From Thalassospira xiamenensis M-5 = DSM 17429 (GTDB lineage: Bacteria > Pseudomonadota > Alphaproteobacteria > Rhodospirillales > Thalassospiraceae), in contig NZ_CP004388.1 of the NCBI RefSeq assembly GCF_000300235.2, positions 4,348,001-4,412,000 on the forward strand: DNA of 64,000 bases, written 5' to 3'. Positions 1-64,000 of the stretch are shown piece by piece; position 1 is the stretch's first letter; each line of letters starts with the position of its first letter. Made by a program: the position numbers and the translations under genes. The notes under the pieces were generated by a model. The model saw only the letters and a list, made by a program, of their open reading frames with translations, ran no database searches and was not told the origin of the DNA.

Positions 1-5
1 AAGCC

Positions 6-359
6 ATGATTGCCGTCATTTTCGAAGTCCTGCCTAACCCGCAACATCGTAACGAATATTTCTCGATCGCAAAAGACCTCCGGCCGGTACTTGAAACAAT
101 CGACGGTTTCATTTCCATCGAACGGTTCGAAAGCCTTAACGAGCCGGGCAAGGTTCTGTCTCTTTCGTTCTGGCGCGATGAAGAAGCCGTCATGGCATGG
201 CGCAATGTCAGTGAACACCGCATTGCACAGCACAAAGGCCGTAACCGGATTTTCGACAATTATCGTCTGCGGGTCGCCCATGTCATGCGTGATTATGGAA
301 TGCATGAACGGGCCGAAACACCCGATGATTCCCGCAAGCAACACGACGACAGTTCATAA
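6..359 (+). CDS. antibiotic biosynthesis monooxygenase (ABM) domain protein
   Basis: A 117-residue protein with the small ferredoxin-like ABM fold pattern: an N-terminal strand (IAVIFEVLPNP), a helix ending in a GFIS(I)ERF strand, then SLSFWRDEEAVMAWR and a C-terminal YRLRVAHV strand. Family members act as small dimeric monooxygenases or haem/quinone-handling enzymes, but the substrate cannot be read here. The last 20 residues are polar and probably disordered. Its ribosome binding site lies outside the window, so the start is provisional. It converges on the exporter gene that follows, with 27 bases between stop codons. Confidence 0.75.
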   Translation: MIAVIFEVLPNPQHRNEYFSIAKDLRPVLETIDGFISIERFESLNEPGKVLSLSFWRDEEAVMAWRNVSEHRIAQHKGRNRIFDNYRLRVAHVMRDYGMHERAETPDDSRKQHDDSS

Positions 360-386
360 TGGATAAACAGGTTTTCCGAAGAAAGG

Positions 387-1331
387 CTAAACTTTCGCCG
401 TTGCGGCCTTGCGATTTCCATCACTTTCATCATCTTCGGCGGGCACAACCGAAACCGGTTTTGCCCCGCCTCTGTAATCCAGCAAGGCAACCGCCAGCAC
501 GACAATCGCCGCCCCGACAAAAATCACCGGCACCGGAAGCATGTCAAAGAAGATCAGATCCATTGCTACAGAAAACGGCAAGGCCGTATAGGCTGCGGGC
601 GAAATGACACTGGCATCCGCAACCCGAACAGCCCGCAGAACCATGTAGTTGGTCAGCATGGCAAAGAAACCTGCACCCGCAGAATAAAGCCAGTCAGACA
701 AGGCCGCCGGTTGCCACATGATGACGGCAACCGGCACCCAGATCACGATGGCGACAATCTGGGGCCAGAACAGCATGGAGAAATTCGTCTCGGTCCGGGT
801 CAGAACCTTGGCATAAAGCGTTTGCGCGGAAAAACAGAACGCCCCGATCAGGGCTGCGGCAACCCCCAATGGAACGCCAAATCCGTCCATTTTGGGAACG
901 CACATTACCCAAACGCCAACAAGTCCAAGAAGGGTTGCGATTACTTTACGTGCCGTCAACTGCTCGCCAAGAATCACAACGGCAAGCATCACGGTCAGCA
1001 AGGCCTCAATGAACAGATAGGCATTTACCTCGGCAATACTCATCTGGCGAAGGGCAAAGAACACAAAAAACAACGATCCGTACCAAAGAACGCCGCGCGC
1101 CAGATGCGCATAAGGTCGCTTGGTCCGGATCGACCTGGTGCCAATAAACATCAGGATGATCACGAACACAGCCACCGTCGTCACTGCACGCATCGCGAGA
1201 ATTTGTGCAGTCGGCACATCATGGGATACCAGCTTGGCACAGACATCGACAAAAACGCCCGATGCCATCGCCGCCGTCATCCACAAAACGCCGCGAAAAT
1301 TGCCGCTGAGGCGCAAAAGCGTCCCGGTCAT
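387..1331 (-). CDS. EamA/DMT-family inner-membrane transporter
   Basis: About 314 residues, strongly hydrophobic, with roughly ten predicted transmembrane helices arranged as two EamA repeats. An example is the helix around VLWMTAAMASGVFVDV near the N-terminus, with a second repeat after the midpoint. Family members export or import small metabolites such as amino acids or nucleosides; the substrate is unknown. I chose the ATG at 1331 because AGGA lies seven bases upstream, whereas the upstream ATG at 1400 would add 23 polar residues before the first helix. The gene is divergent from the LysR regulator at 1575, a common arrangement in which the regulator controls the exporter, but no operator was proven. 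Confidence 0.85.
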   Translation of the reverse strand: MTGTLLRLSGNFRGVLWMTAAMASGVFVDVCAKLVSHDVPTAQILAMRAVTTVAVFVIILMFIGTRSIRTKRPYAHLARGVLWYGSLFFVFFALRQMSIAEVNAYLFIEALLTVMLAVVILGEQLTARKVIATLLGLVGVWVMCVPKMDGFGVPLGVAAALIGAFCFSAQTLYAKVLTRTETNFSMLFWPQIVAIVIWVPVAVIMWQPAALSDWLYSAGAGFFAMLTNYMVLRAVRVADASVISPAAYTALPFSVAMDLIFFDMLPVPVIFVGAAIVVLAVALLDYRGGAKPVSVVPAEDDESDGNRKAATAKV

Positions 1332-1574
1332 CACCTGATCCTGATCTCTGGAATTAAAGTGGGTTTCCGACAGCGGGGAGACTGCTGCGGGGTGGCGCAA
1401 GGAGACTATCTATCGATCAGCCGGAAACCCTTTTCATTCGGCAGTGTGCCCGCAAAAATTGAAAAATGCGAATGAGGAGTTTTCAGCCATTGATGAGAAT
1501 TTTTTGCCCCAAACCACATTCAGGCCTGTTACACAGGAATAAACTCTAAAAACCCTGTCCCACGGAAATGTTCG

Positions 1575-2516
1575 ATGCGCCGCAAACTGCCCCCCTTACG
1601 CGCGCTTGTCGCTTTTGAAGCCACCGCCCGCCATCAAAGTGTGAAGGCAGCGGCGGAAGAATTGCATGTCACCCAAAGTGCGATCAGCCATCAATTGCGT
1701 CAGCTTGAAGAATGTCTTGGCGTTGTCCTGTTTGTTCGCAAGGGACGCGGGCTCAGTCTGACCAAATCGGCAACCCGTCTGCTCCCGCGCCTGACAGAAG
1801 CCCTTGATGGCATTGCCGATATCACCGGCGAAGTCGGGCCCGACAAGGGCAAGGCGATCCGTATAGGCGCATTGGCAACCCCTGCCTTGACCGTTCTGTT
1901 AAACGAGCTTGGTGACCTGCAGGCCCGTATGCCTGCCGATATTCCCGTTCAGTTTCGCAAGATCGAATTTGATGATGATCTTGATCCACTTGAAATCGAC
2001 ATCGCCCTTCAGATCGCACCAAAAGATTTGCCGGGGCTTGATGGCTGGATCACCGAACTTCTGACTCCCGAAATTTACAATGCCTTTGCTGCGCCTGAAT
2101 GGCTGAAAAAACGCGGACTTGATCCCTGCAATATCGATGTCGGTTCACTTGGATCGCGCGATATCCTGCTGATCGACAGCGACAGCGAACAATTTTCGCA
2201 GATTGCCAACTGGTTTGATCGCGCCACCTTTTCACTCGATGATTGCTGGACCTTCAGCCATCATATCTGGGCACTCGAAGCAGCCCGTGCTGGACAAGGC
2301 ATTGTTGCCAGCACCGATGTGATCGCCCGCAACTTTGTGGAACGCGGGGAACTGGTCTTGCTTAATTTCCCCGATTTCGTATCGCACTGGTGGTATCGCC
2401 TGCTGATCCGCCCGGCCCGTGAAAAAGACCCGGCCGTCATCGCCACCGCCAACTGGATCCGCGAACTGATCAATCCACATACGGCGTCGCTGAAAGGCAA
2501 AATGCTTAAAAAATGA
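1575..2516 (+). CDS. LysR-family transcriptional regulator, GcvA-like
   Basis: A 313-residue protein. The N-terminal winged helix-turn-helix is clear at about residues 6-65: PPLRALVAFEATARHQS, then AAEELHVTQSAISHQLRQLE. A periplasmic-binding-protein-like effector domain follows from about residue 90. The RKLPPLRALVAFE opening and the C-terminal WYRLLIRPAREKDP segment resemble the GcvA subgroup, which regulates glycine cleavage in enterics but many other genes elsewhere. It is transcribed away from the EamA transporter with about 240 bases between them, making that transporter the first candidate target. The effector is unknown. Confidence 0.88.
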   Translation: MRRKLPPLRALVAFEATARHQSVKAAAEELHVTQSAISHQLRQLEECLGVVLFVRKGRGLSLTKSATRLLPRLTEALDGIADITGEVGPDKGKAIRIGALATPALTVLLNELGDLQARMPADIPVQFRKIEFDDDLDPLEIDIALQIAPKDLPGLDGWITELLTPEIYNAFAAPEWLKKRGLDPCNIDVGSLGSRDILLIDSDSEQFSQIANWFDRATFSLDDCWTFSHHIWALEAARAGQGIVASTDVIARNFVERGELVLLNFPDFVSHWWYRLLIRPAREKDPAVIATANWIRELINPHTASLKGKMLKK

Positions 2517-2594
2517 TCTGCCAGACAGAATTCACCTAATCTGTATTTCTAATACAACCAAATCATTGGCTGGATATTGAACAGAACGGAAGCT

Positions 2595-3590
2595 ATGGAA
2601 AAAATACTGGTAACAGGCGGCGCCGGATATATCGGATCTCATATATGCCTGAAATTGCGAGAAAGTGGCTATCTGCCGGTGGTTCTTGACAATTTGTCGA
2701 ACGGTCACCGTGACGCGATTTCTGGTGATATCCCATTTGTTCATGCAGATATTCGTAATCGCACCGCTCTTGACGATACCTTTAAAAAATTCCAACCAGC
2801 TGCCGTCATTCATATGGCTGCCCTGATTGAGGCAGGTCTTTCGATGCAGGAACCAGCCAGCTTTTACGAGGTGAATACGACCGGCTCATTTAATCTGCTT
2901 GAAGCGATGCGTCATCATGAGTGTCGGCAGATCGTTTTCTCATCAACTGCCGCCATATACGGTAACACCAATCTCGACATGCTTGACGAGACTTTACCGG
3001 CTCAGCCTGAAAATCCCTACGGCCGCTCAAAGGCGATGGTTGAAACAATGATCGCGGACTATTGCGCGTTATATGGTTTTCGTTCCATTGCTCTGCGTTA
3101 TTTTAATGCCGCGGGTGCGGACCCTTCAAGGCGAAGCGGTGAAAGACATGATCCGGAAACTCACCTCATTCCGCTTGCTCTATTGGCGGCGGTCGGGCGA
3201 AGAGACGGTTTAAAAATATTCGGCAATGACTATGACACGCCGGATGGAACCTGCATTCGTGACTACGTTCACGTTGATGACCTGGCAGCGGCCCACGTCA
3301 AGGCACTTGAGCATATAACAGGCGAAACAAAACCATTTTTTGATTGCGTCAATATTGGGACGGGCAAAGGCTGTTCTGTACGTGAAATATTGATGCTTTG
3401 CAGAGAAGTTACGGGTATCGAGTTCCCGATATCTGACGCGGCACGCCGCCCGGGCGACCCCGTAAAACTGATTGCCAATCCGGCGAAAGCGAATTCACTA
3501 TTAAGCTGGAAACCGAAATATACAGACCCACGTGAAACGATTGCTCATGCTTGGGCCTATTATTGTTCTAACGCTCGAAAGTCTGAATGA
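2595..3590 (+). CDS. galE: UDP-glucose 4-epimerase
   Basis: A short-chain dehydrogenase/reductase-type epimerase of 331 residues that interconverts UDP-glucose and UDP-galactose with bound NAD, supplying sugars for surface polysaccharide. The NAD-binding motif GGAGYIGSH lies at residues 8-16. The catalytic YGRSK (YxxxK) follows FSSTAAIYG, and the family segments ALRYFNAAGADP and GTCIRDYVHVDDLA are intact. I chose the ATG at 2595, which puts the first strand (EKILVTGG) at the N-terminus. An in-frame TTG at 2577 would add six residues, and neither start has a well-spaced Shine-Dalgarno. The glycosyltransferase that follows fits a polysaccharide role. Confidence 0.93.
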   Translation: MEKILVTGGAGYIGSHICLKLRESGYLPVVLDNLSNGHRDAISGDIPFVHADIRNRTALDDTFKKFQPAAVIHMAALIEAGLSMQEPASFYEVNTTGSFNLLEAMRHHECRQIVFSSTAAIYGNTNLDMLDETLPAQPENPYGRSKAMVETMIADYCALYGFRSIALRYFNAAGADPSRRSGERHDPETHLIPLALLAAVGRRDGLKIFGNDYDTPDGTCIRDYVHVDDLAAAHVKALEHITGETKPFFDCVNIGTGKGCSVREILMLCREVTGIEFPISDAARRPGDPVKLIANPAKANSLLSWKPKYTDPRETIAHAWAYYCSNARKSE

Positions 3591-3738
3591 ACACAAATTG
3601 GTAACCTGTTCATGTGATATACGATTTTAATATCTAGAACTTTTTTGTAATTGACGAGACGGAGCGGAAGTCGGCTCCATGCATTATGGACCAGAGGGGA
3701 TACTGGTTGAATGCGTTCTGTAATTGGGGGGAAATTAC

Positions 3739-4578
3739 GTGCATAAGGTTTCTGTGATCGTTTCGACCTATAATTGGCCCGAAGCGCTTGAGATGGTCTT
3801 GCAGTCGTTAATCGACCAGAAAGACAGGAACTTCGAGGTGATCGTCGCAGATGACGGGTCCGGCCCGGAGACGGCAAATACCATTATCCGCATGCAGAAA
3901 AAATCACCCGTGCCGATCAAACATTTCTGGCAAGAAGATATGGGCTATCGCCTGTCACGTGTCCGCAATGGTGCAATCAAACTCGCAGAGGGCGATATTG
4001 TTGTTTTCACCGATGGTGACTGTTGTCTTCTTCCTGATTTTGTCTCAAACCACCGAAAAGTGGCCGAACCAGGCTGCTTCGTGACCGGCAAGCGCGTTTT
4101 TCTTAAACGTCGCTTCACTGAATTCGTTATGAAAAAGCGCTTTTCATTTCACAAATGGCCTCGCATCCTTTTGTTCATGCTGGGTCTGATGGGACAATGC
4201 AATCGCCCCTTCCAGTTTGCCCCTCTCCCGCAAAACAAGAAAAGCCTTTGGGCGCATCAGAAATGCTGGAAAAAGGCACAAGGGTGCAATATTGCCGCCT
4301 TTCGAAATGACATTCTGGCAATCGGCGGTTTTGACGAAGCCTATGAGGGACATGGTCTCGAAGATTCCGATTTCGTGCTGCGCATGATCCGATCCGGCGT
4401 GAAACGCAAAAGCGTCGAATACTGCTCACCCGTTCTGCATCTGTATCACGGACGCTCCATAGGGCAACGTCACGCCAACAAATCAAACAACGGTATGTAT
4501 TTTAAAGAGCTAGAAGCAGACCCGAGCCGCTTCCAACCGAGACAGAGTGAACTTATTCCAATCGCCGCTTCAGCATAA
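3739..4578 (+). CDS. family 2 glycosyltransferase (LPS/polysaccharide type)
   Basis: A 279-residue GT-A glycosyltransferase. The nucleotide-sugar-binding start VSVIVSTYNWPEALE, then IVADDGSGP, and the metal-binding VVFTDGDC motif are all present. The acceptor-side segment GFDEAYEGHGLEDSDFVLR (about residues 205-223) matches the galactosyltransferase C-terminal region found in LPS core and capsule enzymes. I chose the GTG at 3739 because a GGGGGGA ribosome-binding run ends six bases before it; the upstream TTG at 3724 lacks one. There is no transmembrane helix, so it is a cytoplasmic or peripheral enzyme. It follows galE, which may make its donor. The acceptor is unknown. Confidence 0.85.
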   Translation: MHKVSVIVSTYNWPEALEMVLQSLIDQKDRNFEVIVADDGSGPETANTIIRMQKKSPVPIKHFWQEDMGYRLSRVRNGAIKLAEGDIVVFTDGDCCLLPDFVSNHRKVAEPGCFVTGKRVFLKRRFTEFVMKKRFSFHKWPRILLFMLGLMGQCNRPFQFAPLPQNKKSLWAHQKCWKKAQGCNIAAFRNDILAIGGFDEAYEGHGLEDSDFVLRMIRSGVKRKSVEYCSPVLHLYHGRSIGQRHANKSNNGMYFKELEADPSRFQPRQSELIPIAASA

Positions 4579-4736
4579 AATAGTCCAGTTATCTGCGGGG
4601 CTTGGAACAACGCCAATTTCAAGATAAAAGGACCACCTGATTTTTGCATCCTCGATAGATTTCGAGTGTTTGTGCGTTGTGATAGCCTCGGCAACGGGGC
4701 ACAGCCTTATCAAAAAGCGAAAGGGATTTTCCCCAC

Positions 4737-5261
4737 ATGGATCTCAGCAAGATTGCCGTTGGCAAAGATGTTCCCTGGGACGTTAACGTCGTCATCGAAA
4801 TCCCGCAAGGCGGACCGATCAAGTACGAAGTCGACAAAGACTCCGGTGCTGTCTTCGTTGACCGCTTCCTCCATACCTCGATGTATTATCCGGTAAATTA
4901 CGGTTTCATCCCCAACACCCTTGGTCTGGATGGTGATCCGGTCGATGCCATGGTCATGTTCCGTGAACCGGTTGTTGCTGGCTCGGTCATTCGCGCCCGT
5001 CCGGTCGGTGTTCTGATGATGGAAGACGAGGCCGGGCAGGATGAGAAACTGATCTGCGTGCCGCACGACAAGATCGATCCGTACTATACCGATATCAAAT
5101 CCCACGAAGATCTTCCGCAGATTCTGCGCGATCAGATCCAGCATTTCTTCGAGCGTTACAAAGACCTCGAAAAAGGCAAATGGGTAAAAGTCACCGGTTG
5201 GGAAGGCGCTGAGAAAGCCGCTAAACTGATCGAAGAAGGTGTAGCCCGTCTCGGCAAATAA
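4737..5261 (+). CDS. ppa: inorganic pyrophosphatase (family I)
   Basis: A 174-residue soluble family I enzyme that hydrolyses pyrophosphate to two phosphates and pulls biosynthetic reactions forward. The metal-binding signature DGDPVDAM is present (residues about 63-70), with the upstream [17 protein letters not shown] and the basic IKYE/ Tyr-rich [10 protein letters not shown] strand typical of bacterial homohexamers. Length is normal for the family. A purine-rich AAGGGA lies 9-14 bases before the ATG. It is followed by a strong terminator and appears to be a single-gene unit. Confidence 0.97.
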
Positions 5262-5286
5262 GCCGATTTATGTGCGATGGCTTTCT

Positions 5287-5318
5287 AACGCCCCGCCCGG
5301 ATTCCGGCGCGGGGCGTT
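5287..5318 (+). terminator. intrinsic terminator of ppa
   Basis: A GC-rich hairpin with arms AACGCCCCGC and GCGGGGCGTT, extended inward by CCGG/CCGG around an ATT loop with one bulged C. A short T-containing tail (GTCATTTT) follows. It lies 26 bases after the ppa stop. Confidence 0.85.
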
Positions 5319-5631
5319 GTCATTTTAACATGACGCCAAAAAACATACATAATCTCAATTCGCTCGGGACTATTGGACAAAGGATTTGTTCCGTGCAGGC
5401 GAAGCACGCCTGACGCAGGCATTAAGCCTTCCGCACCTTTCCAAAGATATTTTTGGTTACCTGCGAAACCTGAAAATCTGCATTCCCGTACCAACTTTGC
5501 GTGCAATCATTGTAGCTGATACGGCATTGCCACAAATTCACCTTTGTTGTTTCTCAACATCTTCAAGAAATTTTCTGCAAAACGCTTTGGCGACAGCACT
5601 TTAGACAACCGGAATTCAGAGTTTCAGACCA
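5319..5631. other. gene-free stretch between ppa and the L,D-transpeptidase gene
   Basis: About 310 bases of lower GC content. It holds only short frames without ribosome-binding sites or recognisable products. I see no hairpin with a T-run. It presumably contains the promoter for the gene at 5632. Confidence 0.5.
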
Positions 5632-6174
5632 ATGCATAGCAACCTGCAAACCAGTACGCCGTCCGATCCGGTCGAAATGATTGTCTCGACAGATGGATTG
5701 CTGCGCTTTGAGGACCGGGAATTTCGCTGTGCAATTGGCAAAAACGGCGTGGTCTCTGCCGATGCAAAGACCGAAGGTGACGGTAAAACGCCGGCTGGAA
5801 CCTGGCGACTGCGTTATGTTATGTATCGGTCTGATCGCCGCGCAAGCCCCCATACAGACCTTCCAGTCACCACTATTTCCTTTTCTGATGGCTGGTGCGA
5901 CGATCCTACCCATCCGGACTATAATCGCCCCGTGCGGCTTCCGTTTGATGCCAGCCATGAGAAACTGTTTCGCAACGACGGGCTTTACAACCTCATCGTC
6001 GTACTTGGTCACAACGATGATCCTACCGTCCCGGGAAAAGGGTCGGCGATTTTCATGCATATTGCCCGCCCGGATTATACCGGTACCGAAGGCTGCGTTG
6101 CGCTTGGCGAAAAAGATCTCGAAACCGTTTTGTCCATGTGCACGACTGAAAGCTATATTCGGATCGATATGTAA
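5632..6174 (+). CDS. L,D-transpeptidase (YkuD) family protein
   Basis: A 180-residue protein with the YkuD catalytic signature: His143 in FMHIARPDY and Cys155 in GTEGCVAL, the usual spacing for the nucleophile. Upstream are GKNGVVSADAKTEGDGKTPAGTWRL and a long glycine/aspartate-rich middle. YkuD enzymes form or edit 3-3 cross-links in peptidoglycan or attach proteins to it. No signal peptide is visible, which matches the YkuD subgroup with a short N-terminus but leaves its export route unclear. No strong ribosome-binding site precedes the ATG. It is followed 69 bases later by the DUF2333 gene on the same strand. Confidence 0.85.
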   Translation: MHSNLQTSTPSDPVEMIVSTDGLLRFEDREFRCAIGKNGVVSADAKTEGDGKTPAGTWRLRYVMYRSDRRASPHTDLPVTTISFSDGWCDDPTHPDYNRPVRLPFDASHEKLFRNDGLYNLIVVLGHNDDPTVPGKGSAIFMHIARPDYTGTEGCVALGEKDLETVLSMCTTESYIRIDM

Positions 6175-6243
6175 AATCATGGACTTGCCGTTGTGGCAAT
6201 GACACCCTAGTTTCATGCTGCACGCCATTGACCGGGACGGATC

Positions 6244-7218
6244 ATGATTGAAGACGATTATCTATACAAAAAGAGCGGTATTTCCGGTTTCGGAGCACGC
6301 ATCAGGCGTGTTTTCAGCTCTCGCAAGTTTTGGGTGGGCAGCCTTACCGTTATTGTGTTAGCCGCTGTCATCTATTATCCGGTCGGCATGGCACTGGTGC
6401 ACAAGATCGACGACAATCCCGATTTCACTGGTAATTATCAGGGCGGCAGCCATTCGGTAAGCACCGCATCCGCACTGATAGATCGCGAAATCAATCAGAA
6501 CCGCTGGACGGCGAACGATCCCTTCTTCCTGCCGAGTGCCGCACTGGACAATATGCCGAACTTCCAGACGGGTATTGTCTATGCCCTGTCACGCTTTGCA
6601 ATCGAGTTGTCCGATCAGATTGGTCGTACGCGTGGCTCAAGCCAGGTTGACCCGGATCTGGATGATGCAGCAGGCCTTCTGAAATTCAGGGGTGACAAAT
6701 GGGTCTTTGATCCCAGCGTGTCGCTTTTGCCCGGTGTAACCTCCGAACAGCAATACCGGCAGGCTATTGCAGCGCTTAACCGTTACAATCAGCGCCTGGC
6801 AGACGGTCAGGCCGTTTTTGAACGCCGTGCTGACAATCTGCAGGAAACGCTGAACCGTTTCGCCAATGATCTTGGATCAGCATCCGCACTGATTGATGAC
6901 AAGGTCGAAGACCCATCCTTGTTTGATCGCACTGCTGATGATGTCTTTTATGCCACCAAGGGCCGTCTTTATGCCTATAGCCTGATCCTGCGTGACCTCG
7001 GCACCGATTTCGAACAGGTCATCAATGAACGTCAGGTAGCACCAGCCTGGGCGGAAATGATCGGCTCGTTGCAGGCAGCAGCGGCTCTTGATCCTCTGGT
7101 TGTGGTCAACGGTTCGGCCGATGGCATTATTTTCCCAAACCACTTGGCCGGGCTTGGTTTTTATCTGCTGCGCGCCCGTACCCAGATGCGCGAAATCAGC
7201 TCTATTCTGCAGCGATAA
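6244..7218 (+). CDS. DUF2333 family membrane-anchored protein
   Basis: A 324-residue protein with a cytoplasmic basic N-terminus and one transmembrane helix at about residues 30-52 (FWVGSLTVIVLAAVIYYPVGMAL). A long periplasmic alpha-helical domain follows. The segments INQNRWTANDPFFLPSAALDNMPNFQTG and the later YNQRLADGQAVFERRADNL are those of DUF2333, a proteobacterial family without an assigned function. A CGGGACGGATC stretch precedes the ATG. It probably works in the cell envelope, consistent with the transpeptidase gene upstream, but this is inference from position. Confidence 0.85.
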   Translation: MIEDDYLYKKSGISGFGARIRRVFSSRKFWVGSLTVIVLAAVIYYPVGMALVHKIDDNPDFTGNYQGGSHSVSTASALIDREINQNRWTANDPFFLPSAALDNMPNFQTGIVYALSRFAIELSDQIGRTRGSSQVDPDLDDAAGLLKFRGDKWVFDPSVSLLPGVTSEQQYRQAIAALNRYNQRLADGQAVFERRADNLQETLNRFANDLGSASALIDDKVEDPSLFDRTADDVFYATKGRLYAYSLILRDLGTDFEQVINERQVAPAWAEMIGSLQAAAALDPLVVVNGSADGIIFPNHLAGLGFYLLRARTQMREISSILQR

Positions 7219-7380
7219 GACAGGTTCCCGGTACCGGGTGTCAGATCACGAATACCTGAGTTGCGCGCTCAGACTTGATCTTTTCCTGTTTTTGCCCCAT
7301 TTAGGGCCTAACCAGATGAAATCGGGAACGCCGCGCGGGCAAGATTTGCCCCGGCCCCCAGAGTGAGAGGACAAGCCGAC

Positions 7381-7950
7381 ATGTTCATTCAAACCGAGCC
7401 GACTCCGAACCCGGCAACACTGAAATTCCTGCCCGGCGAAGATGTTATGGGCCGTCAAGGCACCGCCAACTTCACGGCAACCGATACAGATGTAAAATCA
7501 CCGCTTGCCCGCAAGCTGTTTGAAGTTGAAGGCATCACAGGGGTGTTTCTGGGCGGTGACTTCATCACCATCACCAAGGATGATGCCAAAGACTGGCAGA
7601 CACTGAAACCGCAAATCCTTGGCGGTATCATGGAGCATTACACCTCCGGACAGCCGGTTCTTGATCAGAATTCCGGTGCCGCCACCGGTGCCAGCACCGC
7701 ATCAGATGGAGATGATGAACTGGTCAGCCAGATCAAGGAACTGCTTGATACCCGTGTCCGGCCGGCCGTCGCGCAGGATGGCGGCGATATCGTCTTCCAC
7801 AAATTCGAAGACGGCGTTGTCTTCCTTGAAATGCACGGCGCATGCTCCGGCTGCCCGAGCAGCACGGCGACCCTTAAAATGGGCATCGAAAACATGCTGC
7901 GTTATTACGTGCCGGAAGTTCAGGCCGTAGAACCGGTCATGGCTGACTGA
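7381..7950 (+). CDS. nfu: NifU-like iron-sulfur cluster carrier
   Basis: A 189-residue protein with the Nfu N-terminal domain (MFIQTEPTPNPATLKFLPG, residues 1-85) and a C-terminal NifU domain (about 112-185) carrying the cluster-binding Cys155-x2-Cys158 in ACSGCPSS. The two are joined by an Ala/Ser-rich linker. This architecture is the alphaproteobacterial/mitochondrial NFU1 type, which passes 4Fe-4S clusters to enzymes such as lipoate synthase. I chose the ATG at 7381 because the family starts with MFIQTE; a GTG 18 bases upstream is also open. A purine-rich GAGAGG precedes it. Confidence 0.95.
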   Translation: MFIQTEPTPNPATLKFLPGEDVMGRQGTANFTATDTDVKSPLARKLFEVEGITGVFLGGDFITITKDDAKDWQTLKPQILGGIMEHYTSGQPVLDQNSGAATGASTASDGDDELVSQIKELLDTRVRPAVAQDGGDIVFHKFEDGVVFLEMHGACSGCPSSTATLKMGIENMLRYYVPEVQAVEPVMAD

Positions 7951-7975
7951 TTTCCCGATTCGCGAAATTTTTTCC

Positions 7976-8005
7976 GCCCGGCACGCACAAATTTCTGTGC
8001 CGGGC
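7976..8005 (+). terminator. intrinsic terminator after nfu
   Basis: A perfect nine-base stem GCCCGGCAC / GTGCCGGGC with a 12-base loop lies 26 bases after the stop. It is followed by GTTGTCATT. The T-run is weak, so efficiency is uncertain. Confidence 0.75.
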
Positions 8006-8144
8006 GTTGTCATTACGCGCGGAACGCAAACGTCGCAAAGGAAAAATTAACCTTTTCGATATTGCAGGTTGCGATCCGCACAACAGGCAGGCATAGATAA
8101 CGGCTCGCATGAACCGGCAGTTTTACTGATCCTGGAGAAACAAC

Positions 8145-9131
8145 ATGAATAGCGCAAAAGAAGGCAGTTACCGTAAAATTGCGCTTGCTTCAGTGTTTGG
8201 AGCGGTAGGTTTACTGTATTTTGGCATTTTCGGTGGATGGGATGTTACCCCCACCCCTAAAGGTATGAGCTTTGACGAAGTCGCAGCAGTTACCGTTGCG
8301 CCGGAAAAAAAGAACGTCAAACCGCTCTACCGTCGCGATCCAGAAGTGATCGCGCTTAACCAGTATTATCAAAGCATCGGCTATAGCCTGTCGGGTGTGC
8401 AGGAAGTTCCACGCGTCTATATCAAACGCGTTCCCAAAGGCATGCGCGATCTGGCATCCGCAGACGAGCGCAAACAGATTTTCATTCGAATCATGCTGCC
8501 GCTGGCATTGCGTGTGAACGAGGAAATCACGGCGCGACGTGATCGCCTGATGGCCATACAGAGCAAGAAATATTCCGGCGACCCAATCAGTACGGCTGAA
8601 AAGGAATGGGTCGACCAGATGATGAAACGCTATCGCGTGACGGATGGTGGTGTCACCGCACTGCTTGAACGCATCGATATCATTCCGCCATCTCTGATGC
8701 TTGCTCAGTCCGCTGAGGAAAGCGGCTGGGGCACGTCGCGCTTCGTGCGCAAGGGTAATGCCCTGTTTGGCCAGTGGGCCTGGGATGAAGACGGCATCGT
8801 CCCAGAAGACCGTGCCGAAGGCAAAACCCACGTCATCAAATCGTTTAACAGCCTGATCGACAGTGTTCGTGCCTATGCACGCAACATCAACTCGCACCCG
8901 GCATATGCCGAACTGCGTGCTGAACGTGCCAAATTGCGTGAAGGCGGCGAAGTCGTGCTTGGTTGGGATCTGGCCGATACACTAACCAAATATTCCGAAC
9001 GTGGTGAAGAATATGTCGACTCGCTTCACGCCATCATGCGCGTGAACGGTCTTGAAACATTCGACGGGATCGGTTTCGCGTCTGGCGATATACCGCCACC
9101 GCCAAGTGTTCTGGCACTTCTTGAAGATTGA
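8145..9131 (+). CDS. glucosaminidase-domain protein, Bax-like
   Basis: A 328-residue envelope protein with a short cytoplasmic N-terminus and one signal-anchor helix (about residues 11-29). The C-terminal half holds a glucosaminidase (lysozyme-like) domain: IIPPSLMLAQSAEESGWGTSRF carries the catalytic-type glutamate pair, followed by GNALFGQWAWDEDGIVP, SFNSLIDSVRAYARNINSHPAY and LTKYSERGEEYV. Bax and related enzymes cleave N-acetylglucosaminyl bonds in peptidoglycan. A CTGGAG ribosome-binding site precedes the ATG. A terminator lies just after the stop, so it appears monocistronic. Confidence 0.88.
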   Translation: MNSAKEGSYRKIALASVFGAVGLLYFGIFGGWDVTPTPKGMSFDEVAAVTVAPEKKNVKPLYRRDPEVIALNQYYQSIGYSLSGVQEVPRVYIKRVPKGMRDLASADERKQIFIRIMLPLALRVNEEITARRDRLMAIQSKKYSGDPISTAEKEWVDQMMKRYRVTDGGVTALLERIDIIPPSLMLAQSAEESGWGTSRFVRKGNALFGQWAWDEDGIVPEDRAEGKTHVIKSFNSLIDSVRAYARNINSHPAYAELRAERAKLREGGEVVLGWDLADTLTKYSERGEEYVDSLHAIMRVNGLETFDGIGFASGDIPPPPSVLALLED

Positions 9132-9150
9132 TCGCACCAATCGTGCATAA

Positions 9151-9180
9151 AAAAGGGACCGTTTTCAGGCGGTTCCTTTT
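9151..9180 (+). terminator. intrinsic terminator after the glucosaminidase gene
   Basis: The arms AAAAGGGACCG and CGGTTCCTTTT, with one G-T wobble, form a stem that ends in a T-run, 20 bases after the stop. The A-rich left arm means it could also end transcription of the convergent lipoprotein gene at 9211. Confidence 0.85.
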
Positions 9181-9210
9181 CTTATTTCCGTAAATGGATA
9201 TCGCCAGATT

Positions 9211-9672
9211 CTATGGCCGGTAAATCCAGCCTTTCTCGGATTTGACCAGCCGGATCTCGCTTTCGACAATGCGCCTGTCACCCGCCTTGAACTCGCCTTC
9301 CTTCAAGGCCAGCATCTTGGTCTTCACCAGATCAATTGCTTCACTGACAGTGTCACCAACCGTATCAAGGTCCCCGGCGGCCTTGCCCTTTTCCGTGACG
9401 TCATCGGCAAAATCCGCGACCGAGCGATCAAACACCAATTCGTAACGCACCATAACTGTCGTTTCATCGTCGGCTTCTTTGATGCTGTTGGTCTTTGTAA
9501 CATTTTCGACATGACCAACTTTGGCATAAGGATCATCACGGAAACGTTCGATCACGGCCGTGGTGATCTCATTAGCTGTTGGGCCTGCGGTCTTTGTATC
9601 GTCGCACGCAGCCAAGGCCACAAGCGCCGGAACAAACAGAATAAATGCAAAAAAATGACTGATGCGATGCAT
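9211..9672 (-). CDS. small lipoprotein, paralogue of the gene at 9778
   Basis: A 153-residue protein with a lipoprotein signal peptide: hydrophobic SHFFAFILFVPALV followed by the lipobox LAAC with Asp at +2. The Asp would favour inner-membrane retention by the enteric sorting rule, which may not apply here. The mature part has TVMVRYELVFDRSVADFADDV and ends GWIYRP. I chose the ATG at 9672 because AAGGAA lies seven bases upstream. The mature domain resembles that of the next gene (VRYELVFD; GKWIAQP versus KGWIYRP). Function unknown. Confidence 0.75.
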   Translation of the reverse strand: MHRISHFFAFILFVPALVALAACDDTKTAGPTANEITTAVIERFRDDPYAKVGHVENVTKTNSIKEADDETTVMVRYELVFDRSVADFADDVTEKGKAAGDLDTVGDTVSEAIDLVKTKMLALKEGEFKAGDRRIVESEIRLVKSEKGWIYRP

Positions 9673-9777
9673 CGACAAGTTCCTTATGCCTGAAATACGT
9701 TTATGGCGCTAACCTGTTACAGTCCGATGTGGCAGAAATCAGGTCGATCCACGCTATTGCCCAAACGATAAACGCCA

Positions 9778-10230
9778 TCAGGGCTGCGCGATCCATTTGC
9801 CTTTAATCTTAACGAAATCGACGACCCGGGCGACGTCAAAGCGCTGATCTTTTTCAAATTCACCATAAAGGCTGGTCAGGCCCGTCAATTCAACAGTTCC
9901 AAGAATACCAAGATAATCACGAAATCGCATACGTTCGGCTTCCGAAGCTGACCCCGGATCGGCAACAATGCGAATGGCATTGGCAAAATCAATGTCAAAC
10001 ACCAGTTCGTATCGCACAGACACACGACTGCGATTGTCGCCTGTTCGCTCCGTATCGGATATCTCGATATTTTCCAGATGCGATAGCATGCCTATCAGGG
10101 CTTCATCGTGCAGTTCTTTCAAGCTAGACGTAATCAGTTCTGACGAAGGCCCGGAAGCATTGCACCCGAACAGAATCAAAAAAACTGTGCATAGCCCAAA
10201 ACGCCATTTGCATGAAAAATTCAACGTCAC
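9778..10230 (-). CDS. small lipoprotein, paralogue of the gene at 9211
   Basis: A 150-residue protein with a lipoprotein signal (LCTVFLILFGC, lipobox LFGC at about residue 23). It shares with the gene at 9211 the order SSxLITSSLKEL / ANEITTAVIERF, a VENV-like HLENIEISDTERT segment, the VSVRYELVFD strand and a short Trp-containing C-terminus. It starts at a GTG with GGGAA just upstream, so the exact start is uncertain. It lies downstream of the malic enzyme gene but is separated from it by a terminator. Function unknown; duplication of an envelope gene is inferred. Confidence 0.65.
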   Translation of the reverse strand: MTLNFSCKWRFGLCTVFLILFGCNASGPSSELITSSLKELHDEALIGMLSHLENIEISDTERTGDNRSRVSVRYELVFDIDFANAIRIVADPGSASEAERMRFRDYLGILGTVELTGLTSLYGEFEKDQRFDVARVVDFVKIKGKWIAQP

Positions 10231-10279
10231 GTTCCCACGATTACCGGTTGTTTTTTGTTATATTCCGGCCTCTTAAAGT

Positions 10280-10316
10280 AAAATGGCGGAAATTGCATCA
10301 GCAATTCCGCCATTTT
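10280..10316 (-). terminator. intrinsic terminator of the malic enzyme gene
   Basis: A long stem, AAAATGGCGGAAATTGC against GCAATTCCGCCATTTT with a single bulge and a four-base loop. It lies 22 bases after the malic enzyme stop and has T-rich flanks on both strands. Confidence 0.9.
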
Positions 10317-10337
10317 AACAATATTGTTTAGCGCAAC

Positions 10338-12605
10338 TTAGCCGTGTTCTGCCTCGTGTGCGGCCAGTGCTGCCAGGTTGACAAGGTCGTTAACCGTACT
10401 GCCCATCTGGGTTATCTGTGCCGGCTTTTCGAGCCCGATCATCACCGGACCAACAACCGTACCACCGCCCAGCTTGTCGAGAAGCTTTGACGCCGTTGTC
10501 GCCGCATGAAGGGCCGGCATTACAAGCACATTGGCCGGGCCAGAAAGACGGCAGAACGGATAAAGCTTCAACAGTTCAGTATCAAGCGCCACATCAACCG
10601 CAATATCACCATCGAATTCAAAATCGACATTACTGCGCTCAAGGATGCCGACCGCCTCGCGGATACGGTCGGTATCTGCACTCCACGGGTTGCCAAACGT
10701 CGAATGCGATACCATTGCCACACGCGGCTCGTGACCAAGCTGACGGGCTTTCTCGGCCGCCTGGATCGCAATCTCGGCAAGCTGCTCGGCATCGGGCATG
10801 TTATGCACGCGCGTATCGGCAATAAACACCGTCCGGCCTTTGGCAATTGCAATCGAAAGACCCATAGGGATTTCGCCCGGCTTGGCATCGATCACTGAAC
10901 TGATATCGGTAAAGCTGCGATGGAAGTTTCGCGTCAGGCCGGTAATCAGGCCATCGGCGTCACCCTTGGCCACCATGACGGCGGCAAAGACGTTACGCTT
11001 CTGGTTGACCATGCGCTGGCAATCGCGCCACAGGAAGCCTTTACGCTGCAGGCGACCATACAGGAACTCGGCATATTCCTTGTTCTTGTGAGAAAGGGCC
11101 GCGTTGCTGATTTCAACACCTTCAAGGCTTTCGATACCGAGCGATTTGGCCGATTCCGCGATCCGGTCCTCGCGACCAATCAGGATCGGAGTACCATAAC
11201 CGGAATTGCGATAGGCCACAGCCGCACGAATAACGGTTTCCTCTTCGCCCTCGGCAAAGGCAATCCGTTTCGGATGCGCCCGCACATAATCGGAAATCAG
11301 TTGTAGATGGGCCGCCGTCGGATCAAGACGACCGCGCAGCTGATTTTCATATTCCGCCATGTCAATGATCGGTCGGCGTGCAACACCACTGTCCATCGCG
11401 GCCTGTGCCACGGCCTTGGGCACAGCAATGATCAGGCGCGGGTCAAATGGTGCCGGAATGATATATTCCGGACCATATTGCAGGCGACGGCCGGAATAAG
11501 CCGCAGCAACCTCGTCAGGCACATCTTCTCGCGCCAGTGACGCCACCGCATGGGCCGCGGCAATCTTCATTTCCTCGTTGATCGTGGATGCCTGAACGTC
11601 AAGCGCCCCGCGGAAGATATAAGGGAAACCAAGCACGTTATTGATCTGGTTGGCATAGTCCGAACGCCCGGTGGCACAGATCGCGTCATTTCGGATCGCG
11701 GCGACGTCTTCCGGGCTGATTTCCGGATCCGGGTTTGCCATGGCAAAGATGATCGGCTGTTTGGCCATGCTTTTGACCATGGCCGCCGTCACCGCACCCT
11801 TGACCGACAGGCCAAAGAACGCATCCGCCCCGTCCATCGCTTCTTCCAGCGTGCGGGCATCTGTTTCGGCCGCGTGCGCCGATTTCCACTGGTTCATGCC
11901 GTCTTCACGGCCCTTGTAAATCACCCCGCGCGAATCGCACATGATGACATTATCGGGTGTGACTCCCATGCTTTTGACCAGTTCGCAACATGCAATCGCC
12001 GCCGCACCCGCACCGTTGATCACAAGCTTGATGTCTTTAAGCTCGCGCCCCGTCAGGTCGCAGGCATTGATCAGGCCGGATGCGGCAATAATCGCCGTAC
12101 CGTGCTGGTCGTCATGGAATACCGGAATATCCATCAGTTCGCGCAAGCGTTGCTCGATGATGAAGCATTCCGGGGCCTTGATGTCTTCAAGGTTGATCCC
12201 GCCGAACGACGCGCCAAGGAAGCGCACGCAATTGACGAACTCGTCAACATCCTCGGTCGACACTTCAAGGTCCAGCCCGTCAACATCGGCAAAACGCTTG
12301 AACAGGACCGCTTTGCCTTCCATTACCGGCTTGGATGCCAGCGCACCCAGATTGCCAAGCCCCAGAACGGCCGTACCATTCGAGATCACGGCGACGATAT
12401 TGCCCTTGGACGTATAGTCATAGGCCGTTGCCGGATTCTTGGCGATTTCGAGGCATGGCACCGCCACACCTGGTGAATATGCAAGTGAAAGATCGCGCTG
12501 TGTGGTCAGCGGCTTCGACGGAGTGATTTCGATTTTTCCGGGGCGGCCACTTGAATGAAACAGCAGCGCTTCACGGTCACGAACCTTGATTTCTGAATCT
12601 GACAT
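10338..12605 (-). CDS. maeB: NADP-dependent malic enzyme with C-terminal phosphotransacetylase-like domain
   Basis: A 755-residue multidomain protein. Residues 1 to about 430 form the malic enzyme part, which converts malate to pyruvate, CO2 and NADPH (SLAYSPGVAVPCLEI; VFHDDQHGTAI; the NAD(P)-binding VINGAGAAAIACCEL; FAMANPDPEISPE). Residues from about 430 resemble phosphotransacetylase (RIAFAEGEEETVIRAA; GLTRNFHRSFTDISSVID). In characterised MaeB enzymes this domain is catalytically inactive but mediates oligomerisation and regulation by acetyl-CoA. Length is typical. There is no obvious Shine-Dalgarno before the ATG. It is followed by its own terminator. Confidence 0.95.
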   Translation of the reverse strand: MSDSEIKVRDREALLFHSSGRPGKIEITPSKPLTTQRDLSLAYSPGVAVPCLEIAKNPATAYDYTSKGNIVAVISNGTAVLGLGNLGALASKPVMEGKAVLFKRFADVDGLDLEVSTEDVDEFVNCVRFLGASFGGINLEDIKAPECFIIEQRLRELMDIPVFHDDQHGTAIIAASGLINACDLTGRELKDIKLVINGAGAAAIACCELVKSMGVTPDNVIMCDSRGVIYKGREDGMNQWKSAHAAETDARTLEEAMDGADAFFGLSVKGAVTAAMVKSMAKQPIIFAMANPDPEISPEDVAAIRNDAICATGRSDYANQINNVLGFPYIFRGALDVQASTINEEMKIAAAHAVASLAREDVPDEVAAAYSGRRLQYGPEYIIPAPFDPRLIIAVPKAVAQAAMDSGVARRPIIDMAEYENQLRGRLDPTAAHLQLISDYVRAHPKRIAFAEGEEETVIRAAVAYRNSGYGTPILIGREDRIAESAKSLGIESLEGVEISNAALSHKNKEYAEFLYGRLQRKGFLWRDCQRMVNQKRNVFAAVMVAKGDADGLITGLTRNFHRSFTDISSVIDAKPGEIPMGLSIAIAKGRTVFIADTRVHNMPDAEQLAEIAIQAAEKARQLGHEPRVAMVSHSTFGNPWSADTDRIREAVGILERSNVDFEFDGDIAVDVALDTELLKLYPFCRLSGPANVLVMPALHAATTASKLLDKLGGGTVVGPVMIGLEKPAQITQMGSTVNDLVNLAALAAHEAEHG

Positions 12606-12811
12606 ATATTTTCACTGACGCTTGCGTGGTGGATTGGAAAGCGGCGAGAACCTGTAAACTTTAACCCGACAATCAGGTGTGGAGCCGTCATGCCGGACCG
12701 CTCAATAAATCAGGCTTCTGGCCCCGGGTCAAAGGCGACGTTAACGGCAACCGCAAAATTACGTAGCGTTTTCCGTATGTTGCAGCGCATCATATGCCAA
12801 CCGGAAATAAG

Positions 12812-12838
12812 AAAGGCGATCATTTCTGATCGCCTTTT
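12812..12838 (-). terminator. intrinsic terminator after the gene at 12901
   Basis: A perfect 11-base stem AAAGGCGATCA / TGATCGCCTTT with a four-base loop. It lies about 60 bases beyond the stop of the minus-strand gene at 12901, with T-rich sequence following on both strands. Confidence 0.85.
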
Positions 12839-12900
12839 ACGTTTTAGCAAACCATGTCCGTCATGCCGAAAAATGCAAATACGCACTCAAAATCAAGGGA

Positions 12901-13398
12901 TTATCCCTGATGCAGATGAATGTTTTCCGCGCCGTGCTTTTTCAGAATCGCGGTCGCCTTGGCTTCTGCATCGTCCTTGTCGGGATCAATCCGCACCCAC
13001 AGGATCACCGACCCGGCATTGATCGCGCGGGCGAAATCTTCGGTATGCGGGGTTGATGTAACTTCCTCGATAAATTCGCGAAGCGCCACGGCGCCAACGC
13101 CCGCACCAACCGCAAGCGCCACCGGCGCGGTTGCCGCCCCGCCAAACAGTGCAATCGCCCCCGATGCCACCAAGGGCACCTCGTATTTTGCTTCACCGAC
13201 CAGCGCGGTCAGCACATCGGACCAGGACCGGCCATCCGACCCGGCAACATCAATTGATTCATGGGAACTTAAAACCGACAGGTCCGTGCGCGAAAATCCG
13301 CTATCGCGCAATTCCCGAACCGCGGCATCAAAGCCGTCTTTTGTATCGAATAATCCAACCAGTTCCGGTGCCTGACGGGTCGCTTGGTCTGCTGCCAT
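12901..13398 (-). CDS. putative stress-related protein with a glycine-rich hydrophobic core
   Basis: A 165-residue protein. Residues about 12-45 (LVGLFDTKDGFDAAVRELRDSGF) resemble the ferredoxin-like half of general-stress protein 17M-type domains. A glycine/alanine-rich segment at about 83-110 (VASGAIALFGGAATAPVALAVGAGVGAVAL) looks like a glycine-zipper membrane-inserting hairpin. A final alpha/beta segment, VILWVRIDPDKDDAEAKATAILKKHGA, closes the protein. A strong AAGGAG eight bases before the ATG at 13398 fixes the start. It is divergent from mutS. The family name and function are not certain. Confidence 0.7.
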   Translation of the reverse strand: MAADQATRQAPELVGLFDTKDGFDAAVRELRDSGFSRTDLSVLSSHESIDVAGSDGRSWSDVLTALVGEAKYEVPLVASGAIALFGGAATAPVALAVGAGVGAVALREFIEEVTSTPHTEDFARAINAGSVILWVRIDPDKDDAEAKATAILKKHGAENIHLHQG

Positions 13399-13551
13399 CT
13401 TCTTATCTCCTTGGTCACTGGTCAAAGGGCGGCAAATCGGCGATGATCGCGCTACTTTGCTGCCTGCGTATCTTAACATATTTTACAGAAAATCAGGCAT
13501 TGCAATGGCATAGGTCAAAAACTGCTCCCGGGCCGTTTCATCCCCTCGTCA

Positions 13552-16305
13552 ATGCCTTCAGGGTTTGCTATCACACTCGCCATGAACAATATTGCCGATC
13601 CTTCCGATACTCAGACCGTCCCCCTTTCGTTCGATACCGAAGGTGCGACCCCGATGATGATGCAGTTCCTTGAAATCAAGGAACAGTATCAGGACTGCCT
13701 GCTGTTTTACCGCATGGGCGACTTTTACGAGCTGTTCTTCGACGATGCCGTCAAGGCGGCCGAGGCACTCGATATCGCGCTGACAAAACGTGGCAAACAT
13801 CAGGGTAACGAAATTCCCATGGCCGGTGTTCCCGTCCATAGCCACGAAACATATCTTCAGCGTCTGATCCGCAAGGGTTTCCGTGTCGCTGTCTGCGAAC
13901 AGATGGAAGACCCGGCCGAGGCCAAGAAACGCGGCGCCAAATCCGTCGTCAAACGCGGCGTTGTCCGACTGATCACGCCCGGCACCCTGACCGAAGACAG
14001 CCTTCTGGATGCCCGGCGCCATAACTATCTGGCTGCGGTGTCCGAAGTTCGCGGCAAGGTCGGTCTAGCCTGGCTTGATATGTCGACCGGCGATTTTTAT
14101 GTTCAGCCCTGTGATATGGGCGGGCTTCCTGCCGCCCTTGCCCGTCTTGACGCTGGTGAGCTTCTGATATCGGACAAACTTCTGAATCGTTCGGAAATGT
14201 TCGATATCTACGCCGAATACAAAAACGTCATCACACCGCAACCCGCATCACGCTTTGATGCCGAAAATGCCCAGCTGCGCCTTAAAAAACTATATGAAGT
14301 TGCGGCCCTGGACGCTTTTGGCGGATTCGAAATTGCCGAACTTTCGGCGGCCGGGGCGCTAATCGATTATGTCGATCTGACCCAGAAGGGTCAGATGCCG
14401 CGCCTTGCCCCACCGCAACGCATGGCTGCGGGTGCTGCAATGGAAATCGATGCCGCCACCCGCCGGTCACTGGAATTGACCCAGACCCAATCAGGTGAGC
14501 GCAAGGGATCACTTTTATCGGTCATCGACCGTACCCGCACTGGCGCAGGTGCACGCTTGCTAGCCGCCCGTCTGTCCGCACCGCTGACCGATGCGGGCAC
14601 GATCAATAAACGCCTTGATCTGGTCTACTATTTCCATGATCGCGATGCCCTACGGTCCGATCTGCGCGCTGCCCTTGGCGAATGTCCGGATATCGAACGT
14701 GCATTGTCACGTCTGTCCGTCGGTCGTGGCGGCCCACGCGATCTGGCTGCCATGCGCGATGGTCTGGCCTGTGCCTTTGCGATTGGCAACCTTTTGCACA
14801 AACCCGATGGCGGCAATGACGGCCTGACCGCGCAACCCGCCGCCCTTATCGATCATTTGACCGATATGGGCCATCACGGCGATCTGGTTGATCTTCTGCG
14901 CCGGTCGCTCAGCGAAAATCTGCCGTTGCTGGCACGTGATGGCGGCTTTATCGCGGGTGGTTATCACCCGCCGCTTGATGAATTGCGCATGCTTTCAAGC
15001 GAAAGCAAAAAGCTGATCGCCAATCTGCAGGCCCGATATACCGAACAAACGGCCATCACCAGCCTTAAGGTCAAACACAACAACGTCCTTGGCTACTTCA
15101 TCGAAGTACCGGCCAAACAGGCTGACCGGATGATGGAAATCGATGAATTTATTCATCGCCAGACCATGGCCAATGCGGTTCGTTTCACCACGGTCGAGCT
15201 GTCCGAGCTCGAAAGCAAGGTTTCCAAGGCCGGGGATCAGGCGCTTGCACTTGAACTCGAACTGTTTGACTCACTGGTCACGGGCGTCCTTGAACATGCC
15301 GACGCCATCGCGCGCTGTGCACAGGCGCTTGCCGGGCTTGATGTGTCGGCCGCGTTGGCCGAACTGGCGCGTGATCAGGTATGTATCCGCCCGACCATTG
15401 ATGACAGCCTTGCCTTTGATATCCGTGGCGGTCGCCATCCAGTGGTGGAAGCCGCCCTGCGCGAAAATGGCGACAGCCCCTTTGTCGCCAATGACTGCCG
15501 CCTTGAAGGCGAACAAAGCCTTTGGCTGATTACTGGTCCGAACATGGCCGGTAAATCGACCTTCCTGCGCCAGAATGCCCTGATTGCGGTTCTGGCCCAG
15601 ATCGGTGCCTTTGTCCCGGCGGAAACGGCGCATATCGGTGTGATTGACCGGCTGTTTTCGCGTGTCGGGGCAGCGGATGATCTGGCGCGTGGCCGGTCGA
15701 CATTCATGGTCGAAATGGTCGAAACCGCCGCCATCCTTAATCAGGCATCCGATCGTTCGCTGGTTATCCTTGATGAAATCGGGCGCGGCACGGCAACATT
15801 TGATGGTCTTTCAATTGCTTGGGCGGTTGTTGAAAACCTGCACGAAGTCAATAAATGCCGTGGCCTCTTCGCAACCCACTATCATGAACTCACCGCCCTT
15901 GCCGCCAAGCTTGCCCATCTGTCCTGCCACACCATGCTGATCAAGGAATGGCAGGGCGAAGTCGTCTTCCTGCACGAAGTCGGTGCAGGAAGTGCGGATC
16001 GGTCTTATGGCATTCATGTTGCCCAGCTCGCAGGCCTGCCCAAACCAGTGATCAAACGCGCCGAACAGGTACTGAAAACCCTGGAGAAGGGCGAACAGAG
16101 CGGTGCGGTTTCCAAACTGGCCGATGACCTGCCGCTTTTTGCTGCCGCAATCGAGCAGGTCAAACAGGAAGAAAAAGCCAAAACCCCTGCATTGTCGCCA
16201 GAACAAAAGGCCCTTCTGGATGCTGTGGCTGAAATCGATCCCGATAACATGACCCCGCGCGAGGCACTTGATGCGCTGTATCGCTTGCGCGCCATACGCG
16301 GTTGA
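13552..16305 (+). CDS. mutS: DNA mismatch repair protein MutS
   Basis: A 917-residue MutS that recognises mismatches and small loops and recruits MutL. The mismatch-reading Phe-x-Glu motif is intact in MGDFYELF (F58, E60), as are the Walker [10 protein letters not shown] (about residue 661-669), the Walker B/signature [20 protein letters not shown], and the helix-turn-helix dimer region with [10 protein letters not shown]. The start is uncertain: neither the ATG at 13552 nor the in-frame ATG at 13582 has a clear ribosome-binding site. In related alphaproteobacteria mutS is followed by glnD, murJ and trpS, as here. Confidence 0.96.
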
Positions 16306-16345
16306 TTTCGCATCTGTCGCGAAAAATATCGGCCAACGCATTAAA

Positions 16346-16388
16346 AACAGGCACTTTGCCCTTATATCAGGCAGGTGCCTGTTTGCTT
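16346..16388 (+). terminator. intrinsic terminator after mutS
   Basis: The nine-base arms AACAGGCAC and GTGCCTGTT, with a 20-base loop, are followed by TGCTTTTT. It lies about 40 bases after mutS and separates it from glnD. Confidence 0.75.
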
Positions 16389-16516
16389 TTTGATGTTAAA
16401 CTCCGGCGATCAGCCGAACACTGGCATCGGAAACACGGCATGCCATATGCATTGGTGTGGACCCAAAAGGGCAACCAACCCGTTCATGCCAGACCCGACC
16501 GAGGAAACCACTTCAA

Positions 16517-19270
16517 GTGACGTATAGAATCAAGAAACAGCGCGAAATCATCGACCGCCGCAAAATCTTTGCCGAGCTTGAAACCATCGCTGCCAATGCG
16601 GATCTGACATCCTTCAAACAGCGTGCGGAAATCCTTAAACACCTCAAAGCCGTTCTGGAAGATGGCCGCAAGGTCATCCGCGCCCGTTTCGAAGAAACTA
16701 ATTCGGGGCAGGACGCGGTCTTTTCCAATAGTTTCCTGATCGATCAGATTGTTCGTCTGATCCATGATTTCGCCCTGAAATTCGTCTATCCGCTGCATAA
16801 TCCAACCAATGAGCAACGCATGGCGGTTGTCGCGGTTGGTGGTTATGGTCGTGGGGATATGGCCCCGCAATCGGACGTCGATATCCTGTTCCTGTTTCCC
16901 TACAAACAGACCGCGCATGGTGAACAGGTTGTCGAATACATTCTTTATATGCTCTGGGATCTAGGGCTGAAGGTCGGGCATGCCACCCGTTCGATTGATG
17001 ACTGCCTGCGCATGGGCAAACAGGACATCACAATTCGCACCAACCTGCTTGAAAGCCGGTTCGTATGGGCGGATGAAGAAGTCTATAAAGCCTTTCGCGC
17101 CCGTTTCATGGAAGAACTGGTCAAGGGCACGGGGCTTGAATTCATCGAAGGCAAGCTGAACGAACGCGATGAACGCCACATTCGCATGGGTGATTCCCGC
17201 TATGTGGTTGAACCCAACGTCAAGGACGGCAAAGGCGGCCTTCGCGATCTTCATACCCTGTTCTGGATCGGCAAATATCTTTACCGTGTCAGCAACCCGC
17301 TTGAACTGGTCGACCTCAAAGTCCTGACCCGCAAGGAAGCACAAGGCTTTCTGAAAGCACAAAACTTCCTGTGGTCGGTGCGCTGCTGGCTGCATTACCT
17401 GACCGGACGCGAAGAAGACCGCCTGACATTTGATATGCAGCGCGATATTGCCGATAAGCTTGGCTATACCGACCATGCAGGCGCATCAGGTGTCGAACGC
17501 TTCATGAAACACTATTATCTGATGGTGAAACATGTCGGCAACCTGACCCGCATCTTCTGTGCCGCCCTTGAAGAACGCCATCAACGCAAACCGCTAATCC
17601 GCTTCCCGGCACGTTTTTTCGGTAGCAAGGAAATCGACGGTTTCCAGTTGCGCAATGATCGCCTGACCGTCGACAGCCTCGAAACCCTTCAAAGTGACCC
17701 GATACAGATATTACGCCTATTCCTTGTCGCCCATCAGAACGGGGTCGGCATTCATCCCGAAACGCTGCGCTGGGTAACACAAAGTCTGAAACTGGTCGAT
17801 CACAAGTTGCAAAAGGATCCGGCCGCGAACGAGGTCTTTCTTGAGATCCTGACACACCGCGATACCCCCGATATCCCGCTTCGCAAAATGAACGAAGCCG
17901 GGCTGCTTGGCCGTTTCATACCGGATTTCGGTCGTGTCGTTGCCCAGATGCAATATGACATGTACCACACCTATACCGTGGACGAGCACACCATCCGCGC
18001 GATCGGCATATTGAACCAGATCGAACGCGGCGAACTGGCAGAAGAAGCCCCGGTCGCCACCCGTATCATGGAAAAGGTGATTTCGCGTCGCGTGCTTTAT
18101 GTCGCGGTATTGCTTCATGATATCGCCAAGGGCCGAGGCGGTGATCATTCGGAACTCGGCGCCGAAGTCGCCGAAAAGCTTTGTCCGCGTCTGGGCCTGT
18201 CGCCTGCCGATACCGAAACCGTCGCCTGGCTGGTCAAAGCCCATCTGTGGATGAGCCTGACGGCATTCAAACGTGACCTGAATGACCCGACGACGATTCG
18301 CGCCTTTGCCGATCTGGTCCAGTCACAGGAAAGACTGCGTTTGCTGCTGTGTCTGACGGTCGCCGATATTCGCGCTGTTGGCCCGAATGTCTGGAACGGC
18401 TGGAAAGCGACCCTTCTGCGCGAACTGTTCTATGCCACCGATGACTTGCTTTCGGGCGGCCTGAATGCCGACAGTCGCGATTCGCGTGTCGCCCGTGCCC
18501 AGCAGAAATTGCGCGACGCCCTTGCCGCATCCGGTTCCAACTGGCCAGAACAGGATGTCGAGGACTTCATTGATCGCGGTTATCCGTCCTATTGGCTCAG
18601 TTTTGACACCGAAACCCATGTCCGTCATGCCCATTTGACCCGTGATGCCAAGGCAAGCGGTGCGGACATCACGATCGATATGCGAATCGAAACCGATATC
18701 GATGCCACCGAAATCATTGTCCACACCACCGATCATCCCGGGCTGTTTTCCCAGATTGCCGGATCGATGGCGCTGTGTGGCGCCAATGTCGTCGATGCCA
18801 AAATCCTGACCCTTGCCGACGGCATGGCACTTGATACCTTCTTTATCCAGGATACCAATGGCGAGGCCTTCAACGACAAATCCAAGCTTGATAAATTACG
18901 CAAAACGCTTGAACAGGTGATTTCAGGCCGTCTGCGACCGAGTCAGGAAATCGAACGTCGCCAGATCAAGGATAACAAACACCGTACCGCCGTGTTCAAG
19001 GTTGAACCAAACGTCATCATCGACAACAAGGCCAGCCGCACCCACACGGTCATTGAAATTACCGCGCGCGACCGGCAGGGTCTGCTTTACGACGTCACAC
19101 GCACGTTACGTGATCTTTCGCTGCAAATCGCATCGGCGCGTATTTCGACCTTTGGCGAACGCGCAGTCGACGTTTTCTACGTCAAGGACGTGTTTGGTCT
19201 GAAAATTGATAGCCGCACCAAATTCCTGCAGGTCAAGGAAACCCTGACCCAAACCTTGGAAAACGGCTGA
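16517..19270 (+). CDS. glnD: bifunctional [protein-PII] uridylyltransferase / uridylyl-removing enzyme
   Basis: The nitrogen sensor GlnD (917 residues), which uridylylates PII proteins when glutamine is low and deuridylylates them when it is high. The nucleotidyltransferase motif GGYGRGDMAPQSDVDILF lies at about residues 108-125. A PII-uridylyltransferase helical domain follows, then the HD hydrolase domain (VDEHTIRAIG; LLHDIAKGRGGDHSE). Two C-terminal ACT domains sense glutamine (IIVHTTDHPGLFSQIAG and VIEITARDRQGLLYDVTRTL). I chose the GTG at 16517, with GAGGA upstream; a GTG at 16457 would add 20 non-conserved residues. Confidence 0.94.
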   Translation: MTYRIKKQREIIDRRKIFAELETIAANADLTSFKQRAEILKHLKAVLEDGRKVIRARFEETNSGQDAVFSNSFLIDQIVRLIHDFALKFVYPLHNPTNEQRMAVVAVGGYGRGDMAPQSDVDILFLFPYKQTAHGEQVVEYILYMLWDLGLKVGHATRSIDDCLRMGKQDITIRTNLLESRFVWADEEVYKAFRARFMEELVKGTGLEFIEGKLNERDERHIRMGDSRYVVEPNVKDGKGGLRDLHTLFWIGKYLYRVSNPLELVDLKVLTRKEAQGFLKAQNFLWSVRCWLHYLTGREEDRLTFDMQRDIADKLGYTDHAGASGVERFMKHYYLMVKHVGNLTRIFCAALEERHQRKPLIRFPARFFGSKEIDGFQLRNDRLTVDSLETLQSDPIQILRLFLVAHQNGVGIHPETLRWVTQSLKLVDHKLQKDPAANEVFLEILTHRDTPDIPLRKMNEAGLLGRFIPDFGRVVAQMQYDMYHTYTVDEHTIRAIGILNQIERGELAEEAPVATRIMEKVISRRVLYVAVLLHDIAKGRGGDHSELGAEVAEKLCPRLGLSPADTETVAWLVKAHLWMSLTAFKRDLNDPTTIRAFADLVQSQERLRLLLCLTVADIRAVGPNVWNGWKATLLRELFYATDDLLSGGLNADSRDSRVARAQQKLRDALAASGSNWPEQDVEDFIDRGYPSYWLSFDTETHVRHAHLTRDAKASGADITIDMRIETDIDATEIIVHTTDHPGLFSQIAGSMALCGANVVDAKILTLADGMALDTFFIQDTNGEAFNDKSKLDKLRKTLEQVISGRLRPSQEIERRQIKDNKHRTAVFKVEPNVIIDNKASRTHTVIEITARDRQGLLYDVTRTLRDLSLQIASARISTFGERAVDVFYVKDVFGLKIDSRTKFLQVKETLTQTLENG

Positions 19271-19816
19271 ACACCGACCCGAAAACACAAAATCCCCGCC
19301 CCTGCGATTGGCCAAACGCCAAATCGCCCCGGCAGGGATCCGTGTTCAATGGTGCAAGCACCATGATCGAATTTTGATTTGTATCGGAAGTTTGAACGGA
19401 CGAGGGCTGGTCGGTCCTGAAACCTGATGTTATGGCCTGTTGTCCCGTAACATCATATTCCTCGGAGTGCAGCAGGTTGAGGTGGAGCGCCTTTATCCCT
19501 CGTCCGGTCAGAATAGCGAGGCTCGCGTCCCAACGAATCCTCAGCGAGATGCAATGTATGAGTATTGCAGCATATTTTCTGTGACGGTTGTCACAACCCA
19601 GTGCATTTTTAACAAAACCACAGCCTATTTCACAAAAGTTCAATGTTTGTGTGCCCATTTAGGCAAAAATTATCGCGGCTCTCTCACCGCTAATCCGCCG
19701 TCATTACGAGTTATTCACCTTCGACTGGCAGATTTCATAACTATCGAACCCGGTGGGGCTCTTTGCCACGGTTAAAAATATATTCTGGTTCATAACTTTT
19801 TCGGATTTGATCGCGA
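19271..19816. other. gene-free stretch between glnD and murJ
   Basis: About 545 bases. The first part holds an imperfect hairpin (see 19300). The rest is lower in GC content than its neighbours, with AT-rich blocks near 19560-19680 and 19770-19800. A 111-codon open frame at 19440 has no ribosome-binding site and a cysteine-rich composition unlike neighbouring proteins, so I do not call it. The murJ promoter presumably lies here. Confidence 0.5.
19300..19337. terminator. imperfect hairpin after glnD, possible terminator
   Basis: The outer arms CCCTGC / GCAGGG enclose GCGATTGGC / GCCAAATCGC (one bulged A) around a CAAAC loop, 30 bases after the glnD stop. There is no T-run on the plus strand, so it may act in Rho-assisted termination or 3' end protection rather than as an intrinsic terminator. 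Confidence 0.4.
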
Positions 19817-21367
19817 ATGTCGCTCGTACGTTCCATTGCCACGGTCAGTGGTTTTACCCTGATCTCGCGTCTTCTGGGTTTTGCCCGCGACATCATGATT
19901 GCCGGGATGCTAGGTGCCGGTGGCATGGCCGATGCCTTTTTCGTCGCCTTCAAATTTCCCAACCTGTTCCGCCGCCTGTTTGGCGAAGGCGCGTTTAACG
20001 CCGCCTTTGTACCTTTGCTAGCCGGTGATATCGAAAAACGCGGCCTTGATGTCGCGCGTGAATTTGCCGCACGCGCCATGTCGATGCTGATCCTGATTAC
20101 CGGTTTTCTGGTCGCGATCATCGAAATCACCATGCCTTGGGCAATGCATGTCTTTGCACCGGGGTTTGCCGAAGACCCGGAAAAATTCGCCCTTGCCGTC
20201 GAACTGTCGCGTATTACCTTCCCCTATCTCGCCTTCATTTCGGCTGTTGCCCTGATGTCGGGTGTGCTTAACACCCTGCACCGCTATGCCGCGGCAGCGG
20301 GTGCGCCCATCATCCTCAATATCTGTCTGATCGCTGCCCTTCTGGGACTGACACCGATGACCGAAACCCCGGCCCATGCCCTGGCATGGGGGGTTGCGAT
20401 TGCCGGTATCGCGCAGTTCGTTTGTCTGGTGATTGCCTGCAAACGCGCCGGTTTTGTCATAAAATGGCAATTGCCCAAAATTGATGACCGGATAAAGTTG
20501 CTGGGCAAACGCATGATCCCGGGCATGATCGGTGCGGGCGTCTATCAGTTGAACCTGCTGATCGATACCATGCTGGCATCCCTTGTTTCGGATGGTGCCG
20601 TATCCTGGCTTTACTATGCCGACCGCGTCCATCAATTACCGCTGGGCGTCATCGGTATCGCGATTGGCACCGCCCTGCTGCCGACCCTGTCACGCCAGCT
20701 TCAGGGCGCGGATGCCAAAACCGCGATGTATAGCCAGAATCGCGGCATCGAAATCGCATTGCTGCTGACCCTGCCTTCCGCGGTTGCGCTTGGCGTAATG
20801 GGTATTCCGATCATCAATGTCCTGTTTGAACGCGGTGCCTTTGGTGCCAGCGAAACACTGATGACTGGCATGGCACTGACCATTTTTGCCTTTGGCTTGC
20901 CCGCGTCGGTTCTGGTCAAGGTTCTCGCGCCGGGATTCTTTGCGCGCGAAGATACCAAAACGCCCATCCGCATCGGCATTTCCGCCATGGTGATCAATAT
21001 CGTTCTGATCATCGCCCTGATGCCGACCTTCGGCCATCTTGGCATTGCGGCAGCAACCTCGACCTCGGTCTGGATCAATGCAGGCGCGCTTGGCTGGATT
21101 CTGCACAAACGCGGTGATCTGGCCTTTGACGACCGGCTTAAACGCCGGGTACCACGCATCTTGCTGTCATCGGTTCTGATGGGGCTTGCCCTGTGGTTTG
21201 CCATCGACTGGCTGTGGCAAAATGACGCCCTTTCAATCACGCGCGTCATCACCATGGCCGGGCTGGTCAGTGGCGGGTTGCTGATTTACGCCGTCACCGC
21301 ACAGCTTTCGGGCGCGACCAGTTTCTCGGAACTGAAAGCAACTCTTAAACGCGGCAACACTGCCTGA
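19817..21367 (+). CDS. murJ: lipid II flippase MurJ
   Basis: A 516-residue polytopic membrane protein with about 14 predicted transmembrane helices of the MOP superfamily. It flips the peptidoglycan precursor lipid II across the inner membrane. The N-terminus (VSGFTLISRLLGFARDIMIA) and the FKFPNLFRRLFGEGAFNAAFVP segment are the family signature, and the later VLVKVLAPGFFAREDTKTP is also conserved. Length is typical. The ribosome-binding site is weak (CGGA). It lies upstream of trpS on the same strand. Confidence 0.95.
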   Translation: MSLVRSIATVSGFTLISRLLGFARDIMIAGMLGAGGMADAFFVAFKFPNLFRRLFGEGAFNAAFVPLLAGDIEKRGLDVAREFAARAMSMLILITGFLVAIIEITMPWAMHVFAPGFAEDPEKFALAVELSRITFPYLAFISAVALMSGVLNTLHRYAAAAGAPIILNICLIAALLGLTPMTETPAHALAWGVAIAGIAQFVCLVIACKRAGFVIKWQLPKIDDRIKLLGKRMIPGMIGAGVYQLNLLIDTMLASLVSDGAVSWLYYADRVHQLPLGVIGIAIGTALLPTLSRQLQGADAKTAMYSQNRGIEIALLLTLPSAVALGVMGIPIINVLFERGAFGASETLMTGMALTIFAFGLPASVLVKVLAPGFFAREDTKTPIRIGISAMVINIVLIIALMPTFGHLGIAAATSTSVWINAGALGWILHKRGDLAFDDRLKRRVPRILLSSVLMGLALWFAIDWLWQNDALSITRVITMAGLVSGGLLIYAVTAQLSGATSFSELKATLKRGNTA

Positions 21368-21525
21368 AGACGACTATTGCGGCTTATTTCCGTCATTTCG
21401 GGACAAGCCGCTTGACCAAATCCGGTCCGGCGGCTTAACTCCCGCCCGAAGATTTGCAGGCTCGTCCGCCGGCGGGTGTCCAAAACCTGGCGGAGCATGC
21501 AGATCAATCAACACATTTTTTGGAA

Positions 21526-22539
21526 ATGGACGACACCGTTATGGAACGTGTTTTTTCGGGTGCTCAGCCCACCGGCAACCTTCATCTTGGCAACTATCTT
21601 GGTGCGATCCGCAACTGGGTCGCGCTGCAGAAAGACTTCGAATGCATCTTCTGCGTCGTTGATCTGCATGCCATAACCGTCTGGCAAGAGCCCAATGAAC
21701 TGCGTTCCAACATCCGCGAACTTGCTGCCAGCATGATTGCATCTGGCATCGATCCGGAAAAACATGTCCTGTTCAACCAAAGTCAGGTTTCGGCACATGC
21801 CGAACTGGCTTGGATTTTCAACTGTGTCGCGCGCATCGGCTGGCTGAACCGGATGACCCAGTTCAAGGAAAAGGCCGGCAAGAATCGTGAAAACGCATCA
21901 CTTGGTCTTTATGCCTATCCCAGCCTGATGGCGGCCGACATTCTGGCCTACAAGGCGACCCATGTGCCGGTCGGCGAAGACCAGAAGCAGCATCTTGAAC
22001 TGACCCGCGACATTGCGATCAAATTCAACAACGATTTTGGCGTCGAGTTTTTCCCACAGCCAGATCCGCTGATTCTTGGTCCGGCAACGCGCGTGATGTC
22101 ACTACGTGACGGTTCGAAAAAGATGTCGAAATCCGATGCATCGGATATGTCGCGCATCAACATGACCGACGATGCCGACACGCTGGCAAAGAAAATCCGC
22201 AAGGCCAAAACCGATCCGGAACCGCTGCCAAGCGAGGCTGCGGGTCTTGAAGGCCGCCCCGAGGCCAAAAACCTGATCACCATCTATGCCGCACTGACCG
22301 ATGCAAATGTTGCTGACGTTCTGGCAGAACATGGTGGAACCCAGTTCTCGGGCTTCAAACAGGCGCTGACCGATGTTGTTGTCGAAAAACTGGCACCAAT
22401 CACCGAAGAAATGGCACGTCTTAAAGCCGACAATACCTATATCGACGCAGTTCTGGCAAAGGGTGCAGAACGTGCGGATGCCATTGCCCAGCCGATCCTC
22501 AAAGAGGTCAAGGAAATCGTCGGTTTCCTTAATCGCTAA
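21526..22539 (+). CDS. trpS: tryptophanyl-tRNA synthetase
   Basis: A class I aminoacyl-tRNA synthetase (about 337 residues) that charges tRNA-Trp. The HIGH-type motif is in [17 protein letters not shown] near the N-terminus and the KMSKS motif is [16 protein letters not shown] and the tryptophan-pocket region [18 protein letters not shown] are intact. The start is uncertain: ATGs at 21526 and 21541 are both plausible and neither has a good Shine-Dalgarno. A frame open to 21454 would add a non-conserved extension. It lies 160 bases after murJ and ends at a strong terminator. Confidence 0.95.
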
Positions 22540-22570
22540 AACCGCCAAGGATTCGTTACTAAATCAAAAC

Positions 22571-22603
22571 AAAACCCGACATCAAACGATTGTCGGGTTT
22601 TTT
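22571..22603. terminator. bidirectional terminator between trpS and the gene at 22624
   Basis: The stem AAACCCGACA / TGTCGGGTTT with a nine-base loop has T-runs on both strands. It serves trpS on the plus strand and the convergent minus-strand gene. Confidence 0.92.
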
Positions 22604-22623
22604 GATACTTTATGATCAGGTAA

Positions 22624-24183
22624 TCAGATTGAATTGCCTGAGGGCTGCTGACGACTTTCCTGCATTGCCTGGTATTTCTTAAGCCCGTCCATCATGGTCT
22701 GACTGAACCAGACTCCGACCGGGGCGTCACTATTGCTGTGGCTTTGTGCTTTTTCCATCAATGGATGGACCATTTCGGCACTGTCTGCGCTATCATTGCG
22801 CGCTATGTCGCGCTCTGAATTTGCCCTATCCTCGCGCTGAATCTGCTGACCTGATGCCGGCTTGTCCTGTGCCACTGCATTGGTCGATGCAACGGCATTA
22901 TTTGCCATGGTTTGCGCCCGATCACGGCCAAGGGCTGCGTTAAACCGTGCGGCCATTTCCGCGGCACTCAAGGGGCTCTGCTGCCCCGAACCTGCTTCTT
23001 CTGAATTTGCCGGTTTGGTTACGTCACCCTGCTTGATCTTGGCATATTTTGCCTCCCGGGCAGCAATTTCGGGCGCAACGCCAAATTGCGATGTTCCACG
23101 GCTTAACCGCCCGGAACTTTGCGCGCGTGCCCAGACCGTATCACCATTTTCGCTACTAAAGGATGCGCGCTGTATCATGCCCTGATGCCCATTGCGGCTG
23201 TCCTCTGCGGTGCGCATGGTCATGTTTGATGCAATATCACTCTGCCCGGCACGTGCAATTGCTACGGCCAGTTCGGCCGGATCGGCATCCTGCGCGTCGA
23301 TATTGGTTCCGGCCACATCATCCCCTGCCTTGGCCAAAAGACGCTGGGCGGTCTGTATTGCGGGATCATCGCCTGCTGACATTGAAGCTGCCGACGGTGC
23401 GACCTGCTGTCGGGCAACTGATTGCGTCAAGGTTTGAGCATTAGAGACAGCCGGACTTGCGACTGGTTTAACAGCTCCATAGGCAGCTGCGGCATTGGCA
23501 TTGCTAACCGCCCCGCCCCAAGGCGTCACCAGATCAGCCGCATTGTAGGCCGTGGTATCTGTTTGGGTCTCAGTACCCTGCTGTTCGTTCATCGCCAGTG
23601 TCTCAACACCGGCCACCGGGGCAGCATCGGTAATCGTTGCTTGTTCGGCGGGATCGACCGGTAAACCATCCTCGCCGGCCATTGACCTGTCACCAACCAT
23701 CCACGGCAGGACAAGATCGCTTGCCCCTACAGTTGGGCCACCTTCGAGCGATGCATCGGCCATCAACGGCTGATCTGCCGGGGCCTCGTCACCTTCAAAC
23801 ATCGCCATGATATGCGCACCGGTGTCTTCACCGGTCGCCAGATCGACAACCGCATCAACCGCCGCACCGGCCAGACCAAAGATACCGCCAAACAGACCGC
23901 CACCAACAACGCGCGCACCATTGCCAAGCTCGTCGCCTGTGATGCTGCGGTAAACCATGCCCACGCCGGGGATATGCTGCAAAGGATTGATCACATCGAG
24001 GAAATCGGTGAATTCAAAGCCGTCCTTTCCGAACATATATTCGGAAAAGCTGCGGCCTTCTTCGGCACCATCAACAAGCTGCTCGGCCGCACCCGATCCA
24101 GCAGACCCGCCGCCTGCCGCTCCGTTTGCGATGCTTGCCCCGTTACCGGGCGATATTTGCCGCCAATCTGCACCAATCGACAT
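22624..24183 (-). CDS. 519-residue low-complexity protein of unknown function
   Basis: No family recognised. The N-terminal third is ordered-looking: a short FGKDGFEFTDFLDVINPLQ segment at about residues 51-69, then HIPGVGMVYRSITGDEL, then a glycine-rich hydrophobic helix (GGGLFGGIFGLAGAAVDAVVDLATG, about 95-118). Most of the remainder is Ala/Ser/Gln/Asp-rich and probably disordered. It ends in a short conserved-looking VGVWFSQTMMDGLKKYQAM helix. No signal peptide is visible. AGGAGG six bases before the ATG supports the start and real expression. It is transcribed in the same direction as ribA, 173 bases downstream of it. Confidence 0.7.
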   Translation of the reverse strand: MSIGADWRQISPGNGASIANGAAGGGSAGSGAAEQLVDGAEEGRSFSEYMFGKDGFEFTDFLDVINPLQHIPGVGMVYRSITGDELGNGARVVGGGLFGGIFGLAGAAVDAVVDLATGEDTGAHIMAMFEGDEAPADQPLMADASLEGGPTVGASDLVLPWMVGDRSMAGEDGLPVDPAEQATITDAAPVAGVETLAMNEQQGTETQTDTTAYNAADLVTPWGGAVSNANAAAAYGAVKPVASPAVSNAQTLTQSVARQQVAPSAASMSAGDDPAIQTAQRLLAKAGDDVAGTNIDAQDADPAELAVAIARAGQSDIASNMTMRTAEDSRNGHQGMIQRASFSSENGDTVWARAQSSGRLSRGTSQFGVAPEIAAREAKYAKIKQGDVTKPANSEEAGSGQQSPLSAAEMAARFNAALGRDRAQTMANNAVASTNAVAQDKPASGQQIQREDRANSERDIARNDSADSAEMVHPLMEKAQSHSNSDAPVGVWFSQTMMDGLKKYQAMQESRQQPSGNSI

Positions 24184-24356
24184 ATCAGTCCTCCTCTTGC
24201 CAACTATTTTGCAAAAGGAGTGCCAGTTTTTTTCTGGTTAAGGTATTGATTTTAAGGGAATTTATTGAAAGAGAATTTGACGCAGAACTGCCTGTCGGAA
24301 TCTTCTGCCGGGTAGCATCAGGCAGTCATAATCAGGTGGATTCCGTTATGCGCGAC

Positions 24357-25505
24357 TCAAAACAGGTGGCCGGCGCGGTCCTTTTTGGTCTGAAGATAAA
24401 ATTCGTTATGACCATTGGACGGAAACTTGTGCGGCACACGTTCGGCAACCGTCACGCCCCAGCTTTCAAGCCCAGTAAGCTTTTCGGGATTATTGGTCAG
24501 GAGCCGGACGGTTTCAAACCCCATCTGACGCAGCATTTCGGCAGCTGGCCGATAAACCCGTTCATCAGCATCAAAACCAAGTTCCTCGTTGGCATCCAGC
24601 GTATCAAAACCGCGGTCCTGCAATGCATAGGCGCGCAATTTGTTCACAAGCCCGATACCGCGCCCTTCCTGTCGCAGGTAAAGAATAATTCCGCCCTGCC
24701 CGCTTTTCGCAATTTCGGCAATCGCTCCGCGCAATTGCGGTCCGCAATCACATCTCAGCGACCCGATCAAATCGCCGGTAAAGCATTCTGAATGCAGCCG
24801 GATCAAAACCGGCTGATCTTTTGCCGGCTCATCAATCACAATCGCCAGATGTTCCTGACCACCATCTTCCGGACGAAACGCGATAACCGTTGCGTTCTCG
24901 GCATTTTCCAACGGAACGCGCGCTTCGCTGACTTGGCGCAGGGTTGCGGCCGATGCGTCTTCGTATCCATTGATGCTCTCGGACTGAAGCACCAGAAGGT
25001 TCTGCGCCTTTGACAGCATTTCAAGCTGTTCGGGGTCAACCGGTGCCGTCACCACCGCCGGTAGCAACCGAGCCAGCTTCGCAAGGCGAATGGCCGCACT
25101 TTCGGCCATATTGACCGGACGCCACGCGCCAGCTGGCATGCTTTCAAGATCCAGCAACGGGTTGGCTATCTCGGCCAACGCTTTCGCATCAACAGCTGAT
25201 TTTTTGGCGCTGACAAAAGCAATGAAATGATCGTTTTTACAGGTCTTTCCGAGCGATCTCGCCCGCACGCGCGGCAAAACAATCGCGGTATTTCCGCTTT
25301 TGCCAGCAATGTCATGAAGGCGCGTCAATCCGTGGTCAGAAAGCGGTTCGGCAGCAATCACCGCCACACAATGGGCAATGCCGTTTGCCTGTCCCTGGAC
25401 CAGAACGATTTCACCGCGCCGCAAATCGGCAACAGCACGCGATACGGTCACCAGATCGGTCGCGGAAACATTGGCTTTTGATGGCACGGCAGCAGATTGG
25501 GTCAT
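24357..25505 (-). CDS. ribA: GTP cyclohydrolase II with a divergent N-terminal half
   Basis: A 382-residue protein. The C-terminal half (from about residue 200) is GTP cyclohydrolase II, the first step of riboflavin synthesis. The zinc ligands are Cys241, Cys252 and Cys254 (SECFTGDLIGSLRCDCGPQL), and RQEGRGIGL and LLTNNPEK are intact. The N-terminal 190 residues align in position with the DHBP synthase domain of RibBA fusions but lack the acidic DDExREDEGD and RTGHTEA-type motifs, so DHBP synthase activity is unlikely. I chose the ATG at 25505; a GTG at 25535 would add ten residues. It is divergent from the regulator at 25742. Confidence 0.9.
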   Translation of the reverse strand: MTQSAAVPSKANVSATDLVTVSRAVADLRRGEIVLVQGQANGIAHCVAVIAAEPLSDHGLTRLHDIAGKSGNTAIVLPRVRARSLGKTCKNDHFIAFVSAKKSAVDAKALAEIANPLLDLESMPAGAWRPVNMAESAAIRLAKLARLLPAVVTAPVDPEQLEMLSKAQNLLVLQSESINGYEDASAATLRQVSEARVPLENAENATVIAFRPEDGGQEHLAIVIDEPAKDQPVLIRLHSECFTGDLIGSLRCDCGPQLRGAIAEIAKSGQGGIILYLRQEGRGIGLVNKLRAYALQDRGFDTLDANEELGFDADERVYRPAAEMLRQMGFETVRLLTNNPEKLTGLESWGVTVAERVPHKFPSNGHNEFYLQTKKDRAGHLF

Positions 25506-25741
25506 TGCAGTCTTTGTTTCTTCTGGGTCATACACGGATGATCACAACATCGCGATCCGGTCGGTATGGGGCTGGATAAGGTGCACGTCAATGGGCTAAA
25601 GCGAAAACAGTTTGTTCTTCAAAACGCAGTATGAGACTCTAATCCTAAGTATATGGCGGGCCTACGAGAACAATGCCACAAAAAGAACCGTCGGCAGGCC
25701 CAGAATATAGGCGGGATTTAACAAGCAGCAAGGGATGGCGA

Positions 25742-26431
25742 ATGTCGACAGGTAAACAGGTTCTGGTGGTCGAAGATGACGCGGCACTTAGCCAGTCTCT
25801 CACCGAGCAGCTCCGGCTTCATGAGGAATTCGAATGTGTCGTCGCCAATAGTGGCCAAAACGCCCTCGAAGTCGCCAAAGAAAATTACTACGACATTATC
25901 CTTCTTGATGTCGGCCTGCCCGATATGGATGGTCGTGATGTCTGCAAACTGATGCGGCGCGCCGGGGTCAAATCCCCGATCATCATGCTGACCGGTGCCG
26001 ACAGCGATTCTGATACGATTCTTGGCTTGGAATCGGGTGCCAACGACTATGTCACCAAGCCGTTCCGCCTGAACGTGCTGCTGGCGCGTATTCGTGCCCA
26101 TATTCGCCAGCATGAACAAAGCGAGGATGCGGTTTTCGTCATCGGACCCTACAGCTTCCAACCCAGTGCCAAGCTTCTGATCGAAACCACGACCGAGAAA
26201 AAAGTCCGTCTGACGGAAAAGGAAACCTCGATCCTTAAATTCCTGTTCCGGGCGGGCGACAAACCGGTCACACGCGAAACCCTGCTTGACGAGGTCTGGG
26301 GCTATAACGCCGGGGTCACCACCCACACGCTGGAAACCCACGTTTATCGCCTGCGCCAGAAAATCGAAAAGGACCCGTCAAACGCGACGATCCTGGTCAC
26401 CGAGCCTGGCGGCTACAAGCTCGTTCCATAA
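25742..26431 (+). CDS. OmpR-family response regulator
   Basis: A 229-residue two-component regulator. The receiver domain (residues 5-120) has the acidic pocket E11-D12-D13, the phospho-acceptor Asp56 in IILLDVGLPDMDG, the Thr of MLTGAD and the Lys of YVTKPF. A winged-helix DNA-binding domain (about 130-228) ends with THTLETHVYRLRQKIE and EPGGYKL. AAGGGA six bases upstream supports the ATG at 25742 over a start 23 codons earlier. No histidine kinase gene is adjacent, so its partner is unknown. Confidence 0.92.
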   Translation: MSTGKQVLVVEDDAALSQSLTEQLRLHEEFECVVANSGQNALEVAKENYYDIILLDVGLPDMDGRDVCKLMRRAGVKSPIIMLTGADSDSDTILGLESGANDYVTKPFRLNVLLARIRAHIRQHEQSEDAVFVIGPYSFQPSAKLLIETTTEKKVRLTEKETSILKFLFRAGDKPVTRETLLDEVWGYNAGVTTHTLETHVYRLRQKIEKDPSNATILVTEPGGYKLVP

Positions 26432-26470
26432 CCAGCCCCAGACAAACCGCAGAAATACAAATAATTTGCA

Positions 26471-26512
26471 AAAATCCCGCCGGGCTAAATTCACTTGGCG
26501 GGATTTTTGATT
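26471..26512. terminator. bidirectional terminator between the response regulator and yggS
   Basis: A perfect 11-base stem AAAATCCCGCC / GGCGGGATTTT, a 15-base loop, then TTGATTTTTT on the plus strand. The A-rich left flank gives a T-run on the minus strand. It lies 40 bases after the regulator stop and about 190 bases beyond the yggS stop. Confidence 0.92.
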
Positions 26513-26702
26513 TTTTCGTCACAAAACGGCTTTGAACGCGTCTTATACGTCTGGGCCAGTTATCCACATTTTCTGCCAAATTCGGGTAGTTGACCGAAAT
26601 CACACCTTAAAGATAGAAAAATCGGCGTTTACAGCATCAGATTTGCGTCGAAAACAATAAAAATAGAGTTGCAGCCATCTTTAAAAGGCTTCATCTGGCG
26701 AT

Positions 26703-27398
26703 TTAATAGCCCCGTGAGCCGAAAATTGCTGTCCCGACACGGATATGGGTCGCGCCAAGCCGGATTGCTGCTTCGTAATCGCCACTCATGCCCATGCTGC
26801 GAATGGCCAAACCATGACGGTCGGCAATTTTGCCTAACAGGGCAAAATGCGGTGCCGGTTCCTCATCCACCGGCGGGATGCACATCAATCCCTTGATCGG
26901 CAATTTCAGACGTTCGATGCAATCGATAATAAAATCATCGGCATCGGCCGGGGCTATTCCGGCTTTCTGCGGTTCTTCTCCGATATTGATCTGGATATAA
27001 AGATCAGGGCATTCGCCGGTCGTATCGCGATGCTTTGCCAGCGCATTGGCAAGTTTTGGACGATCAACGGTTTCGATCACATCAAACAACGCAACCGCAT
27101 CTTTTAGCTTGTTGGTCTGAAGCGGCCCGATCAGATGCAGTTCGATATCAGGGAATTCATCCCTGAGGCCCGGCCATTTCCCTGCTGCTTCCTGTACCCG
27201 GTTTTCACCAAACACCCGCCGCCCGTCGACAAGAGCGGGGCGCACATGATCGGCATCGTGGTTCTTGCTGACGCAGATCAGGGTGACATCGCTGGGTGCG
27301 CGACCAACCGCTGTACAGGCTTTATCGATATTTTGCTGGATCTCGGCAAGATTGGCCGCGATGTCGGGATTGCCGGATGACAGATGCTGATCGCTCAT
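26703..27398 (-). CDS. yggS: YggS/PROSC-family pyridoxal phosphate homeostasis protein
   Basis: A 231-residue PLP-binding TIM-barrel protein. The cofactor lysine is Lys45 in LICVSKNHDADHV. The family segments FGENRVQEAAGKW, HLIGPLQTNKLKDA, QINIGEEPQKAGI and MGMSGDYEAAIRLGATHIRVG (phosphate-binding) are all present. Members buffer intracellular PLP and affect amino-acid metabolism. I chose the ATG at 27398 because homologues start near it; the frame is open for 68 more codons without conserved sequence. It is divergent from the ThiE-like gene, with 55 bases between start codons. Confidence 0.93.
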   Translation of the reverse strand: MSDQHLSSGNPDIAANLAEIQQNIDKACTAVGRAPSDVTLICVSKNHDADHVRPALVDGRRVFGENRVQEAAGKWPGLRDEFPDIELHLIGPLQTNKLKDAVALFDVIETVDRPKLANALAKHRDTTGECPDLYIQINIGEEPQKAGIAPADADDFIIDCIERLKLPIKGLMCIPPVDEEPAPHFALLGKIADRHGLAIRSMGMSGDYEAAIRLGATHIRVGTAIFGSRGY

Positions 27399-27453
27399 GG
27401 ATGATGGCCCAAATCGGTACAGGAATCGGTGAAACAGAATCGGGATACTATCA

Positions 27454-28092
27454 ATGGATGCCACACTGGCAAAGCAGGCACGCCAACTCAATTTGCGCAA
27501 TGGCGGTCCTGATTGCCCAATCCCGCCGATCATATTGATGACCGACGACAAACGCATGCCCGATCCGATCCCGGCAATCATCGGTCTGCCGCGCAGAAGC
27601 ATGGTAATTTTCCGACACTACGGACTCAACCCTAAGGACCGTGCACACCTTGCCTACATCGTTCGGCGAACCTGTCGCAAATATGGTCACCTTTGCCTGA
27701 TTGCCGATGATCTTGCACTGGCCTTGCGCCTAGATGCCGATGGTATTCATTTGCCGGAATACCACATCGAGAAAAGACCGCATATCTATCGGCAAATACC
27801 ACACGACATGTTTGTGACATCCGCCTGCCACAGCTTGCAAACGCTGCGCAAGCTGGCACTTCTCGCACCCGATCAACGTCCCGATGGTGTTCTGATCTCG
27901 CCGGTTTTTGCCACCCAAAGCCATCCCGGTCAACCGGGCATGACGTTTTCGATATTCCTTCAAAGAACTGCTTTTTGCCTCAGTCTTGGCCTTATCCCCG
28001 TTGCCCTTGGCGGCATAAAACCCGACAATGTCGCCCTGTTAAGGGGATCGGGCGTTGCATCTTTGGCCGGGATCGGGTTCTCTGCCACATAA
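27454..28092 (+). CDS. thiamine phosphate synthase-like protein
   Basis: A 212-residue TIM-barrel protein resembling ThiE/TenI. Visible elements are ILMTDDKRMPDP, the LIADDLALALRLDADGIHLPE segment (product/phosphate side), TSACHSLQTL, GVLISPVFATQSHPGQPG and the final phosphate-binding ALGGIKPDN. The N-terminal ~25 residues and the unusual RHYG replacing the more typical Arg-containing loop suggest a diverged paralogue rather than the main ThiE, so the substrate is not certain. It overlaps no other gene and precedes the family 9 glycosyltransferase by 34 bases. Confidence 0.7.
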   Translation: MDATLAKQARQLNLRNGGPDCPIPPIILMTDDKRMPDPIPAIIGLPRRSMVIFRHYGLNPKDRAHLAYIVRRTCRKYGHLCLIADDLALALRLDADGIHLPEYHIEKRPHIYRQIPHDMFVTSACHSLQTLRKLALLAPDQRPDGVLISPVFATQSHPGQPGMTFSIFLQRTAFCLSLGLIPVALGGIKPDNVALLRGSGVASLAGIGFSAT

Positions 28093-28126
28093 CACCGAGC
28101 AAAAGGTGACCGGAGATCGCCCGAAA

Positions 28127-29347
28127 ATGCCTGCACATCACCATCCCGCCCGTAAGAAATTTACCCGGTTTGCATCAAAACAGCCGTTTCAGTTCGGCCT
28201 GCCCAATGTCAGCCCGGACCTCGTGCAGGCATCGGATAATAGCCCGGCCTATCTGACACGCACCTCATCGCTTTTGCGCCAGCAAATTCTTGCCAATGCG
28301 CCATCAGTAAAAATCATATCAGATAGCGTTCAACCTGATGTGCTTGCCCGCGATGCATGGGCCGATACCGATTTTGACCGGAAACGGGTCCTGTTTTTGA
28401 TCCCGGACGATGCGATTGGCGATTGTGTCGGCATGGTTCTGTTTCTACGTGCCTTTGCAACAAAATATCCCGGCGCGAAAATCGCTGTGCTCAATAGCGG
28501 TACGGCGTCTGACATATTCGCCACCATCCCCGATATCACGATCTTTCAGCTTTTCATCTCCGCCAAACGCCTCAAAACATTCGACTATCTGATCGATTTC
28601 AGCGAGATGGAAGGCTGGAAAGATATCGCGACCATGCCGGTTAACCCGGAAGAGGCACTTTGCGAGGCATTCAGAATTCCGCCGATCCCGCTTGCATCCG
28701 AACGCGCACCGAAACTGGCATCGGGTATGAAAATTGGCATCCTGCCAATGGCCTCATCCCCCCTTCGCACCCTTCCCCCGGAACTAGTGCACGAAACCAC
28801 GGAACTCCTTGCACAAGCCGGATTTGAAACCACTCTGATCCTCAACGCCTATCAGGGGGTAATGAAGAAATACAAGGACACGATCGGGTCGTTCGACACG
28901 CCGAATATCCGCGTCGTTGACGGTTTCAAAACCATCGGAAATCTCGTGTCCTTCATCCGGGAACAGGATTATGTCGTGCTGGCCGATAGCGGACCTGCCC
29001 ATATCACCAAGCTGTTTCAAACGCCCGGCATTGGCATCTATAGCTCGGCCTCTGCCACCGTTTTACAGGGCCGCCACCACAACCTTTACCCTTGGCAAAG
29101 CAGTTATAAAGGCGAGTTCTGCGAAGCGCCCTGCGGGCTTGCAAAATTGCGCGCAACCACATCGGGTGAAATCGGCTGCATGGGTAGCCTCAGCCTTCCG
29201 ATGTGGGAACTCGGAAACCTGCCGGTCAATTCTGACAAAGCACTGGCCGAACGGCTTGTGACCGAAAATCCGGTTCCCTGTGTTGCCGACCTTGTCGCAC
29301 AGAAAGACCGCTTTTTAGCTTTTCTGCGTCAGGATATCGGGATCTGA
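28127..29347 (+). CDS. family 9 glycosyltransferase (heptosyltransferase-like)
   Basis: A 406-residue GT-B-type protein resembling ADP-heptose:LPS heptosyltransferases. The N-terminal Rossmann part has RVLFLIPDDAIGDCVGMVLFLRAFATKYPGAKI. The C-terminal donor-binding half has MKIGILPMASSPLRTLPPEL and the signature YVVLADSGPAHITKLFQTPGIGIYSS. I chose the ATG at 28127 (GGAGA upstream); an earlier frame start would overlap the ThiE-like gene by 38 bases. It lacks a signal peptide and should act on the cytoplasmic face during LPS or polysaccharide assembly. Acceptor unknown. Confidence 0.82.
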   Translation: MPAHHHPARKKFTRFASKQPFQFGLPNVSPDLVQASDNSPAYLTRTSSLLRQQILANAPSVKIISDSVQPDVLARDAWADTDFDRKRVLFLIPDDAIGDCVGMVLFLRAFATKYPGAKIAVLNSGTASDIFATIPDITIFQLFISAKRLKTFDYLIDFSEMEGWKDIATMPVNPEEALCEAFRIPPIPLASERAPKLASGMKIGILPMASSPLRTLPPELVHETTELLAQAGFETTLILNAYQGVMKKYKDTIGSFDTPNIRVVDGFKTIGNLVSFIREQDYVVLADSGPAHITKLFQTPGIGIYSSASATVLQGRHHNLYPWQSSYKGEFCEAPCGLAKLRATTSGEIGCMGSLSLPMWELGNLPVNSDKALAERLVTENPVPCVADLVAQKDRFLAFLRQDIGI

Positions 29348-29375
29348 GCCGGAACAACGGATGTTGGACAAAAAA

Positions 29376-29401
29376 GAAAAGGGCGGAAAACCGCCCTTTT
29401 C
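29376..29401. terminator. bidirectional terminator between the glycosyltransferase and porin 1
   Basis: A perfect 11-base stem GAAAAGGGCGG / CCGCCCTTTTC with a four-A loop. It lies between two convergent genes and has the T-rich side on both strands. Confidence 0.93.
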
Positions 29402-29423
29402 AAATCACGCTAATTCCCAGGAA

Positions 29424-30464
29424 TTAGAAGGTCAGTGCCAGACCGGTGACAACGCCGTAACCGTCATTGTCCTCTGCGCCATCGACTTCGTCATCGAACC
29501 AGAAGATCGAGGATTTCCATGCAACGCCGGCACCAAGGGTGTAAGCAAGGCCAAGATCCGCGGTGCTGATTTCACCGGTACCGTTACCACGGCTGCCATT
29601 GCCATATTCGGCATAACCATAGGTCAGAGATACAGCTGCGGCATCCATTTCATAGGAAACACCAACGTCGAACTGATCGGTATCGTCCGGATTGCGGCTA
29701 CCTTCGCTGAAGCCATAGTCATCATCTGTATGTGAATAGGAACCGCCAACGGTAAAGTTGCCGAAACCAACATTCAGACCGCCACCAACAAGGTTACCTT
29801 CACCCCAGTTTTCGCCAATCGCGGAAACGCCGAGTGATATACCGTTAAAGTCACCCATGTATTCAAGCGCACCGGAAACGATGTTGTCGCCAGATCCGTT
29901 AAAGTTGTTGTAGGAAGAAGTCCCGCCAATTTCGGTGGCACCATTGCGATTGCTGTCATCAGCAAATGATACACCCGCACGGAAGCCACCAAGGCTCGGC
30001 GTAAAGTAGGTCACTCGGTTTTGGTCACCAGTAGGAATGGTGGTATCGATCAGATAGGAGTTAACCCAGATGTCGAGGTCACCATCGTTAACACCGACCG
30101 GACCGACTGCCGGTGCAACAATCTGCATCGAGTCGGCTGCACTATCGTTTTTGCCCATTTCGATACGACCGAAATTGCCGCTGACATACAGGTACTGTTC
30201 GTCAATCTGGTCGCTGGAAGTTTCACCTTCCAGTTCGACCACCGCACCAACTTCAATACCATTATCAAGGGTGGTCGAACCCTTGAAATGAATTTCGGTA
30301 TCAGACTGGAAGGCGTTGTTGCGATCACCGACTTCCTGATCGGCAAAACCGGCCCACTGGTTCATGTAACCACCAACCGACAATTTGATCGGCTCGGACG
30401 CCTGAGCCTGACCGGCAAACGCAACAGCGACAAGTGCACTGGAAGCGATCAATATCTTTTTCAT
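29424..30464 (-). CDS. outer-membrane porin, first of three tandem paralogues
   Basis: A 346-residue general porin of the alphaproteobacterial/betaproteobacterial type. The signal peptide MKKILIASSALVAVAFAGQAQA precedes the conserved first strand SEPIKLSVGGYMNQWAGF. The body alternates strands and Asp/Gly/Asn-rich loops (EIHFKGSTTLDNGIEVGAVVELEGE; EMGKNDSAADSM), and the protein ends in the C-terminal phenylalanine (GLALTF) that BAM recognises. A GAGGGTAAG ribosome-binding site abuts the ATG. It has its own promoter (30534) and terminator (29376). Solute specificity cannot be read. Confidence 0.9.
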   Translation of the reverse strand: MKKILIASSALVAVAFAGQAQASEPIKLSVGGYMNQWAGFADQEVGDRNNAFQSDTEIHFKGSTTLDNGIEVGAVVELEGETSSDQIDEQYLYVSGNFGRIEMGKNDSAADSMQIVAPAVGPVGVNDGDLDIWVNSYLIDTTIPTGDQNRVTYFTPSLGGFRAGVSFADDSNRNGATEIGGTSSYNNFNGSGDNIVSGALEYMGDFNGISLGVSAIGENWGEGNLVGGGLNVGFGNFTVGGSYSHTDDDYGFSEGSRNPDDTDQFDVGVSYEMDAAAVSLTYGYAEYGNGSRGNGTGEISTADLGLAYTLGAGVAWKSSIFWFDDEVDGAEDNDGYGVVTGLALTF

Positions 30465-30533
30465 CTTACCCTCTTGGTTTTGCGTGTGAACCGGGCATTT
30501 GTCTTGAAATATATGCCCGAACTCTCCGGGCTG

Positions 30534-30562
30534 ATAAAACGCTCAAAATGACCATCGGTCAA
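30534..30562 (-). promoter_or_regulatory. promoter of porin 1 with overlapping inverted repeat
   Basis: On the minus strand, TTGACC (30557-30562) and TTTTAT (30534-30539) are spaced by 17 bases, matching the sigma-70 pattern, 70 bases before the porin 1 ATG. The -35 box overlaps a perfect inverted repeat TGACC-ATC-GGTCA at 30549-30561, a likely operator. Porin 2 has the same layout. Confidence 0.65.
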
Positions 30563-30721
30563 TTATTATAGGAAGCAAAATTTATTTTAGTCGTATATAT
30601 GTGGCAAAATACACACACATATACGCAAAACGTATCCATTCCCGAAAAGAAGGACATGCTTTTCGGAATGCTTGTAATTTCAATCGCCTTTATATATGTG
30701 ACTATTGGTCATTTAACTTCC

Positions 30722-30819
30722 TTACTCGAAGCAAAAAGCATTAGAAACATGGCTATCCATGCTCATAGCCAAAGATGACATCATCGCGCAGGCAACACTC
30801 TGCCTGCGCGAATTTTTTT
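30722..30819 (+). ncRNA. candidate small RNA between porins 1 and 2
   Basis: A plus-strand unit with no gene for it to terminate. There is a hairpin GGCTAT/ATAGCC (30751-30770), then a strong terminator hairpin CGCGCAGGCA / TGCCTGCGCG (30785-30810) followed by seven Ts. The T-run exists only on the plus strand, while all neighbouring genes are on the minus strand, so a dedicated plus-strand transcript is implied. A weak -35/-10 pair (TTGTAA, TATGTG) and a TGACT-ATT-GGTCA repeat lie just upstream. A nine-codon frame (MAIHAHSQR, 30749-30778) overlaps the first hairpin. The 5' end is a guess. Confidence 0.45.
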
Positions 30820-30921
30820 ATCGTCACAGCATAGAACAACAAGTTGGGGTCAATTAATATCGACCAAAATATCTTTGGCAGATAACGCACCGTAACCGCC
30901 AAAACACCAGTCATTTCCAAA

Positions 30922-30961
30922 TAAAAAATCCCGCTCAACATTTTTGCAACGCAGCGGGATC
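30922..30961 (-). terminator. second terminator downstream of porin 2
   Basis: The stem ATCCCGCT (30928-30935) / AGCGGGAT (30953-30960) has a 17-base loop, and a six-T run follows on the minus strand. It backs up the stronger hairpin at 30971. Confidence 0.65.
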
Positions 30962-30970
30962 GGCATAAAA

Positions 30971-30996
30971 GAAGGGGGCGAAAAACCGCCCCCTTC
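30971..30996 (-). terminator. main terminator of porin 2
   Basis: A perfect ten-base stem GAAGGGGGCG / CGCCCCCTTC with a six-base loop lies 24 bases after the porin 2 stop. TTTT follows on the minus strand. Confidence 0.9.
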
Positions 30997-31020
30997 AAAT
31001 CGTACTAATTCGGATATGAA

Positions 31021-32049
31021 TTAGAAATCGAGACGCAGACCGGTTACAACACCGTAGCCATCGTTATCAGCGATGGTATCGTTCTCCTGATCGAACCAGA
31101 AGACCGACGAACGCCACGAAACGCCTGCACCAAGAGCATAACGCAGACCAAGGTCAACCGCGCTGATGTCACCGGTACCGAAATCTTCATAACCATAGGT
31201 CAGGGAAACGGCGGCAGCATCCATAGCGTAAGAGACACCAACATCAAATGCGTCCAGATCTTCGCCATCCGGATCGCGCGAGCTCAGACCATAGTCGTCC
31301 TCGGTGTGGCCATAAGAACCACCAACGGTGAAGTTGCCAAAGCCAACATTGGTACCGAAGCCATACCAGCTGCCTTCGCCCTGGTTTTCACCAACAGCTG
31401 ACAGACCGAGCGACACGCCACCGAAGTCATGATTGAATTCAAGACCGGCAGAAATAATGTTGTCACCAGAACCGTTTATGTTGTTATAAGCAGTGGTAGT
31501 GCCAACTTCATTCGCACCATTACGGTTGCTGTCATCTGCAAACGACACGCCGGCACGAAAGCCACCAAAGACCGGGGTGTAGTAGGTCGCACGGTTCTGA
31601 TCACCGCTCGAACGAACGGTATCGATCAGATATGCGTTGGTCCACTGGTCCATGTCGCCGTCGTTAACACCAACCGGGCCGACTGCCGGTGCAGTGATGC
31701 CCATATCATCGGCTGCACTGTCGTCTTTACCAAGCTTGAACTGACCAAAACCACCATTGATATAGAGGTACTGTTCGTCAACCTGGTCACCCGAGGTCTC
31801 ACCTTCAAGCTCGATAACCGCACCAACTTCGATGCCGTTATCAAGAGTGGTCGAACCTTTGAAGTGAACTTCGGTGTCAGACTGGAAAGCATTCCGACGA
31901 CCACCAGCAGCAGTGGTGTCTTCGTCAGAGAAGCCAGCCCACTGTTCCATATAACCGCCAACCGACAGTTTAATCGGTTCGGAAGCCGAAGCCTGGCCTG
32001 CGAAAGCAACAGCGACAAGCGCGCTGGAAGCAACAAGAATCTTTTTCAT
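31021..32049 (-). CDS. outer-membrane porin, second of three tandem paralogues
   Basis: A 342-residue porin very close to its neighbours. The signal peptide ends AGQASA before SEPIKLSVGGYMEQWAGF; the same TEVHFKGSTTLDNGIEVGAV and DSAADDM segments follow, and the C-terminus is GLRLDF. It differs from porin 1 mainly in the surface loops, for example TTAAGGRRNAFQ and the SSRDPDGEDLDAFD stretch. The Shine-Dalgarno GAGGGTAAG is identical to that of porin 1. It has its own promoter at 32126 and paired terminators, so it is a separate transcription unit. Confidence 0.9.
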   Translation of the reverse strand: MKKILVASSALVAVAFAGQASASEPIKLSVGGYMEQWAGFSDEDTTAAGGRRNAFQSDTEVHFKGSTTLDNGIEVGAVIELEGETSGDQVDEQYLYINGGFGQFKLGKDDSAADDMGITAPAVGPVGVNDGDMDQWTNAYLIDTVRSSGDQNRATYYTPVFGGFRAGVSFADDSNRNGANEVGTTTAYNNINGSGDNIISAGLEFNHDFGGVSLGLSAVGENQGEGSWYGFGTNVGFGNFTVGGSYGHTEDDYGLSSRDPDGEDLDAFDVGVSYAMDAAAVSLTYGYEDFGTGDISAVDLGLRYALGAGVSWRSSVFWFDQENDTIADNDGYGVVTGLRLDF

Positions 32050-32125
32050 CTTACCCTCTTTATAATCTGTAGCCGATCAGCAACGCCACATTCCACACAG
32101 CATGGCAACTGATCACTGCGCAAGA

Positions 32126-32154
32126 GTAAAACGGATATAATGACTTATGGTCAA
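32126..32154 (-). promoter_or_regulatory. promoter of porin 2 with overlapping inverted repeat
   Basis: On the minus strand, TTGACC (32149-32154) and TTTTAC (32126-32131) are 17 bases apart, 77 bases before the porin 2 ATG. The -35 box overlaps the inverted repeat TGACT-TAT-GGTCA at 32141-32153, matching the porin 1 promoter in sequence and position. Confidence 0.65.
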
Positions 32155-32446
32155 TTGTTTTAAATGACCAAAGACCAGTTAATGCATCATATGTGACATT
32201 AAAGTCACGAACAATGCCGTAAATTTGTCATATTTTCTGACCAAGTGTATTTCTAATATATCTTTGGCACGCAATCCATTCCATGAATCAGACTTCAAAT
32301 AAAATAAATGACCAATAAATATTAAATCAGAAGTTTGTATCGTACCGTCAGTGAACCATAAATTATCAAGGAACAAGTCTAAGCGATTAACAAAAAAGGG
32401 AGCGATAAAATCGCTCCCTTCTCGGCATTCTTAAAATCCAGATGGA
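32155..32446. other. AT-rich intergenic region between porins 2 and 3
   Basis: The region upstream of the porin 2 promoter. It contains two partial TGACC half-sites (near 32165 and 32309) and long AT stretches. At its right end is the porin 3 terminator (32391-32420). No gene is seen. Confidence 0.5.
32391..32420 (-). terminator. terminator of porin 3
   Basis: A perfect 11-base stem AAGGGAGCGAT / ATCGCTCCCTT with a three-A loop lies 27 bases after the porin 3 stop. A six-base T-run follows on the minus strand. Confidence 0.92.
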
Positions 32447-33466
32447 TTAGAAGGAAAGTGCCAGACCGGTTACAACACCGTAACCATCGTTGTCGTCGGC
32501 GGTGCCAGATGCATCTTCTTCAAACCAGAAGACCGATGACTGCCACGAAACGCCTGCACCAAGGGTGTAAGCCAAGCCCAAAGAAACGCCCTGGTTTTCG
32601 ATGTTGTCTTCTTCATCATCCTGATAAGCATAGCTCAGGCCAACGGAAGCCGCGTCCATAGCATAGGTTACACCGAGGTCAAACGCATCGGTATCCTCAC
32701 CTGCATCCGGATCAACTTTACCGTAGGAACCACCAACAGTGAAATTACCGAAGCCAACGTTAACGCCCGCGCCGTACCAGTTGTCTTCGTCTTGGTTCTC
32801 ACCTTCGACCGACAGGCCGAGCGAGAAACCATCGAAGTCAGCACTGTAAGCAAGAGCACCGGATACGATGTTGTCGCCAGAACCGTTTATGCTGTTATAA
32901 GCAGTGGTAGTACCAACTTCATTCGCACCATTACGGTTGCTGTCATCAGCAAACGAAATACCAGCCTGGAAGCCACCAAACGACGGAGTCATGTAGCTAA
33001 CACGGTTCTGGTCACCACCAAATGCCGGAACGGTATCGATAACGTTCTCAAGGTTAACCCAATCCTCGGTACCACCATCGTTCGGATTCACCGGACCGAC
33101 AGTCGGGGCAAGAACGCTCATCGAGTCAGCAACGCTGTCGTTTTTACCCATTTCGATGCGACCGAAGCCACCATTCACATACAGGAACTGTTCGTCGATC
33201 TGATCACCAGAGGTTTCACCTTCAAGCTCGATGCGAGCACCGATTTCGATGCCGTTATCAAGGGTCGTTGAACCTTGGAAATAGACTTCGGTGTCAGACT
33301 GGAATGCGTTCACACGACCGCTAGCAGCAGTGTTGTCTTCATCAGTGAAGCCAACCCACTGTTCCATGTAACCGCCAACCGAAAGCTTAATCGGCTCGGA
33401 TGCCGAAGCCTGGCCTGCGAAAGCAACAGCGACGATTGCGCTGGAAGCAAACAGAATCTTTTTCAT
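32447..33466 (-). CDS. outer-membrane porin, third of three tandem paralogues
   Basis: A 339-residue porin with signal peptide MKKILFASSAIVAVAFAGQASA, the shared SEPIKLSVGGYMEQWVGF strand and C-terminal GLALSF. Its loops are more acidic than those of the other two (PDAGEDTDAFD; YQDDEEDNIENQ). The start at 33466 follows GAGGGAAAAG and gives a proper signal peptide; the frame stays open for 56 more codons without coding character. Its upstream region lacks the TGACC-type inverted repeat seen at porins 1 and 2, so it is probably regulated differently. Confidence 0.9.
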   Translation of the reverse strand: MKKILFASSAIVAVAFAGQASASEPIKLSVGGYMEQWVGFTDEDNTAASGRVNAFQSDTEVYFQGSTTLDNGIEIGARIELEGETSGDQIDEQFLYVNGGFGRIEMGKNDSVADSMSVLAPTVGPVNPNDGGTEDWVNLENVIDTVPAFGGDQNRVSYMTPSFGGFQAGISFADDSNRNGANEVGTTTAYNSINGSGDNIVSGALAYSADFDGFSLGLSVEGENQDEDNWYGAGVNVGFGNFTVGGSYGKVDPDAGEDTDAFDLGVTYAMDAASVGLSYAYQDDEEDNIENQGVSLGLAYTLGAGVSWQSSVFWFEEDASGTADDNDGYGVVTGLALSF

Positions 33467-33709
33467 CTTTTCCCTCAACGTCTTTGCAAGTGCGGAAAAC
33501 CGCCTACAAAAATTAGATGAACGACTTTTCGCCGTTCGGTTCGGGGTAATGGAGCCAGCAAAACTATGGCGCGTCAACAACACTGTGATCGAAAAGATAC
33601 ATTTCCGCATCTTAGTTGCATATTTGACACACATGTTTTTGTTTGCTCAAAGCCTTGTCGGTCCTATAGTGCGGACAGAAATTCTGATGCCTTAGACAAG
33701 GAATGAACT

Positions 33710-34282
33710 GTGCGATTGTCTCTTGTTAAAGTTTTTGCCCCGACTGCAATATGTGTGCTGCTTGCAGCATGTGGTGCGGGCACCCAATCTGAGTATGATA
33801 GTTATCCGGGCTCCGCGCCGGGTGACAAACGTGTTGGAACAACCGGTCGATCGCAAACAATCGCAGACCAGAAAAAAGAAGGGACCCTGTTTGGTCCCGA
33901 CGGTTTTAACTTTCTGGGTGGTGATGAAAGCAAAAATCAGGGCGGCGGCACAGGCATCGGCGTAAACAGCTTCCTGTGGCGGGCATCGCTTGATACGCTC
34001 TCCTTCATGCCGCTCAACTCGGCCGATCCGTTTGGTGGTGTGATCATTACCGACTGGTACAGCCCGCCGGAAACACCAAACGAGCGTTTCAAAATTACCG
34101 GCTATATACTCGGTACCGCCCTTCGCTCCGACGCGATCAAGGTTGCAGTCTTCCGGCAGGTCCGCGTTGGAACGGACCAATGGGCGGATGCTGTGGTTGA
34201 ACCAAGTACGGTAACCGCAATGGAAGACTCGATTCTGACCCGTGCGCGTCAACTGCGCATTGACAGCGCAACCGCACAATAA
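33710..34282 (+). CDS. DUF3576 family lipoprotein
   Basis: A 190-residue protein with a lipoprotein signal (APTAICVLLAACGAG, lipobox LAAC). It has the DUF3576 core: GIGVNSFLWRASLDTLSFMPLNSADPFGGVIITDWY, followed by ERFKITGYILG and the VFRQV strand. The family is alphaproteobacterial and its function is unknown; it commonly sits beside lptE, suggesting an outer-membrane role. It starts at GTG with AGGAA upstream. The next gene begins 15 bases after its stop, so the cluster to holA is probably one operon. Confidence 0.88.
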   Translation: MRLSLVKVFAPTAICVLLAACGAGTQSEYDSYPGSAPGDKRVGTTGRSQTIADQKKEGTLFGPDGFNFLGGDESKNQGGGTGIGVNSFLWRASLDTLSFMPLNSADPFGGVIITDWYSPPETPNERFKITGYILGTALRSDAIKVAVFRQVRVGTDQWADAVVEPSTVTAMEDSILTRARQLRIDSATAQ

Positions 34283-34297
34283 GCATTCTGTTTGGAT

Positions 34298-34987
34298 ATG
34301 CCAGACACACCTATATATGTGTCAGATCAATACAACCCCCATTCGCTGATACGTGAATGGGGGTTTGTCTTGGCCGTTCATCGACCTACATTATCACAAT
34401 ACGGGGATGATCTGCGCGCTGGGCGACTTGCAATCGCGTACGAGATTCTTGACCTGCTTCCCACTCGGGAAAAACAATATGAATTTTCCCGCCAGCCAAA
34501 AAATGCAGGACCGGTTTCAACAGACATCATCGAAAACAATCTGGCAAAGCTTCATTCCCAGATAGGGAGTGATATCTTGTGCCTCACGCTTCTGGCAGAT
34601 GTGCCACTTGATCGTCCTTTGCATATTACCCAAAGCAGCCTGATTGGCCATTGGCGCTGGCTGCGTCAGGTTTGGACCAAACTGGCGATAGGCGAGCAGG
34701 CCTTTACCTTTATGCCTGAAGCCCAGACTCAGAGTTTACAAGATACACCGAAAAGCAAAATTGTAGACCAGCTTGCAAAGGGTCGTTTCAATACGGCCAT
34801 TGCGCACCTGCGCAGCGACTTCAAGTCTCTTTCAAATAACAGCGACTCAGCTAAAGATCTTGAACTCAGACTTTCTTTCATCACGAACCTAACTCTGTTT
34901 TGCCCTTTGATCGGATCGGAACTATTGTATCGTCATGGTCATGCGCCTTTCGGCAAAAACCATCACGCAAAAAATAGCGAGGAATGA
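34298..34987 (+). CDS. unrecognised 229-residue protein between the DUF3576 gene and lptE
   Basis: I do not recognise this family. The protein is soluble-looking with no signal peptide or membrane helix. Visible segments are YNPHSLIREWGFVLAVHRP, LAIAYEILDLLPTREKQYEF and SLIGHWRWLRQVWTKLAIG. The C-terminal half is predicted helical and polar. Its stop overlaps the lptE start (ATGA), so the two are translationally coupled and the gene is almost certainly real. GC content appears lower than in neighbouring genes. The ATG at 34298 is chosen over a TTG two codons earlier; neither has a clear ribosome-binding site. Confidence 0.7.
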   Translation: MPDTPIYVSDQYNPHSLIREWGFVLAVHRPTLSQYGDDLRAGRLAIAYEILDLLPTREKQYEFSRQPKNAGPVSTDIIENNLAKLHSQIGSDILCLTLLADVPLDRPLHITQSSLIGHWRWLRQVWTKLAIGEQAFTFMPEAQTQSLQDTPKSKIVDQLAKGRFNTAIAHLRSDFKSLSNNSDSAKDLELRLSFITNLTLFCPLIGSELLYRHGHAPFGKNHHAKNSEE

Positions 34988-35493
34988 CGTTGCGCGCCCT
35001 GTTATCGATTATCGCCGTGCTTGCCCTGACCGGCCTCACCGCTTGCGGCTTCCGCCCTCTTTATGCCGAGGATAAAGGCGGTGACAGTACCGCGGCCGAT
35101 ATGGCGAGGGTCAAAATATCGATGATGGAAGACCGAATCGGACAAATAACACGTAACGTTCTGGTCGAAACGCTGACCCCGCGCGGCCAAACTGTTCGGC
35201 CGGAATATACCCTCGATATTACTCTTGATGAATCAACTTCCGAACTCGGTTATACCAAGGACAATGAAGCAACCATTGCCGACTATATTTTGAGCGCCCA
35301 GTACCAACTTTCTCGAATTTCCGACTCAAGAATACTCCGTTCAGGTTCTCTTCGCGCCCGAACAACTTACAACCTTGTCGACTCCGACTTTGCCTCACTA
35401 GAAGCAGAGTCCGCCGCCCGCTCAGATGCTGCCCGGAATCTTGCCCGACAGCTTGCCAATCAGGTCGCCGTTGGCCTGCGCAGCGGACGTTAG
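34984..35493 (+). CDS. lptE: LPS-assembly lipoprotein LptE
   Basis: A 169-residue lipoprotein that plugs LptD and helps insert LPS into the outer membrane. The signal peptide ends in the lipobox LTAC, followed by the conserved GFRPLYA. The later LDITLDESTSELGYTKDNEATIADYILSAQYQL and the Ser/Ala-rich C-terminal helix (SAARSDAARNLARQLANQVAVGL) match the alphaproteobacterial form. AGCGAGGA precedes the ATG, which overlaps the upstream stop by four bases. holA follows 13 bases later. Confidence 0.92.
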   Translation: MTLRALLSIIAVLALTGLTACGFRPLYAEDKGGDSTAADMARVKISMMEDRIGQITRNVLVETLTPRGQTVRPEYTLDITLDESTSELGYTKDNEATIADYILSAQYQLSRISDSRILRSGSLRARTTYNLVDSDFASLEAESAARSDAARNLARQLANQVAVGLRSGR

Positions 35494-35506
35494 GTAATAT
35501 CACGCC

Positions 35507-36538
35507 ATGAAGCTCAAGGCGGCACAGGTCGAAAATTTCCTTCGCGCTCCCGATGCCAAGGCGCAACTCGTCCTGATCTATGGCGAGGATGAGGGGCTTG
35601 TACGAGAACGTGCGGTCAGACTTGCCAAGACCGTGGTCGAGGATCTCAAGGACCCATTCCGCGTAATCGAACTTGGCACTGCCCAGCTTAAGGAAGACGC
35701 CAGCCGTCTGCGCGATGAAGCCGCCGCCATCAGTTTTGGTGGCGGGCGCCGTGTGATCCGAATCCGCGACATTGGCGAGGCACAGGCCCCCATCATTACC
35801 GATTTCCTTGCCGATCCCGCCGGTGATGCCCTGATCATCATCGAAGCCGGCAGCCTTGCGTCCAAATCGAAACTGCGTCAGACGGTCGAGAAAGCCGGTA
35901 ATGGCATGGCGCTGCCCTGCTATGCCGATAGCGGACGGGATATCGAAGCCCTGATCAATTCCGTCATGGAAGATCACAAACTGCGCATTGATCGCGATGC
36001 CATACGCTATCTGGTCGGTAATCTCGGCTCTGACAGGATGATTTCACGAAGCGAACTTGAAAAACTGGCTCTTTACGCTCTGAAAGAAGGTCAGGTCACA
36101 TTGGCCGACGCGATGGCCTGTGTCGGGGATAGTTCCGCCCGCCATTATGACGATGTCGTGCAAGCCGTATCCCAGGGCAATGTCGCAAGCCTCGATAGCG
36201 CCCTGACCCGCCTGGTCGAAGAAGGCCTCAATCCGGTTGGCGCACTTCGCATGATGATCGGCTATTTTCAAAAACTGCATCTGGTCAAAGGCCAGATGGC
36301 ACAAGGCACGAATGCCGAACAGGCGATGAAATCGTTGCGTCCCCCCCTGTTTTTCAAGGCCGCAGATCAGTTTCGCGCCAATCTGCAGAATTGGGCATTG
36401 GGAAATCTGCAACGCGCCCTGCAAATCCTGCTAGAAGCCGAAAAGGATTGTAAAAGTGGGCTTGCCATCCCCGAAACCATCGCACACCGCGCGATGATCA
36501 AGGTCGCCGTTGCCCGCCAGAAGCAGGGCAGACGCTAA
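35507..36538 (+). CDS. holA: DNA polymerase III delta subunit
   Basis: A 343-residue clamp-loader subunit that opens the beta clamp. The N-terminal AAA+-like domain begins KAAQVENFLRAPDAKAQLVLIYGEDEGLVRERA. It retains the family features FGGGRRVIRI and DALIIIEAGSLASKSKLR. The helical C-terminal domain includes RYLVGNLGSDRMISRSELEKLALYA. Length is normal. It is the last gene of the DUF3576-lptE-holA cluster and converges on parB. Confidence 0.95.
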   Translation: MKLKAAQVENFLRAPDAKAQLVLIYGEDEGLVRERAVRLAKTVVEDLKDPFRVIELGTAQLKEDASRLRDEAAAISFGGGRRVIRIRDIGEAQAPIITDFLADPAGDALIIIEAGSLASKSKLRQTVEKAGNGMALPCYADSGRDIEALINSVMEDHKLRIDRDAIRYLVGNLGSDRMISRSELEKLALYALKEGQVTLADAMACVGDSSARHYDDVVQAVSQGNVASLDSALTRLVEEGLNPVGALRMMIGYFQKLHLVKGQMAQGTNAEQAMKSLRPPLFFKAADQFRANLQNWALGNLQRALQILLEAEKDCKSGLAIPETIAHRAMIKVAVARQKQGRR

Positions 36539-36566
36539 CGACCGTACATATTTCGCAAAAAGAAAA

Positions 36567-36596
36567 CAGCCCCGCTGATCGAGTCGTACGGGGCTG
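36567..36596. terminator. terminator between holA and parB
   Basis: The stem CAGCCCCG / CGGGGCTG with a 14-base loop lies between convergent genes. On the minus strand it is followed by TTTTCTTTTT, so it mainly ends parB transcription; the plus-strand tail is weaker. Confidence 0.8.
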
Positions 36597-36625
36597 CTTA
36601 TCGTTTGCGGATTGGCTATAAAAAT

Positions 36626-37834
36626 CTATTTGTCGCTATTACTTAGGGCTCCATGAGCTTTACTCTTCAGGACTTTCGTGTCCGACAATGTCTCAAGCGC
36701 CTCTTCACCGACTTCATCCTGCTCAATCGGCATATCGCCTTCTGGCTCGTCTAGAAACGAGTCATCGGCATCCAGCGCGACCTCGGTCGCGTCGGCAATC
36801 GATTCGAGCTCGTCAGTCAGAAGATCCTCATCTATAAACATCGAATCGAATTCGTTGTCCCCCTCACCTTCGGGAGCAAGCGGATCATCCTCGTCATTAA
36901 CCGGTGCCGACTCGCCCAACCGTCCCTGACTCAAACGTTTGAGAATATCGTCAAGTTGCTCAAGGGTTTCATACCTAACAGAGATTTTACCACCCGCCCC
37001 GTCAAAATCGATATTTACTGCCAACCCCAACATATTGCTAAGATCATGCTCCAGCGCCACTGTATCTGGATCTTTATCGCTTGTGCGTCCCGACGAAGGC
37101 TTCTTCTGGCGCGCGGTTTTACCGCCGTCACTTTTCACCAGTTTCTCGGTCTGGCGAACGTTTAGCCCCTTCTTGACGATCTGGTTTGCCAGCTCGACCG
37201 CGTTATTCGCCCCCAACAGGGCCCGCGCATGACCGGGGCTCAGCACACGATCCGACAACATCTGCTTGATCGGTGCAGGAAGCGTCAATAAACGCAGGCT
37301 GTTCGCAATATGACTGCGGCTTTTGCCAAGCGCCTGAGCCAATGCCTCCTGGGTATGCGAAAAATCGCTCATCAGGCGGCTATAACCTTCGGATTCCTCG
37401 AGTGGCGACAAATCCTGCCTTTGCAGGTTTTCGATCAGGGCAATCTCGGCGGTTTCCCTGTCGTCAAAATCACGTACCAGAACCGGCACTTCGTGCAATT
37501 GCGCCCGCTGTGCAGCTCGCCAGCGACGTTCACCGGCAATGATTTCATAGGTGGTTTCACCTGTAGAGGACGCCCGCACAAGAATCGGCTGAATAATACC
37601 CTTCTGACGAATCGATGCCGCCAGATCGTCAATCGCCTCGTCATCAAAATTGCTGCGCGGCTGGAATGGTGATGGCTTCAGATCGGTGATGGCAATCAGC
37701 TGTGTGGTCCCGCCAGGGCCTGGATGAGCAACAGCCTCATTGCTACCAGCAACCGCTGCACCGACATCATCGTCTTCCTCGCCCAGCAGGGCCGATAGCC
37801 CCCGTCCCAAACCGCGTTTTTTTGCCTCACTCAT
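36626..37834 (-). CDS. parB: chromosome partitioning protein ParB with an acidic C-terminal tail
   Basis: A 402-residue CTP-dependent clamp that loads at parS sites and spreads. The RGLGRGLSALLG motif opens the N-terminus. The ParB-N domain has the CTP-binding GERRWRA (101-107) and ENLQRQDLSPLEE (135-147). The helix-turn-helix (about 160-182) contains EALAQALGKSRSHIANSLRL. The dimerisation domain ends near residue 304. Beyond it lies a roughly 98-residue tail with 33 Asp/Glu and only five Lys/Arg, absent from typical ~290-residue ParBs. Its start overlaps the parA stop by four bases, so the two are one operon. Confidence 0.96.
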   Translation of the reverse strand: MSEAKKRGLGRGLSALLGEEDDDVGAAVAGSNEAVAHPGPGGTTQLIAITDLKPSPFQPRSNFDDEAIDDLAASIRQKGIIQPILVRASSTGETTYEIIAGERRWRAAQRAQLHEVPVLVRDFDDRETAEIALIENLQRQDLSPLEESEGYSRLMSDFSHTQEALAQALGKSRSHIANSLRLLTLPAPIKQMLSDRVLSPGHARALLGANNAVELANQIVKKGLNVRQTEKLVKSDGGKTARQKKPSSGRTSDKDPDTVALEHDLSNMLGLAVNIDFDGAGGKISVRYETLEQLDDILKRLSQGRLGESAPVNDEDDPLAPEGEGDNEFDSMFIDEDLLTDELESIADATEVALDADDSFLDEPEGDMPIEQDEVGEEALETLSDTKVLKSKAHGALSNSDK

Positions 37835-38655
37835 GCCTTCACCCCTTCGCGTTTCAGAACTTCGCTTGCAAGATTAAGATATGCCCGCGACCCCGGACAT
37901 TTCATATCATAGACAAGCACCGGCGTACCGTGGCTTGGCGCCTCTGATACACGGACATTGCGCGGGATCACCGTGCGATAAACGACATCACCAAAATAGT
38001 CGCGTACGTCATTGGCTACCTGTGCTGACAGGTTGTTACGCTTGTCATACATCGTCAAAACAATGCCCTGAATTTCAAGAGCAGGGTTAAAAGCCTTTTT
38101 CACCCGCTTAATGGTGCGTACCAGATGGCTGATCCCCTCCAGCGCGAAAAACTCGCACTGGAGCGGCACCAGAACCGCATCACTGGCAACCAACGCATTA
38201 AGCGTCAGCAAGCCAAGTGACGGCGGGCAATCGATCAGCACATAATCGACATCATGCGGCAACCGACCGAGCGATTCTTTAAGCTGCATCTCGCGGCGTT
38301 CAAAATCGACAAGCTCTATCTCCGCCCCAGAAAGATCCATACCTGATGGCACAATCGTCAGGCGTGGAATAGCAGTTGCCTTGCGTGCTTCTTCCAGCGT
38401 ATTGCCGTTGATCAGTACGTCATAAGAACTTATCTGGCGCTCAGACGGACGCAGGCCCAAACCGGTGCTTGCGTTACCCTGCGGATCAAGATCAACGATC
38501 AAAACCCGCTGGTTTACAGCCGCCAACGCAGTTGCCAGGTTTATCGTAGTCGTAGTTTTACCAACCCCGCCCTTCTGGTTGGCCACGGCAATGATCCGCG
38601 GCCGGTGACCGGCCTCGGAAGAGATTGAAAGCGGCAAATCAATAACGTCGGTCAC
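37831..38655 (-). CDS. parA: chromosome partitioning ATPase ParA
   Basis: A 274-residue deviant-Walker ATPase that moves ParB-parS complexes. The P-loop is KGGVGKTT (28-35), with the signature lysine K28. DLDPQGNASTGLG and VDYVLIDCPPSLGLLTLNAL complete the active site, and the C-terminal RNVRVSEAPSHGTPVLVYD is typical of chromosomal ParA/Soj. The start codon overlaps the rsmG stop by four bases and its own stop overlaps parB, so rsmG-parA-parB is a compact operon. Confidence 0.97.
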   Translation of the reverse strand: MTDVIDLPLSISSEAGHRPRIIAVANQKGGVGKTTTTINLATALAAVNQRVLIVDLDPQGNASTGLGLRPSERQISSYDVLINGNTLEEARKATAIPRLTIVPSGMDLSGAEIELVDFERREMQLKESLGRLPHDVDYVLIDCPPSLGLLTLNALVASDAVLVPLQCEFFALEGISHLVRTIKRVKKAFNPALEIQGIVLTMYDKRNNLSAQVANDVRDYFGDVVYRTVIPRNVRVSEAPSHGTPVLVYDMKCPGSRAYLNLASEVLKREGVKA

Positions 38656-39287
38656 CGGTCAACTCCTTGCAAAATCATCACCACGCCTTCCGGATCAACC
38701 AGGCTGGCATGGGTGGTTACAGTGAATACCCAACCGACTGCACGTGCATCGGCCAGCTCTTCCTCAAAGGCACGTCCTTTTAGCAACACATAATGCCCGC
38801 CCGGTTTAAGATGCCGCTGCCCAAGCTCCAGAAGCTTTGGCAATGGCGCAAATGCGCGGGCTGTAATCACGTCGGCTTCACGCGCGTTGGCGGCTTCAAT
38901 ACGCTCGCGGGCAATTTCGATCTGGCCCAACACCCCACAAACCCGCGCTGCTTCCAGCAGAAACACGGTTTTCTTGGTGTTTGATTCCATTAAAATCACG
39001 TTATTCGCACCCAAAATCGCCAAAACGATCCCTGGGAACCCTGCCCCGGAACCGAAATCGACAATTTTGCCGCCACGGACAACGTCTTCCACATACGGCC
39101 AAAGCTGCGCAGAATCCTGTAAATGACGTGTCCAGACGTCATCAGCCGTGCTGGCACCAACGATATTGATCCTTGGCTGCCATTTGACAACAAGGTCAGC
39201 ATAAAGGCCAAGACGGTCCAATGTTTCACGTGAAACATTCAAATCGGTCTCAAACCATGTTTTTACGGGTTCTGAAATGGATTGCAT
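38652..39287 (-). CDS. rsmG: 16S rRNA (guanine-527-N7)-methyltransferase
   Basis: A 211-residue SAM-dependent methyltransferase (also called GidB) that modifies G527 of 16S rRNA. The SAM-binding motif GGKIVDFGSGAGFPGIVLA is intact, followed by ESNTKKTVFLLEAARV and ITARAFAPLPKLLELG. The codons for NVSRETL near the N-terminus coincide with a perfect parS site (39222-39237). I chose the ATG at 39287; a TTG at 39341 would add 18 residues, and neither has a good Shine-Dalgarno. It is the first gene of the operon with parA and parB. Confidence 0.95.
   Translation of the reverse strand: MQSISEPVKTWFETDLNVSRETLDRLGLYADLVVKWQPRINIVGASTADDVWTRHLQDSAQLWPYVEDVVRGGKIVDFGSGAGFPGIVLAILGANNVILMESNTKKTVFLLEAARVCGVLGQIEIARERIEAANAREADVITARAFAPLPKLLELGQRHLKPGGHYVLLKGRAFEEELADARAVGWVFTVTTHASLVDPEGVVMILQGVDR
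39222..39237. promoter_or_regulatory. parS site 1, inside rsmG
   Basis: A perfect 16-base parS, TGTTTCACGTGAAACA, extended by one A/T pair on each side. It lies within the rsmG coding region about 1.4 kb from parB and is read as part of the conserved NVSRETL peptide. Confidence 0.96.
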
Positions 39288-39390
39288 GTTCGAGTTATAA
39301 TCCGCGTTAATGATTCGCACCAGACTTGATTTTTTAAGCAAACACGTTTTATCGCGTCGAAATCAATAATTTTTGGGAAAAACACGAAAA

Positions 39391-39406
39391 TGTTTCACGT
39401 GAAACA
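39391..39406. promoter_or_regulatory. parS site 2, upstream of rsmG
   Basis: A perfect TGTTTCACGTGAAACA, about 100 bases upstream of the rsmG start. ParB bound here could also repress the operon. Confidence 0.96.
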
Positions 39407-39538
39407 TTTTACAGACAAGTAAAAGCATCACGCGTGCAAAGCCGGTGGGCCAGAATAAGACCAAGCAGATATTCAGATATTGTATTTAAAGCCCGCGGTG
39501 AATGAAACCCCATCGTCAATGATAAACAGCGGCACATC

Positions 39539-39577
39539 AAAAAAGGGCAGCACACTTATACAAAATGTGCTGCCTTT
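39539..39577 (-). terminator. terminator of mnmG
   Basis: The stem AAAAGGGCAGCACA (one bulged G) / TGTGCTGCCTTT with an 11-base loop is followed by six Ts on the minus strand. It lies about 35 bases after the mnmG stop. Confidence 0.85.
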
Positions 39578-39610
39578 CCGAAATTATGGACAACTCAACG
39601 TAAGTTCCAA

Positions 39611-41509
39611 TCAGGCACTGCGTATCGCCTTATGCTTGTGGCTTTTGATATGCCCAAGCAAGGCGGTCACTGCCGCGGGGGTGACACCCGGAATGCGTGA
39701 TGCAGCACCAATAGTTTCGGGCTGGATTTCTTTCAGTTTCAAACGTATTTCCGCCGAAAGGCTGCCGACGCTATCGAAGTCAAGATCGCGCGGCAGACGC
39801 AACTCTTCATCCCGACGGAAGGCCGCAACATCGGCGGACTGGCGATCCAGATAGCCTTTATATTGCGCATCGATTGAAACCTGTTCTCGGATCGCCGGGG
39901 TAATTTCAGAAAGCTGCGGCCAGACGCGGGTCAAGGTATCGAAATCAATATCCGGATATGCCAGCAAGTCATACGCCGAGCGCCGCACACCATCCTGATT
40001 GATTTTGATGTCATGCTTCGCCAGACCATTCGGGGTTTCGGTCAAATCGGAAACGGTGCGTTTGGCTGTTTCAAGCGAAAGTTTTTTATCACCCCAAACC
40101 TGCTGGCGATGCGATGCCACGCAGCCGATGTCAAGACCACGATCCGTCAGACGCTGGTCAGCATTGTCCGCACGAAGCATCAAACGATACTCAGCGCGTG
40201 AGGTAAACATGCGATAAGGTTCGCGCGTGCCCAGCGTCACCAGATCATCAATCATCACACCGATATAGGCGTCAGCACGATCAAGAACAAATTCGCGCTC
40301 AACCGCCCCTGCTGTGCTTCCGGCGACAAGGGCAGCATTAACACCCGCGACAAGTCCCTGCCCGGCAGCCTCTTCGTAACCGGTCGTGCCATTGATCTGC
40401 CCGGCAAAGAACAGTGCACTGACTTTCTTGGTTTCCAGCGTATGGCGCAGCTCGCGCGGATCAACAAAATCATATTCCACTGCGTAGCCAGGACGGAAAA
40501 TCGCGACCTTCTCGAGACCCGGAATGGTGGCCAGCATCGCAAGCTGAACTTCTTCGGGAAGTGAGGTTGAAATGCCGTTCGGATAAACCGTCGGATCGTC
40601 GAGCCCTTCTGGCTCCAGAAAAATCTGGTGCTGGTTCTTTTCGGCGAAACGCACAACTTTGTCTTCGATGGACGGACAATAACGCGGGCCACTGCTTTTG
40701 ATCTGGCCACTATACATCGGAGCCCGATGCAGGTTTGCACGGATGATTTCGTGCGTCGCCTCAGTTGTCCAAGTCATGTGACACGGGATTTGCGGTACGG
40801 TGATTTCTTGGGTCAGGAAGGAAAACGGATCGGGCGGATTGTCACCCGGCTGTTCTTGAAGACTGGCCCAATCGATCGTTCGGCCATCAAGCCGTGCCGG
40901 GGTGCCGGTTTTCAAACGCCCCAAACGGAATTCGAATTTTTCCAAAGTTTCCGAAAGACCAAGTGCTGGCGCATCACCGATACGCCCGGCCGGAGTGGTT
41001 TTTTCGCCAATGTGAATAAGACCACGCAGGAATGTTCCCGTTGTCAGAACCACCGCACCGGCATCATATTCGCGCCCGTCTTCGGTGATCACACCGGTCA
41101 CGCGGCTGTCATCGCCCTCGGCAATTTTAAGGTCGTGAACCGCGCCTTCGATGATCGTCAGGTTTTCCTGATTGGCCAGAATATCCTGCACCGCTTCGCG
41201 ATACAGCTTCCGATCAGCCTGCGCGCGTGGGCCGCGCACAGCCGGTCCCTTGGAACGGTTCAGCATTCGGAATTGGATCCCGGCGCGGTCAATCGCACGA
41301 CCCATCACACCGTCAAGCGCGTCGACCTCGCGAACCATATGCCCCTTGCCAAGCCCGCCAATAGCCGGGTTGCAAGACATTTCTCCGATACGATCAGCAC
41401 GGTGTGTGACCAGTGCGGTTTTCGCTCCCATGCGCGCAGCCGCAGCCGCAGCCTCGCACCCGGCATGGCCCCCGCCAACAACAATCACATCAAATCGGTT
41501 ATCCGACAT
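39611..41509 (-). CDS. mnmG: tRNA uridine-5-carboxymethylaminomethyl modification enzyme MnmG (GidA)
   Basis: A 632-residue FAD enzyme that, with MnmE, modifies U34 of certain tRNAs. The dinucleotide fold [20 protein letters not shown] is at residues 9-28. The signature [24 protein letters not shown] and the later [18 protein letters not shown] are intact, and the C-terminal helical domain binds MnmE. GAGGA precedes the ATG. It is transcribed in the same direction as mnmE, which ends 146 bases upstream with a parS site between them. Confidence 0.97.
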
Positions 41510-41625
41510 CGAATTCCTCGTTGAATTCCTTGACTACGCCAAGCCATGACATCTGCTCAATGCAACACAGCTTGCGAGTCTTATTCAGGTCTTAATTCAA
41601 AACCACGTGTCATCGAAATGGCCGA

Positions 41626-41641
41626 TGTTTCACGTGAAACA
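41626..41641. promoter_or_regulatory. parS site 3, between mnmE and mnmG
   Basis: A perfect TGTTTCACGTGAAACA, 14 bases beyond the mnmE stop and about 115 bases upstream of the mnmG start. Confidence 0.96.
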
Positions 41642-41654
41642 ATTTCTGATAATC

Positions 41655-43064
41655 TTATTTGCCGATACAGAAGTCGCCGAAGATAATATCAAGCAGGTCT
41701 TCCACATCGACGCGTCCGGTGATTTTACCGATTTCACGCACGGCAAGGCGAACATCCTCGGCCGCCAATTCGGCAATATCGGTCTGCAATCCGCGATCCA
41801 GATGATCACTGGCACGCTCAAGTGCCTGGCGGTGCCGCAGCCGTGTCAGGGGAACTGGTCCCGCAAAATCGAGCCCTTCTTTTACGCGAGTCTCCAGCAG
41901 TTGCAAGAGGCTTTCCATCCCCTGCCCGGTCATGGCCGATATGGGCAAAACGGGCAGCTCAAGCCGATCCCCTATTGCCGATTTTCCAGACCAGACTGTC
42001 GGGATATCGCCAACATCCACACCATCCACCTTATTGACCAGAAGGATCGTATTGGCATCAATCAGGCGCGCAGCCTCTGCGTCGATGTGGGGCCAGTCGG
42101 AACGATCCACCACAACAAGCCGCAAATCCGCATCCTCCGCGCGGGCGGTTGCACGGCGAACACCCTCGGTTTCGATCACATCGCCACTTTCGCGAAGGCC
42201 CGCAGTATCCACCATGGTGACGGGAAAACCACCAAGATCAAGATGGACTTCGATCATATCGCGCGTGGTTCCAGCGATCTCGGACACAATCGCCGCCTCA
42301 CGCCTTGCCAGCCGGTTCAGAAGGCTTGATTTACCGGCATTAGGCGCACCGAGAATCACGATCTGGAAACCTTCGCGCAACCGTTCGCCGCGCCGGTTGT
42401 CGGCGAGATGTTTATCCATCTCGCCGTGAACGGATGACAAATCACCACGCACCACCGGCACAATACCACCAGGCAAATCTTCGTCCGGAAAATCGATATC
42501 CGCCTCGATGTAGGCCAATGCCTTCATTAAACGCGCGCGCCAGTTTTCGTAAAGGGCGCCCAATTCGCCTGCCATCTGGCGCACGGCCTGCCTGCGTTGG
42601 GCCGCAGTTTCGGCATCAATCAGATCGGCAATGCCCTCGGCCGCGGTCAGGTCCATTTTGCCATTTTCGAAGGCACGTCTGGTATATTCCCCCGGTTCGG
42701 CGATACGCAGGCCCGGTCGAGCGGCCAAGCAATCAAGAACACCGTCGATTACCGCACGCCCGCCATGAGTATGAAGCTCGACGACATCCTCGCCTGTAAA
42801 GCTGGCCGGACCTGCAAAATAGATCGCTACCGCATCATCAAGTCGCTCGTTCGTTTTCGGATCATGGATCGGCGCATAGATCGCATGACGTGGTTTTGGC
42901 AGGCTGTCGCGGCCCAGAAGCGCGCACAATGTCGCCCCAGCCATTGGCCCGGATAGCCGGATAACCGCCACCCCGGCCCGCCCAGCGCCGCTGGAAAGGG
43001 CAAATATGGTGTCTGTCTGGCCCACTCGGATCGGGGTTCCACTGTCGGTTACGTTAATCGTCAT
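41655..43064 (-). CDS. mnmE: tRNA modification GTPase MnmE (TrmE)
   Basis: A 469-residue GTPase partner of MnmG. The tetrahydrofolate-binding N-terminal domain (TIFALSSGAGRAGVAVIRLSG; SFTGEDVVELHTHGG) is followed by a helical domain interrupted by the G domain: G1 GAPNAGKSS, G2 AGTTRD, G3 DTAG, G4 NKVD. The essential C-terminal CIGK is present (FGDFCIGK). The G4-to-G5 region is slightly short but complete. No strong ribosome-binding site is visible before the ATG at 43064. Confidence 0.97.
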   Translation of the reverse strand: MTINVTDSGTPIRVGQTDTIFALSSGAGRAGVAVIRLSGPMAGATLCALLGRDSLPKPRHAIYAPIHDPKTNERLDDAVAIYFAGPASFTGEDVVELHTHGGRAVIDGVLDCLAARPGLRIAEPGEYTRRAFENGKMDLTAAEGIADLIDAETAAQRRQAVRQMAGELGALYENWRARLMKALAYIEADIDFPDEDLPGGIVPVVRGDLSSVHGEMDKHLADNRRGERLREGFQIVILGAPNAGKSSLLNRLARREAAIVSEIAGTTRDMIEVHLDLGGFPVTMVDTAGLRESGDVIETEGVRRATARAEDADLRLVVVDRSDWPHIDAEAARLIDANTILLVNKVDGVDVGDIPTVWSGKSAIGDRLELPVLPISAMTGQGMESLLQLLETRVKEGLDFAGPVPLTRLRHRQALERASDHLDRGLQTDIAELAAEDVRLAVREIGKITGRVDVEDLLDIIFGDFCIGK

Positions 43065-43384
43065 CCGTTCTGCTATCCGTCACGCCATCTGAAGAAAAAT
43101 GTTGCTGGCTGTCCATATCGGTCAGCATTCCGCGAAGGTCAACATATAGCTGCAATCACAAACGGGGCTTTAAGGCTGCACAAGATAGCTGAAAGCGGCA
43201 TATCATCAGCTTTCTGACCACCAAACAATCCTCGCGGAAACCGGTTTCCAGTTTGATTGACAGATCTTTGGAAACGGCACCAACCTGTCACCGTTCTCGT
43301 TGCCGGAAAACACAAAACGACCCCTGTCGGAGCCGTTTGAAGTGATTGTCCTAATGATGATGCCGCGCATCGCGCCTTACCGGT
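43065..43384. other. intergenic region upstream of mnmE
   Basis: About 320 bases. It contains the ferredoxin terminator (43316-43337) and presumably the mnmE promoter. No gene or further repeat is seen. Confidence 0.5.
43316..43337 (-). terminator. terminator after the ferredoxin gene
   Basis: On the minus strand, the stem AACGGCTCC / GGGGTCGTT (two G-T wobbles, GACA loop) is followed by TTTGTGTTTT. It lies about 48 bases past the ferredoxin stop. Confidence 0.7.
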
Positions 43385-43714
43385 TTATTGATCCGGGCTT
43401 AGGCGCAGCCGTTCAACCACCTTTCCCCCGACCAGATGGTCATTAAGGATGGTATCAATATCTTCGATCGTCTCGTAACGATACCAAGTGCCTTCGGGAT
43501 AGATAACCATCACCGGCCCCAGTTCGCAGCGATCAAGACATCCAGCGGTATTGATACGAGTCATCGGCAGACCTAGTTCCTTGGCGCGAACCTTCATGTA
43601 ATTTCGAAGCTTCATAGCACCCTTGGAATTGCAGCATCCGCGTTCGTGCGTCGCGGGGCGCTCGTTCTGGCACACGAAAACATGCGCCTGATAAAAATGT
43701 GCCTCGGTCGTCAA
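43385..43714 (-). CDS. thioredoxin-like 2Fe-2S ferredoxin
   Basis: A 109-residue protein of the (2Fe-2S) ferredoxin family with a thioredoxin fold. Cluster ligand candidates are Cys15 (FVCQNERP), Cys27/28 (RGCCNSKG), Cys59 and Cys63 (AGCLDRCELGP). The HVFVCxNER start and the GPVMVIYPEGTWY segment are characteristic. Members carry electrons, but the partner is unknown here. It lies five bases downstream of the DUF6489 gene on the same strand, likely cotranscribed. Confidence 0.9.
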   Translation of the reverse strand: MTTEAHFYQAHVFVCQNERPATHERGCCNSKGAMKLRNYMKVRAKELGLPMTRINTAGCLDRCELGPVMVIYPEGTWYRYETIEDIDTILNDHLVGGKVVERLRLSPDQ

Positions 43715-43719
43715 GCTAG

Positions 43720-43980
43720 TCAGTCCTTGGTGTTCTTGCCAGTGGTGTTTCCGGCAGCGTTAAACTGGCTCCAGAAGGCTTTCTGAAGCTGTTCCCAGTT
43801 CTGCATGCCCTGCGGCAGCCAGGTATTGAGCATGGTTTCGGGATCCATCGCCGCAAGATTAGCTTTCATCCGGTCCTCGATATCTTTCATCAAGGCCTGC
43901 TGCATAGGCTGCACATCGGGCAGACCAAAAAAGGTGCGCAGTTCTTCCGGCGTGCAATCAATATCCACGGAAACTTTCAT
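43720..43980 (-). CDS. DUF6489-like small protein
   Basis: An 86-residue acidic protein beginning MKVSVDIDCTPEELRTFFGLPDVQPMQQAL, which matches my memory of DUF6489 proteins of alphaproteobacteria. It then has an amphipathic helix (MLNTWLPQGMQNWEQLQKAFWSQF) and a polar tail. A GAGGAGA ribosome-binding run precedes the ATG. Function unknown; the short gap to the ferredoxin gene suggests one transcript. Confidence 0.75.
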   Translation of the reverse strand: MKVSVDIDCTPEELRTFFGLPDVQPMQQALMKDIEDRMKANLAAMDPETMLNTWLPQGMQNWEQLQKAFWSQFNAAGNTTGKNTKD

Positions 43981-44273
43981 CGCCCTGATCTCCTCTGTTT
44001 GATCTTCTGCTTTTTATTGGGTCCATTATGGACGCCCGTGCGAAGTTCTCAATCACTATCGACCTCAGAGCACTTCCAATCAGTTAAAAGCCGATAAAAT
44101 CGCAATATATTGCTAATCCAATCCCTTTACCCCCCTTGTCTTTCGCTTCAGGGGCTTTACCCTTACATCCATAGAATGAATGTCAGTAATGGGATGGAAC
44201 ACTTCCCTTCCCGCAAACCATAAAAAGCCCGCCACCTTCACAGGAAATCCGGACGGGCACAGGATACGACGCC

Positions 44274-46325
44274 ATGAAACTTGCGCAGAACAATCTTGGT
44301 TCGGAAACCAGCCCCTATCTTTTGCAGCACCGTGACAATCCGGTGCATTGGCAACCCTGGAGTACCGAGGTTCTTGCCGCGGCCAAGGCGGCAAACAAGC
44401 CTGTTCTGCTGTCGGTTGGCTATGCGGCGTGTCACTGGTGCCATGTTATGGCACATGAAAGTTTCGAGGACGATGGTATCGCGGCACTGATGAACGAGCT
44501 GTTTGTGAATATTAAGCTCGACCGCGAGGAACGCCCCGATCTTGATAGTGTCTATCAGAATGCGCTGGCATTGCTGGGTCAGCAGGGCGGATGGCCGTTG
44601 ACCATGTTCCTGACGCCGGATGGCGAACCGTTCTGGGGTGGGACCTATTTCCCCAAGGAGGCCCGGTATGGCCGCCCGGGATTTGGCGATGTTTTGAAGT
44701 CGGTTTCAGAAATCTATACCCAACAGCCCGATAACATCCGCCATAACGTTGCACAGATCGGTCAGGCGCTGATTAAAATGAATAGCGGTGCAACCGGGTC
44801 GATGCCGTCGCTCGCGATGATTGATCAGTGCGGTCATGGCTGCTTACAGATCATGGACGGCGAAAATGGCGGCACCAATGGTGCGCCAAAATTCCCGCAA
44901 CCAAGCATTCTGGCCCTTATATGGCGTGTCGGAGTTCGCACCAACGATACCGATCTTAAACGCATCGTCCGCCACAGCCTTGATCGCATGTGCCAGGGCG
45001 GGATTTATGACCATGTCGGTGGCGGTTTTGCCCGTTATGCCGTCGATGACCAATGGCTGGTGCCGCATTTTGAAAAGATGCTGTATGATAATGCGCAGCT
45101 GATTGATCTTCTGTGTGATGTCTGGCGTGAAACCGGCAACCCGCTTTATGAAGCCCGCATTTCCGAAACCATCGACTGGATACTGCGCGATATGCGAGTC
45201 CCCGGCGGAGCCTTTGCCGCCAGCCTTGATGCCGACAGCGAGGGTGTAGAAGGCAAGTTCTATGTCTGGGACGAAGCCGAAATTAACGCCATTCTTGGCA
45301 ATGATGCCGCCCTGTTCAAGGATATCTATGACGTCAGTCCCTCGGGCAACTGGGAACATAAAAATATCCTGAACCGCACGCAATCGGGCCTTGGCCTTGC
45401 GGACCGAACGACGGAAAAGAAACTTTCGGAAACACGGACAAAGCTTTTGGCAGTGCGCAACAAGCGCATCTGGCCGGGATGGGATGACAAGGCTCTGACC
45501 GACTGGAACGCTATGACCATCGCAGCTTTGGCTGAAGCCGCAATGGTGTTCAAGCGCGCAGACTGGCTTGATTATGCAAAGCTTGCCTATAATTTTGTGA
45601 TCAACAGCCTGATGACTGGCGAAAGCAATGACCGGCGCTTCCTGCATAGTTATCGCAATGGAAAGGCACAGCATGCCGGGATGCTCGAAGATTACGCGCA
45701 CATGATCCGCGCGGCTTTGCGGCTTTATGAATGCTTTGGCGAGGATGCATACCTTCGCGAAGCCACCGAATGGTGCGAAGCAGTCGAAAACCTGTTTGCC
45801 GACACCAAAGGTGGTTATTTCCAATCGGCATCTGATGCCGATGATCTGGTTGTGCGCCAGAAACCGCATATGGATAATGCGGTTCCGGCTGGGAATTCGG
45901 TCATGGCACAAAATCTGGCACGGCTTTATGCCCTGACCGGCGATACCAAATATCGCGACCGGGCGGAAATCACCATTGCCGCCTTTGCCGGGCGATTAAA
46001 CGAACAATTTCCCAACATGCCTGGCCTTCTTCTGGCAGCCGAAATGCTGCAAAATCCGCTTCAAATCGTGCTGATCGCCAAGGAACGCAGCCAGATGTAC
46101 ATGGAAATGCGGCGTGCCATCTTTGCCGCCTATCTGCCAAACCGTGCGATCACCATTCTGGCCGACACCGATGCCCTGCCCGACCTGCACCCAGCCAAGG
46201 GAAAAACCGCGATTGACGGACATGAGACAGCCTATGTCTGTCAGGGGTCGGTCTGTTCCGCCCCGGTTACTAATGTCGCCGACCTTGCCAAGCTGCTTGC
46301 CAATTTACCAAATAAGTCGACATAA
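44274..46325 (+). CDS. YyaL/SPATA20-like thioredoxin-domain protein (DUF255)
   Basis: A 683-residue protein. The N-terminal DUF255 thioredoxin-like domain (residues 1-165) has the conserved SPYLLQHRDNPVHW start and YAACHWCHVMAHESFED, with the CHWC redox-type motif; LDREERPDLDSVYQ and GGWPLTMFLTPDGEPFWGGTYFP follow. The C-terminal part is an alpha/alpha barrel resembling glycosidases or N-acylglucosamine epimerases (GGGFARYAVDDQWLVPHFEKMLYDNAQL). Function is not established. A CAGGA sequence lies about nine bases before the ATG. Confidence 0.9.
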   Translation: MKLAQNNLGSETSPYLLQHRDNPVHWQPWSTEVLAAAKAANKPVLLSVGYAACHWCHVMAHESFEDDGIAALMNELFVNIKLDREERPDLDSVYQNALALLGQQGGWPLTMFLTPDGEPFWGGTYFPKEARYGRPGFGDVLKSVSEIYTQQPDNIRHNVAQIGQALIKMNSGATGSMPSLAMIDQCGHGCLQIMDGENGGTNGAPKFPQPSILALIWRVGVRTNDTDLKRIVRHSLDRMCQGGIYDHVGGGFARYAVDDQWLVPHFEKMLYDNAQLIDLLCDVWRETGNPLYEARISETIDWILRDMRVPGGAFAASLDADSEGVEGKFYVWDEAEINAILGNDAALFKDIYDVSPSGNWEHKNILNRTQSGLGLADRTTEKKLSETRTKLLAVRNKRIWPGWDDKALTDWNAMTIAALAEAAMVFKRADWLDYAKLAYNFVINSLMTGESNDRRFLHSYRNGKAQHAGMLEDYAHMIRAALRLYECFGEDAYLREATEWCEAVENLFADTKGGYFQSASDADDLVVRQKPHMDNAVPAGNSVMAQNLARLYALTGDTKYRDRAEITIAAFAGRLNEQFPNMPGLLLAAEMLQNPLQIVLIAKERSQMYMEMRRAIFAAYLPNRAITILADTDALPDLHPAKGKTAIDGHETAYVCQGSVCSAPVTNVADLAKLLANLPNKST

Positions 46326-46360
46326 GAAGAGCCGCTGATACGATGCCTGCTCAACTCGGA

Positions 46361-46376
46361 TGTTTCACGTGAAACA
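46361..46376. promoter_or_regulatory. parS site 4, within a 26-base palindrome
   Basis: A perfect TGTTTCACGTGAAACA between the YyaL-like gene and the repair gene. The palindrome continues outwards for five more pairs (TCGGA/TCCGA), giving perfect dyad symmetry from 46356 to 46381. It lies about 8.5 kb from parB. Confidence 0.96.
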
Positions 46377-46457
46377 TCCGATGGTTGGCCTCCTCCTCCG
46401 GCGTCCAAAAATTAATTATGCCTTTTACCCCTTCCCACAAGCCGCAGGATTTCGACC

Positions 46458-46943
46458 ATGCCGCAGATTTCGATGAACAGCCCGGTCGGGGCGATTACAA
46501 TTTTCGAATTCGACGATCAGATCGTCGCCGTCGATTGGGGCTTTGTCGAGGATATGGAACCGAGTCCGGTCCTGAGCGATGCCAAAGCGCAGCTCAATGC
46601 CTATTTCGATGGCAAGCTTGATGCTTTCAACCTGCCGCTGGCGCCCGATGGCACCGATTTCCATAAGGCGGTATGGGATGCGATGTGCAAAATCCCGCGC
46701 GGCAAAACAGCGACTTATAAAGATTTGGCAATTGCCGCCGGGGCACCAACAGCCTATCAAGCGGTCGGCACAGCCTGCGGGCTTAATCCGATCCCGATCA
46801 TCATTCCGTGTCACAGGGTTCTGGCAAGCGGCGGCAAACCGGGTGGCTATTCCGGCGACGGTGGACTTGAAACCAAACGCGCGCTTTTGAAGATCGAAGG
46901 CGTAGATCTGATCATCCCAATCGATCAGGGTAACCTGTTCTGA
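46458..46943 (+). CDS. ogt: methylated-DNA--protein-cysteine S-methyltransferase
   Basis: A 161-residue suicide repair protein that removes alkyl groups from O6-alkylguanine. The acceptor motif IPCHRV carries the reactive Cys, preceded by FHKAVWDAMCKIPRGKTATYKDLA (helix-turn-helix, with the Arg-finger and Tyr) and YQAVGTACGLNPIPII. It lacks the N-terminal Ada regulatory domain. AGGA precedes the ATG. It appears to be transcribed alone, downstream of a parS site. Confidence 0.94.
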   Translation: MPQISMNSPVGAITIFEFDDQIVAVDWGFVEDMEPSPVLSDAKAQLNAYFDGKLDAFNLPLAPDGTDFHKAVWDAMCKIPRGKTATYKDLAIAAGAPTAYQAVGTACGLNPIPIIIPCHRVLASGGKPGGYSGDGGLETKRALLKIEGVDLIIPIDQGNLF

Positions 46944-47117
46944 AAAAAGCAGCTATCAGCCAATTTTGTCTGGCATTCCATCAGGTGAAATATCGTCTTT
47001 TAACCTCCGTCCGAACGGACAAAACCAAACCTGCTGAATAGTAAAATGGCGTTTTCTGACATAGACTTGGACCATTGATCAGACAAGCGCCAAACGGCGC
47101 CTTAACGGGAGGTCTCC

Positions 47118-48092
47118 ATGACCAAAGCTTTCCGATTTTATGAAACCGGTAGCAGCGATGTGCTGCGTTTTGAAGATGTCGAGATCGGCGCACCGGGTGC
47201 GGGTGAAGTTCGCCTGCGACAGGAAGCCGTCGGGCTGAACTATATCGATATCTATTTCCGTTCCGGGGTTTATCCGGCCCCGTCCCTGCCATCGGGCCTT
47301 GGGCTTGAAGGTTCGGGCGTGATCGAGGCGGTTGGTGACGGCGTAACCGACCTTGCAGTTGGTGATCGGGTTGCCTATGCCGCACAACCGCTGGGTGCCT
47401 ATGCCGAGGCACGTGTAATGCCGGCCAAGGGTTTGGTTAAAATCCCGGACGGAATCAGCTTTGATCTTGCAGCAGCCGCAATGTTGCAGGGCATGACCGC
47501 TCAGTATCTTTTGCGCCGAACCTATCACGTCAAAAAAGGCGATACGATCCTTATCCATGCGGCTGCAGGCGGGGTTGGCCAGATTGTTTGCCAGTGGGCC
47601 AAACATCTGGGTGCCACCGTAATCGGCACCGTCGGATCGAAGGAAAAAGCCGAGATCGCCAAATCCAAGGGCTGCGATTATCCGATCCTTTATCGCGAGG
47701 AAAAGGTATCCGAGCGTGTAAAAGAGATCACCAACGGCCAAGGCGTTGAAGTAGTTTATGATTCCGTCGGTAAGGATACCTTTGACGACTCGCTCGATTG
47801 TCTGAAACGGCTTGGCATGATGGTCAGTTTCGGCCAGTCATCAGGCGCCGTTCCGCCCATCCCGCTTAAGGCACTCGCACCTGGGGCCTATTTCCTGACC
47901 CGGCCAAGCGTCTTCCAGTATACCGACACCCGCGAAGAGCTTCTGGCGACTGCAAACGAGCTGTTTGACGTCCTGAAATCTGGTGTGGTGAAGATTGATA
48001 TCGGCGCGACATATGACCTTGCGGATGCCAAACACGCACATGACGACCTTGAAGGCCGCAAAACAACGGGCTCGGTCATACTGAAACCCTAA
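47118..48092 (+). CDS. qor: quinone oxidoreductase (zeta-crystallin type)
   Basis: A 324-residue medium-chain dehydrogenase/reductase without the catalytic zinc ligands, as in Qor enzymes that reduce quinones with NADPH. Visible segments are the LNYIDIYFRSGVYP N-terminal domain, the GLEGSGVIEAVGDGVTDLAVGDRVAY strand and the NADP fold ILIHAAAGGVGQIVCQWAKHLGA, plus EVVYDSVGKDTFDDSL. GGGAGG precedes the ATG. It ends at a terminator shared with the convergent HD gene. Confidence 0.93.
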   Translation: MTKAFRFYETGSSDVLRFEDVEIGAPGAGEVRLRQEAVGLNYIDIYFRSGVYPAPSLPSGLGLEGSGVIEAVGDGVTDLAVGDRVAYAAQPLGAYAEARVMPAKGLVKIPDGISFDLAAAAMLQGMTAQYLLRRTYHVKKGDTILIHAAAGGVGQIVCQWAKHLGATVIGTVGSKEKAEIAKSKGCDYPILYREEKVSERVKEITNGQGVEVVYDSVGKDTFDDSLDCLKRLGMMVSFGQSSGAVPPIPLKALAPGAYFLTRPSVFQYTDTREELLATANELFDVLKSGVVKIDIGATYDLADAKHAHDDLEGRKTTGSVILKP

Positions 48093-48147
48093 GACTTTAT
48101 CGCATTGAAAAACATCGATTCACGCCTTTGCGGAAATGAAAGGAATG

Positions 48148-48184
48148 GGAAGAGGCAGGGTTAAACCCCCGCCTCTTCCTTTTC
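48148..48184 (+). terminator. terminator of qor, overlapping the end of the HD-domain gene
   Basis: The stem GGAAGAGGC / GCCTCTTCC, with an inner GGG/CCC pairing, is followed by TTTTT. The stop codon of the minus-strand HD gene (48161-48163) lies in the hairpin loop, so the two convergent genes share this structure. Confidence 0.85.
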
Positions 48185-48712
48185 CGTGTGCCAGGCACGA
48201 ACATCGCGCGCGATAGCATCGAAACGATCCGACAGGCCGGAGCTAACCGCACGGCACGGAGCAATGACAGCTTCGGCCCAATCGACATAGCGCAGAATCT
48301 GTTCTCGGTCCCAGCCAACCGGGGTATCGGTCAACATCGCGCCAACATTGGCGACCTTATCGGCCAGACGGACCAGTTTAGCCCCGTTACTAAGATGCGG
48401 GGCGGTTTCGATCTGGCGGGCTTTGCGCTCATCGCGCGGCAGCGCCTTGTCATCGCTGACTTCAAGGACGATATCGGCGATCATTTCATTGAAACAGGCG
48501 GCAATTTCATCGCGAGTCGCCCCGCAATCCTCGATCACATCATGCAGGACCGCAGCACAGAGCACGTATTCATCCGTATGCGGTTCGCACTCGATGATCA
48601 GGCGCGATACCTCGATCGGGTGATTGATGTAGGGTTCATGGGCCGGGCCTTTGCGGCGCTGGTCACGATGCGCGCGGGCGGCAAAATCGACGGATTTCAG
48701 TAAAAGCTGCAT
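48161..48712 (-). CDS. HD-domain hydrolase resembling the ppGpp-hydrolase fold
   Basis: A 183-residue protein with the metal-binding HD arrangement His31 (YINHPIEV), His57-Asp58 and Glu61-Asp62 (LHDVIEDC), and a later Asp in RLADKVANV. This is the order seen in the hydrolase domain of RelA/SpoT and the stand-alone MESH1 family, which remove pyrophosphate from (p)ppGpp. Substrate assignment is inference. I chose the ATG at 48712 (AAGG upstream); an earlier frame adds 22 residues. It is convergent with qor. Confidence 0.85.
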   Translation of the reverse strand: MQLLLKSVDFAARAHRDQRRKGPAHEPYINHPIEVSRLIIECEPHTDEYVLCAAVLHDVIEDCGATRDEIAACFNEMIADIVLEVSDDKALPRDERKARQIETAPHLSNGAKLVRLADKVANVGAMLTDTPVGWDREQILRYVDWAEAVIAPCRAVSSGLSDRFDAIARDVRAWHTEKEEAGV

Positions 48713-48980
48713 CAGCCTTGAAAAAAGTAGTGGAAGAACGAGACCAGAGTCACATTTGATTGCGGCTACTGCAAGCATTGATGGCTATCGACATCAAAAA
48801 TCTATGCCCCACATACAGGAAAGAGCCAAAATCAAGGAGATAAGCGAGACATGCCCGAGGAAATGAATCTTAAACTAACCTTGCAAAATACCGGCTACCG
48901 AACCTCTGCATTTAACCAGTCTGGCACCGCAAACCGGCTGGAAATCGGCCCCGCCCCATCATCTGGCCGCCAATAACCAA

Positions 48981-49154
48981 ATGGATTGCGAAATCGTCGC
49001 TGCTGATGAGCTGACAATCACCCTTCGATACGGGGTACATCATATCGGGCTTCATTTTGGTAATGGAAAGCTGCATGTCGAACCGGGTGATAGCAAACTG
49101 ATCCGGCAGAAACTTGACGGTCACAATGCCGAACTAACATTGGCAATGACCTGA
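48981..49154 (+). CDS. candidate small protein of 57 residues, possibly the 3' part of a frameshifted gene
   Basis: This frame encodes 57 residues including MDCEIVAADELTITLRYGV and GLHFGNGKLHVEPGDSKLI, with beta-strand alternation, few rare codons and an ordinary composition. The same frame is open upstream to 48879 with protein-like sequence (APQTGWKSAPPHHLAANNQ) but no start codon. In another frame, an ATG at 48851 with AAGGAG at 48834-48839 opens a 41-codon frame ending at 48976. Either these are two tiny cistrons or one gene of about 100 residues broken by a frameshift. I do not recognise the family. Confidence 0.45.
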   Translation: MDCEIVAADELTITLRYGVHHIGLHFGNGKLHVEPGDSKLIRQKLDGHNAELTLAMT

Positions 49155-49163
49155 ATAGCGAAG

Positions 49164-49179
49164 TGTTTCACATGAAACA
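49164..49179. promoter_or_regulatory. parS-like site 5 with one mismatch
   Basis: TGTTTCACATGAAACA differs from parS at one central position (CATG instead of CGTG). It lies in the intergenic region before rho, about 11 kb from parB. Confidence 0.6.
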
Positions 49180-49348
49180 TCCCGCAAGGTTGCAGATCAG
49201 GCCCGGTTCCGGCGAGTGCCTGCCATTCGGCGGCCCGCACAGCACAGATATATTCATCGCGCAAAGGCAACCTGTCACTGTTCAAGCGAAGTAGATCACA
49301 GTGATCTACCGCACTCATAAACCTGTCGGATACCTCCTGCCGGCAAAC

Positions 49349-49378
49349 AAAAACCCCCGACAGATTGCCGGGGGTTTT
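49349..49378 (-). terminator. terminator of rho
   Basis: The stem AAAACCCCCG / CGGGGGTTTT with a nine-base loop lies about 34 bases after the rho stop. It is followed by TTTG on the minus strand. Confidence 0.88.
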
Positions 49379-49411
49379 CCATGACGGGTCGATTACAGGA
49401 TCGAACGGCGA

Positions 49412-50674
49412 TCAGCCATTCATTGAATCGAAGAAATCGTCGTTGTTTTTTGTCGATTTGAGCTTACCGAGCAGGAATTCCATCGCATCCTGCGGCCCCA
49501 TCGGGTTGAGGATACGGCGCAGAACCCACATTTTGGAGAGCGCGCTTTTTTCGACGAGCAGTTCTTCCTTACGGGTACCCGATTTAAGAATATCGATCGC
49601 CGGGAAGATACGTTTGTCGGACAGTTTGCGATCCAGAATAAGCTCGGAGTTACCAGTACCTTTGAATTCTTCAAAGATGACCTCGTCCATGCGCGAACCG
49701 GTATCAATCAGGGCAGTTGCGATGATGGTCAACGAGCCGCCTTCTTCGATGTTACGTGCCGCACCGAAAAAGCGTTTCGGGCGCTGCAGGGCGTTGGCAT
49801 CGACACCACCGGTCAGAACCTTGCCGGAGCTTGGAACGACGGTGTTGTAAGCACGTGCAAGACGAGTGATGGAGTCCAGCAGGATGACGACATCGTGCTT
49901 GTGCTCAACCAGGCGTTTTGCCTTTTCCAGAACCATTTCAGTGACCTGGACGTGACGCTGTGCGGGTTCGTCGAAGGTCGAACTGATGACCTCGCCCTTC
50001 ACGGAACGGTCCATGTCGGTCACTTCTTCCGGGCGTTCATCAATCAGAAGAACGATCAGATAGGCTTCCGGGTGGTTTTCCTCAATCGCGTGCGCAATGT
50101 TTTGCAGCATCACGGTTTTACCGGTGCGCGGCGGTGCGACGATCAGGGCACGCTGACCTTTGCCAAGCGGGGAAACAAGTTCAATCACACGGTTGGTGAT
50201 GTCCTTGTTGCCTTCCTGATCAAGGTGGCGCTCCATCTTGAGCGGCTCGTCCGGGTAAAGCGGGGTCAGGTTATCGAAATTGATGCGATGGCGGACTTTT
50301 TCGGGCGCATCAAAGTTGACCTTGTCGACCTTGAGCAGCGCGAAATAACGCTCGCCTTCCTTGGGCGAACGAATCTGGCCTTCAACCGTATCGCCCGTGC
50401 GCAGACCAAAGCGCCTAACCTGGCTCGGCGAGACATAGATATCGTCCGGACCGGCAAGATAGTTTGCCTCGGGACTGCGCAGGAAGCCAAAGCCGTCTGG
50501 CAGAACCTCCAACACGCCTTCGCCGAAAATGGCATGATCGTTTTCGGCCAGCTGTTTGAGAATGGCAAACATCAGCTCCTGTTTACGGAGCGTGCTGGCG
50601 TTTTCGATTTCGAGTTCCTCGGACAGGGCAAGAAGCTCCGTCGGGGATTTCTTTTTGAGTTCCTGAAGATGCAT
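49412..50674 (-). CDS. rho: transcription termination factor Rho
   Basis: A 420-residue hexameric RNA-dependent ATPase. The N-terminal Rho-N domain ([21 protein letters not shown]) is followed by the RNA-binding cold-shock-like domain ([33 protein letters not shown]). The ATPase domain has Walker A APPRTGKT, and the Q- and R-loop regions [23 protein letters not shown] and [13 protein letters not shown] are conserved. Length is normal. About 285 bases separate its start from the chemoreceptor gene; this leader region may be regulatory, as rho leaders often are, but no specific element was proven. Confidence 0.97.
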
Positions 50675-50959
50675 ATGTGCGTTTAATGATCTTGTGATTG
50701 CCGGGAAAGGCGATGATTGAAAGGAGAGGAGATATAGAGAGGAATGCGGTTGACGGTCAGGCAGATCATAGTTTCTGCGGACCGGTCAGAACCTTGTAGT
50801 TGTGAAGCAGACAGGACTGTTTCATGTTTCGGGTGTAAAACACCACAGATTGATAACGCCGATTGAACCAATAGTCAAACCGTGTTTACAACCTGCGCAG
50901 AATTTCGCAATTCCACTGAGATAAATCTGCACAGGTTGCTGTCTTATCAACGTTTAATG

Positions 50960-53017
50960 TCAGCCTTTTTTAACATTGGCGATGAATTGTTCCACTTCGT
51001 TGCGCAAATCTGTGGCAACCTGATTAACACTCTGGCAGGCTCGGAATACCTCGCCCGCGGCCTCTCCGGTCTGTTCGGTTGCATGGCTTACACCTGCAAT
51101 ATTTTCCGAAACATCACGCGTCCCGGTCGAAGCCTGTTCAACATTTCGCGCAATTTCAGCTGTTGCACTTTGCTGCTCGCCAACCGATACCAGCAACGTT
51201 GACGAAGTGTGATCGATATTTGCGATCCTTTCTGAAATCCGACTGAGTGCATTTATCGCCTGTCCGGTTGCCGTCTGCAGGACAGTGACATGTTCGGAAA
51301 TGTCTTCTGTTGCGCGCGAGGTCTGGGTTGCAAGATTTTTGACCTCGTTTGCAACAACAGCAAACCCTTTACCGGCATCACCTGCGCGTGCGGCCTCTAT
51401 CGTTGCGTTAAGTGCAAGAAGATTTGTTTGTTCGGCAATATCGCGAATCAGGCTGATCACCTCACCAATTCGGGCCGCACCTTCATTAAGTTCAGCAGCT
51501 ATTGTATCAGTATTGCGGGCATCCTCTGCCGCTTCTGAAGCCTGATTGGATGCGCTTTCGATTTGGCGAGTAATTTCAACAATCGAGTTGGCCAGTTCTT
51601 CTGTTGCAGCAGAAACAGCTTCTACATTACTGGATGCTTCTTCGGCACTTGCCGCAACACTGGTTGCTTGTTCGCGCGTACTCGATGCAACATCTTCCAT
51701 GTCAGCAGAAGTCTTCTGAAGTTCTCCGGTTGCGGCACTGACCGAGGAAAGTAACCGTTCAACATTTTCGCTGAAATCACGGGTCATGGATTCGATCTCG
51801 CGGGCTCTTGCTTCGCGTTTTAGTTGATCCTGCTCCCGTGCAGCTGCCATCTCACGATTTTCATGCAGTTTTTCGCGGAAAACTTCCATGGCACTCGCCA
51901 TGTCACCAATCTCGTCGCCCCGGTGTGCACCTTCTATCTTTTGGTCGATTCTGCCCTCAGCAAGGTTTTTCATTCCGTTGATCATCATATTGATCGGCTT
52001 GGTGATGCTACCGGTAACAATCATGATAAAACCGACAGTGAGCCCAAGCGCTACTATCAGCCCAATCAAAAGACCGAAAAACAGTAACTGAGCATCATAA
52101 TAACGGTTTTGCGCAGAGTTGATTAAAACCGCCGCAATGTGATCCTCGACAGATTTCAGTTGATTGATTTTAATCGATATTGTCTTGAACCAAGCGTCGG
52201 ACTTGATGTTTTCAATGCTGCCTGTTTCCGGAAAAGACAGTGCGACATTGCGCATACGCGAGACTTCCGCCACCGCCGGATCACTCATTGCCCTAGTATA
52301 GAAGTTCTTTAGTTCATCGGTTGCAAAACCATCGAAAACCGCAATGTAGGTATCCTGAATGGTAATCAGTTCGACTAGGCGGCGATAAAGTGCGCCTTCA
52401 AATTTGCCGATACCAAACCCGGTAGCCCCGGTTGCCCGTTCAAGTCCTGCACGCTCTTTTGCTTGAAGGAAGTTTTCATAGGAAGCAATCATACGAACAA
52501 GTTCGACATCATCAGAAATCGCCGCCATGTTGCCGACAACCAAAAGCATTCCTTTGATGGTTTTGGTGTAATAACCAACAGCATCTCCAAGTGCCACATC
52601 ACCTTTGTCAACGCGCCCACGCATTGCGGAAATACCGTCGAGCATTTTTTCAAAAGCTCGGATGTCAGCGATGGTTTTACTACCAAAAGCTTGTTGGTCA
52701 AATCGGTCGATTGCTATTGCCAAATTTCCGATACTGGCATCGACAAGTTTCCGTTGTTCCGGGAGCTCCCGGACAAAGGATGCGCCTTCAGAGGCAATAA
52801 ACCCGGCAGACATTCCGCGTTCTTTTTGCAATTCGTGCACAGTGTTGCCAATGTCGTGGGCAAGTTCTGTAAGGTCACTTATTTTGCCCAAAGATGACAT
52901 CTGATTGTAATTCTGAACAAGAAATACGAAAGCCAACAAAATCATACCAATAAGAACAGGTACGATGGACCAGGCCATTTTCGTCCTGATTTTTACATTT
53001 TTCAGAAAGCCGAACAT
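50960..53017 (-). CDS. methyl-accepting chemotaxis protein with NIT sensor domain
   Basis: A 685-residue chemoreceptor. TM1 is at about residues 14-35. The periplasmic NIT domain is recognised by [17 protein letters not shown] (about 62-78) and a later [17 protein letters not shown] repeat of the same motif; such domains are proposed to sense nitrate or nitrite. TM2 is followed by a HAMP domain (about 330-385) and a methyl-accepting signalling domain containing the hairpin tip [33 protein letters not shown]. The start at 53017 has GGGGA upstream. No other chemotaxis genes are nearby. Confidence 0.93.
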
Positions 53018-53240
53018 GTATATCCCCACGATATTCGATATCGCCGCGGCTATTTCTGAGCTGACTGCCGAGGACAGTGACCCCCATAAATGTCAGTTCA
53101 AAAAAACGACGTTACCGGCACCCTTCCTTGCCATGATTATGTAGCGCACCTAAAATTCTCTACGACTTCGGATGTGGAAGGATGATTGAAACGATTCAAG
53201 GGCAGATACCATTTAAAACAGATCTAATATTTGATCCTTG

Positions 53241-53606
53241 TCATTTCAGGGGATTCTGTTCACCAATAATTCCAAGCATACGGGCAAGCTGATCATCGCT
53301 TAAACCGGCAATCCGTTCCGACAGAAGATTGGCAAGTTCGGTTGCCTCTGGCTCAAGCCCGGCGGTATCTACCGTTACCTTGGGATGAGAAAGCTGTGCC
53401 AGGCGTTTGATTTCGTCAACTTCATCCCAGACCAGATTGAAATAGCCGCAGATTTGCTGCACCAGACCCGGGCTTGGCCGGCCACGATGGCCATGTTCAA
53501 GCGCGGAAAGGTATGCTGGCGAGAGCTGCAAGGCGTTTGCCATATCGGTCAGGGTGACATTATGGCGCGCCCGTAATTCGCGAATACGATTGCCAAAGGG
53601 TGTCAC
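53241..53606 (-). CDS. XRE-family helix-turn-helix regulator
   Basis: A 121-residue protein starting at GTG 53606, which overlaps the stop of the smr gene (GTGA). The helix-turn-helix at about residues 4-62 reads FGNRIRELRARHNVTLTDMANALQLSPAYLSALEHGHRGRPSP, then an alpha-helical region ending in LLSERIAGLSDDQLARMLGI. It is probably cotranscribed with smr. Target unknown. The frame continues upstream for 36 codons, but that part overlaps smr and lacks conservation. Confidence 0.85.
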   Translation of the reverse strand: MTPFGNRIRELRARHNVTLTDMANALQLSPAYLSALEHGHRGRPSPGLVQQICGYFNLVWDEVDEIKRLAQLSHPKVTVDTAGLEPEATELANLLSERIAGLSDDQLARMLGIIGEQNPLK

Positions 53607-54250
53607 GGTCGTCTCCGTTTCAGCAGAACATAAAAAGCGCCCGATCCGCCGTGCTGGATACGGGCTTCGCTGATGGCAAGAATACGGGTGCGAAGCCTTG
53701 GCGCGCTTAGCCATTGCGGGGTGCGTTGGCGCAAAAGACCGGTGCGGCCATATTCATCAGCACGCGATCCTTTGCCCGTAATCACCAGAACACAACGTTT
53801 TCCGGCCCGCCAGCTGTCTTCGATAAAAGCATTCAGTGCGTGGTGGGCGACATCCTGGGTCATGCCGTGCAGATCGATACGTCCATCGATTGACATCTGG
53901 CCTTTCTGGAATTTTTTGGCCGTCGACTTATCAATGTTATCGGTGACACCGGGTTCAAGTTCGGCCAAGGCGCGATTCTTTATCTGCGGGCCTCGATCAG
54001 CATTGCGTGCAGATGGCAGATTGCGCGCAGCCCGGACTTCTTCGGCCTTGTTGATTTCGCCTTGCAGGTCATCAGGAAGCGGCATCGCCGTATCGCTTTT
54101 GGGATGATCGTCGTCCAGTTCGAACACGGCGTCGCTGCCCTTGCGCTGTTTGGAACGCAGGGGTTTGACATCACGCGTGAAAATTTCCCAAAGGGCCTTT
54201 TCTTCGTCGCTGACGGAGCGCCGTCTTTTATGGGTTTTCTTTTGTGTCAT
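53603..54250 (-). CDS. Smr/MutS2-like domain protein
   Basis: A 215-residue protein with a polar, charged N-terminal 110 residues and a C-terminal Smr domain: GRIDLHGMTQDVAHHALNAFI (LDLHGM motif) and CVLVITGKGSRADEYGRTGLLRQRTPQWL (the HGxG-type glycine loop appears as TGKGS). Smr domains bind or nick nucleic acids, and stand-alone forms are involved in ribosome rescue or quality control in some bacteria. Its start overlaps the end of the degenerate lutC remnant by 23 bases. The XRE regulator follows directly. Confidence 0.9.
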   Translation of the reverse strand: MTQKKTHKRRRSVSDEEKALWEIFTRDVKPLRSKQRKGSDAVFELDDDHPKSDTAMPLPDDLQGEINKAEEVRAARNLPSARNADRGPQIKNRALAELEPGVTDNIDKSTAKKFQKGQMSIDGRIDLHGMTQDVAHHALNAFIEDSWRAGKRCVLVITGKGSRADEYGRTGLLRQRTPQWLSAPRLRTRILAISEARIQHGGSGAFYVLLKRRRP

Positions 54251-54564
54251 CCACCAGAACGATATGCAAACGGCGCGGTCCGTGCGCGCCTAGCTGTATC
54301 GTCTGTTCGATATCGCCTGTTCGCGACGGGCCTGTCACCCAAAGGAATGTTCGCCGCATATTGCCGTTTCCTTCCCATTCGCGCAACCGTGCCCATACTT
54401 CTTCGTAAGTTCCGACGATGTCGCTGACTTTTAAAACGACAACATGGGTGTCGGGAAGCATATTGAGCGTAAAGGCATATCGGCCCAGAGTAAACCAAGC
54501 CATAGGCATGACCGCCAACCGCGCCACAAACCGAACAATGGTGGGTCCAAAGCCTGATGATCAC
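54228..54564 (-). pseudogene. decayed lutB-lutC (lactate utilisation) remnant
   Basis: Two fragments in different frames. From about 54552 to 54480 the minus strand reads HHCSVCGAVGGHAYGLVYSG, closely resembling the NHCPVY-x-GGHAYG-VY-GP segment of the iron-sulfur protein LutB. From about 54465 to 54228, in another frame, it reads LPDTHVVVLKVSDIVGTYEEVWARL and, later, VTGPSRTGDIEQTIQLGAHG with RRLHIVLVDD, the C-terminal half of a LUD-domain (LutC-type) protein. The intervening part, most of lutB and the N-terminal half of lutC, is missing. This looks like an internal deletion joining two operon genes. Confidence 0.7.
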
Positions 54565-54591
54565 TACATGTGCGAATGTTCATAAACCGTA

Positions 54592-55593
54592 TCAATCATC
54601 CCGCCCGAAAAGATCAAGACAGGCAACACCGTTATTGTCGAGGTTCAACATTGCTCGCAGAAACGCACTGTCGGTATTCGAAGACAAGCCATGTCTCTCA
54701 CGTAAATTAATGAATTGGCCGCTTTGCTTGATCTTATTGAGAGAGTTCTGAAGTTTTTTGATCTCGTCAATCGGGGCCGCATTGCTGATGGCAATATAAA
54801 GAAAACAACTGCGATAGGGTAAAATCCCGTCAATATCGCGTTGCTGAGCACTGGGATCGACAATGTCGCGATATTGGCGCAGAACCGAACCACCAATTGC
54901 AATCAGATCCACACGATCAGCATGTAACATAGGCAGTAAAAGCTCTTCGCGTGGAACCAGAACAAGCTGTTGTGCGCCGCGTTTACGTAAATAGGGTTCA
55001 CGCGCCGATCCCAACAAAACGCCGATCCGTGCCGAGGACAGGATGTTATCAAAGCTCATATCCTGCCATTTGGCATCGGCGTAACCATAAAGGTTCCAGA
55101 TCGTGCGACTGATCGGCCCAGCCCATTTGAAGCTGTCTTCGCGATCCGCGGTTCGAGTTGTCGGATAGATTACATGCCGGGTGCCCTGCACCGCCTGTTC
55201 CATAACCCGCTTCCAGGGTGCTTGGGCCGCAATAACATAGGGCAGACCAGCATCGTTAAACAGAGTCGTGACAAGATCATCAAAATAGCCCGGTTCGGGA
55301 CGGACTTTATCACGACCGCCCTCAGACGCATGAATGGTATAGGCAAGTTCGCCATCGATGAGGGTGTCTGTTTGCTGCAACTGGATCGGGGATTGGTCAC
55401 CCAATTGATATTGGGCGCTCGCATCGCGGGTTGGGATCCCCGACAGAAGCATTGCAGTGATCAAACATCCGATTAGACCCGACTTGTTGAAAAGCCGCCG
55501 GTTCAAGAACGGGAGTTCAAAAAGCAAAAAGACGATCTGACAAAAAAAAGAAGTTCGAAAAAAAACGGCATATCGGGAAAACATGCCGGTCAC
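54592..55593 (-). CDS. periplasmic solute-binding (SBP_bac_3) family protein
   Basis: A protein of up to 333 residues. A hydrophobic signal segment ends near residues 41-60 (GCLITAMLLSGIPTRDASA), so mature protein probably begins at about QYQLGDQSP. The body resembles family 3 binding proteins: PEPGYFDDLVTTLFNDAGLPYVIAAQAPWKRVMEQ and YPTTRTADREDSFKWAGPISRTIWNLYG. No permease or ATPase gene is adjacent, so it may be an orphan sensor-like binding protein. The start is GTG 55593 with AGG upstream, just past dnaQ; an alternative ATG is at 55584. Confidence 0.75.
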   Translation of the reverse strand: MTGMFSRYAVFFRTSFFCQIVFLLFELPFLNRRLFNKSGLIGCLITAMLLSGIPTRDASAQYQLGDQSPIQLQQTDTLIDGELAYTIHASEGGRDKVRPEPGYFDDLVTTLFNDAGLPYVIAAQAPWKRVMEQAVQGTRHVIYPTTRTADREDSFKWAGPISRTIWNLYGYADAKWQDMSFDNILSSARIGVLLGSAREPYLRKRGAQQLVLVPREELLLPMLHADRVDLIAIGGSVLRQYRDIVDPSAQQRDIDGILPYRSCFLYIAISNAAPIDEIKKLQNSLNKIKQSGQFINLRERHGLSSNTDSAFLRAMLNLDNNGVACLDLFGRDD

Positions 55594-55594
55594 A

Positions 55595-56308
55595 TCATAC
55601 CTCTTCGTGCTTTAGCCAAAAGGCACCGGAAACCTTTGTTTCAATATAGGCGCGATGTGCAGCCAGTTCTTCGTCGCTGACGATATGGAGCCGTGGTTCA
55701 AGACGATTTTCCTTTGGCCCCACCACCATGCGCGGGGTATTCGCGGTCTCCTTTGCTTTGTCCTTGGCATTGGAATCAAGCAAAAGCCCATGTTGCCGCC
55801 CCCCCAGCAGTTCAAGATAAACCAGCGCCAACAGATCGGAATCGAGCAGTGCGCCGTGCAGGGTACGGTTCGAGTTATCGATCTTGAAACGACGACACAG
55901 CGCATCGAGGCTGACCGGAGAACCAGGGAATTTTTTGCGCGCCATCTGCACGGTGTCAATCGCGCGATTCATGTCAATTTTCGGCTTGCTCAGCCATTCA
56001 AGTTCTGCGTTCAGGAATTTCATATCGAACGCAGCGTTATGGATCACAAGAAGCGAATCATCGCCGATAAATTTGAGAAAATCATCGACAATTTCGGCAA
56101 AAACAGGCTGGTCTTTAAGGAAATCGTCACCGAGACCGTGAACGTCAAATGCCTCTTTTGGCATCGGACGCTGCGGATTGATATATTGGTGATATTGCTG
56201 TCCCGTCGGCATGTGATTGATCAACTCGATGCAACCGATTTCCACCAGACGATGGTCTGCATATGGATCAAGGCCGGTGGTTTCCGTATCAAGGACAATT
56301 TCACGCAT
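55595..56308 (-). CDS. dnaQ: DNA polymerase III epsilon subunit (proofreading exonuclease)
   Basis: A 237-residue DEDD-type 3'-5' exonuclease. Exo I is DTETTGLDP (D7, E9), Exo II is in [13 protein letters not shown], and Exo III in [15 protein letters not shown]. The C-terminal ~60 residues bind the polymerase alpha subunit. I chose the ATG at 56308, which overlaps the coaE stop by eight bases; an earlier TTG at 56335 would add nine residues. This tight coaE-dnaQ pairing is common in alphaproteobacteria. Confidence 0.96.
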
Positions 56309-56903
56309 GTCGGGTCCGATTTTCCAGTTGGTCAACGATGCTCCGTATCGTAGCGAAAGTTACCGCCCGCCCCAAGCCTGTCGGGATGATAAAATCGGCT
56401 TTGCGACGTTTTTCACGATCCGGCATCTGTTTGGCAAGAATGGCGGAAAATTTGGCCTCCGTCATCCCTAATCGCGCCATAACACGTTGGCGTTGAATGA
56501 ACTCCGGAGCTGATACTACCGCAACTTGATCGCAGCGTTTTTCGCCCGCCGTTTCAAACAGAAGCGGGATATCAAGCACAACCAATGATCTTTGCGCCAA
56601 ACGGTTCTGCCTTAGAAATCGGTTTTCGTCATCGCGAACCAGCGGGTGCAGAATGGCTTCAAGACATTTCAGCGCATCGGAATCGGCAAAAACGATTGGT
56701 CCGAGTATCTGGCGATCAATACGGCCGTCTTGCAGGACATCAGGGAATGCCGAAATGATCGGTTCAAATGCCGCCCCATCCGGTGCCATTAAATGATGGA
56801 CGCTGGCATCAGCATCGTGAACCGGCACACCGAGATAGCGGAACATCCCCGCCGCTGTCGATTTACCCATGCCGATGGACCCGGTCAGTCCCAAAATCAC
56901 CAT
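56301..56903 (-). CDS. coaE: dephospho-CoA kinase
   Basis: A 200-residue P-loop kinase for the last step of coenzyme A synthesis. The P-loop is [12 protein letters not shown] near the N-terminus, then [15 protein letters not shown] and [22 protein letters not shown]. Length is normal. It overlaps dnaQ by eight bases and follows aroE after 31 bases, in the run maf-aroE-coaE-dnaQ. Confidence 0.96.
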
Positions 56904-56934
56904 AATAAATAGTGTCCTGTGATCTTAATTCGGA

Positions 56935-57801
56935 TTAATCTGGCGAAAGCACGAATTCGCGAAGCTCTGGCGTAACCTCTGGATCAATCCCGAACCAGCG
57001 ATGGAAACCCGGTCGTGCCTGATGCAGCAACATGCCTAACCCGTCAACCACTTGATTGCCGCGTTTTTTGGCTTGTGCCAGCAGATCGGTTATCAGCGGT
57101 GCATAAACGATATCGGTAACAAGGGCTGTTTGCGGCAAACCTTCAAGATCGATTTCAAGTTTCGGCTGTCCAACCATGCCAAGGCTTGTGGTATTGACCA
57201 CAAGTGCCGCATCGGCAAGGCTTGTGGGATCAAGCGGCCAGTTCACAACATTTATCCGGGGATCATTAATCTCGGTCACCAGATCTTCAGCACGTTTGCG
57301 TGTACGATTGGCAATACGGATTTCGGGACTGCCTTCGTCAAGCATGGCAATCAAAACCGCGCGCGATGCCCCACCCGCACCCAACACCACCGCCGGACCA
57401 GACGCAAAATCGATATTCGGGGCTTCTTGGCGCAGGTTTTCGATAAAACCGAACCCATCGGTATTATCGCCCAGCATGCGGCCATCCTTGGCAAAGGTCA
57501 CAGTATTGACCGCTCCGATGCGACGCGCACGATCAGAGAGTTCGTCACATTCGGGCATCGCCATTTCCTTTTGCGGAATGGTGACATTGACCCCAGAAAA
57601 ACCCAGATTTCGCAAGGATTTCAGAGCATCCTGAAAATTATCCGGCTCTACCGGGAGCGGCATATAGCAACCGTCGATCCCGTATTTTGCCAGCCAGTAA
57701 CCGTGCAGACGCGGCGATTTCGAGTGCGATACCGGCCAGCCCATCACACCGGCAAGGCGCGAGGTACCCGACAGGGTTCGATAAGGGGTTCGCAAAGTCA
57801 T
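56935..57801 (-). CDS. aroE: shikimate dehydrogenase
   Basis: A 288-residue NADP enzyme of aromatic amino-acid synthesis. Substrate-binding GWPVSHSKSPRLHGYWLAKYGIDG, the catalytic lysine in VNVTIPQKEMAM and the aspartate in GDNTDGFGF are present. The NADP fold VLGAGGASRAVLIAML follows, and the C-terminal GLGMLLHQA is conserved. AGGAAA precedes the ATG at 57801; a start 23 codons earlier would overlap the maf gene. Confidence 0.96.
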   Translation of the reverse strand: MTLRTPYRTLSGTSRLAGVMGWPVSHSKSPRLHGYWLAKYGIDGCYMPLPVEPDNFQDALKSLRNLGFSGVNVTIPQKEMAMPECDELSDRARRIGAVNTVTFAKDGRMLGDNTDGFGFIENLRQEAPNIDFASGPAVVLGAGGASRAVLIAMLDEGSPEIRIANRTRKRAEDLVTEINDPRINVVNWPLDPTSLADAALVVNTTSLGMVGQPKLEIDLEGLPQTALVTDIVYAPLITDLLAQAKKRGNQVVDGLGMLLHQARPGFHRWFGIDPEVTPELREFVLSPD

Positions 57802-57832
57802 AATGAAGAATTTCCTGCCTGAATGTCTTTTA

Positions 57833-58429
57833 TTATGCCTTGAGAATTCCGTGATCACGCAAGAAGCCAATCAGCGGCAAAAGAGGCAGGCCCAGAACGG
57901 TAAAATAGTCACCGCGCACTTCGGTGAAAAGCTGCGCGCCAATACCTTCAAGCTGATAACCTCCAACACAGTCGTAAATGTCGTCGCCGGCGATATCAAG
58001 ATAGTCTTCGAGCCATTCATCCGTAAAGTTGCGCATGGTCAGATGGGCGGTATCGATGGTGCCCCAGATACGTGATCCTTCCTTATAGATCACAGCCGCC
58101 GAAACCAGTTGATGGGTTTTACCGCGAAGCGCCAGAAGCTGGGCACGGGTATTGTCGCGGTCACGCGGCTTGTCAAACCAGATCCCGTTGCATTCCAGCA
58201 TCTGATCGGCCGCTATAACGATACCATCGGGTTGCTGTCGATACATGCGCAATGCCTTCATTTCGGCGAGCGTTTCGGCGGCTTCGGCAGCACTGGCACC
58301 TTCGGCCTTCATTGATTGCTTGTAACCGTCTTCGTCGATCATGGAGGCAATTGCCTCGCAATCCACACCTGAATTTGTCAGCATGGAGTGGCGAGCTTTG
58401 CTGCTGGACGCCAGAATCAGTCTGGTCAT
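57833..58429 (-). CDS. maf: Maf-family nucleoside triphosphate pyrophosphatase
   Basis: A 198-residue Maf protein that hydrolyses nucleotides such as dTTP/UTP or modified nucleotides to prevent misincorporation. The family start LILASSSKARHSMLTNSGV (SxxRxxLL-type loop), then VIAADQML and the KPRDRDNTRAQLLALRGKTHQLVSAAVI region, are present. The C-terminal YDCVGGYQLEGIGAQLF is typical. The second active-site aspartate lies in AADQM. Alternative names are yhdE-like. It sits between ppsR and aroE on the same strand. Confidence 0.92.
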   Translation of the reverse strand: MTRLILASSSKARHSMLTNSGVDCEAIASMIDEDGYKQSMKAEGASAAEAAETLAEMKALRMYRQQPDGIVIAADQMLECNGIWFDKPRDRDNTRAQLLALRGKTHQLVSAAVIYKEGSRIWGTIDTAHLTMRNFTDEWLEDYLDIAGDDIYDCVGGYQLEGIGAQLFTEVRGDYFTVLGLPLLPLIGFLRDHGILKA

Positions 58430-58473
58430 GTATCGGTATCCTGTGATTTGCTCATGTCTTTGAATTAATCGAA

Positions 58474-59298
58474 TTAATGACCGCGCCGGTCATACATGGT
58501 CGATAGAATGATCGCCGCAGTTTCTTCGATGGATCGTCTGGTGACGTTGATAATCTTCCAGCTGCGATCAGTAAAATAACGGCGTGCCTGATGGACTTCG
58601 TTTCGCACCGCAACCGGGTCAACGTAATCTCCACCCTCGCCGCGCTCGATCTGGCGCAGTCGATTTTTGCGGATCGATACCAGTTGATCAACATCCTTGA
58701 TCAGGCCAACAACCAGCGGATTTTTCAGCTTGTCGAGTTCCGGGGGCAACGGGCACCCCGGCACAAACGGCACATTGGCGGTTTTGATGCCACGATTTGC
58801 CAGATAGACGGAGGTCGGTGTCTTTGACGTACGCGAAACTCCGACAATAACGACATCGGCTTCTTCAAGATCCCATGTCGATTGCCCATCATCATGAGAC
58901 AGCGTGTAATCAATGGCTTCGATCCGGTTGAAATAATCTTCGTCCATTTTATGAAGGGCGCCGGTGCGGCCGCGTGATTGCTGTCCCAGATAACCGGCCA
59001 TCATGGTAATGGTATTATCAAGCACATGGCTGTGCGGTACCTGCAAACGGCGACAGCCTTCTTCGAGCTTGCGGCGAATATCCATATCGAAAACCGTATA
59101 AAGCACGATCCCGGGATTGCGTTCGATATCGGCAAGCACACGGGCAAGCTGCGCATCGGTTCGGATCAGCGACCAGACATGTTCATGGGCCCGAACATCG
59201 GGAAATTGTGCAATGCAGGCACGTGCCACCCCGTCAACGGTTTCACCGGTCGAGTCCGATACCAGATGGAGGTGAAAGATATTGTCGTCATCAATCAT
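58474..59298 (-). CDS. ppsR: pyruvate, phosphate/water dikinase regulatory protein (DUF299)
   Basis: A protein of about 274 residues. It is a bifunctional ADP-dependent kinase/Pi-dependent pyrophosphorylase that switches phosphoenolpyruvate synthase or PPDK on and off. The conserved FHLHLVSDSTGETVDGVARA start, LPPELDKLKNPLVVGLIKDVDQL and the P-loop-like VIVGVSRTSKTPTSVYLANRG are clear. I chose the ATG at 59298; one at 59322 would add eight residues, and neither has a clear Shine-Dalgarno. It is transcribed away from the origin region. Confidence 0.93.
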   Translation of the reverse strand: MIDDDNIFHLHLVSDSTGETVDGVARACIAQFPDVRAHEHVWSLIRTDAQLARVLADIERNPGIVLYTVFDMDIRRKLEEGCRRLQVPHSHVLDNTITMMAGYLGQQSRGRTGALHKMDEDYFNRIEAIDYTLSHDDGQSTWDLEEADVVIVGVSRTSKTPTSVYLANRGIKTANVPFVPGCPLPPELDKLKNPLVVGLIKDVDQLVSIRKNRLRQIERGEGGDYVDPVAVRNEVHQARRYFTDRSWKIINVTRRSIEETAAIILSTMYDRRGH

Positions 59299-59424
59299 TG
59301 CAGACCCGCAATTTTCCAGCATTTCATATTACTTAACCGAAACCCGGTGTTCGATATTTCGATCATCTGCCATATGTCAGGGCACTGCAATCCCAACCAT
59401 AAATTAAACTGACGGAGTCGGGCC

Positions 59425-59443
59425 TGTGGATAATTGTGGATAA
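59425..59443 (-). promoter_or_regulatory. tandem DnaA boxes in oriC
   Basis: Two copies of TGTGGATAA (59425-59433 and 59435-59443) sit in direct repeat with one base between them. They are bracketed by the inverted repeat GGAGTCG (59414-59420) and CGACTCC (59450-59456), each arm carrying a GANTC site. Confidence 0.9.
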
Positions 59444-59465
59444 CGGGGGCGACTCCGGCCAAATT

Positions 59466-59474
59466 TTTTCCACA
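59466..59474 (+). promoter_or_regulatory. DnaA box in oriC
   Basis: TTTTCCACA matches the relaxed DnaA-box consensus TTWTNCACA. Confidence 0.75.
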
Positions 59475-59703
59475 GATTTTATCCTGCACGTCATACAAAA
59501 TTTCTCAATGCATTCGTCCCACGGGGGATAAGCGGAAAATTTTTTCCCTAATAGCAGGGATAACAGGGCGAAAACCAGATTAATCCCCGCTATCCCCATT
59601 ATTCAAAAACGGCTTTTCCCAAGCTCATCCTTGGGAGTCGTTCGGATTCGTCCCCAGTTTTCCCCAAGACCGTTTGAGATGAATCATTTTTCCCGAGTCG
59701 CAA

Positions 59704-59745
59704 TGTGGATAAACTGTGCACCAAATTTGATCCCCGTTATCCACA
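59704..59745. promoter_or_regulatory. pair of inverted DnaA boxes in oriC
   Basis: TGTGGATAA (59704-59712) and TTATCCACA (59737-59745) face each other 24 bases apart, just before the AT-rich stretch that could be the unwinding element. Confidence 0.85.
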
Positions 59746-59964
59746 GGTAACCACTAACAAACAACATCCTTTTTTATTAAAGAAGGTTTTGTTAGAGACA
59801 CGGTGGAAAAACGGCTTGGAAAGGCTTCAGGACACAATTAACGGGTCAGGAACCGGGAACCAGACATAAGCGCCAGATCATCGTGTCTGACAAAAGGATC
59901 GGGACTATCATACCCGGAAACAGCCCGTTGAAAGGCAGTTACCGGCAGTCAAACAGGAAACGTC

Positions 59965-61002
59965 ATGCCAAAACCAAACAAGACCTTTTTGCGCGCCCTT
60001 GCCGGTGAAACATTGCCGGTACCTCCCATCTGGCTCATGCGCCAGGCGGGTCGCTATCTTCCGGAATATCGCGCAACACGGTCCGAAGCAGGTTCGTTCC
60101 TCGATCTTTGCTATAATCCTGATCTTGCGTGTGAAGTTACCTTGCAGCCGTTGCGGCGCTATGACTTCGATGCGGCTATTCTGTTCTCCGATATCCTCGT
60201 CATACCACAGGCACTTGGACAGCATTTGGCTTTCAAGCAAGGTGAAGGCCCGCAGCTTGAAGCCATTAGAGATGCTTCGGGACTTGGCATCCTAAATGTT
60301 GATCATATCCATGACACACTGGGGCCGGTTTACGAGACGGTTGCAAAGCTCTCTGCATCCATTCCGTCTCATACCTCTCTCATTGGTTTTGCAGGGGCAC
60401 CTTGGACGGTTGCGACCTATATGGTTGAAGGAAAGGGCAGCAAGGATTTTGCCAATATTCGCCGCTTTGCTTATGGCGATCCAGACGGGTTTTCACGTCT
60501 GATAGAAATCCTGGTCGAAGCCACCACGCAATATCTGCTAAAACAGGTTGAAGCAGGTGCGGAATGCATTCAGCTTTTTGAAACCTGGGGCGGAGTACTG
60601 TCGGAAAACGGGTTTGAACGCTGGGTGATCGAACCGACCAAAAAGATTGTCGCAAATCTTAAGGCGGTACATCCGGATTTGCCTGTGATTGGCTTCCCAA
60701 GGGGTGCTGGCTTGCATCTGATCGACTTCAAACAGCAGACTGGTGTCGATGCCGTTGGTCTTGATAGTGGTGTTCCTTTGAAATGGGTTGCGAAAAAACT
60801 TCAGCCATTGGGCCCGGTGCAGGGTAATCTTGATCCGATGTATCTGATTACCGGTGGGGACGAAATGATTGATGAAACCCGCCGTATCCTAGATGTGCTG
60901 CGTGATGGTCCGTTCATTTTCAATCTTGGACACGGGATTACCCCGGAAACATCGCCGGAAAATGTCGGCAAGCTGGTCGATTTTATTCGAAATTATCGCT
61001 GA
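59965..61002 (+). CDS. hemE: uroporphyrinogen decarboxylase
   Basis: A 345-residue enzyme that decarboxylates uroporphyrinogen III to coproporphyrinogen III in haem synthesis. The signature [17 protein letters not shown] is at about residues 22-38, with [30 protein letters not shown] and [17 protein letters not shown] following. AGGAAAC precedes the ATG. It begins next to the putative origin and is followed by hemH and hemJ on the same strand. Confidence 0.97.
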
Positions 61003-61180
61003 TAATTGAAATCGATCAAATCGATTAAAAAATTCAATGCGTAAAATGGTTTAAACCCGTTGCACTTCGATACTGATTGGCCATTATAATCGGCAGGATC
61101 AAAAGAAGTGGGACGGGTTTATCCAGACAAAACTTCCGGGATGAACCGGACAGTTTCAAAACGCCATGAAGGATATGCCG

Positions 61181-62293
61181 ATGTCCGAACTAAAGCGTAA
61201 AAAACGCGCGATCATTCTTTTCAATCTGGGCGGCCCGGATGGCCCGGATGCGGTTAAGCCGTTTCTTTTCAATCTCTTTAATGATCCGGCGATTATTAGC
61301 CTGCCCAATCCGTTCCGGTATTTTCTGGCAAAGCTTATTTCATCGCGCCGCGCACCGATTGCGCGCGAGATCTATAACCATATCGGCGGAAAATCGCCGC
61401 TGCTGGAATTGACTAAGGATCAGGCGGATGCGCTTGAAACAGCGCTTAACGGGCTTGATGACGGCTATGAAAATCGCTGTTTCATTGCCATGCGTTACTG
61501 GAAACCGTTTGCCGATGAAAGTGCGGCCGCGGTTAAGGCATGGGGTGCGGATGAACAGATTTTGTTGCCGCTTTATCCGCAATTTTCAACAACCACCAGC
61601 GGATCCTCGGTCAAGGACTGGAAACGGGCCTGTCACAAGGTTGGCCTTGCGGCGCCGATCAAAACCGCGTGTTGTTATCCAACCAATCCTGGCTTTATTG
61701 ATGCATCGGCTGAAATGGTTAAGGCCGGGTATGAAAATGCCCTGAAAAAGGCTGCCGATCTTGGTGTTGGCAAGCCACGCCTGCTGTTTTCTGCCCATGG
61801 TGTGCCTAAGGCAGTGATTACCAAACGTGCTGATCCATATCAGTCGCAGATTGAAAAATCAGCACAAGCCGTGGTCGACAAGATGGCAATTGCCGATCTG
61901 GATTGGCTTGTGTGCTATCAAAGCCGTGTAGGGCCGATGGAATGGATTGGCCCGTCGACCGAGCATGAAATTGAACGTGCCGGCAAGGATGGCGTACCAT
62001 TGGTGATTGTTCCGATTGCCTTTGTTACCGAGCATTCCGAAACGCTGGTCGAGCTGGACATTGAATATCGCGAAATTGCCGATGAGCTGAAAATCCCGGT
62101 TTACGAACGTGTTCGGACGGTTTGTTCGCATCCGCTGTTTATCAGTGGCTTGGTTGATGTGGTCAACGAAACCCAGCAGGAACTTGATCAGAACGGACCC
62201 GATGATTACGCGGTGGAAACGCGTGGCTGGTGGTGCCCGGATGAACATAGCTGTGCGGTGGCCAAACAGCCGATGGGTGCGGGCCCTGCCTGA
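61181..62293 (+). CDS. hemH: ferrochelatase
   Basis: A 370-residue enzyme that inserts ferrous iron into protoporphyrin IX. Conserved segments are AIILFNLGGPDGPDAVKPFLFNLF, FSAHGVPKAV (catalytic His) and VIVPIAFVTEHSETLVELDIEYRE. The Cys-containing tail (RGWWCPDEHSCAV) could hold a 2Fe-2S cluster, as in some alphaproteobacterial enzymes. I chose the ATG at 61181 because AAGGAT lies seven bases upstream; the ATGs at 61166 and 61175 overlap that site. Confidence 0.95.
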   Translation: MSELKRKKRAIILFNLGGPDGPDAVKPFLFNLFNDPAIISLPNPFRYFLAKLISSRRAPIAREIYNHIGGKSPLLELTKDQADALETALNGLDDGYENRCFIAMRYWKPFADESAAAVKAWGADEQILLPLYPQFSTTTSGSSVKDWKRACHKVGLAAPIKTACCYPTNPGFIDASAEMVKAGYENALKKAADLGVGKPRLLFSAHGVPKAVITKRADPYQSQIEKSAQAVVDKMAIADLDWLVCYQSRVGPMEWIGPSTEHEIERAGKDGVPLVIVPIAFVTEHSETLVELDIEYREIADELKIPVYERVRTVCSHPLFISGLVDVVNETQQELDQNGPDDYAVETRGWWCPDEHSCAVAKQPMGAGPA

Positions 62294-62384
62294 TTATATT
62301 GCTGATCGGGGAATTTGACGTTTATCCTGTTTGAAACAAACAATATCGATTGCCAGTGCCCCGAATCGACCAGAAGAGAGAGAC

Positions 62385-62813
62385 ATGGATACCTACAGCG
62401 TTATCAAATCCCTGCATGTCATCAGCATTATTGCCTGGATGGCAGGGCTTTTGTATCTGCCGCGGCTTTTTGTCTATCACTGCGAAGTGACACCGGGTTC
62501 GGAAGCCAGCGAGAAGTTCAAGATCATGGAACGCCGGTTGCTGCGCGCGATCATGAATCCGGCGATGATTGCATCGTGGATTTTCGGCGGTTATCTGATC
62601 CATGCAGCCGGTGTGATGACCGAGGGATGGTTCCACGTCAAATTGCTGTGCGTAGTGCTGATGACCGGGATGCATATGATGATGGCGCGCTATCGCCGTA
62701 TGTTTGACGCCGATGCAAACACCAAGTCCCAGAAGTTCTTCAGAATTTTGAACGAGGGACCAACCATCCTGATGGTGATTATCGTCTTTATGGTCATTGC
62801 CCGCCCGTTCTGA
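62385..62813 (+). CDS. hemJ: protoporphyrinogen oxidase HemJ
   Basis: A 142-residue membrane protein with about four transmembrane helices. The HemJ family features are SVIKSLHVISIIAWMAGLLYLPRLFVYH (conserved His in the first helix and the LYLPRLFVYH motif) and FHVKLLCVVLMTGMHMMMARYRR with further His residues. It oxidises protoporphyrinogen IX before HemH acts. GAGAGA precedes the ATG at 62385; an upstream frame adds 18 polar residues. It ends at a terminator facing secB. Confidence 0.93.
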   Translation: MDTYSVIKSLHVISIIAWMAGLLYLPRLFVYHCEVTPGSEASEKFKIMERRLLRAIMNPAMIASWIFGGYLIHAAGVMTEGWFHVKLLCVVLMTGMHMMMARYRRMFDADANTKSQKFFRILNEGPTILMVIIVFMVIARPF

Positions 62814-62872
62814 TCCGGATGATTTCAGGGTGATTTATCGATCATTTGAAAATCATTTCGATATTAAAATAA

Positions 62873-62897
62873 AAAGGCCGCCCGTTTGGCGGCCTTT
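62873..62897. terminator. bidirectional terminator between hemJ and secB
   Basis: A perfect ten-base stem AAAGGCCGCC / GGCGGCCTTT with a five-base loop. It is followed by a T-rich tail on the plus strand and preceded by A-rich sequence on the minus-strand side. Confidence 0.92.
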
Positions 62898-62934
62898 GTT
62901 TTGGTATCGTATCAAATTGACTCAAAGCAGGAAA

Positions 62935-63429
62935 TCAGGCGTTGCCCGCAGGCTGACCTTCCATCTGTTTGGCGAATTTCTTGCGGAAAAGATCAGCAAA
63001 ATCAATCTGCTGCATCATCAACGGCGGGAAGCCACCATCGGCTGTCAGGTCAGAGATGATTTTGCGGACATACGGGAACAGCATACGTGGAACTTCAATC
63101 AGAAGAACCGGCAAACGATGTTCGTCAGCCACATTAAGCGTCACGACGGCACCATAGTGAAGTTCGGCGATGAAGGCGACTTTGTCGGCAACGTCGGCTT
63201 TGACGTTGATCTTTACGGTGACTTCGTGAAGTTTCTGGTCTTGGGTCGTGCGCGCCTCGACATCGACATCGATGTTGATTTTCGGCTGCTGTTGCAGGGC
63301 TACGCTTTCCGGTGCATTCGGATTTTCGAAGGAAAGATCCTTGATGTACTGGGTATGGATCGTGATCGGGTTGCCAGTCGGCTTCTGTTCTTCGCCGCCC
63401 TGCGCTGCACCGGTGGTGTTCTCGGCCAT
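62935..63429 (-). CDS. secB: protein-export chaperone SecB
   Basis: A 164-residue tetrameric chaperone that keeps preproteins unfolded for SecA. The family segments IHTQYIKDLSFENPNAPESV, INIDVDVEARTTQDQKLHEVTVKINVKA, VLLIEVPRMLFPYVRKIISDLTADGGFPPLMMQQIDFADLF are all present. The N-terminal 20 residues are polar and variable. It is transcribed towards hemJ. Confidence 0.96.
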   Translation of the reverse strand: MAENTTGAAQGGEEQKPTGNPITIHTQYIKDLSFENPNAPESVALQQQPKINIDVDVEARTTQDQKLHEVTVKINVKADVADKVAFIAELHYGAVVTLNVADEHRLPVLLIEVPRMLFPYVRKIISDLTADGGFPPLMMQQIDFADLFRKKFAKQMEGQPAGNA

Positions 63430-63813
63430 TAAAGTATAACTCCCTTAAATCTCGGTCTTGATCAGAAACAAGCCGTTCAGAACGTATCTGCCAGGGCATT
63501 GGCAGCATGGTCAGATGTTCTGAAACTGGCTGATATGCTTGTTTCTGACGCCGCAACCTTGCGGCATGTCCTTTCATGGCCTAGCATGTCTTCTGGATAC
63601 GGGCAAGAAAATCGCCGTAACATCCGGCCTAGGTCACAAATGGCGCAAGAAGGCCACTTTCGGTGTGATCGGCAGTAGGTAGCCAAGCCTTGCAGAATGT
63701 CGCGCAAGACGTCGAATAGCCGCCAAAACGACAACAGGTCCCAGCGCGTGGTCAAAGTCCTGTCGGGAACGATCGATGTGATCGGTTATGCCAAACGTGG
63801 CGAAGAATTGTCG
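63430..63813. other. gene-free stretch between secB and fxsA
   Basis: About 385 bases. Only short frames without recognisable products are open. I see no T-run hairpin or repeat. It presumably holds the secB promoter. Confidence 0.5.
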
Positions 63814-64000
63814 TTATGAATTCTTGGGCGGCAGATTGCGGGGATCATCGTCATTTCTGCTGTGATCGGTTGTATCCCTGCTTTCGCCATTACCATTGGT
63901 GGGACTGACATTTTCGAAATCACCATCAATGATCGGTCCAGTACCCGGACGCCGTCCGCAGCCAGCAGAAGTACCGTCCGACGACGAGCTCTCATTGCCA
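63814..64000 (-). CDS. fxsA: C-terminal end of an FxsA-family membrane protein (partial)
   Basis: The last 61 residues of a protein entering from the right edge. The GTGPIIDGDFENVSP segment followed by a long Asn/Asp/Ser-rich tail resembles the cytoplasmic C-terminus of FxsA proteins (G-x-I-x-G-E/D-F motif). FxsA commonly neighbours secB in alphaproteobacteria. The transmembrane part lies outside the window, so the assignment rests on the tail and on position. Confidence 0.6.
   Translation of the reverse strand, partial: GNESSSSDGTSAGCGRRPGTGPIIDGDFENVSPTNGNGESRDTTDHSRNDDDPRNLPPKNS

Follow-up and report, generated by a model that had tools for sequence, protein, structure and literature searches.

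In Caulobacter crescentus, the chromosomal origin Cori lies between hemE and the COG1806 gene CC0001 and contains an AT-rich stretch, five DnaA boxes, one IHF site and five CtrA sites (PMC1914354). The predicted origin of Rickettsia prowazekii has the same two boundary genes, and the hemE-COG1806 position is regarded as the most likely ancestral state; a Wolbachia strain without CtrA sites has also been reported (PMC1914354). The DnaA sites of Cori fall into two classes, moderate G-boxes and very weak W-boxes that need cooperation (PMC4468827). Several GANTC motifs are found in the origin of Caulobacter and its close relatives, and GANTC is in general enriched over 1.5-fold in intergenic regions (PMC3973325). 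Loss of CtrA is harmless to growth in two Rhodospirillales (PMC8116508).

The window analysed here is the whole 64,000-nucleotide stretch C1:4348001-4412000 of Thalassospira xiamenensis M-5, whose genome consists of two contigs, C1 of 4,576,570 bp and C2 of 192,380 bp. Copying of the chromosome almost certainly starts in its ppsR-hemE gap, which by its sequence would be an ordinary hemE-COG1806 oriC. For this comparison NF003742/ppsR is taken by us to be equivalent to COG1806/DUF299. Conservation was scored over 29 rows, namely the window row and 28 same-genus genomes. The features are as follows.

59299..59964 (C1:4407299-4407964), no strand: intergenic region between ppsR and hemE, almost certainly bearing oriC, from the box cluster, the skew sign change and a layout found in 28/28 same-genus genomes
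58474..59298, minus: ppsR (PEP synthase/PPDK regulator), left boundary gene (NF003742, 326 bits, cut-off 225)
59965..61002, plus: hemE, right boundary gene (TIGR01464, 410 bits, cut-off 303)
59413..59825, no strand: conserved core of the origin (84% identical on average to the window row, against 46% for the rest of the gap; core ends chosen from the match pieces of relatives)
59425..59433, minus: DnaA box TTATCCACA, first of a head-to-tail pair (TTWTNCACA kept in 22/29 rows)
59435..59443, minus: DnaA box TTATCCACA, second of that pair, 10 bp on (kept in 28/29 rows)
59466..59474, plus: DnaA box TTTTCCACA (kept in 23/29 rows)
59704..59712, minus: DnaA box TTATCCACA (kept in 29/29 rows)
59737..59745, plus: DnaA box TTATCCACA adjoining the AT-rich stretch (kept in 29/29 rows, exact in 28)
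59525..59694, both strands: six TTWTCCC, candidate weak DnaA sites between the strong box groups (59525 minus, 59542 plus, 59557 minus, 59614 plus, 59658 plus, 59688 plus)
59415..59699, no strand: six GANTC, the CcrM target (59415, 59451, 59635, 59645, 59681, 59695), from motif count and row conservation
59753..59794, no strand: AT-rich stretch, probable unwinding element, from A+T content and row conservation
39223..46375 (C1:4387223-4394405 or closer), no strand: four parS, exact 14-bp GTTTCACGTGAAAC (39223, 39392, 41627, 46362)
36626-37834, minus: parB (Pfam ParB_N, HTH_ParB, ParB_C)
37831-38655, minus: parA (Pfam AAA_31)

A first-pass annotation had already proposed this gap as the origin, with hemE as neighbour and divergent flanks, in the arrangement known from Caulobacter and Rickettsia. 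The flanks are as described, with ppsR on the minus strand, hemE on the plus strand and above the TIGR01464 cut-off, and the same divergent layout in all 28 same-genus genomes, where the gap measures 529-693 bp. The parallel is borne out as well, since origins with hemE-COG1806 boundaries are already published for both organisms (PMC1914354). Against the narrower PpsR equivalog model NF049928, ppsR scores 153 bits, under the cut-off of 350. Its full ORF covers 58474-59322 on the minus strand and ends at 59298 if an internal ATG is the start. This later start, implied by the earlier left boundary of 59299, is favoured because 59299-59322 is poorly conserved in the 29-row comparison and because 23 of the 28 same-genus BLAST matches of ppsR begin at residue 6 or later. 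The description of the gap as gene-free needs a small correction: among ORFs of at least 120 aa, it is reached only by the first codons of the ppsR ORF and by one 144-aa TTG ORF (58978-59412, plus), which is antisense to ppsR and extends into the gap. The A+T content of the gap is above the window average, with a G+C content of 46% for 59323-59964 against 53% for the window. No Rfam family was matched at the gathering threshold anywhere in the window.

The five DnaA-box matches claimed earlier are all present, four of them TTATCCACA and one TTTTCCACA. A background sample of 527,904 bases from this genome contains 7 TTWTCCACA; at that density the 666-bp gap should hold 0.009, and it holds 5 (Poisson P about 4e-13). 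Exact TTATCCACA is found 27 times in the whole 4.77-Mb genome, against 21 times for its reversed control; four of the 27 lie within 321 bp in the gap, the sole such cluster on the 4.58-Mb C1. Nowhere else on C1 are two exact TTATCCACA found within 1 kb. A box cluster that is unique on the chromosome is one of the features by which the hemE-COG1806 kind of origin was judged.

The only other pairs of exact TTATCCACA within 1 kb are two on the small replicon C2. One is an inverted pair (C2:115534 minus and 115554 plus) immediately upstream of a gene for a Rep3-type initiator (PF21205, PF01051); boxes and gene fall within C2:114501-115562 and together probably represent a plasmid origin that also uses DnaA. 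The other pair (C2:166711 and 166910) is 199 bp apart in the same orientation. Near the plasmid initiator (L118:5315-15906, where the boxes and the initiator gene fall within L118:9501-10562), there are a 995-aa ORF, two ORF starts that look lipoprotein-like by eye, and a T2SSE-family ATPase (PF00437), a gene order that seems to us reminiscent of Dot/Icm-type conjugation systems.

Between and beside the boxes, the gap carries further conserved elements. The AT-rich stretch that the first-pass annotation placed beside the last boxes reaches 77.5% A+T over the 40 bp of 59755-59794, a value attained by only 0.1% of the 40-bp stretches of the window. Within it and next to the last box, AACATCCTTTTT (59763-59774) is invariant across 29/29 rows. 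The DnaA-trio motif consists of consecutive YTW triplets in phase; past the last box, at most 3 of these follow one another, inside a T tract. TTWTCCC occurs six times in the gap against 0.19 expected, and the sites are kept, in coordinate order, in 21, 5, 28, 28, 28 and 23 of 29 rows. Judged by motif and position, this row may consist of weak DnaA sites.

GANTC also occurs six times, against 0.82 expected; nine of 4,561 background 666-bp windows contain six, and none contains more. Row conservation is 29, 29, 28, 28, 20 and 29 of 29 in coordinate order, so that five of the six sites are near-invariant within the genus. The genome has a single RAMA-domain match, in a 366-aa CcrM-type DNA methylase whose adjoining ORF resembles, we assume, mutY. 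A GcrA homologue is present in the genome. The CtrA consensus, TTAA-N7-TTAA, has 0 matches in the gap, and the IHF consensus, WATCAANNNNTTR, has none that are exact or with one mismatch.

The likeness to Cori extends to the boundary genes, the number of boxes and the AT-rich stretch (PMC1914354), to the GANTC motifs in the origin (PMC3973325), and possibly to the presence of two classes of DnaA sites, one stronger and one very weak (PMC4468827). The TTWTCCC sites may belong to the W-box class, a likeness that is a lead drawn from the description of the class and not from the W-box sequence (PMC4468827). Two differences stand against these similarities. The boxes of Cori are G-boxes with a T-to-G change (PMC4468827), whereas those of the gap are typical TTATCCACA; and the five CtrA sites and one IHF site of Cori (PMC1914354) have no counterparts by consensus here. 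The gap therefore cannot be called a CtrA-gated Cori, and CtrA sites are no requirement of the wider kind. Their absence fits the harmless loss of CtrA in the two Rhodospirillales (PMC8116508). The predicted origin of R. prowazekii was compared by its boundary genes, which are the same (PMC1914354).

GC skew had been named by the first-pass annotation as the check that could overturn its proposal. It changes sign at the gap, and 36 of 40 sampled stretches (528,570 bases, about 11% of the genome) fit an origin there: of 17 stretches on the arm that leaves the gap, passes base 1 and reaches 2.09 Mb, 15 are positive, and of 23 on the other arm, 21 are negative. In a gap-free 152-kb scan in 4-kb blocks (4300001-4452000), the skew is negative in 26 of the 27 blocks as far as the gap, its own block included (the exception is +0.003), and positive in 10 of the 11 blocks that follow (the exception is -0.022). 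The cumulative minimum within the window, at 60381, overshoots the gap by 417 bp, which we count against the oriC reading.

Strand-biased octamers locate the opposite end of the chromosome. AGGGCAGGG, searched genome-wide, has 74 sites on C1, of which 71 are oriented as expected if replication runs from 4.407 Mb to a terminus at 2.103-2.160 Mb; the misfits are at 437074, 4145477 and 4457921. This strand switch brackets the antipode of the gap at 2.119 Mb, so the skew sign change, scored on sampled stretches, is paired with a terminus opposite. The octamer GGGCAGGG is strongly enriched (511 sites, the first 100 of them listed by position, against 121 for the reversed control) and elsewhere on each arm points nearly all one way. 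Right of the origin, in C1:4412001-4452000, it is mixed, with four of six sites the wrong way and normal GC skew, and the AGGGCAGGG at 4457921 is on the minus strand. This close to the origin, the octamer's strand bias is too noisy to be informative. A search for dif with a loose XerCD-type pattern, allowing at most 2 mismatches, gave nothing usable above the reversed control (7 forward and 8 reverse matches against 6 and 5).

The partition locus was expected some 10-20 kb from the origin. The four parS, the only exact GTTTCACGTGAAAC in the genome, lie 12.9-20.1 kb left of the gap; they adjoin parAB (36626-38655), which is 20.6-22.7 kb from it.

Could the gap be a DnaA-titration site of the datA type, or a minor origin, while replication really starts at another place close by on the right arm? 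The mixed GGGCAGGG sites in 4412001-4452000 (2 plus, 4 minus) and the minus-strand AGGGCAGGG at 4457921 would agree with this. We consider it very improbable, since the skew is positive in 10 of the 11 blocks right of the gap, exact boxes are closely grouped nowhere else on C1, and the core is conserved in the genus. In many bacteria oriC is found beside dnaA, whose Bac_DnaA domain here starts at C1:633, at the record start and about 169 kb from the gap round the circle. An origin there, with the gap reduced to a DnaA-regulated divergent promoter, is just as improbable: there is no exact TTATCCACA from C1:4545336 to the record end or before C1:231571, just 2 scattered TTWTNCACA occur in 28,570 bases round dnaA, the skew keeps its sign on its two sides (+0.069 and +0.037), and its antipode at 2.289 Mb falls inside the minus-strand octamer arm.

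An origin in the ppsR-hemE gap is also consistent with the genomes of relatives. A 1.7-kb query was matched by 57 of 60 relatives, including 28/28 same-genus genomes; in 31 same-order genomes, the DNA match to the gap itself was nil or short. One genome (G027) was left out of the polarity and box-cluster comparisons. In the same-genus genome G012, a single contig of about 4.7 Mb, the gap is at 0.31 Mb and the AGGGCAGGG switch at 2.60-2.65 Mb, with the opposite point at about 2.66 Mb as estimated from rounded sizes; 75 of 77 sites fit. In G005, also of the genus, the gap is at 1.55 Mb and the far switch, among the matches listed, at 3.79-3.82 Mb, by estimate roughly opposite. Among those same listed matches, three wrong-strand AGGGCAGGG lie right of the gap (1.575, 1.600 and 2.058 Mb), so the octamer places the G005 origin only loosely. 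Exact boxes are clustered in the gap in both genomes (four in G005, three in G012).

The box-cluster picture is weaker in two same-order genomes. Next to the hemE match of G053 are 2 boxes spaced 114 bp, but this genome has a further pair, spaced 353 bp, at another place; G044 has one exact TTATCCACA in the gap, of 71 in the genome. The latter genome also contains 15 exact DnaA boxes in one orientation, spaced exactly 549 bp (G044:C1:395661-403355), an array that is most likely a long tandem repeat.

A wider comparison covered 80 named alphaproteobacterial contigs, drawn from at least 593 relatives. In 33 of the 80, hemE is preceded by a divergent ppsR. The gaps of 32 of these (282-596 bp) were analysed, leaving out L048 with its gap of 3,728 bp. 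The other 47 loci, which show no ppsR match upstream (up to 4 kb fetched; one ends 10 bases upstream of hemE), are in no gap count. Three of them have at least 3 boxes in the last 800 bp. Many of the 47 presumably belong to Rhodobacterales, judging from the names in their titles.

With no motif assumed, the most enriched hexamers of the 32 gaps are pieces of GTTATCCACAGG and TATCCCC, including TCCACA, ATCCAC, CCACAG, CACAGG, TTATCC, TATCCC and ATCCCC. Shuffled gaps give on average 0.4 TTWTCCACA, 8.2 TTWTCCC and 13.1 TCCCCA, where the real gaps contain 18, 56 and 55. The wider group thus appears, from its sequences, to have the strong-box pieces and the CCC variant in common. The divergent ppsR-hemE layout and the GTTATCCACAGG/TATCCCC pieces are alike here and in these gaps, but 21 of the 32 are without an exact TTWTCCACA. 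TTWTCCC reaches 16 times its flank density; the control TTWTGGG also reaches 5 times, so part of this enrichment is due to composition. CTACTA and ACTACT are enriched as well (z 6.8 and 6.2; 9 and 7 of 32 loci) and may represent DnaA-trio elements for unwinding in the origins of other alphaproteobacteria.

GANTC in the 32 gaps is at 3.5 times its flank density and above the flanks in 27 loci, with seven rearranged palindromes at 0.5-1.5 times. Its count of 89 against 60.3 in 60 dinucleotide shuffles (sd 6.5) is an excess of about 1.5-fold, which does not exceed the enrichment of over 1.5-fold reported for intergenic regions at large (PMC3973325), and GANTC was therefore rejected as a general hallmark of such origins. 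The conservation of GANTC inside the genus stands.

As a whole, the box cluster, the skew sign change, the antipodal octamer switch, the parS positions and the conservation in the genus are best explained by a chromosomal oriC with DnaA loading on strong boxes first, spreading, and AT-rich melting (probability about 0.96). The CcrM-type methylase, the GcrA homologue and the enriched GTTATCCACAGG and TATCCCC pieces of the named gaps also speak for it. Points that count against it are the noisy octamer near this origin and in G005, the dif pattern at control level, the 21 named gaps without an exact TTWTCCACA, and the boxes of G044 and G053. We infer DnaA occupancy, the melting site, firing and any effect of methylation as follows. 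DnaA would first bind the few strong TTATCCACA boxes, the head-to-tail pair 59425/59435 and the pair 59704/59737. It would then spread along the weaker TTWTCC(C/A) sites between them, and the AT-rich stretch adjoining the 59737 box would melt, where two forks would start. Fresh GANTC copies would be half-methylated until CcrM acts, which may mark an origin that has just fired. ParB at the parS 13-20 kb away would segregate the copies.

The picture of this published kind of origin is refined here by a core conserved in the genus, with its row of TTWTCCC and its near-invariant GANTC, and by the absence of CtrA sites. One tentative and rather doubtful extension is that early-branching alphaproteobacteria have a CtrA-free plan in common, with strong TTATCCACA, a conserved weak TTWTCCC row and near-invariant CcrM sites whose methylation, in place of CtrA, limits re-initiation, and that Caulobacter is a later variant in which the strong boxes were weakened and CtrA was added. 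Since the origin almost certainly lies about 169 kb from dnaA and the record start, gene-dosage and replichore work in the genus should be centred on the ppsR-hemE gap. The map of strong boxes, TTWTCCC and GANTC without CtrA sites offers a concrete case for how early-branching alphaproteobacteria limit initiation.
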